Shown here piece after piece: positions 1-64,000 of a stretch of 64,000 nucleotides of DNA. The position numbers were made by a program, and so were the translations under genes. How positions within the stretch are numbered: the stretch's first letter is position 1; every line of letters begins with the position of its first letter. The DNA lies in the NCBI GenBank assembly GCA_026413225.1, contig CM048553.1:41394001-41458000 (forward strand), given 5' to 3'. The stretch comes from Otis tarda (lineage: Eukaryota; Chordata; Aves; Otidiformes; Otididae). The notes beneath the pieces were generated by a model. That model was not told where the DNA came from. It worked only from the letters and a program-made list of their open reading frames with translations, and did no database searches.

Positions 1-3000
1 GGATCCAGGCTCTAGGTCTTGCTTTTCTTCCTGAGGGGAACAAAAGAATTGGAGGAGAAATCAAAACTGCAAAGGAATATGAGACCAGAGAGAATATCTG
101 CACGAGGAGACCCTCTCCAACAGGTAGGAGACTGAGGTCTGGAAAATGTGAAGAGACAGGAAGCCTATTGCTCCTGTCACACCATCCTCGTCTAGACTGG
201 GAATGGAGAAGGAAAGAAAGGGCGTTCCCATAAAAAGTGTAATTGAGTGAGGCATAAATCACTGGAGTGAATTAAGATTGGCTGATGTGAACAGTGGGGA
301 AATGAAAACCTTTGGCTGGGTGCCCAAGGGAGAGGAGGAGAGGAGATAAGATATGAGGTAGGTGATGAAAGGGATGCAAAACGATAGAGATGTGAACAGC
401 TTAGAGACGGTACAACATTGTGCTCTGGGCCCTACTTTTCCCACTCCAGCGGTGTGGAAGTGTGTGACAGAACTGACGGAAGAGCCTGCCACAAAGAGAA
501 GGAGACACCAGGACCACTTTTCAGTTATAAGCTTTTTCTTTTTTAGAATTCAAGCTTACACAGTTATCTATGCCCACTATATTCATAATTACATTTTAAT
601 ATCTGCATACAAAAGCTATGTAAAAATTATTTTCTTCCCCCAAATATACAAATTTTCTCTTTAGATAGTTTAAAACATTTGTGATCACAGATTTTTTTAA
701 TATATTTTAGGCTGAAAAAATATTACCAATCTAGCATAACTCTTAACACTGTTTGCAAAAAAATACATCATCCAAGGTATTTTGTTTTTTTACCGTACGG
801 TGTAATGTTTGCCTTACCCTCAGGGCATGAAACCGATATAAAAAAAATAAACCAAATAAGCAAAACCCACAAACCTCATAGACAAAGTAAGAAGTCCTCC
901 CAACCAACTTCATAAAAACAAATAAACAACCCAAACCACCCTTCTCTTCAAAAAAAATATGAATTACTAATTTGATGTATTTATGAGCAACCTAAAACTG
1001 GAGAGTGCTAAGGAAGTAGGAAAAGAGAAAAAGAAATTACAGTATGTCAGCTAGTTCATGCCCTGATACTATCTTTTACCGACATTAAATGTGTAATTAA
1101 ATAAAGTGTCTTTTAATGTTTTATATTGTGCTCAGTAATTTACATAAATTTAATCTACACGCGGGTGCTGATGTAGATTTACATTTGATTGTCTTGTGCA
1201 TAAACAAGGTCAGCTTTAAAAGAAGGTAAATTGTGCAATGGACAGTCACAAACAACTTATTACCTGCACAATATTGCTTTTTGAAGGCGACATCAGTCAA
1301 TGTGGATACACACAAATAATGCATACTCTTTGCATTTGCTAACAGCTATACGACACGCTAAAACTTTGTGATAAGGCCAAACCTTTTTTTTTTCTGTTTT
1401 TAATTTTAAAGCAAAAATATACCATAGTAAAAAAAGGTGCTCACACCGTTTTGAGTCTGTAAGTGGAAAATAAATCTCTATCACACTAGAATAAAATTCT
1501 CTCTAGAAAATTTAAATACGGATCACTTCATTGCTCTATCAAAAGGAAACGTCTGGCAATCATTTCCAGATGATCACGATAACAAGACACATTAAAAGGT
1601 CCTGACGCCTCTACCTTTGTGAAAAGATAAATGTTGAACACTTTCAATTGCTCTCACAGTGAGAGGAATACGCTCCTTGGTTGCAGATTTTGATTCTGTC
1701 AATGAAAAAGGTTTAGCCTTAGGAATGCTGGCTACATTTCAAAACCATAAGACTGATTTTTATAATTTATGATTCATGCAGCAAGAAGTCAATATGACAC
1801 ATACAGGTTAGAGTTCCATAGCATAAAAATACATCACTAGCAATGACATGCTCTGCTTGTGATCAACAGCCCTGTCTCGGCAGATTTCTGATATAAATGG
1901 TCTTTCTGAACAGTGTTTTCCTCTTTCTGATGCCTGCCTCTGAAGAAGCAAGTAGTCTGCTCAAGGATGATTTTGGACCTTGGAGGTCTAACTCTAACGT
2001 CTACATTTTGGCAAAATGTAAACAAAAATCATTATCACGCACTACGTAAGTCATTATAAATATCGTAACTTAACCAAGATTACACAGGAAATGAATATCT
2101 AAATGCACGTGTTACTCAGGGCAAAACCATGACCGATGACAATCAGGTTTGACAGGAACAATCTTCTACGTAAGACCCACACATAGACCACAAAGCAAAC
2201 ACGAGAGTTACGTGGCACCATGAGAAGCGAGACTCTGGACTGCACTAAAAAGTGCACGTTTTTTATGTCACTAAAAAGTCCAGTTACCGCAAAGGGTGCT
2301 GACTGCAGTACTGATGTCTTTCACTCGAGACGGTCAGTCCAGCGGCTCAGTCCCACAGTAGCTTGAGATCACTGATATTTAGAAACATGTATGTCTTTGC
2401 AGGACTAAGGTCAGCATCCACTGGTAAGAGTCTGCAAGAGCATCCTCATGTATTCTGGTTTTGCTCTCATGATCATATAAATCAGGAGTCGTACTGAGGG
2501 AGTCAATGAAGTCACACAAAGTAAGACTGGTGGGAGAGCAGAGGCCATTAGATGTCAGTACATCAAATCTGCCAAACTAAGAGCTTGGTCTTAGTTTTCA
2601 ATTGAGGAATACTACTAATCCCCCTCTGTTAATCCATGTCAGTCTCCAACTTAATCTAAAAAGCCAGGAAAGTATGTTGACTTAGGTCCTTTCTGCACTG
2701 CCAAACCTGTCAAAGTTGGTTGCCTGATTTTAGGCACTTCAGTCCATCTGCAACCACCTAAGGAAGAAGGCCTAATTTTCTGAACCCTGATTAAGCACAA
2801 CTCCAAACTGCGTCAGCATCTTGGGAAGTCAGGCCATTAGCTCGGATCCTAAATAAAGCTTACGCGCCTGAACTCGGACATCTATTTATGCAGGCCATTT
2901 TAAAACTTTGTAAGTTGCCATGGTAGACCTTGGGGGACAAGTTCCTGTATGAGCAATGATTTTTACAGCAGCCACCATGCAAATTGTTAATTCCCAGCAC

Positions 3001-5910
3001 TGTCTCAAATTGCAGTTCTGTCCAGGGTGTTCCAAGTTCTTTCATCTCCTGCTGCTTCCCCAACTCAATCCAGTAAGTCTCACATTTTTTCTTCTAACTT
3101 CTGATCTTTGTTTATTTTTTGATTAATGCAGTCCTGACAATCCCAAGTGTTCAAAAGCCAGTTATGAGGGCCTCAGTAGTTATGAGCTAAGTCACTGTCG
3201 GGTAATGATTTCCCACCTAAATAACTAACATTTAGGCTACTGGTTTTATTTATAGCCCAAAGGATAAGAATTGTTGTCTGTAGTGACAGACTGAATCTCT
3301 CAAGCAGCAGCACAACTCCAGGAGCTGAGGCTCTGAAAAATACAGGAAGCATCACGGACCTTGTAGTGAGATGACTTGTGAATACTACTGGGAGAAATGT
3401 GGCATTTTTTCTCCTGAGTCTATCTGCAGCAGAGTCAAAAGCTTGCATGCGAACTCAAGCCCACATTTAGCAACCAGGTGAGATACTCAGACTGACTCCA
3501 TGCTCAGATCCATGTCAGAACAGAACTCCAAAAGACGTGCACATTTCTCTTCTCTTTGCAAGCCACTGTGGGTATAGATGCAAGTAATGAATCAGCTGGT
3601 TTTTTTTTGCTTTCCCTATATGCTATCAGTTCCCTAGCAAGCCACCGGCGAATCAGATATCTAGCACTCTCTACTGACTATGGATGCTGCTCCTCTGAGA
3701 TTCTGCACAAGTACATGTGAGTTCATCACATTGTCTGGCCTTTTGTTTCAAAAAGCTAGAATTTTTCCAACCTCTCATCCCCAGGACACAGTGCTCTACA
3801 AGGAATTTGGATGGAGACTGATGTTGCTAACACGTATCCTTTGAGATGGCACAAACACAGCCCACAACAGAGGTTCTTCAACTTCAGCAAACATTTAAGA
3901 ACAAATTTCCAATGGTCTGTCTTCCTTGCTACCTGCAAAAAAAAAAACCCTAAGCACCCCATTGTGGTTTATATTCTCACAAAATTATGGGCACAAACCC
4001 CTAAGTGATAACATCAGTGCTCAAAACTCATTACAGGTGCATATGATATCAAAGAACAGGGAGAACAAGACTCCACACCCCTGAAAACATAGCCAATAGC
4101 ACTCCAAATACTTTATCAATTATGTAGGGAAAGAGGGGTGAAAAGAATTTAACCCCTGACACACACATACTGTGTTCCACCTGTAAGTTTTCCTGAGTAT
4201 CATGTTCTCATGAGGGAATAAACACTTAACATATGGGTGTAGATATGGACCATGACCTTTGAAAGACAACACATCCAGCCCAACAATGCCCACTGCCAGG
4301 CAAATATATCAATAAATAGCAGAGAAAGAAACTGGTACAACGGAATGCACAGCGCGAAAGAATGTGGGGTATGAGGAAGTGTGAAATACATGAACTAAGT
4401 CTCTGGTTCCCAGGAAGAACAGAAGGATGCTTTTGACTTATCATACAAATTCAGAAAATGGTTTAACATCAAGTTTATAAAACCCAGGGACAACACCCCT
4501 GAACGGAGATGGGTGACAGAGAGGAACCTCTACTTATAATGCCCTCATCACCGGCCTCCAAACATTCCAGGATTGTGAGTACTGGCTTGCAGATTTCAGC
4601 AGCAGGACATCCTGTCATTGCTCAGTTTGGTTCCTGCTAGTGCAGTTAGTGGAAATAAATTAAAGGAATCAAGAGAGAATTTAGCCAAATGAAACACATA
4701 CAGACAAGGAGGGAGAATCTAGCTGATCAGCACACATCAACGCACACACACACAGGAGAGGGTGAGAGAAGGAGAGAGAGAGAAGATAAAAATATGGAAA
4801 TATGTTTAAGACATCTGCTGAAGATTTGTAATTATATATATATAAAATTATATATATACGTGCATATAAACTTTATATATATATATAAACCAAAAAAATT
4901 ACTGCCAAGCAACACTATTTGTATTACTGGGATAAAGCTGTACAGTCTTGAGTGTTGTTAATAACACAGCTGGTCTCTGTCCCATCTGAAGGTCACCCCG
5001 TATGTTTCGTTCTCCTTGTCCTCATTCTGTGATCATCCACATCCCTGATTAACTCCAAGGAGAGCCTGCTACCCTGATAGAGAACCTCCTCCTTCAGAGT
5101 GACGAATTCTCCATGCACCTCAGGAAAAGCAGATCTCTCCACTCTCAGGAAAAGCACCTCAAAGGATCAAATTCCCCTCCTTACTCCAACAGACCTTCCA
5201 GTGAAGTTACTTGGAGTTCAAATGTAGTAAGAACTGAAGGATCTTACTTTCTTATACACATGGAAAAAAAATGAGTCAGTCCCTTCTAACACTCTGCATT
5301 ATTTTAAGTACTTGATTTATGGGGTACAGTTAAACTTATCTGCTGGAACAATCCTTAGATAATGATGGGATCATGATGATGATGAAGATCCTAGATCATA
5401 ATGGTGATTGTTACAACAGAAACAACCATGAAGACTAGAAATTTCATCTCATGAATTGGTCACTTGTGCCCTGCAAAATGACGTAATACTAGAGAGAATG
5501 GCCAAGGTCAAATTTAACTTGGAGGCCAATTTATTTTCTGCCACTTCAATTTCTCTCCCATATTTTCCAAGCAATGATGTGTGTGAGCTGGTGACCACGC
5601 AAATGCTGGTGAACGAGACTGGTCTGCTTGTATTTTCACTGTTAAGCTGTCAAAGCATTCACATCAAAGGACTGAAGAACAAATTGCAATAGTCACAAGT
5701 ACCCGCATTAAAGGGATGTTTTCATCCATGTGTATACAATTGCCCCCCAGTAACCCCCCCAAAAAAACCAAAACAAAAACTCAACCCCGCCTCAAGAAAC
5801 AGAAGAGAACGAAAGAAGAAGAAGAACAAACAGAGGTGAGAAAAGCTGGGCAACCGGATGAAATGGCAGCCAGTAGTGCGACGGGGGTGCGGAGAACCAC
5901 TCCAGTCTTT
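1..5910 (-). other. THRB 3' UTR and downstream flank, no gene recognised
   Basis: Downstream of the stop codon there is no coding exon that I can support. The first part must be THRB 3' UTR, which is long in this gene in other vertebrates, but its end is not defined. On the minus strand AATAAA hexamers are visible at about 5530-5535 and 3245-3250, and neither can be proven to be used. The stretch holds a G/T-rich run just after the stop, a compound CA/GA/TA microsatellite at 4729-4890, and otherwise AT-rich DNA with only short chance reading frames on both strands. Confidence 0.5.
4729..4890. repeat. Compound microsatellite (CA)n-(GA)n-(TA)n
   Basis: A CA-rich stretch at about 4729-4752 is followed by a GA-rich polypurine stretch to about 4790 and then by alternating TA tracts at 4832-4888. 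It lies about 1 kb beyond the THRB stop codon, so it may be inside the 3' UTR. It is likely to vary in length between individuals. Confidence 0.85.
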
Positions 5911-12355
<6,445 letters not shown>

Positions 12356-12502
12356 CTCACAAAACATAGGCAACTTTTTGGCAAAATCCACCACTCTTGT
12401 AATCGCTGGTGTGATAATTTTTGTAAACTGGCTGAAGGCTTCTAAATCCACTTTCCCACCTTCTGGGGCATTAACTATTGGTGCCTGCCCAATATCTTCT
12501 GG
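12356..12502 (-). CDS. THRB: THRB exon 8: start of ligand-binding domain
   Basis: This 147-nt exon has phase 0 at both ends and encodes residues 262-310 of TRbeta2. It begins [20 protein letters not shown] and ends [13 protein letters not shown]. This covers the hinge end and helices 1 to 3 of the ligand-binding domain. The helix-3 segment [14 protein letters not shown] forms part of the hormone pocket and the lysine side of the coactivator charge clamp. Splice sites are good: the acceptor reads GTATCCTTAG and the donor GAG|GTAAGAAAA. The residue Gln in SQFTKI is the only visible difference from the human protein that I recall (SHFTKI). No break is present. Confidence 0.97.
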
Positions 12503-17838
<5,336 letters not shown>

Positions 17839-18536
17839 CTAAGTGCAATAAATAAATGCATTGGAAAGCATTAGCATTGCGCAATTATTTCAAATTGGGA
17901 GACACTTTAGTTTGGTAGGAATGTATCTTATTATGCAGGACAACATACTCATTTCATGAAACTCTCAAAGAGGAAAAGAAAAAACCAGTTTTATAGTGTA
18001 TGGCCTTTTTTTCTTTGAGTTTCATGAAACAGTTCCCCCCTAAAAATTAAAAATTATAGACATCTTACATAAGTAAAGGCATAAGGAATGCTGTCTTGAG
18101 GGACAAATACTGTCTGCATGCCTTCTTGAAGTCTTATGTTCGAGTGTGTTACATTTTTTTGTATTTGAACTACAGAATTTATTTTGAGCCCCTTTCTAAA
18201 TTACATAATCATTTTGAGGGATGTTAAGAGGCACGTACATGCTTTTAATTAAAGTCTAGCTTCTGCAAACAGTAAGAATGGTGGTGTGTATGTGTTACGA
18301 AAGGATTAAGAATAAACAGTACCAATCCCTTCTTTCCATCAAAGTTAAATAACCAACCAATCAACCAAATCTCGGCAAGACTAAGAATTTTGCAAACACG
18401 ATTTACCCAATCTTTGAGTTTGGTTCTAAATAACGGATTCCTAATTTCAAAATTATCTGTATTTCTAAGAAGAGAAACGAATTCGTGTTTACCACAGACC
18501 TCTGTATTCAAAACAAACATCACCAAAATACATATC

Positions 18537-18603
18537 TCTCTCTAGATAAATCTACTGTATCTATCTATCTACTATATCTATCTTTCTATCATAATATATA
18601 TCT
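18537..18603. repeat. Imperfect (TATC)n microsatellite
   Basis: Repeated CTAT/TATC units interrupted by single-base changes occupy this stretch of THRB intron 5. It is an ordinary tetranucleotide repeat. Confidence 0.75.
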
Positions 18604-19029
18604 GTATCACCAGTCACAACATGGATATGAGATAAGATCCTAAGCTCATGCAGAGTAATGCAGCTGCACTGAACTGACTGATTTATATACCCCATAGATG
18701 CTGGTCTTAGGTAAAGAAATCAGATACAACTTATCTCTGAACCTTACGAACCTAATCCTAGTACTAATTTCAACATAACTTTTGACACTGACTTCCACAA
18801 GAGCTGGACAAACTTCCGAAGACCACAGTATTACCAACAAGATAGGCTATAAGGGAAGAAATTTAGATTTCCTTTTAATTTCAAGTTTTACCATTGAGTG
18901 TCTACATTCAGCAATGGAGCTTGGGACCACCTTGACATAGAGACCACACTGACACCCTGGTCCTGTTTGACTGAGGCCACCATGAATGTCTTTGGTTTCA
19001 GTGAAAACAATAGCAAAACTCAACTGAGA

Positions 19030-19094
19030 TGGGATTTTACCTAATGAATAGTCTCTTCAGCTGGGATTTGATCTAATGAATAGTCTCTTCACTA
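19030..19094. repeat. Two-copy tandem duplication, about 32 bp period
   Basis: The phrase CTAATGAATAGTCTCTTCA occurs at 19041 and again at 19073, each copy preceded by a GGGATTT motif. This is a local tandem duplication inside intron 5 with a few differences between the copies. Confidence 0.8.
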
Positions 19095-21787
19095 GGTGAA
19101 AGGTCTGTTTTTAATTATGTTAAATAACACCCAGTAAAATCTTATAGCAGTGTGTAATTTCTTTTAACAGAGAATGTTGAATTAAGATGTACGGATATGT
19201 CTGTATTTGAGCTTCAGCTCCTAACTTCTGCAAAGACAATAAAGTCTTGTCCTCATTAAAGTTTTATCTTACAAGATTCAGCTTGAGCTAAGAGTATAAC
19301 TCTTTCTTCCTTAATAACGAAAAAGCCTGAAATCTCAACTAAACTGAGTTGCATAAAGCATGTGTGTGAGCCTTTGCAAGACTGAGACCTGTTGTCTTGA
19401 GCCAAATCCAGTAAATCAAAGGCAAGATGTCCTTACGTGAGGTCTGGATCATGTCTCAAATTCTCATCTATCCAACAACTGGATTTGGGTCCACTCTCAA
19501 CCTTGTGACAAACTCCTAGAGACACAACCTGCCCCTCTCCTCCGTAAAGATCAAAGATGGCTCCGGACATCCAGGGACACAGGGTAATCTCTAGTTACAG
19601 CAAAAGATGGAAACATCTCTGATGAATCCCAGAAAGTAGTACTGGACTTCTGTTTTCCAAATATCGCATGGGACTTAATGTAGCTCTAGCTTTACAATGG
19701 CAAGGCTCTTTACCATCCGTGTTGGGATCAGTATATTTCATCTTCCCATTTCTTTGCATTTCTCAGAAACTGTTTGTGAAAAACCTCTTTGATCATCTCT
19801 AGATACACTCTGATAAGGAAGCTGCTCTCTCTATTTGTCCAAACACTTCACCACAGAAGTGTTATTTTCATCAATAAAAGAAAGCACATTTTATTGTAAG
19901 GCAACTACTCTTTTCCTAAATTCTTTTACTATGCACCTATATAGCAACAGATGCAATGGGTACAGTCCAGAGAAACATTTCAGTAACGTCAGAGCATATT
20001 GTTGGTTTATTTGTGTTTAAATTCCTTACAATTTACTCTTCAGAAATCATGCGTGAGTATGCTTTGTTCATGAAAGCACTTGCCAAAGCAAGTTTTTGGC
20101 TGTCAGCCCTGATTCATGTTGTTACAAAATTAAAGTGATTTTGAGTGGAAACAACTAGTAAACGTCAAATTCATTGAGAACTGATTACATGTAACTTTGC
20201 TGATAAATCATACAACTTGAAATGCGTACACAGATTCTCCAAGGCATGGGTTGAAACTGTCCACACAAAAAAACCCATCTTGTAAAACAAATACATTTGC
20301 AAGAAGAACAAAACAAAACAGCCTGTTTGTAAGCCAACTATAAGCAGGAGAGAGAAATTAACTACTCTTCACAAATTGTTAGCTCAGTTCCTTGTGCACA
20401 TAAGCATTACTTCAAATTGTACATCAGAGAGAAGAACTGTATCTGAAAATAAAAGTAGATTCTGTATGCTACATCTTTAAAATAGCTGGTAGGCATAAAA
20501 AGAAATACTTCAGTTGGAGTACCAAAAACCTTAGTAGGAAAGCTGGCAAGAGATACAACTGTTCAGCTGGGAGCAAAAGATATTTCATAATGCCACAGTG
20601 TCACTCTTCTCATTATATCCAAATGAAGTCATATTCATACATTTTATGTATTGTTATCATCTGGTATATGGGACGCAAATGTGTAAGAATAATTTGTTCA
20701 GTTAGTTTTTTTCAGATATAAGTGTTTCTTCATACATGTTATGTATGTATGTGTAAAAAAACATTACAAATATTACCACAAACCTGCTATACACAGGATA
20801 TTTAGGTCTTCCTGCATTTCATCAATGTAACTTAGGGTAATGCTGTACAACTGAAGGAACTACTTCAACACAAGAGTTACTGTCATGTGGAGCTCTAAAG
20901 CCAATCCAAACCCAAAATCTCAGATCCAAGTTATTTCAGACTTTGGGGATGAACAGAATACAAGTTCTGTGGCTTAGTCCCATGACACTGCTCCATGACA
21001 TGTGTGGTCCCATTTGTTTAGAAAAACAGAATAATTTTTTTATTTTCTGCAGGAAAGAATAACTTGAGACCAGGGTCTCAAGCAATTCAAGCAAATTTAT
21101 GGCAGTGAAATCCTGTAAGATGTGCCTGATTGTGTTACTCAATTATTATTTTTTTTTTTACTTGCCCAAAGCAATCTCTTTTTTAATTTTGCATGTAGCT
21201 TTGGAGATGCAATTTAGGGCTGAAAGCACATTTCAATATGCTTAAGTTAAAGAAGTCAATTTTTTTTTTTAAACTGGTTTAACTGGGTGTCAATGCTTCC
21301 CAAAGTGATGGATGTTACTGTTGTATGAGCATGTGGAAGGGATTTTGATTTTTCCTTCTTCGCAGTGATGATGAGAGGCACTGGAACACTGTTAATCGCT
21401 ACAGACTCTTCATTGCCATAGGCAGAATCTCAGCTATTGCATAAACAACTTCACTGGAGTTGCTGGGAGTATGCTGATGTACACTGGCTGAGAACACAGC
21501 CACGGAAACACTAAAAAATGGAAATGTAAAAGCTAACAGCTAAACAGCAACAACAAAAATCTAAATTTATTGTTTTCTTTTCAGAAGCAAACACTGCAAA
21601 AACCAACTATGTTCCTTATGCATATGAAGAGCAGGGCATAGTCAGATACGGCTTATCATCAGTACTGGATGTTCTTATTCGCTTCTAATCTGTCTTTGTT
21701 TTATTTGACAGCACAGTTCAGGAAGTCTGTATAATGGAGGAGCTGGAGAGCTATTTCTGATTCCCACTTTCCCGCTGTGGCATTTAC

Positions 21788-21888
21788 CTTGCAACCTTCG
21801 CAAGTGATGCAGCGATAATGATATCCGGTGGCTTTGTCCCCACATACTACACATAGCTCATCCTTGTCTAAATAACTGGGTATATACC
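21788..21888 (-). CDS. THRB: THRB exon 5: first zinc finger, first exon shared by all isoforms
   Basis: This 101-nt exon contributes two bases to Gly110 of TRbeta2 and then encodes [20 protein letters not shown] to CITCEGCK (residues 111-143). The zinc ligands are Cys122, 125, 139 and 142 in C-x2-C-x13-C-x2-C spacing. The P-box CEGCKG, completed by the next exon, fixes half-site choice (AGGTCA). All N-terminal variants splice here, and the incoming phase (one base supplied upstream) matches the beta2 exon, the TRbeta1-type exon and the TRbeta0 exon, each of which ends with a single G. Acceptor TTTCTTTACAG and donor AAG|GTAAATG are good. Confidence 0.98.
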
Positions 21889-22902
21889 CTGTAAAGAAAA
21901 AGAGGATGTGGCATGTAAACTCAACATAAAATCATATGATACATTTGATATAAAAATATTACATTAAGATCCACTTATCTATCTGAACTCACTGAATTTC
22001 CTGAATAAAAAGCTCATACTAATAATGTTACAGACTCACTTAAACATAGTCTCTATCTTCTACTTATCACACTGTTTCAGCATCTACTCGTCAAGAGGGA
22101 GAAGATGGAACATGATTGCTCTCTCCTGAGTGAAATACTACCTCAGAAAAATAAATGTGTTTATTTTTACCTCATAGACTTTGATGTGAACAAGAAAATA
22201 ACTGCAGGATATATTCCTCTATTCTGTTTCACAAAAAACCCAATAAACTCGTATACCAAAGATGAGATCCCAGGTTGCAGGGTGACTCAGGGACTTGGTC
22301 GTAAGAAACATTTACTGAGAGATAGTTTGTCCCAAAACAGCTCTGCAGGTGTGGATAGAGAACTACCAGCAACAGATAGCCCAAGCTGTATTGATCATAC
22401 CTTACGTGGGTGTGTTCTGCAGGAAGATTTAATACAGTTTGAATTTAGGCCAAAATACATGGGCATTCAAATATGTTTGTGTGTATGTGCATGTGTTAGA
22501 ATGACATTTTCTCTTCTGAAGTGGTTTACCAGACAGCCAACAAGTGAAATCAAATATTACTGCTATGGAAAACATTGGCAATGCTTGGTTCTTTTCCCAC
22601 AATGATTTTTGTTTTGATAACATAAACATATTTTCAATTTGAGAAAAAAATCAAACCAATTCTGATACCAACCAAAAAGTAATTCTAACCTAAAGAGAAC
22701 TTTGAAACAGGGTAGAATAAAAACCTTTCAAAATAAGTGCTCCCATGACTCATAAGTAATGGAGTTATGGTACATACCTTTGCCTTCTGAAAAATCTCTC
22801 TGTAAAGATGTAACACAGAGATCTCAGACTCACTTTGAGGAAGAGACAAAAGTGCAGCTACTTGTGTAACCATGTAAGATTATTAAAGTGTAGTCAATAT
22901 TT

Positions 22903-23805
22903 CACTGAATCCCAATGGTTGAGGTTGGAAGGCACCTCTGGAGGTCATCTGCTTCAACTCTTGTGCTCAAGCAGGGCCACCTACAGCCAGTTGCCCAGGA
23001 CCACGTCCAAACAGCTTTTGACTATCTCCAAGGATGGAGACTCCACAACCTTCCTGGGCAACCTGTGCAATGCTCAGTCACTCTCATAGTAAAAAGAAAA
23101 TACTACTTTAGTCCCTGTGTTTCTATTTGTGCCCACTGCCTCCTGTCCTGTTACTGGCCACTACTGAGAAGAGTCTGACTCTGTCTTCTACCTGATGAGA
23201 GATCAGATATTTATACACATTGGTAAGACCCTCTTTTGAGGCCTCTCAGCCCCAGACTGAACAGTCCCACCTCTCTGTCTCTCCTCATAGAACAGACGCT
23301 CCAGCCCCTTCAACATCTTTGTGGCCCTTTGCTGGACTTGCTCCAGTGTGTCCATTTCTTCCTTGTACTGGGGAGCCCAGAACTGGACCCAACACTGCAG
23401 ATATGTTTCACCAGAGCTGAGCAGAGGGGAAGGACCACCTTCATCCTCCTGCTGGTGATGACCTTCCTAATGCAGACCAGGATGCTGTTGAGCTTCCTTG
23501 CCTCAAGGACACACTCCCGGCTGATGTTCAACTTGCTGCCCACCAGAAACCCCCACCTATTTCAATGTAAAGCACTTTCGAGCCTGTCGGCAGTTGGTCT
23601 GTACTGCTGCATTTATTATTCTTCCCGCAGTGCAGAATTTGGCATTTCCCTTTGATGAACTTCCACAGATTCCTCTCATTCCATGTCTCCAGCCTGCCTA
23701 GGTCGCTCTGAATGGCACCACACCCACCTGGCGCACCAGCCACTCCTCCAAGTTTTGCATCACCTGCCAACTGAGTGGCAGTGACTGAGTGCAATTGATG
23801 AGTGC
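22903..23805 (-). mobile_element. Old, degraded CR1 non-LTR retrotransposon fragment
   Basis: Read on the minus strand, this is the 3' part of a CR1 element. The plus strand starts with the reverse complement of the CR1 3' end (GGTTGAGGTTGGAAGGCACC, then the usual run through GTCCAAACAGC). Broken frames on the minus strand retain reverse-transcriptase C-terminal phrases such as GAIQSDLGRLETW and KGKCQILHCG, the counterparts of typical CR1 peptides. Several frameshifts and stops are present, so it is an old, dead copy. It is 5' truncated, and the upper boundary is blurred between about 23790 and 23830. Confidence 0.88.
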
Positions 23806-25264
23806 AATGTGGAAAGAGTTCTTTGGAAGTGGCTGCCTGCAACATTATCCCTTCCACTGGCTTGCTGAACTCATCTGTAGTATCACATGTTAGACTAGAC
23901 TCCAAGCTTGCTGTCTTTCTGCAGCCCTCACACCAATATGGCTCGGTACAGCCTGGGGACTCGGCACGCCACAGTCACATGGAGGGCAACCAGCAACAAG
24001 ACTCAGGGCAGCAGAAGGCTGTTGGAGGATCCAGCAAGGGGAGTGGCTATCATCTTCCTGTGACTAACATGCCAGAGGGTCAGCTCCGTAACAGACAGCT
24101 TAAATCAAAGTGCCTTCCTAGGACTACGCTCACTAGAGGTGCTCCAGAAAGAAAAGCCCAAATCAGAGAGAAAATACTTGAAATTAACTGAGCTTAAAAC
24201 ACTTGAACTTTCTGGAAGGAGATGAGTGTGTTAGGAGAAAGTAAACAAGACAGGAAGTATTTGTGCGATCTACCCTGTATGTCTAGTTTGAGCATAATCG
24301 TGAGAACCTCAAATTACAGAGGGACATAGATCTCTCTTAGGTAACACTGGGAAGCAGGAGCACTCTGAATCAGTGCCCAGGTACCTGCGTCTCAGGCCTG
24401 CCAATACTCCTACTGGCATCTGAAAGTGGAGCTGGGGAGTGATGTGCAGAGAAGAAAGAGCAGAGATCTTACTGAGGAACCGTACCAGCCTATAATACGG
24501 CAAAAGATCAGACTTACATTCAGGTTATATTTCTCCATTAAAAACAAGCTGCATTTGGATAAAGACTTGGTGGACACATGGAGCTGGTTCTGTGACCTTG
24601 AGGGAAGAGAGACAGCAGGGTTTCGACTCTAATTTACATCACTGACTCCTAATGGACATTATGCCAGTGGGGGATTAGCAGAGGCTATTATCTCCATCCT
24701 GCCCCCCTTTTGCTCACACCTGCCTCTGCACATGCAACACATAGACAACACGGAGCTGATACAGGAGGCAGCAGAGTCAGCAAAGGGATGCAGCATTTTC
24801 CACTAAACTTCTCATAAAGATTAACAGCTTCTTTTTATTGCTGGTCTCTGCTATTCACGAAACGCAGACTTAGCGCAGCATAGACTATGTCCTCTAAAAT
24901 TCAGTATCCCTGGTTTGCTTCCTCAAGAATTACTTCTGAATTAAATGCCTTGATATTTCATTAAGTATATAATCTGGTTAGCACTGCTCATGTAATGGCA
25001 GCTTTGTTCTATTGGAGGAGCAGGAGAGCACTTGTCTAAACCGCTTCCTTAAATATATACAGTAGCTTGCACATGTGACCACTGGTGTCCATCTCCTTGG
25101 AGTTTTATGACTTTATCCAACACAGGAAACAGTCTCCAACCTGTCAGAAAAGACAAATCTCCCACAGGCACTCCTAGTCAGAAATTTAAAATGGCATCCT
25201 TACATCCAACCACATTCCAAATTTTGTCATATTGGAAGTCTTAAGGGCCAGCTATGTGAGTGAC

Positions 25265-25912
25265 TTAAATATTACGTTCATCACTCTTCTGGGATTGTGC
25301 CCATGTCACAAGGTAAGCACATGCTTTGAACTCTTCTACTGATTCAACAGAAAACATGGATAGAAAACTCGTACCCCAAGAAACCACTGGCAATAAAAGC
25401 GTGCAATAAGTATATTTTTTCTTTCTATTACAAATCTGAGAGCGATATCCACACTTTTGTATTTTTTTAACCCTCCTTCCAACAGCGAATGGGGTCAGAA
25501 AGTAAGCAAATTGGACCTTCAGCAGTGTTTTAAAAAGATGTAATTCAGAAAAACAGACATTATGCCAAGACAAATAAGGGGACCTACATTGAGTTCTTAG
25601 AAACTGTGATGTCTGCTGTAAATAATTTCTAGCAGTTCCAAATTCCCAGTGTGACCTCTGTATAAACTGATTGCAATTTCGTTTGTATGATGTGCAGGTA
25701 AGCAGCCTCAGCGTATTTGTGCTGCTACTCAGAGTCAGAAACAGTACAAGCAGGAGGAAATTCAACAGTGGTTTTCCAAACTCGGTACTCGCATGGAAGC
25801 TATGAACAGTGCAATGGAGATTCCTAGGGAAGCTGTGGATGGCAGCAGAGTTGAGTGTTGGATGGTTTGAAGGAGAAGCAGAGCAAAACTCTTCTCTCAC
25901 TTCTGGCAGCAC
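25265..25912 (-). other. Open reading frame of 215 codons, function unknown
   Basis: A 648-bp frame runs in the sense direction of THRB inside the intron between exon 5 and the beta2 exon. The translation has one hydrophobic stretch (LLNFLLLVLFLTL, residues about 49-61) but no family motif that I recognise. There is no clear promoter or splice-site pair. It is probably a chance frame or part of a decayed repeat, recorded only because its length is unusual for AT-rich intron DNA. Confidence 0.15.
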
Positions 25913-28730
25913 TTGGGGAAAACCGAGGAGTGGCAGACTTATAGGGACCTGTCTCTCACATCAGTAAGTACTTTGGCATCTTATGTGTTTAATAACTCCT
26001 GTGTGGAAGAAGCTGAATAACCCAGGTGCTCCCTTATGAAAGAAGAATGTCTGATGACAAATCTCACGGGAACATTTGGTAGGCTCCTCTTTCTGGTGTT
26101 CATATTTCATCCTCTATTTCTTGTTCAAAAACTACTAAGTAAATAGCTAAGAGGAACCACTCAAAAACAACACCAATCTCATTGAACTGTGACATAATAA
26201 CCAGTATGGTTCCTCCGTCTTTCAACCCTCTGTCTGCTGTGTTCTAGCATCCTCACGGACCATCATTTGGCGCATCCCGTGTGATCCTCGTTATTTATCT
26301 GCCAAGTATGACTTGGCATTGTTCCTCCCACTACCCGCCTTGGATCTTTGCTTTGAGTAGAGAATACCAATGAATGACCTTGACCCGCCATGTCTGGTGT
26401 TTCCCCTGCAGCCTCAAGTAACTCCTTTGCTCCCCAGACTCCCACCTGCCAGTCCGCCTAATCTTACTGTCTTGGCAAGGCTAAGCACTCAGCAGGACCA
26501 GTTGCCCCTATCCTAGAAGAATATGTTGTATAATCCGTTATAACCAGTTTTGATGGTGGTTTACAATATCTTTTAAAACCTAACTGTAGCTCGTGACACC
26601 CTTTGTAGAGGTACAGGAAGGAACGATTCCCTTTGATGGGAAAATGCGCCATGAGTTTGCCCCAGCAGCCGTAAGGACAGAATGAGATCTGCTAGCCTGT
26701 GCAGCCATCCGAGGTACTCTGTTTCATTAATACTGTATGCCTACGCTCTCAAATTTCCATTTGCAGGAATGATACCTTAAAGCAGTATATGTGACCCTGC
26801 ACAGTGCAACAGATTGCAGAGACAGAAAATAAACTCTCCGTGGCTATTCTTGCCCTGCGCTCTCCCCGGCCCCCGCAACAAGGCAAAGAAAAGCTATTGA
26901 AATTCAGACAACCAGTACTGCTTCTTTTCCTCTGTATCTGCCACACATTAGGGAAAAAAAGCATATTTTGAGAAAGTAAAGAACTGATTTCAGTTTTGTC
27001 AAAGTATCGTCACACAGATTTGGTATCTCCAGCTCTCTGTCTGTACAGGCAATGTAATATTGGCTTAGCGATTAAACTACACCTAAAAAAATTGTCTAGG
27101 ACCCAAATTGTATTCGACTACCAAAAAAGCATGAGTGACATCAACACAAACAAATTATGTTTATATACCAGATGTTCTTTATTAACTTGTTGCTGATCCA
27201 CCACAGGCTTACACCTTGCAAGCAGAAAAAGCCATTTTTGCTATTGCACAGGGACACTTGTGTTTTAAGATCATTATTCAGTATTTTGATCTTCATTGTA
27301 CACTGGCAGAGTCATGTATCAAATATATTCCCTGAAATCTTTTTTTTCCCCATCTGGTATGGCTTGCATGACTAGAGACCACTCACTAAAATCAGGAGTT
27401 TAGGACTTATCAGTAGCTTATATGCACTTACCAAACACTGCAGAATGAAAATGAAAAAGATGAAATTAATTACTACCTTGAGAATCCTTGACGGTATTAG
27501 CACTGAAAAGAAAATTCATACTGCTGTTCTACCATTTTCATAGTCACAATGTAACTCTTTGCAAATTACAAAAAATTACGAGAACCATCCAGGTTTCATC
27601 CTTGCTATACTTGTGCAGAAAAAGCTTAAATAAAGTGTTTATCGGAGAAAGCATAGAGTCAAGTGAGAAAAAGCACAGTCCATTCTCGTGTGTGCTATTA
27701 TCAACATTGATCTGAAAGGCTGGGCTGACACACTGATCTTTGTTTCCCACTTTCTTTAAATTATTCCCACTGAGTAAAACTGCTTTTTTCTCCATCGAGC
27801 TTGGAAGCACCGAGAATGTTGTTAAACAGATTCACACATTTCTCGTTAGTTCACTGGCTTGCTTGTTCACAATTTTGATCTTTGTTGACATTCCTTGATT
27901 TATGGAATACTAAAATTTGGCAAGAGATTCTGCAAAGATAGAATTTAGAACATTTTTTTATAGTCTCTTTTCCCTCAATGACTTTTCTATATATTAACTC
28001 TATTATTTGGGCTGAGTCAGAAACCCTATCAACAGCAGTGCATTTTGCAGAGATGTGCTAAAAACATTTTAGCTGAAATGGTGTTACCACTTAAACTGCT
28101 TTGATCAGTACCGTACTTGCATCCATTACCAACTACAGGTACAAAATGCGGTACTGTAAGAGTCAAAAAATCCTTCACGTTTTTAAAGAGCATAGCTTAG
28201 TATGGCAAGTAACTCATTTAGAAATCTAAGCCTCACTGTACATCAGTTTTACTATGAATGCAAAAGCAAAGTATGCCTTAGTTCACTTTTCCCATCCTTC
28301 ATTTGGTTGTGGAAATGTTACAATAAAGGAGCTGAAAACACTTTTTCCACTGGTATTTTTATTAAAAAAGAAACATATAATTCCAAATGCATAATGGTTT
28401 GCTGAATAAGATGCAATTTTTCTGATCAGATGGGTGGTCAAGAGCAAAATTAATCATTTTTAAGCCCAAAATAATTATTAAAATACTCTGCTGCAAAGGC
28501 CAAAGATGATAAATGCTCAGTGTTTTTGTAAATTGATTATATGCACACATACTCCCTGCGCTGATAAGAAGACATTTTGCCATAACCTCCATGTTGTATT
28601 TTCTTAGCTATTCAGAAAGTCCCCTGATGTTTTCACACCGCTGAGAACTCAGTTTGGACTAATTCAGTTGCATACTCTAGCAGTATGCATTCTCAGTTGC
28701 ATATAAATTGCTTGAGAAAATATAAAGGGA

Positions 28731-28761
28731 AATAATAATGACAATAACAACAATAATAATT
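28731..28761. repeat. AAT/AAC-rich simple repeat
   Basis: A short run of AATAATAATGACAATAAC-type units lies in the THRB intron. It is simple sequence with no implied role. Confidence 0.75.
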
Positions 28762-30332
28762 TGCAAAGCCCCATTCTCCAACCATAGCAAGAGCCCTTAA
28801 AAAGATGACATTAACCTCACCACGTATCTGGAAAGAAAGGTGAGGTGCAGGGCTGAGGAGCTGGCACTGCTACAGCCTGACTCAAGAATTCCTCCCTGCA
28901 AACCCTTGATTTGGGGGCCAACCTCTGGTTACTTCTGGTCCACCTCCAGAGAGCCAGAAGTTAAAGCCTAACTTCATAGATACCTGTAGGCATCTTTTGT
29001 TAACTTCGTCCAGGAAATGACTGTGCAAAAGGAAGAGTAAGCCAACTCTCATCTTGGTTTTAACTCTGCAGTTCTATTTCCCATGTTGTCCATACAGCCA
29101 AAACACTGTGCACACGTCAAACGTGGGGATGCTGAGGTTTCTGGACCTCTGTACATGTCTCTTTTGTACTTTCCTGACTGCACTACTTCTGCCCTGTCAC
29201 TGGGTACTCCTCCTCACTGTTACAGGCAGTGTGAGGACATCCAGGGTCACTCTTGCCTATCTGCTCTGCCTCTGCACAAGGGCAGGGTGGCACGGGCTCC
29301 CTCGGAGCATCACCCATCTAGTGTGCAGTGCTGCAAGCTCACCATGGCTGGTGGCACTATAAGAGGGGAAAAATATTCCAGTTTAAGCTCTCCGGGACAG
29401 AACTGGGAACAGCACCTCATTCTCATGATGATGAGCCCTATTCTGCTCATCAGATTTCACAGCCTCACATAGAAAACAAAGTGTATCTGGTTGCCTGTCT
29501 CCTACAGTAGGATTGGATCCAAAAAGGGCTTCCTTAATAAAACAGTAAGCTCTCGCACGAAGATTGCGCTGCTGCCTTTTAGCAGCGTACACTACAGCAC
29601 AGAAGGTAACGGAGCAACAAGCACACACAAAGCTAAAACCACACCTCCATCTCTTGATGCTCTGAAGCACAATTTTTTCCTTTAAAATTCGAGTCTTTCA
29701 TCAGAATTCGTGACAGATAATCAGGAAATAATAGATTTTAATGTAGTGTAATAACTGGAGGAGCTTAAGTGCTTTCTTATATTTTAGAATAACCGGCTAT
29801 ACCTTCTAAATACTTAGTTTTTTCCTTTAGTGATATGTTGTTGGCATCTTTGGTTATTGTTTTTTAAAGTTATTTCCTGAATTCTTTTGAAGTGACATAA
29901 AGATAGAGAAGTAATTAAACTCCCCTGTTAACTTTTTCAGTATATAAAATGTTGATTTTTTTTTCTTCCCAGAGGGAAAAGAAGACTTTAACCATTCAAT
30001 AACCAGCAGAAGAAGTTTTGATATAAAGATCCTCCATGTGCTACTGTAAAGTACAATCTGATTTGAACAGCATATTACTGAGATTACTACAAATTTCAGG
30101 GGTCTAACAAATACCAACTGCAACAATCAAGACTCCTCATGAACACCTGCTTAGGGACTTAATTTTGCTTTAATGGGCTATTACCAAGGCTTCTTTAACA
30201 AACTCCCTCGTCCCCCCCAAAATCAATTCTGGATCAATGCAGACACACATGCCCTGTGCAGAGCCTTCTGTTCTTAGGACAGGATTAAAAGAGTCGTTAG
30301 TTTTACGATAGCTTGGTTAAAACATGGAAATT

Positions 30333-30355
30333 AAAAAAAAAAAAAAAAAAAAAAA
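30333..30355. repeat. Poly(A) run of 23 bases
   Basis: An uninterrupted A run occurs on the plus strand (T on the THRB sense strand). There is no adjoining element to mark it as a retrotransposon tail. Confidence 0.85.
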
Positions 30356-32110
30356 GAGAAGATGCACATGTCCCACAGAGTTTAGATCTCTTCTGCTTAA
30401 CAAACTCAGCATTTGCGAAGGTTTGACAGAAGGGATGCAACTTTTTATTGATTATCACAGTAATAAGGCTGTACAGAATCCCAAAGCACGTTGCTCCATC
30501 TCCGTGAACGATCAATTAAAAGCCTGCTTGAGAGCCTGCTTCCACCAAAATTCACTGCCATTTCTTAGTGAAACTGAAGTAGTAGAAAACAAGGACAAGC
30601 AGTTTTTAAGAACAACTCTGTATTTTTTCAACCAAACAAGTACAAAAACTTTAAGCAGAGCAGATGTCAGTGAAAGAATATTATGAAAAATGTATTCCTT
30701 CACCGACTGCAATAGCAAGTCTCTATTTTCTCTAAGTTAATCCTGAGTACTATTTATCTTTAAAATAAGACACGGGGAAAGTCTACAAAGAGTTCTAAAA
30801 TAATTAGTAAAAACCCAATAGCAGATAAATTGCCTTAATGGGCATTTAAAATGTTGCACAACACAAAAACATGCATTATCCACAACTACATTCAGTCTAT
30901 AATTTGATAATGTTCTTACAGTTTCCGATAACAGGATTTTTTGAAATATTATTTTATTATGAAATACAATGCTGTTCAAAGTACAGAAATTATTACTTTT
31001 TTCTACCATACAGATTTATTGCACCAAGTGCTAATAAATATTGCCCGCACAAAGGCAAATATTTCAGTTTTCCATGTAGTTAATAAGATTAAACAGTCTA
31101 CTTTTTACTACAAAGCCACTTTAAAAGTAATAAATGGTATTTTCTCTATCTAGCTAGTTACAGCAGATTCATTTGGGGTTTGGACAACTGCATATAGGAA
31201 ATTTGGTCTTAATAGAAAAAAGACATGATGTTGGTACAACAGACTGTGCATTTTTATTCTTAATAATGTGATTTTCAAGAAACACAGAGAACATATAATC
31301 TGTATGCATCAGTTTGCTTGTCTGGGTTCAGAACAAATAACATCAAAAACATTTCCAAGTGTTTGTTGGTATTTTAGGCTCTTTTTGAGAAGTGATACCT
31401 GCTTTGCTCACTTGAAAGCAAATGAATAAATTCTAAAAACAAGCAATGATTTAACTCTGAGGTAGCAGATATTGCACTTTGACTATCTCTCACAAACATA
31501 TTGATTAGATCAACTTTTCGGACGCAGAATAGTCTTTCTTGCACAGATATATCCTAGAATTTTCAGCCTTTTTTACTTTGCATAATCAGAAACTACATGG
31601 TTTTCACTCCCAAGACAGTAACTCTATTAAACGTAATCATTTTCCCATACAGATTTACAGTTCTATGTTCAAAATATTGTGCCCAAGTTGCTGAGCAAAC
31701 ACAGTTCACATTTACCGATAACGAGGACTCACACAAATTGTTCGTATGCAACCAGAAACACAGCTTTAAGATGCAGAACATACAACGATGACATTTCAGA
31801 AGAGAAACTTTTCTCATCTAGCTCACTGGTGAATAGCAAATGAAGTTAATAGCCCCAGAAAGCAGAAAACAAGCAATATATTTGCAAATGTCTTTTACAG
31901 ATTACGAAAAAGTGCTTGGAAATCCTCATTGCTCACAGAAAACCTTACAATCACCTAGCAACCTATGTTACTGCTGCTTTCAATTTTGAACAGGCAGCCT
32001 TCACATTCAAAGATGTATCTGAGCCAACTGATGCAACTGTAAGTTTAAAGCAAAACAAAAACAAAAGCAGAGATTTCTTTGTTGCCGTTATTTAAATAAA
32101 TTGCCCCTAC

Positions 32111-32438
32111 CTTTCTTCTGAGAGTACGATGGCGACTGCACTTGAGAAAAAGTAGGTTTTTCTTCGGTGAAATATTCAGGTTGGTTGTACTGATTCAGGG
32201 CCATGTCCATATCAGAGTACTCGCTTTTAAACACGTTTCCAGGGTAACTACAGGTATAAGGCTGATTCACCGCCCAGGCCTGTTCCATATATATGTTGTT
32301 ACTGTGCAGGACCTGAGCATCGCAACTGCTGTAACCCTGATTTTCTTCAATATACGTGCAATAATCAGTGGACTGCATGTAGCAATTGCTACCAGCAGCT
32401 GGGTGCACTTCATATATTTCTTGCATACAGTAGTTCAT
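32111..32438 (-). CDS. THRB: THRB beta2 first coding exon (TRbeta2 A/B domain)
   Basis: This exon starts at ATG 32438-32436 and ends with one G before the donor AAG AAA G|GTAGGGG. It encodes the 109-residue N-terminus specific to TRbeta2, beginning MNYCMQEIYEVHPAAG and ending FSQVQSPSYSQKK. The A/B domain is rich in Tyr, Gln and Ser and serves as an activation region (AF-1). TRbeta2 is the isoform of cone photoreceptors, pituitary and hypothalamus, needed in cones for long-wavelength opsin expression. With exons 5 to 10 it gives 476 residues, the same length as I recall for the human protein. The start is chosen because it matches the family and because stops lie just upstream in this frame. 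The antisense 129-codon frame is a shadow. Confidence 0.98.
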
Positions 32439-32459
32439 TTTGTTACCCTATCTCAGCTT

Positions 32460-32510
32460 CTACTTTACGTACACACACACATGCATACACAGGCAGGCAT
32501 GCATACACAT
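32460..32510 (-). other. Upstream ORF in predicted TRbeta2 5' UTR (16 codons)
   Basis: On the minus strand an ATG at 32510 opens a 16-codon frame (MCMHACLCMHVCVYVK) that stops at TAG 32462-32460, 21 bases before the TRbeta2 start. It is made from a CA/TG-rich tract that supplies several ATGs. If transcription starts near the TATA box at 32603-32610, this lies in the leader and could lower translation of TRbeta2. It is visible in sequence, while its use is inferred. Confidence 0.4.
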
Positions 32511-32512
32511 GG
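32468..32512. repeat. CA-rich imperfect repeat in TRbeta2 leader
   Basis: ACACACACACATGCATACAC and a following GGCAGGCATGCATACACATG form an imperfect CA/GCATACA repeat just upstream of the TRbeta2 start codon. It is the source of the upstream ATGs on the minus strand. Confidence 0.75.
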
Positions 32513-32594
32513 GACGGGAGAGGAGCAATGAATATACACCAACAAAGTCGACCGCAAAACAGCCCGTTTTACTTCGGAGCAGCACCTGATGTGC

Positions 32595-32960
32595 TAAAAT
32601 CCTATTTATATTGGGACGGCTTGTGAACTCCCCTGCCACTCAAACATATTGGGAAGCAGATTTATGACAGTCAAAGGTCTTAATCTGTGACTGTAAGTTA
32701 ATTCCAAGGGAAGATGGCAGGCAGGTAGCAATGACCACCAGACAAAGAAGCGACGTCCCCATAACCCTCCTGTTCCCCCGTTTGTCTGGAATAATCATTT
32801 TATAAAGCGTTTCCAGCCTTTTCCAATATGATTAGAAAATGATTATTAAGGCGAGGACACAGTTATGTCACTGTAGTTGTCAACTTAAGTGTGAAGCATT
32901 ATAAAGACTGCTTAAGAACTCCCAGAGGGGATACGCTGAAAATCCTAAAATCAATAATCC
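32595..32960 (-). promoter_or_regulatory. Candidate TRbeta2 promoter and upstream homeodomain-site cluster
   Basis: On the minus strand TATAAATAGG (32601-32610) is a good TATA box about 165 bases upstream of the TRbeta2 ATG, which would put transcription start near 32575. An E-box CAGGTG (about 32583-32588) lies close by, where the start would be. Upstream, between 32789 and 32960, there are several ATGATTA/TAATCAT homeodomain motifs and, at the far end, a composite of a Onecut-type site (AAAATCAATA) overlapping TAATCC, the OTX/CRX preference. This agrees with control of TRbeta2 by retinal and pituitary factors. The motif calls are by eye. Confidence 0.55.
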
Positions 32961-35900
32961 TGTTTTTCAGCATTAAACCATAGAAAATCCAATAGTGTTG
33001 TGTTGATGACCCGAACAGTAGTCTAGTTTTACAAAATTTAGCAACTTAATCTGTCATCAGCTTTATTGATTTTGTTTTACAGAATTACATGCATGAATCT
33101 CCCCAGCCTTCCACACATACACAATCCTCCCCACTGCCTGGTAATGCATTTAGGGGAAAGCAGCTTTTCTAAACTTCAGTGATTTGGGGAGGTAATTTCT
33201 ATTGAATTCAACAGGTGGGAAACTTCAAAATAACATAATCAGCAAAAAGAATACTGCTTAAGTATCATCAATAAGCTAATTGTTTTGCTCTTCTGCTTTG
33301 TTATCTTTTCTGTTCCAGTAATTAGGTACTTTCAGAAATTTATCTTTTTTGACAACAGACTGAGTAGAGTAAGAAGGGGGTTTTGCTCATTTTTGCTCAC
33401 CGATGAGCTACAAACATGTAAATGCCACTACAACAAATACTATATGATCCGATAACTGCTTAATGCACCCAAGCCTCAATATGGTTAATATACCTTGTTT
33501 AATCAGCCATTCTTTTTGATCTAAAAGTAATGATTTTAACTTATGTTAGCTGCCCTTTGCTTTTTTACTAGGCAAAATATATCTTTCTTTAAAGCACAGC
33601 TAAAATACGGTAAAACTTGCAAAGTCACTAACAAGACGGTATCCCTCTTCAATGTCTGTTCTTACTATTAGGAAGCAGAATTATTACTGATTTGATAATG
33701 CGGTCTTAGTTTTGTTATTTCACTCATTTTAAACAATCTACAGGATTGCCACAATTACCATGTAGGCTGGCCCTTTTTCATCTAGGATCTTAAGTATATA
33801 TGTAACAACCTTGATGAACATAGACCAAAATGATCCTCAAAAGTTCAGCGAAATAGGTGAGAACTGGGCATGACATGAACATATTTTTCCCGATACGATA
33901 CCGTTTAATGTTTCAGTCTAACATGAAGAGCAGATGGAGAAATGTGCTCCCTTCTAACATACAATGGTAACTAACCTATCTAAATAAGAAGCAGTGCCAA
34001 TTTCTATCTAATGTGCAGGCTAAGAGAATGAAGGATAAGTGATTTTGAGCATCAGAGAAGTTAAAAGTCATGCTTGGATTTTTAATTTTTTTTTTCCTCT
34101 AACTATAAAAGAAGTCTCTTTAACACAAATTTTTTATTAACTTGCTCAGAAAATAATAATACATTTGGTAAGTTAAAATGAACTCTATCAAGATCAATTC
34201 TACTGAAGTAAATGAAGTTGCTTCCAAAATGATCTTATTCTCTAAGACAAAACTCTAACAATTTAAATTAACACCTTAGTTTATTACGCATACTAATAGT
34301 TACTGAAATCCCAGAGTAAAATACAAATGAATCTTCATTCTTCATGCTGTTTTTACCAAAGATCTAACTCAACAAATAGCATCATGAAATACAATCTGAA
34401 AAAGCACACAACAAAAGTCCATTTTCATTTTAGATCATGTCCATGATCTAGATTTTACAGTGATTTTTGCCTACCATAAAAAGTGTGTCTTAGGTAAGAC
34501 CCAATTTTTCAAGAATGGATGTTCAACAGTTAATAAAAACATGCCCATCTTTCCTAAGAGACTCTGCAACAGCTGTTTGCACAGAAACCCCCAAACCATA
34601 CCCATTTACGTGATCGGTTGGTAATACTGCAGTATATACAAAGGCAACACATACAACCTGCTGAGCTTCCTTCTCCACGCTTCCCAGAAAGAAAACACTC
34701 CGCACATGCAATATGTGGGTTGTTCATTTACCAAAAAGGGATCTCCCGTACAGCTAACAAGAATTTATATGAGAGCTTGCACAGAGGTGAGGCTGTTATT
34801 TTACAGTTTAGCAGAGCAGAACACCTAGATACACCCAGAAAAGCTTTGGAGAGCTGACCTTTAATATCTCAGTGGAAGTTCTTCCCTCTCTAGATTTGTT
34901 TTGCCAGAAGAGGTAAAATTCCTACAAATTTCCTCTTATTTCCTCCCCCTCAACTTGATTTAGGTTTGTTATTGAAAAACTAAGCAGAACTGAGACCATG
35001 TGTAGACAGAGCCGTCTCAGCCAGGACGGCACCTGAAGGTAGGGTATCTCAGTGTGGCACAGCCTGTGACTTACTTTCTGTTCCAAGACAAATCCCTCAA
35101 ACATTTTTTATTTTCTATTGCTACGTCAATAATGCTTAGCAATGTGTCATATGTACTACTTTTGTCAGAATTACTGTAATACTGTAAGGAAGCTAAATTA
35201 CACAAAATTGTGAAGAACAAGGAAAGGAAAAATGGATGAGAGCCTTTTGACAAAAAAAAAAGGAATGATAAACACTGCCAGGGAAGGGGGTTCCTCACCT
35301 GTAATGTGCTAACATTAAAGAGGTTTATAGCACTGCAGACTGTCGTTCCCTTGGAAACAAATCAGTTCAAAAAACACTGCAAAGATTTAACAACCCTATT
35401 AAAACTGAGATATTCCTAATTTTTTTTCACTTTAATCTCTTAGTGTCCAATCCTGCAGGTTTCTTTCATATATCACTTTGAATTAAACCATCTGATAAAA
35501 GACAGTCAGATGAGGTCTTTATCAAAAGTCTGAAAGTGCAGTAGAAAATAATATTTACAGCTTTTCTTTGTCTTGTATTCTGATTCAAATATTAAGAGTC
35601 TTCAAATTACGCCATGTTGAGCTTTCACTGGCTTCAGCAATGTAGTATTGCACTTGGAATTTTATTACTTCACAAGTGTCTGATTATGCGAACACATGGA
35701 AATTAACCACTAGCAGAATAAAACCTCCAGCGTGGGCAAACAGGCCAGTGATAAAAGAGAAACTTTGATAACGTGGCAGAAGAGGACCCAAAGTTTGAAC
35801 CCCTCACAGTCTGTTCATTGTAATAAAAAGAGACAGAAATTACTTGCTGAACCTGAGTCTTGAATGTCCCAACGGTTTTGAAATACTCACCCTGGTGTAA

Positions 35901-38900
35901 GTCAGAAGTAAGTGTGGTGCAGTCAGTGATGTTACACTGGGTGAGCAGAACGCCTGAAAGTAGGTGTCTGCAGGAGAGACTGCCTTACAGCAGATCATGC
36001 AGCCCTTCATTGACTCCTATTTTAAAAATTCTAACTAAAACTTTTAATTCTGAACAAATCAAATGCCTCACTAAGCTGCACTTCTCTTGCGACTTAATTC
36101 AGTTACAAAAAACGCCAAAGAAACCCACAGAAATTTTAAGGTAAGACAGTATTCCTGTGGATGATCGTCCCGATTCAGCGCAATGTGAATGTGCAGGTGG
36201 CATAATTACCTCCAAGAGTCATATTCTCCTGACTGTTTCTAAATTGTGCACCCCTGGACTGGAGTCCTGGCTATCTCAGTGCTGCAGGTAGGGCCCCTTT
36301 GCGCCACTTCTAAAAGTTTGGCAGTGTCAGCACATGGAAGGCATTGCAGAGCATCCAAATTAGTCAGTGGAGAGTGCCGCTTCCGAAGGACCAAATGGAA
36401 GGCTCTCACATTGGCTAAGTTCATACTTTATGCACAGAGGTGAATAAAAATCCTGTATTTGGTCAAAAAGTTTTGCACATTTGAACATGTAGTTGCAAGG
36501 ATTAAATACTACCTTTCTAAACCCTTAACATTTATGTATATTTGTATTATCAGCTCCTAGTTTTATAATATATATCTTTACACGTTACAAAATAACTGTC
36601 ATATTTCCTATTTATAGATTTTCCCATTGCCTCCATTCTCTCAGCCACTTCTGATGAAGGTGATGGGGAAAAAAAAATCAGAGCACTGCCTTCAAGGTGA
36701 AGGCAAATCTGCAGTTTCAGGACTCATATCATGTAACGTGGGATACATCGCAGACAGTCCCTGTCTTTTCGGATCATGAAGAAAACATACTGAAAACTGT
36801 AACAGCTTTTGAACAGAAGTACTCACGTGGCTTTTGCAACACACACAATTTGTCCAATACAGCTTTCTCCATGCCCATATGATGAGTTACCGCCTCTCTT
36901 TAACGTATATATTTGCATTATCTTATTCATTCACTTTACGTACTATGATCAGAGACTCAAAATTGTCCCTCAAAAATATAACAATGCAAATTTATTGTTT
37001 GAGGAACCTAGGCATCAGTTTATCACGTCAGTTCTGACCCTCATGGATCTTCGTGTCATAGATTAAACTGAGAAAACTTCAAACACCAGAATAAAAAAAA
37101 ATATACTAAGTATTTACAAGAATAGAAAATTAAGTCTATTAATATTTATCTTATCTTGAATACTATGCTTGTGACTAAATCATAAAGTATGTAGAATTAC
37201 AGAATTTTAGTGCTGTAAAGTTACAACAGCATTTGACAGTCCCTGGAGTTGTCTCGGTGGAATCAAAGACATCAAAAACTGTCATTTTGTCTACGCTGTT
37301 ATTTATTACAGCAAGTGATACAGTTGAAGGAAAAAGAGCTAAAGCCTTCTGGCATAAAGTAATTTCTTTGGGTTTGCAACAGATGCAGCAAGCTTCAGAC
37401 TAGCTGCCCCTGGTTTAAACCTGAGGAAAATCTTACTTACACAATAGTACACCTCTTTTCTCAACATTTATTAAGCTATTTTTTTTTTCTCTAAAACTGC
37501 TTCTCTCACAAAACCTGCTGTACCTCGGTTATGACATGCCACTAAATTTGTATGTGACTCATAAAATGGCAGTGTGATGTGCCTTTTATTGAAATACTTC
37601 AGACTCATCAGTCTGTTTAGATAACAAAGACTGTCATAGTTTATATTTAAATGTTCAGATTCACTACAAATCCGGTTCTCCCCAAAAATATTTGACACCT
37701 TGAATAAAATTGGTTAAAAGAGAACGGAGCTTGCTTTTTCATGACCAAGAACTTTCCAGGATTTGTTTTTGCTATTCCTTGCACTAGTTCCTTGAGCTGT
37801 TCACGACACACACAGGTAGCACACTGTCATGTTAGAAAGCATTTGCTCCTAGAGAGGTTTGCCAACAAATGGGCTAAGAAAATTCTCGAATAGTGTTTGA
37901 CAACTTTCAAGGTGGTCTATGAGTACATATTGGTAAGAGTAATTATAAACCTGTGACCCAGACAACCCAATTTGTTAAGTCTCCCCATATCTCATAATTG
38001 GAAGACCCTGTTAGCAGACATCAGTTAATTATACAGCTTATCTCTTGAGAAAGTAACCGCCAATAGTTAAAACATGAACCTCTTCTGAGTCATTCCCTAC
38101 TCCAACTCCACATGAAAACTTCAAGGTAAAAAGTTCAATTTGTTCAAAAATAAAACCAAGCAGAAAGCTAGCTAATGTAGCTTGACACAACATAATTAAC
38201 AGACTCCTGGGTGGGACCGTCTGGGTTTGGCAGCCTCCTGACAGCCCTTAGTAAGACGTTAAAGCGATCAACACCTGACATCTGTTAGCAAAGAGGCATT
38301 CTGAGGTAAAGAGCAACTAAATCTAAAGAAATCAGGTACTTAAACCAGTTTAACTTTTTCATGAGGTGATATCCTTCCTGACACTGTAATCTTTCTTCCT
38401 GGAGTGATGCAAGACTTAAGTAAAAGAAAACAACTTGTAGTCCCTCCCTACCAATATGCAGGAATTATTTTTTAGGCGAAGAACAATGAAGAACTATTTA
38501 TCCCAATTTAAAAAGCAATAAAAATAACTTAAGCACTAAATTTGTGCTAATACCTAAGCAACTGTGATTCTTAGAAGGAATTCTTTCAGTGCTGTTCTGA
38601 TGTGAACAAAAAAGCTATCTGAAAAAAAAATGGTTAATTCTCCTGACTACTGAGGAAGAAGACTATTCATAACAAGAGTTCCATTTATTTCAGTTCCGTA
38701 TGTGCATTTATGGAAGCTTTGGAGACGGTTAATAGTAGGAAAGAAGAAAAGGCAGACATCATGGTCACAGGTGAGAGATGAACACCCTGAAATCAGTAAA
38801 AGAATGCTTTTGTTTGCCTTTGCATTTTTAACATATCAAGGATATGCTTTATTTAAAAAGGCCAGGTTCATAAAAGGTTTTTGATCACCTTATCAAGACC

Positions 38901-39236
38901 ATGTGTAGAGAGACAAATACATTTTTAAAGGGCTAAAGGAACAGAAATTATATTAGGTATCACAAATAAAGCCTAGTTACTCATCACATTGTCATCAGGG
39001 CTCTTCACAAAGCTATTAAATTTAATAAAAGGAATACTAAAAATTACAATTATCCCCACAGGAAAAAAAATTAAAATTCAAAAAAATTGGTAACAAGACA
39101 TCATCCCCCGCATAGTAATGCTTTTACCGATGGCCAAACCCCTGACCATAAACAAAGATAGAACAACCTAAGGGTTTAGTTGTTGTTTTTTTTTAAAGAC
39201 AATGTTTACCGTGCTCTGCCTAATAAAGCCAGTTAC
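32611..39236 (-). other. THRB intron sequence between TRbeta1-type exon and beta2 promoter
   Basis: This is 6.6 kb of AT-rich DNA that is both upstream flank of the TRbeta2 promoter and intron for transcripts starting farther up. Apart from the homeodomain-site cluster next to TRbeta2 I recognise no exon, mobile element or RNA gene here. Confidence 0.75.
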
Positions 39237-39500
39237 CTTTACACTTTTTTTCTTCTTTTTGGTATTCCTGGGCACTTGGTATGACTTGAAAGTTTGCTTT
39301 TGTATGGCCTGGCTGTAAAATTGTGCTAGTCCAAGCTGAAGCATGTCGACATCGCAAAAGCTGGTGTCCATTCCTCTGAGTATCACAGTTTTTGGAGTGT
39401 CTTTTCCTACAAAAACGGGTTTCCACTACGCCCACTACATTCCATTTCTGATTTCTGTCAGGAAGGTGAATCAGTTTGTCCCATGATAGGAGGCCACGTC
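39237..39500 (-). CDS. THRB: Putative THRB exon 4: TRbeta1-type A/B domain, intact frame
   Basis: The minus strand has an open frame ending SAQEYQKEEKKCKG before the donor AAAG|GTAACTGG. Its stretches GLLSWDKLIHLPDRNQKWN, CRKRHSK, AWTSTIL and SAQ-x-x-Q-x-EEKKCK align in order, with one residue of gap, to the mammalian TRbeta1 N-terminus (GLTAWDK..HCPDRE..W, HRKSHSE, TWTSSIF, SAQTFQTEEKKCK, as I remember it). The donor leaves one G, the phase needed by exon 5. The 5' edge is uncertain: acceptors CATCCAG|GACG at 39500 and CCCTGCAG|TACTT at 39518 are both in phase with exon 3, giving 264 or 282 nt. The frame has no stop, although the sequence has diverged much more than the rest of the receptor. 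Birds are generally described as lacking TRbeta1, so its use in mRNA is unproven. Confidence 0.72.
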
Positions 39501-42282
39501 CTGGATGTCTGGCAAGTACTGCAGGGCTACAAACTGTTGGCATTGCCAAAATCTTGCTCAGGTGTGGAGTTTTGGAAAGCAAGAGGTTCCCCAACTCTCC
39601 TGATGATGTGGTATTCCCATGCATCTCCACTTGACCGCACGGATACGACGCCGAGCCTTTCAGCCATGCCCATTCAGCCACCATAGTTCCCCTTCGGTAC
39701 AGGTACATATAAAATTTTCCCGTCTGTGAAGCCTGAACAAGTAGGCAGATCTGTGTGGACACGCTAATGCTAGATGTAACTGTCACAACATCACAACTAC
39801 AACATGGGCCTGAGGGCAAGTTACCACCAATTTATTGCCTTGCTCATATGATCATTTGAGGTCTTGTAGGTCGAGGCTGGTCGTGAACAATTTTCAGATA
39901 CTTAAAACACAAAACATCAAGGATTCAGCCTTGTTTGACTTTGCTCTTATCGTAGGCTGACCTGAGGGACACTCTGTTACCTAAGTGTGACACTCTTATG
40001 TGGGCACGCTTAGCAGTTCCGCTTTTGCTACCTACTGCCTTTCTGCAGTTGTGGTCACAGTGGAGTATCAGAGACACTAATTTTATCACAGGAATTTGGA
40101 CATTTGGGTCCACTGCAGATAACAAGCAACTCTGCAGCTGCATAATTTGATCTAATCAGTCATAATGACTTGTTAAATTTATTTGTTGTTTGATAGAGAA
40201 GAAACTGAGATAAATCTGTAAAACTAAATAGAGCATATTTTCTATTTCTGCGTAGCAAAACTAAATGATACAGAAATGACACATCAGAGATGATATTCCA
40301 CATTTAAGGAAATTATTTTATTTTGTATTATATGTATCAAAATTCAAAATAGCTTTTAAACTTGCATACAGAAAATAGCAAATTCCAGACATTTGATGAC
40401 TGATATCCACTGTGGTTTTAATCATGGTAAGACTCTGCTTTTTTAATAGACCTAAGAGTTAATTTTACATACATTTCACTCAGTAAAGTAATTAGTATAC
40501 ATATCAGTAAATAAGGGCATACTAAGTCAATAATTTCCTGATAAAAATGATTAAAAATAACTTTGGATTTCAGTTACCAGATCTATTGTACCATTGCTGT
40601 TTTTGTAAATTTTGTCTGAAGGCTTTTGTTAAGTGGAACATTGCTAATATAGGATGTATTCAGAAGACTTAATTATGGTTGGAATGAAATACTGTTATCC
40701 TGTGTTAAACCCTGATAGTATATGTAGCTTTCCTCAATATCTTATGTAATTTTAAATGTAAATGCATACCTTTTTTTTTTTCTGCTGGGAGTGTAAGCTC
40801 ATCTGATATTTGAATTTAAAAGTCTATTCCTTCTACTCACTCTATCTCAGCTGGACATTCAATAAAACAGATTTGTATAGGAAACTATCTGGCATCACAG
40901 ACTTCAATGCAAAGGGCACGTAAGTTAACTACAGGATTTGCACTTACCTACTTACTTCTGGTTTCATAGATCTGCTCTTAGTTCAGACTTGGTTTTCTTA
41001 GTAAAATTAAAAACTAACTCTAAGTGCAGGTAATATGGCAAGAGAATATCACTTGTAGGAGGATAATCAGATTTAAAATAGAATAGTGAAAGTAACCCAG
41101 GAAATACTAGGCAATTTTAAAAAATTCAAAGAACAGAATATAAACTTTTTTTTTTTTCATAATTTGAACACTTTTCTATCTTCTAGACTTCATAATAAGT
41201 TTAAGCTCAGAGGGAGAGACTGGATTGTTCTAGTAAGACTGGGAACTGCACAAAACTTCCCTGCGAGATCTGAACCGAACTTGGCCACTTCACTCTTCTT
41301 GGCACAGAGAGCAACTGTGCGCTGTAGCCCACCCTTCCACCAGGCTCTGTGTAACCTCAGATAACATACCCTTCTGTACAACGCTACTCTCCTCTTCCTT
41401 GTCTTCCTTCACATTCTAGTTATCTCTCTGCAGGGATAATTTTGCACCTTTATACAAATGCAAGAGTCAGGCATGTGCAATATATATTAAAAATATAGGC
41501 ATTTCTGTAATTCACTAATCAACAGATACTTCTACGTTTTGTCAATTTCTTGAGCAGACCACTCACCCCACAGAATTCTCAGCCCTGTTTAAAAAGTGTG
41601 GATTTGCTTTATGTTTGATTTTGATTAAAAACCATACACTCACTGCAATGGTAAAACTTTTGCTCCCCAAGGATTCAGAGAGGTCGTCACACAAAGCTTA
41701 CAGATTTTTAAGTTTAGCAAGAGACTCTAAAACCCGCCTCATCTTAAGAAAGAAAATTAAAACATATTTTCCAATTTCTGTGTTTGCAAACCTGCTTTGG
41801 GATTTTAAAACATGAATCCAGACACATTTAAACAATGAGAAGAAACGGATTCTATTATAGCTTCCATCATTTGCAATTTGCCCAGGCAGAGTTTACAAAG
41901 GCTAACCCAACATCAAGCAGCTTTATTCTCTCTTTTCCTTTAAGCTCCCTCTGAAATTTGTCTCACTACTTTTGACTCCTATGCTAGCTACAGTTTATTT
42001 AATTTTACAAGCTTCCACTTTATTTCACTAATTCCCTTCAGTCACCAGGGACATTTTACATTCAAATTTTGCTAGACGACTATTAAATTGTAAGGAACTA
42101 CCACTGAGGGGTTTCATATTTTGTCTCCTTTCCTTATACTTTCTGTACCGTGGTGCAGCAGGTATGTATGTCCTAAATAACCATTCAGCTTATTAAAATG
42201 TTAAATTACAGTTTCACTACATTATTTATTCTACTCCCTTTGTTTTAACATGTCTTGCCTGAATTTTTCTAAAGCATTTTGC

Positions 42283-42309
42283 TTTTTTTTTTTTTTTTTT
42301 TTTTTTTTT
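42283..42309. repeat. Poly(T) run of 27 bases
   Basis: An uninterrupted T run lies on the plus strand within THRB intron 3. No flanking duplication was noticed. Confidence 0.9.
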
Positions 42310-44240
42310 GCAACAGAGAATGCAGTTTAAATCTCCTACATCTGCTCTTGGTTTTGTCAAACCAAAACCCTTGATAAAGGATGATAATCTAATTTTGCCT
42401 GAGCTTCCTAATTTTAAGACAAGCATCTCTCTCTCCCTCTAGCTACTGCTAAAATGGCTATAATCAAGGCAGAAAGCAGTACAGCCTACTGGGATGAATC
42501 ATGACTAAAACCACAGGCCCTCCTTCAGAGCAAAGAGGTACTAATACGAAGGGCCTAGAGCTCTTGTCAACATCAGTAAAGGAATCATCTAGTAATTTCA
42601 GAGATATAAAAGCAGCGCATCATAGCAATAACTGGCATCTGAGCAGTCAACAGTTCGAAAGACTTTCTCAAGTTCCTATCAGAGTGGCTTTAAAGATAAG
42701 TTTGATCTATAGAAGCAGAAAAATTTTAGTAGATGAAGTGCCCATTGAATTAAACTAAAAGGACAGGTGAGGAGAACCCCTCAGAAATTGGCTATTACAG
42801 GCCAAGACAAAGACTCCTAATGGGTGATTGTAAAGATTGGCCTGTTCTCGGATAGGCGGTGTTATCCGAATGTCAGTATGTAAAGTACTATAAAAACAAC
42901 GGAACAATTCATTTGTTTTCATCTCAGTTATATTCTTTTTTTCCTACTTCTCTAATAGTATCTGCCAACAGTGGTAAAGCCTCTCCCTTCTTTAGCACAT
43001 CTCTAGAGAAGGGAGTCTTATTTCTTCCAGAAAGATGGGAGGCGGTAGCCAGCCAGCCACGAGGACAGCGTTCCTCCTGGAATTACCTGTGTACCTATCC
43101 TGAAGTTTGACCCTGACAAAAACTCAGGGTGCACAGAAAAGGACCAAAAAGCACACTTTCCCTGTTCTCCCTGTTGCTCTGTTCCCTGTGCTCCCCACAA
43201 CCACCCTAGAGGCACTGCATTAAATCCTCCGTGCTGTGCCCTGAGAGCTACATCCATTTTTCCTAGCTTGGGATCTGCCCCGTTTAATCCAAGGCTGAAA
43301 TTTGTATTACCGTTATTACTGTTACTGCCTTATACCACAGTAGCTCCAGTTGACAGCTAGATGCGCTGGTGATGAAAGCTGCTGTGTGACTGACCACACA
43401 GAAAATCAGTCCCTGCTCCTCAGAGTCTACAATGCTCACACTTGTTCTGGGAGTACAAACACTTCTTTTTCACCCTCAGTAACAGGCTACCACTTAGTTT
43501 TGAGGTAAAAGGTAAATCAACAGTTCTAGAATGTCAGAGGGTTGCTATTTTTACAGTTACAAAGACACTTCCTCTCACAACAAAATATTATTTTGCATTC
43601 CAAAACTGCTCATAGCCTGTAAGAATTTAATCTTGTAGCTGATCAAAACAGTACCAGTAGGTGAATATACTATCAGTCTCTGAATTATCATTAATTTAGT
43701 TGATTGCAAAACAAAAGACTGACAAAAGTGCTTCTTTATATAAAGTTTTACCTCTTACCATATTTGAAGTTTACTGAAAACAGAACAGCAAGAGCAACAG
43801 CACTTTACTGTTTTGGTTTTTTTTAAACGTTGAAGTATGCAAGCATGTAAGGACATTGCAGTGGGCTGGCTTCAGAGAGATCAGCTAAGGCAAATGTAAT
43901 CAGGATTAGGACTGAGGGGTGCACCGTAGGTTGATCACGCAGCCTAGCTTTGTGTGGACCCAGTCCAATAACACTAGATGTTTTTTACTTAATGACTTCA
44001 GAAAAAAAAGCAAGCAAGATACAATTAAAGGACATCCCCCCAATGAAATTAAAACTCGATTAATGGCTTGTACAAGCATTTTAAAGTACAAAAAGTAAGT
44101 ATAAGTAAAAGCATGTAAAGTTTTCATGTGTCTGTGCACTGGGAATGACAAAACTATCTGTGTCAGACAAGGCTAAGGTTCCATTTTTTCTCATTAATCC
44201 TGCAGTCAGTTCACAGCATTTTATTTTCTTTCTTTGATTT

Positions 44241-44300
44241 TGCTTCTCCTCTTCCTTTCTCCTCTCCTTTCCTCTTTCCCTTCCTTCCCTTTTCTCCCAA
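44241..44300. repeat. Polypyrimidine low-complexity tract
   Basis: About 60 bases of almost pure C and T (TTCCTTTCTCCTCTCC-like units) lie within THRB intron 3. Confidence 0.75.
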
Positions 44301-47300
44301 CTAGCACCTGCTTCTTACTCTTCCTTGTCAAACATGGAAACACTTCACAATGGAGTTTCCCAACTTTTAAATTAGGTTCGCGGGATCCTTGAATAAGCAG
44401 AAGGATGAAGCACAGCTAATACAGACTGGCTAGATTTTTATTTATAAAGAAAAAAAGTGTACATTGAGAGAAAGGGACTGGAATTAGCAGGTGGAACTAG
44501 TGACATCTACTGAAACCACTGGGTGGTTTCCAGTATTTCAGAAACACACGTGTGTGTATATGTGCGTGCCTGTGGAAGTAAATAGTGACAGAATTATTTA
44601 ATCCAGGACTGCTGTACTGTTACTCACATTAACAGTGGCAATATTATAAAATATTTAAATATTACATTCAACATAAATTAAATTTCAATATTTTCAAATA
44701 ATCTTTTGGACACAGATTACATCATCATGAAGGAAGAGTGTGTAGTTTTTAGAATAAACTTTGTAAAGAGTTTTTAACCTGTAAGAAAAGGTAACATTAA
44801 GAAACTGGCAATATACAGTGTAATCCGTGTTCTTGCTGACAGATATCTTAATGAGCTCCTCAGCGTGAACCAGTGTAATCGCTTTTTAAAAACACTAAAT
44901 TCCTATTAACTACTAAAGTAATACTAGACATATACTTATCAAGAACCTGGGCTTGACATTATGCTTAAATTTTTAAATGTAAGAAAAAATTAATCAGAGG
45001 AAAAGAATACCCAGAAGAACATCACTGCTCATCTGTAAGGAAACCAGAGGCAGGTTCTGAGCATAGAGAAGCAAATGGTTCAGGGTTTTGGTATGTAAAG
45101 AGCTACCTGAAACCCTTTCCTTAGAGAAATGAACAGGAGCTGTGTACTCGAGTATCGAATGTTGTGGCAGCTACAGATGCAATAAAAATACTGAAAGAAA
45201 TGAATGACCACAGCTCTATGGGAAAAAGCAGTAAGATACCAGGGTACACAATGGAACTAGAAAGGTGATGTTAACCAATACAGTCACATAGATGCTAAAT
45301 GCATTTGACCCTCTCACAGTCCTGTACAACAGCTGGGAGGGAGTTTTTCTGAGAACAAGGTATACCTGAGCACAGCAGCTCTGTTCAAACCACAGGGCTC
45401 GCCTGGTTACTGTCCTCTAGTAGTAGCCGTAAGCAGATACTCAAGGACAAGTAAGAACAAAGCAAGCATATATAAGTGTTTCCACCAATAGGCTCCAAAT
45501 CGCCAGCTACTGCCAGCCCAAGGGATTGCCTGAGCCCCTGTAGCCTGTCTAAACTGCAGGAATACCCAAGGCATCTCTCTTTGAAGTATAGCCCAGTCTC
45601 CTCTTGCATACACTTTTTGCATTCACAACACCCTTCGGCAAGGAGTTCCAGTATCTGTCTCTCTTTTATGTGCACAACCACCTAGCTCTGTTTGTTTTAA
45701 ACCAAGATTAATTTGATGTCCAGAGAGCAATCCACCTCCCAGGACTCATTTTGCAGACTACTGCTTGTGTGAATATGGGAATGTTAATGGAGTTTTACTC
45801 TCTTCATACATATTGTGTTAGGTAATTCTTTTAATGCCTGGGAACCTACTAAAATAAAAATGAGAAGCCAAAACACCATTTCCAGATTATGGGTCAAAAT
45901 ATCATAAAACAGACCTTTAGAAATGTGTAAGCTACCATGAAATCATTTGGGAAATCACTCAAATCACTTCCACAAATCACTTCAAATCACTGTCACCATT
46001 TCTTTCACCAAAATCTTGACTCTGAGTACTGATTTCCCCATGAGCTTTCAAATCAATTCACATGGTCTTTCCTCAATCCCACAGTGGACCCATCCCTCCC
46101 CACTGAGGAATGGACAGTATATTTGGCCACTGTTTACTAACAGCAAATCTTGGAGATACGTGCACATAATTGAACCTCTTTTTTTTTTCAAGATAATGAA
46201 ACAGTTCAAGCTATTTTAGTTCTAGAATTGCTTAAAGAGAGACTCTGTATCTTGAAATAACACCTCCTGTTCAAAGACTGAGACTTGAGCAATGGCCAGC
46301 TGAAAAAAAAGAGGTACTAAAACGAGCAGTCTTGACAAAGATATAATTTGTGAAGGACAAAATAAATAAATAAATAAGTTTTGCCCAAATAATGCAGTCA
46401 AAGGCTTCTTCAGAAAGAAAGACAAACTTGGATGTGAAGAGACAATTCTTTAAAACTTGAAATAAACTGAAGCTTGGTACAGGTCTAAATAGTTTTCAGA
46501 CACGTGATCACACACAAAGTAAAGCAGATCTTAAAGTCTGGCTTTAATGTTTTATAAACTTTAAACATTTCCTTAAAGATTTGTCTTTTTTTTATGATAA
46601 ACATTGTAGCAAATTTGATGCTTTCGAAGAACATAATCAAAAATGCATTTAGGGAACATTAAAGGTATTTCATTTACATGGAAATAACTGGAAAATGCCT
46701 GACTGTATACTACAGCTTATCAATAGCTTTACATTTGGCACAAAAACATTACAGTCCTTTCTACATATAGAATGGCATATCAAGGACAAGTAGCGTAAGT
46801 TCATTGCTCTGACATACAGCAGTCAGAAGGACTGTGCAGCAGTCTGTGGTCAGGCTGATGAAGACCACAAAATGGCAGACTGCAACTCCTGTTGCAAGCA
46901 CAGTAAAAGAAAGTGTTTCATTTTATAGGCTAGTGGAGAAGACTTAGAAAAAACCCAAGGACATTTTGTTTTTTTTTTTAATTAACTATTTTAAAAGGTT
47001 TTTGCCTGTGAATTAACAAGTATGTTTTACAGTGACAACACTATGCACTCCTTCTAACTGATGGCAGCAGTGAAACACAGTGTTACACAGTCTAAGAATG
47101 ATACTCAAAATTTCAAACACAACAGTCTGCTTCCATCCAAAACAAATCTCAGAAAGACGAGCTAACAAAAAGCACCACCTCTGGTTTAAATAAAATGACT
47201 ATAGAAAGGGACTAAGTATACCAATGGATTATTGGAAAAAAAATAAAAAAGGAAAAAAATATCAGCACTAACATAACGAAAGAGACTTAAGAAAATGGCT

Positions 47301-48865
47301 AGCAGATGTTGCAAAGCTAAAAAACCACATATTTGTTTTCTCTGTTCTTTGTGAAATCCAGGTCCAAATTTTTAAAAAAAATCTGTGTATCTTATGTGGA
47401 AAATGTAGCAGGTATCCATGAGTTGTAAATACCAAACTTAAACACCTTTGGAAACACATAGACGTAAGATCTTCATATTTCTCCTAAAGAAAAAAACACT
47501 CTTTAGAGAGCCTTTTTTCTCCTACGATGGGAAAGAAAACCCCAATACACTATTAAAGAATTGCATAAAAAATTGAAACATTACAAAATGTTATACAGAC
47601 TACTTGTCTTTTGAAACTTGTGTATTTATATAGCACTTTTTGAAAGCCCTTTTTAAAACATTAAAGTTTAAAACAAAAAAAAAGTTAAAATTAAACCAGA
47701 ATGTCTGTAACCTAGAACTTACCAAGTGTGATATTTTTAACTGCACATTGAAAAATACGCTTCTAAGTAATAAGAGCCATCATGGAGTGATTCATAGCTT
47801 CATGCAAAAACATCCCACAATATAAATCTTGTTAACCTTTTGAAAATCCCCAAAAGCTCATTACAAAGCTGCTGAATCCTGGCATAACAAAACCTTATAT
47901 TAAAGTATTTACTGTCCTTCTAAAACGTCCATTACTTAAAAGAAATAATACACTTGAGTCAGTCAGATTTTATCATGTCTGGCAGACAAGTGTCAGGCAG
48001 TGATGTAGGTCAAATTAAATTATCCTAGGAAAACCATTCTAGAAATTCAGGAGAAATAATTTCTCAGCTGAAGTTACACAATAAACTATTCTCCATCTGA
48101 ATTAATGGCAAGTTAACAGGTTAATAAGCATTACAGTGAAAAGACTAATGAAGAAAAGGTGGTACCTTTCCTATCCTATACTTTTGCAAGTTCTTGGAAA
48201 CTACATGTAACACCCTTGGAGACACTGGTTTTCAAATGGATTTGTTGCACAAAAGCTGATTAATTTTCTTCTCAAAATGAGTGACCTGTTACAAGAAATG
48301 CTGCATATTAAATTCTACTTACTGAAAATATGCATTTATGACATTTAAATTATATTCCCTAATGTAAGCGCTTAATTTTATTTTAATTCCTATCTTGACC
48401 TAACTTTACAGTCATTACCAAATAGAACAGCGTGACTATTTGAGAGTGGAAGCACAATGTTTGAGTCAATTATGAAACTCCAAGTGAAATCAGAGTAAAA
48501 TCTTGGCCTTATTGAAGTCAGGATAAGAGTTGCTGCAGACTTCACTGACACTGCTGTTACACCCTTCACATTCTATCTTCATCTGCCATGAAGGTGAAAT
48601 TAGTGAGATTTACTGTATTCTACAAACAGTGTTTTCCGGTTTTTAGAACACATTCTTGAATTCCTTCTTCAGTGCTCACTGAAGCAGATGAAGCAAGAGC
48701 AAGATCTTCCTGAGGCTTGTTCTGCATTTTTGGAGAAAATGTACAGAAGGAAGCCTTCAGTGACAGATTAGTGCCAGTAAATAATGACTACTGCAAGTGA
48801 ATAGTGATGCTGAAGCTTTACTAGAATATTCAAAACAGCACGAATTTTTTTCCATTAACTATGTT

Positions 48866-49208
48866 AGAATCATAGAATCATAGCATAGTTAGAGTTGGAA
48901 GACACCTTTAAAAGTCATCTGGTCCAACCCCCCTGCAAGGAGCAGGGACATCTCCAACCAGATCAGGTTGCTCAGAGCCCTGTCCAACCTGGCCTTGAAC
49001 GTTTCCAGGGATGGGGCATCTACCACCTCTCTGGGCAAGGCAACCACCACTCACTCATTGTAATTTTTTTTTCCTTATATCAAGTCTGAATCTACCTCCC
49101 TGTATTTTAAAACAATTAACCTTTGTCCTTTCGCAACAGGCCCTGCTAAAGAGTTTCTCTCCATCTTTCTTGTAAGTGCACTTTAGGTACTCGAAGACTG
49201 TTACATAC
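48866..49208 (-). mobile_element. CR1 3'-end fragment, 5' truncated
   Basis: The plus strand begins with AGAATCATAGAATCATAG, the reverse complement of the CR1 3' terminal repeat, followed by the standard CR1 tail (GTTGGAAGACACC and CATCTGGTCCAACCCCCCTG). The element therefore lies on the minus strand, and only about 340 bases of its 3' end remain. It has a small deletion after GGGCAAGGCAACC relative to the other copies here, so it is moderately old. Confidence 0.93.
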
Positions 49209-52200
49209 TTATTTATTTGAAATAGTGTTTTCTCAATGAGAAAATATTACTTTCTAACTTGTTATTTTTTTCTAGTCTGTTGTGCAAATGTATGGCAGAA
49301 ACACTTACAACTATTTCTAAAATAGTACTGGTTTTAAAAATGATTGTAATTTTTTTTTCCAAGTATTACTCTATGGACAGTAATTGCTGGTGCCAACTGT
49401 AAAGCTGCTGATGAACTATAGGGGAACATCCAATCAGTCATTTTCCACTTATTTCTATTAAAAAAAAACCAAAATCAAAACATATTTTCCTTACATTCCC
49501 TAAATGCATTTTTGATGTTGTTCTTTAAAAGCATCAGATCTGCTGCAGCATTTATCATAAAAGACAACAAACATTTTAAAAAAAACATATTTCAAACCAG
49601 GAAAACTAAACTTTCAGATCTGCTTTGTTACATTTATGTGTGTGATCACTCATCTGAAAACTATTTATTTTAAGGACGTACCATGCTTTAGTTTATGAGA
49701 ACAGAATGCACATGTCTCAGATTTGGTACTCAACTGCAAGACGTGTTATGTCCAGCTCTCCCTCTCCAGAAGCATCCCTTTATCTCAATGTTTAATCATC
49801 ATCTGAGTTATGTGTACATGAAACTGGTTAGGCAAGTTTTGGAACTTAGAACTGGCACAGTTGCAAAAGTACACTGACAAGCACAGTGTTTACGAAACCT
49901 GTAGGTCCAGCTTTTCACTTGTCAGCTTCTAATGTCATCAGGTACCCCATATTAGGTGTTCATTAACTCCATCTGTATCGCGGCGTGAACTCTATTTTGA
50001 CTGCATTCTAAGAAAAAGGAAGAGTAGTTTGGACTTCATTAACTCAACCTTTCCCCTTCCGTTTTTCTTTTTGCATGCAAAAATTGTAACTGGTGCATTC
50101 ATTTTGCTTTTTATTTTTAATTTCATTCACTTTTTAAGACGGATTCTATACTTCTGAAATCCTTCCATGTTACCTGTAACTCTGAAGTTCCCAAAATAAT
50201 TTTGGAAAACTTGAACTCTCTATTAAAAGCTATAAGCGCATACAATTACAGATGTGTGTTGTAAAATAATCACACCAGCATGTGTTTTTAAAGCTGAGAT
50301 GTTAAAATATTAAAAATATTTTTCCTACGGCAGCTGTAAAATGTAGTAAAGCCTAGCTTTACTACCAAAGGCCAAATTCTACAGAAAAACTTCTCTGGAT
50401 CGCACTAGAAACTGGAGGCTCTTGGGCAGTACCTACAAGAGGAAAATTCTTACTGTAGTAAAAATGTAACATATGGGTACAGAAATTATCTATCAAAAAA
50501 TCAGAATAATACAGCCTATTATTTTGGGCAACTGGTTTGGTTTTGGATTAGATTTTGCTCTCATATTCCAGTGACTCAGTAACAGAATCTAAGCTTTCAT
50601 TTTCATTCATTAGGAAAGGAGTCCTGTCTGGCTCTGGATCGTGGTATTTATGCTGTTTTTATAGAGTTTGAAAGATTTTTATTTCATCCATGCTTCTTTT
50701 CACATTCACACTCATGTAGGGAATTTCATTCCTATAATGAGAAACAGAAAACATAAACTGCTCATAATGAAAAGTGCTGGACACCTACAGCTGTACCAAC
50801 AGTCATCTTCTGCAATGACCCTTTTTTTTTTGCCTGGTGATTATTTTCTTTGTACATATTTGTTCTGCCCACTTCTTTCAAAAGAAATGCAGAAAATGTA
50901 GGTCCTCCCAATTAAGCATTGTGTTTCACTGTGCTTAGCAGAGCTGCCCTGCCAGGGGCAAGTCTAGGGAGACAGGTCCAGTTAGAGTGCTCGTGGGAAT
51001 TCCCCACAAAACCCCCTTCCATAGGAAGCTACACTCCGAACAGATAAGGTGAGGATAAAGCGGGTACACTGCATTTCCTTCCCCCATCTCTTGCCATCAC
51101 ATAGCACTAATCACTCCCTCCAAAACCACAGCAAAATTAAGCCCTGTAGTAAAAGGTCAAAATACACAGTTATAACATGAGACAGAAGAGAGCCCATCAG
51201 AGAGCTGGACAGATTGAGTTACATGTCAATCCTTTAAAATCTTCCAAAACCAGGTACTTGCTAAATGAAATTATCATGCCGAGAACGGCTGCAGAAGAAT
51301 GCAAAAACACTCCAATGGGCATTGCCAATGTAGCCTAAGGATACCAATTCCTTCACAATTCTCATGTGATGGTGATGCTAATCCAGAGCCTGACACACCA
51401 ATCAAAATGGTCAGGCAACTTTATTCCATGAAAAGCCTCGATGCCCTCTGCCTCCATCTTATACTCATCTGTGCCCAACCTCTGCTTCAATGGACAACAA
51501 AGAAACCATAAGAACAGAAGCCAAATAACAGATCTTTGCATATTATAAAACAACACATTTTACTGTGAAAGCACGTATTTAAATACTCTTCTGTTTCTTC
51601 CCATGAATTTTACTCTCCACCTCGTATCTAGGACCCTAAATTTAAAAGACCAGCTTTGCTGGTGAAGGCAGCTGCTACCCCTTGCTGGCCAATACAAAAG
51701 GATGGGAACCTTCTAGGGGAAAGGACAGGATATTTGATCTGCCCAATCAGTAAAAATAAACTTGAGCATAATAACAGGAATTCAGTCTTGTTTGTTATGA
51801 CTTTCCCTACGTAGCACATGCTGCATTTTACAAACAGGCTTTTAAAAGGTCCCGTTTATGGCATTTTGCTCTTGAAATACGCATTGACAAACAGTATCAG
51901 CAAAACATTTTCTTTTCTAATGCAATTTGATGAATACTAAAACAAATTCTGAAGTCTGAAATTCTCTGGCTTTCTATATGATCTCAACGTAATAACTGCA
52001 CTTTTTTAGATACTCTGTTCTGGGATCAGAATGTATGGTTTTTTCGACACAGCTGATTTATGTATAGCCTTCAAATGCTTTGCAACTGGCAGGAATAAGA
52101 CTGTTAAGGGGACGTAAAATGGTTAATGATCATTTCAGCTCTGGATCTTCAGCTGACGTGCAGACCTAGTCAATTATTATCTGAAGAGGACTTGATAATC

Positions 52201-52582
52201 TATGTAAAATGAATTTGACTGTCTCACTTTGAACCTCAGGGGATATGTCCATGTTAAAAAATAACTTGGGCCAACATACTCAGCAGAAACTCATTGTACT
52301 GGCAGTTTCAGCAGAAATGTTGAAGTTGGAATGTGTGTTTAGAACAAAACAAAACTTTGTTCCTGAAGGAAAACAAAGGAGGATGATAATTTCAGCAGAA
52401 AAATGTTGGGAAAGATTATTATGTGCCACACATCTCTATGCTCTAGGCAGAGGAAAGATTTCAATTCCCAGCACCAATATATTCAGAACTTGTTAAAGCA
52501 GTATTCTATAGTAAATATTTAAAGATAATCATTCCAGCAAAGCAAGAAATATTGCATAGATGCTCTGACAAAATATGATTAC

Positions 52583-52647
52583 CTGACATACTGCTGGGAG
52601 TTATGGATATGTAATCATTCTTGTTCTTCTTCTGTCACCAAAGTCAC
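52583..52647 (-). CDS. THRB: THRB exon 3: 5' UTR end and start codon of TRbeta0 (MS-)
   Basis: A 65-bp exon follows a very strong acceptor (TTTTTTCCCTTTTTTGGCAG) and ends at the donor ATGTCAG|GTAATC. Only seven bases are coding (52589-52583): ATG TCA G. Joined to exon 5 they give M-S-G-Y-I-P-S-Y-L, the start of the short 369-residue avian TRbeta0. The bases before the ATG, ATAACTCCCAGCAGT, closely match what I recall as the mammalian TRbeta1 start (ATGACTCCCAACAGT). The exon is thus the homologue of mammalian exon 3, but the first Met codon is ATA here and the second Met is used. The donor also lies nearer the ATG than in mammals. A five-codon upstream ORF (52618-52601) precedes the start. 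Confidence 0.85.
52601..52618 (-). other. Five-codon upstream ORF (MITYP) in THRB exon 3
   Basis: On the minus strand ATG at 52618 opens a frame of five codons ending TAA at 52603-52601, 11 bases before the TRbeta0 ATG. The stop overlaps the position where the mammalian TRbeta1 start codon would be. If translated, it would reduce initiation at the main start or require reinitiation. Confidence 0.45.
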
Positions 52648-52935
52648 CTGCCAAAAAAGGGAAAAAACCTCCATGTAATACATCCATAAATGCAAATCTG
52701 CTGAATACGATTAACATTTAAACAGGATGGAACATTTTGGATCTTGAATACCACAGTCCATGTTTTATGGCTTAACATATTAAATTCAATGCACCTTGCT
52801 GAACTGCATGAGGCAATGAATGCAAGTCAGGTCCAAAACCTGGTTGACTGGAGGAGCTGTGGGTAACAGGGATTTGGAAGCAAGGTAAAAAAGCTGGCAG
52901 CTACTGATGCAGAAAATAAATGCTTCCGCCCACTT

Positions 52936-53357
52936 AGAATTACAGAATCATTGAATAGTTTGGGTTGGAAGGGACCTTTAAAGTTCATCTAGTCCAAATC
53001 CCCTGCAAGGAGCAGGGACATCTCCAACCAGATCAGGTTGCTCAGAGCCCCATCCAACTTGGCCTTGAATGTTTCCAGAGATGGGGCATCTACCACCTCT
53101 CTGAGCAACCTGTTCCAGTGTTCCACTACCCTCATTGTAAAAAACTTTTTCCTTATATCCAGTCTGAATCTACCTCCCTCTGTTTTAAAACCATTACCCC
53201 TTGTCCTATCGCTACAGACCCTGCTGAAGAGTTTCTTCCTGTCTTTCCTGTAGGCCCCCTTTAGGTACTGGAAAGCTGCTATAAGGTCTCCCTGGAGCCT
53301 TCTCTTCTCCAGGTTGACCAGCCCCAACTCTCTCAGCCTTTCTTCATGGAACACTTT
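52936..53357 (-). mobile_element. CR1 3'-end fragment, 5' truncated
   Basis: The minus-strand CR1 tail starts at AGAATTACAGAATCATTGAAT on the plus strand and continues through the shared GTTGGAAGGGACCTTTAAAG and GAGCAGGGACATCTCCAACC blocks. A 121-codon frame (52989-53354) preserves the end of the reverse transcriptase ([32 protein letters not shown]). Only the last 420 bases of the element are present. It lies about 290 bases upstream of THRB exon 3. Confidence 0.94.
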
Positions 53358-53620
53358 CCCTCAACTTTTTGCCAAAGCTCCTTTAGGTCTAATATGTAAT
53401 TTTAGGAGCTAATTGTTTTTTACTCTACAGATTCTAAGGATATACACCCATTACTCTCAGGTTCAGAAAGAACAGAGGATTCAAAGGAATTAGAAATTCT
53501 CTGTCTACAGTTTCACTGATTATTCTTCAATCATCTGAAACACAGAATTTTTTTAAAAGTTTGGAAATGTAAATAGTAATTTTACTCATTTGATAGAAAA
53601 TGAATTAATACATATTTATT

Positions 53621-54573
53621 AGAATCATAGAATCATAGAATGGTTAGAGTTGGAAGGGACCTTCAAAGGTCATCTAGTCCAACCCCCCTGCAAGAAGCAG
53701 GGACATCCCTGACTAGATCAGGTTGCTCAGAGCCTCATCCAGTCTGGCCTTGAACGTTTCCAGGGATGGGGCATCCACCACCTCTCTGGGCAACCTGTTC
53801 CAGTGCTCTACAACTCTCATTGTAAAAAATTTTTTTCTAATATCTAATCTAAACCTACCTCCTTCTAATTTAAACCGATTACCCCTTGTCCTATCACAAC
53901 AGGCCCTACTGAACAGCTTCTCCCCATCTTTCCTGTAGGCCCCCTTGAGGTATTGGAAGACCGCTATCAGGTCTCCCCGGAGCCTCCTCTTCTCCAGGCT
54001 GAACAGCCCCAACTCTCTCAGCCTGTCCTCATAGGAGAGGTGCTCCAGCCCTCTGATCATCTTTGTGGCCCTCCTCTGGACCCTTTCCAACTGGTTCATG
54101 TCCTTCTTGTGTTGGGGACTCCAGAACTGGACACAGTACTCCAGGTGGGGTCTCACCATGGCGGAGTAGAGGGGCAGAATCACCTCCCTCGACCTGCTGG
54201 CCATGCTCCTCTTGATGCAGCCCAGGATGCGGTTGGCCTTCTGGGCCGCAAGGGTGCATTGCCCACTCATGTTGAGCCTCTCGTCTACCAGCACTCCCAA
54301 GTCTTTCTCCTCAGGGCTGCTCTCAATCCATTCTCCGCCCAGCCTGTATTTGTGCCTGGGATTGCCACGACCCAGATGCAGGACCTTGCACTTGGCCTGG
54401 TTGAACTTCAAGAGGTTGGCACGGGCCCACCTCTCCAGCCTGTCCAGGTCCCTCTGGATGGCATCCCTCCCTTCCAGCGAGTCAACGGCACCACACAGCT
54501 TGGTGTCATCGGCGAACTTGCTGAGAGTGCACTCTATCCCACTGTCCATGTCGCCGACAAAGATGTTGAACAG
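53621..54573 (-). mobile_element. CR1 retrotransposon, 5' truncated, with long open frame
   Basis: This 953-bp copy on the minus strand ends with the 8-bp CR1 3' repeat (ATTCTATG units read on the minus strand). It is the best preserved copy in the window. A single 278-codon frame (54549-53713) encodes the C-terminal part of the CR1 reverse transcriptase, including the catalytic FADDTKL and the following CR1-specific region [19 protein letters not shown] to the final LSNLI stop. The 5' half of ORF2 (endonuclease and the first RT blocks) and ORF1 are missing, so it cannot move by itself. The open frame suggests a fairly recent insertion. The bases ATGTTGAACAG occur at the upper edge and again 17 bases further. 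Confidence 0.96.
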
Positions 54574-55637
54574 ACAAACATGTTGAACAGTTTACTTATT
54601 ACTTAAGTTTTGAACAACAGGATCTTCTGTTTTATTAAGGAGATAACTGCAGCTGTGATGAACTGGATTTGACATCCTAAAGTCATGGTTTTAATATTTA
54701 GATTGCCTCCCCCATTCATATGTCCATACATACGCACTGACATATTAACTCTACCCTTTTTCTGCTGTGTACGAAAGACCGAAGCCCTGCACGCTGATTT
54801 TGTGTCAGGAGAGAAAACCACTGATTCCAGTGATGGCGTCTTCCCTCAGCAGTATCAGTATTTACAAGAGCCATAACGTTTTTCAAACAGAGGTAACACA
54901 GGCAGCATGCCCTCATTCAGCCATCCCAGCCCAAAACACGGTGCCCAGCCAGATGATCCCGGCTGGCTCCCTAGTTTAAGCAGTGACAATCCAATCCGAG
55001 CGGAGACAATCCTAAAGGCATTACTCCAGAATAGAGACAAGATCTCATTAGAATTTTCAAATAAGAAATCCCGGGCCTAAAACTGACCCCACTAATGCCA
55101 GTGGAAAACTAGCCGGGGATCAGTCGCGCTCTCTTGATCACCAGGAAACACAGGTATCTTTTACTGTTTGCATGCAAGTGACATTTTACTGGGGAAGTAG
55201 AACCTCTCTCAGATTGGCCTGACTGACATTTTATGTTAAGAAACTATCCTTTGGTCTTCATTTTGTCAACAAACTTTTGTTTTTTATTTCTCACCACACG
55301 TTCGGTGCCACATACAGCCCTGTCTGTACTTCCATCTCAGCCACCGTCTCCTCGCATGGGAAGCATTTCCCTTCCATGTCCTTGAAATAAATACTCTCCA
55401 CTGGCTGAAAGGACATCGAGTGCATCTGCTCTGTTTAGGCACAGAGACGACACTAGAATGAGAAAGCAGGTGAACTGCAGCAATCGCAGGTACTGTGTAA
55501 TTAATGTATCTGGGACGCAGCCTCACGGTTTCACCTAAGCTCATCAACCCTCCCTGAACGCAGCAGCGGCGAGGGCTGAAAACCCTCCCGGGATCTCAGA
55601 CACCCGAGGCTTTGCAGTCACCCTTCAAAGGCTCCAC

Positions 55638-55648
55638 AAGATGGCGGC
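55638..55648 (+). promoter_or_regulatory. YY1-type element AAGATGGCGGC
   Basis: This is an exact match to the directional YY1 promoter element that commonly sits just downstream of a start site. It points to plus-strand transcription away from the THRB body. The ATG inside it opens a 32-codon frame ending at 55739, whose coding status is doubtful. Confidence 0.5.
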
Positions 55649-55935
55649 CGGACGCCCCCGCCGCGCTTCGCGGGCCCCGCACCGCCTCAGCCCCTCGTCC
55701 CAGGCGTCACTTCGCGTCCCCCTACTCGAGACGTGGTAGAAGCCAGCGTCTTCCCCCGCGCCCAGGAAAGCCCAGCTGCCTGCCCGTGAGGCGCAGGGAA
55801 GAGCCGCAGTCTGCCCACACTCCCAAAACGGCCGGCGGGCGCAGCTGCCCCTTTTTTAACAAACACTCCCAAACCTCCCCGCCGCGCCGTGCGGTGAGGT
55901 GAGGTGCGACGCGGTGCGGCTCGGCGCAGTCCGGC

Positions 55936-55952
55936 GGCGCCCCCTGGCGGCC
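55936..55952 (-). promoter_or_regulatory. CTCF-type binding site
   Basis: On the minus strand the sequence GGCCGCCAGGGGGCGCC contains the CTCF core (C-x-CCAGGGGGCGC type) with nearly every strong position filled. It lies inside the CpG island. CTCF at promoters can anchor loops or insulate, and orientation here is with the THRB direction of transcription. Confidence 0.65.
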
Positions 55953-58900
55953 GCGCGTGCAGCAGGCCGGAGGGGAGCGGGAGAAAGCAAAGCGCCGGGG
56001 GCGGCTGAACCCCACGGAGGGCGGCAGAGTCCCCGCGTGGGGCGCGGCAGGCTCCCCGCGCTGCACGCCGCACCCACGTCTGCTGTGGAACCCGGGGAGG
56101 TGGTGTGTTTATTTCCATGCCAATCTCGACCTTTTGAATTAACATCTCCATTGTCTTCTCCACAATGTATTCCCTATCTTTGCCATGACTTTATGCCTCA
56201 TTACTTTAACTAGGCATATCTGGTAAATCTTTAAACTAAATTAATTGCTACTCATAATTGCTTAATGATTCAAATAAGACAAAACAAAAACACTCCCCCT
56301 CCTCCCCAAGAAATCAAAGAAAAAAAGAGGAAAAAAACCACGCCATCATGTTTACTGTATCTGTAAAGCAAGTACAAGGTAAAACCTACTGAAAGTTTTA
56401 CAGCAGCAACTGGTAAAATATCCTCCAGCATACATGTTACAATATATTTTTATCTCCTTGTCTTTTCTTCCAAGCAAACCACCCAAGACTCCAGAGTCTT
56501 CTCAGAAAAGACAGTATCTCCTTAAATTCTTAAGGGAAAAGCAAATACTCCATTTGATATTTGCCATTTGCCACAACGAGAGGCGACGATACGGCAACGA
56601 TACTTTTGCTACTAACATCTTGTGGAATTTCCAAATCCTTCAGAGTCTGTCAATCAAAAGATTAAAGAGGATACGATACAAATTCAGACCAGGGCTCCAG
56701 TTAAAATCAGACTCTGACCCATCTCACCGTGTCACGGGACCCTGTGAACCTCAACAATAAGCCATTTCTCAGAATTTAATTGTGGTTTGGTGACTCAGTG
56801 ACATACAAGTGCTCTTGAAGTAAACAATTGTGTGTTTTAAATAAAAAATTCTGCCCCTCCTGTAAATAATTAGTTACTAATCCTAAAATTATTGGTTTTG
56901 CACCAATCTATTACAAAGGAGGAAAAAAAGGAGAAACAACAAAGTTCCTCAATGAATTCTGTATAAAGAGAAAAACTAGCTATCCTGGGAGCTTTGCCAT
57001 TTTTCCTGATGAGACCAGGACTTGGCATGAAGGCAGCTGTCACTTGTATAAAAAACCTAATTATGAAATGACTGTAGGAAGATAGTCTTTTGTTTAAAGC
57101 ATTATACTAACATATCTGGCTTTGGCACAGTCTTCCTGTGTCCCACAGTTTAAAATGGACAGTATGCATCCTCTTTTTCTCTTCCTATCTGTCTAGAAAT
57201 TAAGTTTACTGGAGCACGCCTTGGTGTCGCTGTGTACAGCATCTCACCCATGTAGCATATCCACTAGGTTGATTTAGCAACTGCCGGAAGAAATATAGTA
57301 ATTGAGCCAGTTTCTAAAACCCTGCTTCATACCCGCTGGTGACTTTAATAATCTTTCCAAATGTAACAGAAATATTCTCAAAAGGATGATTTTGTCTTGC
57401 ACTTTATATGCCAGAAGTAATTTCCTAATTTTTCTTCTAAGGAAAAAATATAAGACTATTTATCCATTCTGGCACCCAAAACCTTGACTGTCTTCTGAAG
57501 GCCCAGCACGGTTGCTACTTCATGTGAGCAAGGAAAGTAAGTGATGTCCACCTTAATTACAGCAAGTTCCTCTTCAAGGGATAGATGCAGAAACGCTGGA
57601 GGAAATCAGATTATTTTTCTGAGTCTACAACTAAAAAGTATGTGAACAGGCACAAATGGTAGGGAGGCAGATGAGTCATAGGCGAGGCTCCACCACATCA
57701 GGCCAATAATGTCTGGGAGTCTTCACGGACATTGCAGAATCAGTTTCTTTTTTGCCAAAAGTGACACCATTTTTATGGTCAAGCTTTGCTAACATCAGAG
57801 GGAGCGGGCTTCATTAGATTTATCTTTTGTGTATCAAGCATTCATTTGGCCACGAAGAGCTAACTGAGGTCTCATGGCTCTGAGTCACAAGCCCCGAGCA
57901 CGCAGCACTGTCTTCAGAGGTTGCTATCTCACATCCCGCATGATCCCCCCCGCCAGAGAGCCGAGGCGGCAGACTGGACAGTGTGCTCTTTCTTCATCAC
58001 TGGAGTTCAACTGTACATTATGCTTATTCCATTCTGATACTGAGCTGTGTTTCAGATCTACAGCCCCACACCAGGAAAAGAATGTTCCTATTTTGCCCCA
58101 AATTAAAAAAAAAAGGCATCTTTGGGATCTTCACCTCCCCTGGCCTGAAAACGTGATATTTTGAATTAATTCTCAGGCCTTGGTCTCCAATCTAGAAACA
58201 CTGTGTGGCCATATTGCCAATTACTGCACTTACTTTCTTTTCCCATAATGAAAGGCGATTAACCAATTAACATTAATCAATATCGTTAAGCATTCTCCCA
58301 CTCTCACCAAGTGCCTCCTCCTTCACACAAATGCACAAGATTAATCAACAGCTATAAAAAAGGGTTGTGCTGCCCACAGGATGAGGGTGCTTTTGACCTT
58401 ACTCTGTTGTTTCAGGTTTAGATGGTGGCTGCCAGTCTCCCCTAGGCCAAGGGCACGGTAATTTTGTGGTTTGCATCCTGGCCCCTGTCCTCATCATGAA
58501 CTGCACGCTTCCCGGTGGGCCTCAGGCCTCCCTTCCCACACGGCAAGTGGCTGCCGCAGGCAGCACAAGGGAGACCAGCACTGCTGCCTCCTCTCTCTTC
58601 TCCATGCAGGAACAGGTGGGAAAAGGGATTTTGCACCTTTCAGGAATACTGACAAGCCACCTGGCTCCTTGCCCTTCACCAGTCATCCCTTGACATCCTC
58701 TTTTAAAAGCCACAGGGCAACCTGGCCCATCCACAGAAGTCCCTCCTGTAACCCTACCTGCAACACCGATATTGCTGGCTTGTCCCCGGCAACCTTATAC
58801 AACACTCTTACACAACGCTCACGGTTCCTGGCTCGCTGGGAGCTGGGCTACCTCCAGGGAGAGGGGAGTCTTGTGTGGAGAGGAGGGGAGGGCTGCTGGC

Positions 58901-59497
58901 AGACCCCTGTGCGGGTGGGAGCCTGCCCCAGTCCTGGGACGCAGAGGGGAGCAAGCGAGGGGGCAGAGCAGGATAGCAGGGCACATAGGTTTTGTAACAG
59001 GGTGCAGAGGAAAGCTCCGGTACAGTCAGACTGAGCGCCCCGGGATGCCGGCCCCTCACGCTCTCCTCGGCACAGGTTATGGTACTTTTGTTTTTCTTGG
59101 GGGCTACCCTGGCTTGCGGGTGATGAATTATGGGATGTGTCATCTGAACATCTTGTTCTGGAAACTCCCTCTGTGAAAGTTGCTCTCAATTTTAACTTCA
59201 TCTTTAGTGAAAAATCCAAAGCAGCAACTCCCCATCAGGAAAAATGACAAAGTAGCCTATAGGCTGTATTGGTGCCTAACTGAACTTTTAAATTAAGTTC
59301 AATATCTAACATTTCAATATTTAATAGCAAAGCAAAATTAGTATTTTAGAGTTATACAGAAGCTTTTGTACTAATACATACTCAGTGAAAAATATACTAG
59401 GCTATGGCTTATGGTGCATGATACCTATAAAATGAGCAAGCAGTATTCTCCCCCTTATAGAACATATTAAACAACTGTGCATCGTATGAGAAATAAA

Positions 59498-59608
59498 AAT
59501 CTATCTAGTTTTCTAGATAGAATCTATAGATTTTCTAGATAGAATCTAGGGGGAAAAAAATCTATCTATTTTCTAGATAGAATCTATCTAGTTTTCTAGA
59601 TAGATTTT
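59498..59608. repeat. Self-complementary tandem repeat of CTAGATAGAATCTAT units
   Basis: About 110 bases are built from repeats of TCTAGATAGAATCTA and its reverse complement. CTATCTAGTTTTCTAGATAG is a perfect-stem palindrome and occurs at both ends, so the whole block can fold as several hairpins or one long cruciform. A short GGGGGAAAAAAA spacer interrupts it in the middle. Confidence 0.88.
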
Positions 59609-62600
59609 CTTCTGAAAAGCCCCCATCAGAACTGGCTTGTAGGCACAAGCTCAGAAGTGGACTTTGACTCATGCTTTTTATTGCTAGTCTAGTTCAACTC
59701 ATAAGGACATAAAAATGTGCAATAAAGCATAAAAATCAAAACCACAGTGTACTATATGTATAAACATTTGCAATCTATCCTGAAACACTTGATCGGAATG
59801 CAAGGAGCTTACTGAGCTTTCGTCCAGCAGTTCTGTGTAATCCTGTTCTGTCCTCCTCACACAGAGATGACTCTCAACATGCTCTTTAGATTAGGGTACT
59901 GGGTTTACCCTTTAGGCTCGGAATTTCCTATTTAACTTGCTGCTTAAATACTCTAAAAATTGCTAAGCACTAACAAGTCAAGATTATGGACACTGCATCA
60001 GCCAGGATCAGATCATAATGTGGTATGTGCTCAGCTCTGTGCAGACATCAGCAGCTATTTTACAGCATGAAAGCTAGAAAATTATTATATGCAAACAATA
60101 AGCCTGCTAAGTTGTAACGGTTACCTCACTGCTTTACAGGTTTTTGACAGCACTTGTGTTTCAATAAGCAGAACTGCAGAAGCAACAATGTTAATTCAGA
60201 TGGACAAAGCAATTCCTCCTGTAGTCCCACAGTGATGAGACTTCAGTTCTGGCAGGACAGGCTGAAAGATAAAGCTGTTGTGGTGAATATAGTTATCTAC
60301 AGAAAATAGACATAGCACCATAAAATGTAATACTGCAAGATGAAAGCAAGATAAAAGTTGGTTTTCTGATTTCATCAGAACTTGCTGTCTTACTGTATTT
60401 GGGTAAATGTATCCTTTCCTAAGCTACTGGAAAATACAATAATTTATTTCCTTGTAGTCAAAAAGAAAAGTTTTAGTATTTCTGTTTCCCAATAGCCTGG
60501 ACGTGGTAGAAAGGCAGTCTCACAGGCGTCATCGAAAGCGCGCAGGGGAAGACTGTAACATTACCTTTCACCCACCTGAGCAGCAGGCACTAAACAGAAT
60601 ACGTAACGCTTCCCTCGCTCCGTACTTAGAGAAATGAGTAACATTATCTCACTTACAGAGTATCTCAAATCACTTATTACCATGGCATGGAGCTGCTGAC
60701 TGGCCCTAAGATGTAAAGGCTCTAAGAAATCTGCTTATATTCGGCTTAAAACTCTGTCAGCACAGCGGACCGTCGCCTTCTCTTTCCTTTATTTCATCCC
60801 TGTGCAGTAACGTCAGCGCTCCAGCACTTTGCTTTGGCCTACTCCATGTGTACACAGGAGGGCATGAGAGAAGCACAGAACTGGAAGCAGCCTTGTTTAG
60901 CCACTATTTTGATAACCAGTCTTTTATTCCCTGGGGTGGGGGGTACTTTTTTAACACAAAATTTTACAGAGAAAGCTAGCCATATTTCCCCAAGAGTAGC
61001 TGATCCGTAGCTGTGCATTACAAGATGTTGATATCATTAGAGATTTAGGCCTTAATTCAGAAAGACCCCTACCTACTTGCATAAATACCCAGTTGAGCAA
61101 GGATCCTGGAGGGCCAAGGATGATAGGAAAGCAAAAGGGATAACATAAAAGACCTCGTATTTTAAGTGATTATCCCTGTGTTTTTTGAAGAGCCTTTGAG
61201 ACACTTCATGGCTTACATGTTCGTTCTCCAGCCTATGGGATTTTCATTCAGACAACAGCTTTGACGTAAAACTTTAATTGTTTGTCTGCTTTGTTCTGTC
61301 AACTCAGGAAACATTAGCTCTCCCTGAAATTTCAACAAGGGACAGTTTATCTTCGATGCTAATTCCTCTTATTACTCACTGCGAAGCGTGTATTAGACGA
61401 AGGCTGTCTTGAATTACCCAGTAAATCTCTACAACTTACTAACATCAGATAATCCCAAAGAGACTAAATTTCAGAGACTTTTATTGAAACTGCTGATTTT
61501 CATGATGAAATGGATTAAGAAAAAGAATGTCTTCTAAATGTCAGGAGGGGAGGTACCTGGATGAATCTTGTTAACAAAAATGAATTTTGTCAATGCACCA
61601 TACATGCGCTGTGCCTAAAAGATCAGTGAAGCAGAAATGAGTATCGTCTAAACCACAAATGTCACTCTGAATAGGGATAAGTATTACCCTAAAGATCGGT
61701 ACTGGCATTTGTTTGAGCTATTTTCAGGGGTTCAGCTACGAACAGCAGAATTAATGCAGCTTTAGGCTTTCTGCTTTTCTTATCCAGAGCTTCAGAGTCA
61801 CCACTTAAGTTTGAAAAATAAATTCTAAATACTGAAAAATCGTTGTCTATATTGCAGGCCTCGAGTTACAGTGTGCAAATATATAGAACTTTAAAGAAAC
61901 CCTTGGAAAAGAAAACAAGAGATGCTGTTACAGCTATGGATTTAGGCTCGTGGGTTTTGCATATTGTGTGACTTGATGAGTTTCCAAACCTGAATCTATT
62001 TATCCTAAAAACTGATAGCCGAATTGCAAAACCACTGATATCTGAAATGTTCAACACGGATTCTAGACCTGAAATGGATGGCTTAAATTCAATTATAATT
62101 GAGGGGAAACTTTGAAGAAGCTTATTTTCACCAAAATTAAGATAATGGACCAGAATAAGAACTTAGTTGTTTCCTGAAATCTAGATCTCTAGCCAGCAAA
62201 ACCTATGGTAAGGGGACAAAGACTAGCTAAAAATCTGCGCAGATCCTTTCTATAAGTTGACCTGGTGGTCCTAGAGAGTTTGCAGTGGTAGCTCAAGGGA
62301 AATGGGCATCAGCCAGCCACTGACAGTGCAATACGCACCAAAAGGGGACCACGCATTTCTGGATGCATAGGTTCAGGCCTTATGCCAAGCAGTAAGGCAG
62401 GTGACAGCCCTGGAGGCACGATGAAGGCATAGTGGAGACACCAAAAAGTATGAATAATAGAACAGGAGGGATAGACAAGTAAAGTTAAATGATTAAGGGG
62501 CTGGACTGACATATATTAGCTGAGAGTTAACTATGGCTTGGCAAAGCGACAGGAAAGTGAGCACACAATAACCACGCTCAAAAGAGAGCAAGGGATGACG

Positions 62601-63218
62601 GAAGAATGTGACTGTTATGGGAAATTTGGTTAAATTATGCTAATGGTTACGGGTGGATATGTAATTAGGTTAGAGGGTAGCTATATTTAAAAACGAGAAT
62701 TCTTGCCTGGTTTTAATTGATATTTTGAAATGGAGAAGCCCATATTGCTATTTCTGAGGTTTACCCAAAAGCTTATTTTTCAAAAGAAAAAATTCAATGA
62801 CTTCAGTAACAATTAGGCTCAAGCTGGAGAAAGCTTTCTGCAAACATCCCCTCTGAAATTTCAAAATACAAAACACATGTTTTATAGATACATAAATGTA
62901 TTCATAATTATTATAAATAAATAAGGAGTTTCAAGTTACCTGGCAATAAGCTTGTGGTCATAAAGTATGACCGTATTAAAACTATCTAAATGCCCATTTG
63001 CTTATGGTTTTGGGCAGACAGGAGTCACGGAAAGAAGGAATAATACTTTTGAAAATTAAGCAGAAGCTCTTATTTTGCTTATTTTAACAGAAAATTGCTT
63101 GCACCCTCTGTCATGGCTCTGTCTATGTGATCCGCACTGCATGAATTTAACTGGATTTCAGCTGAGGATTTTCACAGCTCGGAAGTTACCCTATTCAGTG
63201 TCCTATTCCTTTTTATCC

Positions 63219-63236
63219 TTTTTTTTTTTTTTTTTT
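63219..63236. repeat. Poly(T) run of 18 bases
   Basis: A homopolymer tract lies on the plus strand in the upstream region. It has no associated element. Confidence 0.85.
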
Positions 63237-64000
63237 GAGAATAAACATTACGGCCAACTAAATAATTCACTCATTAATTCTCTAAGGCAGGCAGAGTTTC
63301 CTAAGAGGTGTGCTCTAACCTCTACCACTTCTTATACCCATTTTACTGGCCTCACTGGGGAGAGGTCAGTGTGGAGAGCGGAGAGGACGATCACTACTTC
63401 TTCTCAGAAGAAGCTTATATCCTAATGTTAAGTAGAAACATAGATGCAAACCTACTTTTTGGGTGCAGACTGGAAACAAATCGCATAGCCTCAGCGTTAA
63501 CAATGGCCTTTCAGTATGTCTGGTAAAGCAGTGATTTCTTCTTTTTTTTAAAACTTCTCTTCTTGTTTGCTGCCTCATTTACAGCTAACAATAATAGAAT
63601 CAGGCCCAGAAATTAAAAGAAAAAGTTTAATCGCTGATGATTTTTCTATCTCTCCCAAGCAAACAACAAAAGTCCGCAACCTTTTAACCTTTTCCATCCT
63701 ATTTGCTAATTACTTATTTTGTAATTAACCCATTATGCATCTGTCATTGTGTTTCACATTAAATCACTTTTAATTGCTAGTAAGTAGGGTTTATTTAGTT
63801 CCTGGTATGGTTGTACGGGGTCATGAGTGGGGAGCTGTTGAATCATTCTGAGTTACAGGTGGCTCTCTGCAAAACTGCTGAAGTTGCTGAAGATAAAGAA
63901 GAGTTAAGCTGCTTTCCTTAGGTGATTTGATTTTAATGCCTAATGGCATATCTCTAATGGATGAAAGTTTACTACAAATACGGGAGGGCATTTTTTAATT

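Follow-up and report, generated by a model that had tools for sequence, protein, structure and literature searches.

In mammals, the A/B domain of TRbeta1 is encoded by THRB exon 3 together with exon 4. The available part of PMC10076699 describes two TRbeta1-specific coding exons in mouse and mentions a TRbeta1-like isoform for chick retina. The portion of PMC2579430 accessible to us lists TRa, TRb0 and TRb2 as identified in chick retina, which agrees, for the chick, with the usual account of TRbeta0 and TRbeta2 from which the original prediction set out. Does a bird THRB locus hold a TRbeta1-type A/B exon and, if so, how far does this exon extend and how is it entered? We addressed this question in a stretch of 64,000 nucleotides from Otis tarda (the window), in which an intact minus-strand frame resembling the mammalian exon had been predicted.

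THRB exons in the window

The window carries the common part of THRB. Exons 5-10 (21888-5911) lie in order with sound splice sites, encode a complete DBD and LBD, and remain open to the stop. Within a long intron region, downstream of exon 3 and upstream of the TRbeta2 exon, sits an exon that we call exon 4L. The features, all on the minus strand, are as follows.

52583..52647, minus: exon 3 with the TRbeta0 start ATGTCAG/GTAATC (ATG at 52589), read from the sequence; its left boundary is inferred from TTGGCAG
39685..39732, minus: possible untranslated start of exon 4L if the acceptor TTGTTCAG/GCTTC is used, suggested by acceptor score and sequence
39237..39684, minus: coding part of exon 4L (ATG, 149 codons and one base) encoding a long A/B domain, from stop-free translation, shared start and frame in models, and donor score
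39501..39684, minus: front extension of exon 4L (residues 1-61) with the blocks MVAEWAWLKG and HLSKILAMPT; no counterpart in mammalian TRbeta1
39237..39500, minus: back part of exon 4L, homologue of mammalian TRbeta1 exon 4, from tblastn, shuffles, the junction of mammal models at ENGLPAW and an acceptor score of 1.27
32111..32438, minus: TRbeta2-specific coding exon, found with human TRbeta2 (tblastn, 81% over 91 residues, E 4e-53) and its donor
21788..21888, minus: common exon 5, first zinc finger; its phase fits the donors of exons 3 and 4L
17691..17838, minus: common exon 6 (tblastn and splice reading)
15694..15899, minus: common exon 7 (tblastn and splice reading)
12356..12502, minus: common exon 8 (tblastn and splice reading)
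7591..7849, minus: common exon 9 (tblastn and splice reading)
5911..6152, minus: common exon 10, coding part with stop (tblastn and splice reading)

The locus had been called avian, and this is borne out by bird residues such as CIFVG, as opposed to CIYVG in turtle and Anolis models, and by the nearest relatives, which are birds. With regard to exon 3, the human peptide gave a weak tblastn alignment to the window (E 0.94). Opposite the mammalian first Met (MTPNSM), this alignment puts ATA (52604-52602), and the ATG of exon 3 follows six residues on, giving TRbeta0. A mammal-type start in exon 3 was rejected on account of this ATA, and 0 of 29 sauropsid proteins begin with MTPNSM. Joined to exon 5, exon 3 yields the TRbeta0 form. 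The long exon is passed over in this form, and hardly any A/B domain is left (MSG ahead of YIPSY); chick TRbeta0, as given in the available part of PMC2579430, belongs to the same gene and uses the same common exons. The TRbeta2 exon offers a parallel to exon 4L, being an alternative 5' coding exon that brings its own ATG and joins exon 5 in the same phase, but its sequence is unrelated to that of exon 4L and far better conserved with mammals. As judged by tblastn with human probes, exon 4L diverges much faster than the TRbeta2 exon.

Two minor observations concern the rest of the locus. Short tandem ATAGAATC-like repeats, which we take to resemble the 3' ends of CR1 elements, occur at 48863-48886 and 53618-53641. 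Eleven of the 43 predicted THRB proteins, 6 from birds and 5 from mammals, lack exon 8 (12356-12502); the frame continues, but 49 residues at the start of the ligand-binding domain are lost.

Homology and extent of exon 4L

An open frame by itself is little evidence here, because the plus strand too has a 118-codon open frame at the same place (39330-39686, overlapping exon 4L), which bears no sign of function. The predicted homology to the mammalian A/B exon was nevertheless confirmed by alignment. Human TRbeta1 residues 10-95 matched 39495-39235 on the minus strand of the window by tblastn with 42% identity (E 7e-15), and the alignment contains neither stops nor frameshifts. The original prediction had named failure against shuffled controls as grounds for rejection. 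The back part of exon 4L scored 174 against a gibbon TRbeta1 model (P0028), whereas 1000 shuffles gave a mean of 27 and a maximum of 55, so that 0/1000 reached the observed score. Moreover, when the window was compared with a sequence of human exon 4, third positions differed at 49 of 87 codons against 61 of 174 first and second positions (Fisher p 0.001), an excess that is a coding pattern, provided that the human DNA used is accurate.

The donor AAAG/GTAACT, with 39237 as the last exon base, scores above 98.7% of the minus-strand GTs in the window. It is a phase-1 donor and joins in phase to common exon 5 at 21888, as had been predicted. The window thus holds a homologous A/B exon with a phase-1 donor to the common zinc-finger exon, as in mammalian-type TRbeta1, to which the back 88 residues are homologous. 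The frame and the donor at 39237 of the exon as originally delimited therefore stand; its upstream limit does not, since the conserved coding frame begins at the ATG at 39684. This ATG has an A at -3 and a G at +4, a good start context, and the window sequence has the MVAE start and about 149 open codons running into exon 5. The arrangement differs from that of mammalian TRbeta1, which starts in exon 3 (MTPNSM) and splices into the exon, whereas in the window the start lies within a longer exon with 61 extra residues, and exon 3 has ATA. No Pfam family matches the exon 4L product, and a search of solved structures with the mammal-like part as query returned a single chance match (E 2).

The long A/B domain in predicted proteins

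Three protein searches returned 43 distinct relatives (23 birds, 5 lizards, 1 turtle, 13 mammals and 1 ENA entry), all of them automatic gene predictions; the matches stand for clusters, and the counts below apply to the matches listed. With the frame as query, 19 proteins out of 20 candidates were obtained. All 19 are bird THRB models (19/19), 70 to 83% identical, and all start well upstream with MVAEWAWLKGS or a near variant. The goose protein as query (24 matches of 61 candidates) added zebra finch, chicken (UniProt A0A8V0X623), woodpecker, tinamou and the lizard Anolis sagrei, and an artificial query (25 matches of 197 candidates) added four further lizards, a sea turtle and mammals. Among the predicted proteins returned, the long A/B domain is carried by all 23 birds (chicken, goose and tinamou included), the one turtle and 5/5 lizards. 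The MVAE start is present in 23/23 birds, 1/1 turtle and 3/5 lizards, the other two lizards beginning at an inner Met. Crocodilians, snakes, tuatara, monotremes, amphibians and fish are missing from the 43 matches. This is weak evidence of absence, as a search of this kind finds a predicted protein only if it has short words in common with the query. The ENA entry (P0042, outside the window) fuses the TRbeta1 A/B region and first zinc finger to another receptor, presumably a retinoic acid receptor, and is probably a laboratory construct.

The exon itself is thus already present in databases, as public predicted models contain the long form. In birds and lizards, the predicted models labelled THRB isoform X1 describe in effect this same protein; those that include exon 8 have lengths of 514 to 517 residues. 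They are automatic predictions, and neither an account of the exon nor a comparison with mammalian TRbeta1 was found for them in our searches of the open-access literature. A long avian or reptilian TRbeta was likewise not found among the top-ranked open-access titles; most subscription journals lie outside that scope, and such a form may be in print. Within the same scope, no remark was found on the exon as a conserved long A/B exon that carries a start codon of its own, or on mammalian TRbeta1 as its shortened form.

The alignment of 32 proteins and the window shows that the extension is kept better than the mammal-like part. The window is identical to turtle at 46/60 positions in the extension against 47/88 in the mammal-like part, and to Anolis at 35/60 and 43/89, respectively. 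A tree of the 29 sauropsid rows implied 494 amino-acid changes, 312 among birds alone; its topology recovered lizards, parrots, woodpeckers and passerines as groups, with the antbird beside the crow and the tinamou beside the chicken as oddities. Bird changes were spread unevenly, with 4 in the first ten residues (MVAEWAWLKG), 7 in HLSKILAMPT and 43 in the most variable ten.

The mammal models place their junction within this long exon. Nine of the 13 start with MTPNSM and join at ENGLPAW or ENGLTAW, and a seal model has a different upstream sequence joined at the same ENG. A ground squirrel model (P0029; 1/13) reads straight through from MVARCPKLTNSAS into NPLENGLPAW and so carries a diverged copy of the extension; the other 12 lack the front extension, as judged from protein models only. 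It is the meeting of unlike upstream ends at ENG, together with the squirrel read-through, that locates this junction. The squirrel extension is identical at 31/60 positions to that of turtle (0/1000 shuffles reach the score) and at 29/60 to that of the window. From the squirrel-turtle match it follows that the front part is older than the split between mammals and reptiles. Mammalian TRbeta1 looks like a truncated derivative that is spliced into the middle of an older exon.

Entry into the exon and competing readings

At the level of sequence, these comparisons demonstrate homology, an open frame, a matching donor phase, and a start and blocks shared among predicted models. Our best estimate (a probability of roughly 0.7) is that exon 4L serves sauropsid THRB as a functional, alternative 5' coding exon and that mammalian TRbeta1 descends from the same exon. 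Translation would begin at its own ATG and give a 149-residue A/B domain, and the good donor would lead into common exon 5, yielding a TRbeta of about 516 residues alongside TRbeta0 (exon 3 to 5) and TRbeta2. We infer that the exon is transcribed and translated. A/B domains of nuclear receptors tune transactivation and cofactor use, and the long domain would likewise tune transactivation or hormone response. In the mammal lineage, an internal acceptor joined to an upstream ATG exon would have taken over, and the front 61 codons would have become intron.

The transcripts probably enter through an acceptor near 39732, or begin in or just before exon 4L. The acceptor at 39732 scores 4.51 (97.9 percentile), the best in 39480-40300. 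In a transcript spliced from exon 3 to 39732, the exon 3 ATG would open a 21-codon upstream frame that ends just beyond the main start, and an in-frame ATG at 39708, in weaker context, would also be included. Of the other candidates, the acceptor at 39809 would keep the frame open from exon 3, but such an extension is found in 0/23 bird models. The acceptor at 39518 is in frame with a score of 2.24, yet has no homologous support; the original prediction had offered this position as a boundary, but it is not the mammalian one, the homologous internal acceptor being CCAG/GACG at 39500.

This internal site raises the possibility of mammal-like use, in which exon 3 would be spliced to 39500 to give a 457-residue TRbeta1 beginning MSGRGLLSWDK. 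The corresponding position in the window has an AG, and a junction there keeps the frame of exon 3. The acceptor's score of 1.27 (90.9 percentile of minus-strand AGs) falls within the range of six known acceptors scored for comparison (0.17 to 9.85; the exon 3 acceptor is outside this set), and the score alone therefore does not exclude its use. The tract before 39500, however, reads gcagtacttgccagacatccag, which is pyrimidine-poor with further AGs shortly upstream, whereas the squirrel residues before the junction (LVFFNPL) imply, as read from the protein, a pyrimidine-rich tract. In turtle, PPKNG leaves no AG before the position of the mammalian N codon, again as read from the protein. None of the 29 returned sauropsid models begins as this 457-residue form would, and the 23/23 bird models start at the ATG 184 bases upstream of the internal acceptor; mammal-like use would also leave the conserved front 61 residues unexplained. 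We consider such use quite improbable, and the predicted entry from exon 3, as in a TRbeta1 exon in the mammalian sense, is not upheld. Exon 4L is probably a working coding exon, yet not one of the mammalian TRbeta1 type.

The exon might instead be decaying or unused, open by chance and spread into databases by gene prediction. Its relatives are known from gene predictions alone, and early chick work, as far as the available part of the source goes, did not find the long form. A single intact pair is not rare under neutrality either, as the frame survived in 33/300 and 36/300 runs of a neutral simulation to 80% identity. Replacements were about as conservative as expected by chance (-0.40, se 0.09, in birds; -0.31, se 0.07, in all sauropsids; neutral -0.44), a measure that fails to separate selection from neutrality in birds. 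Such near-neutral replacements do not favour selection at the protein level, although the same pattern could arise in an A/B domain that is disordered. Decay is harder to reconcile with the models of 23 birds, a turtle and lizards, which retain the frame, the start and the phase of the donor. That these groups have preserved the exon speaks against the relic that the original prediction had set against a functional exon. At 77% identity with turtle and roughly 50% with the squirrel read-through, the extension is closer than neutral sequence would be expected to remain since these splits. Among birds, about 22 nonsense changes would be expected under neutrality (ratio 0.072, window's codons) and 0 were seen, a contrast that is overstated because broken copies would escape annotation, which biases any absence of stops. 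Taken together, we regard decay as unlikely. It is very unlikely that a regulatory DNA or RNA element was conserved here with the frame incidental. Its location in a long intron region and the near-neutral replacement spectrum would suit such an element; against it, start, frame and donor phase are kept jointly in the aligned models (subject to the same annotation bias), third positions show an excess of differences from the human exon 4 sequence used, and what corresponds to the back part in mammals is coding sequence.

If the long form is expressed, the set of isoforms considered in work on bird and reptile TRbeta has been incomplete, and probes from the common exons cannot distinguish the long form. 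If the proposed descent is true, mammalian TRbeta1 gains an origin, namely an older, longer exon shortened by an internal splice site. A further-reaching scenario is conceivable but doubtful: the amniote ancestor would have had an extra TRbeta isoform, begun at a start codon of its own and equipped with an A/B domain of 149 residues, which sauropsids still use, while mammals cut away its best-conserved part through the internal splice site. The conserved LSKIL block in the part lost by mammals could dock on the AF-2 surface of the receptor itself or of a partner, giving bird and reptile TRbeta a response to thyroid hormone of which mammalian TRbeta1 is incapable. The sole ground for this guess about docking is the motif itself. 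LSKIL, an LxxIL motif, is present in 5 of the 6 proteins checked (window, chicken, tinamou, turtle and Anolis, not squirrel), and goose has LSRIL.
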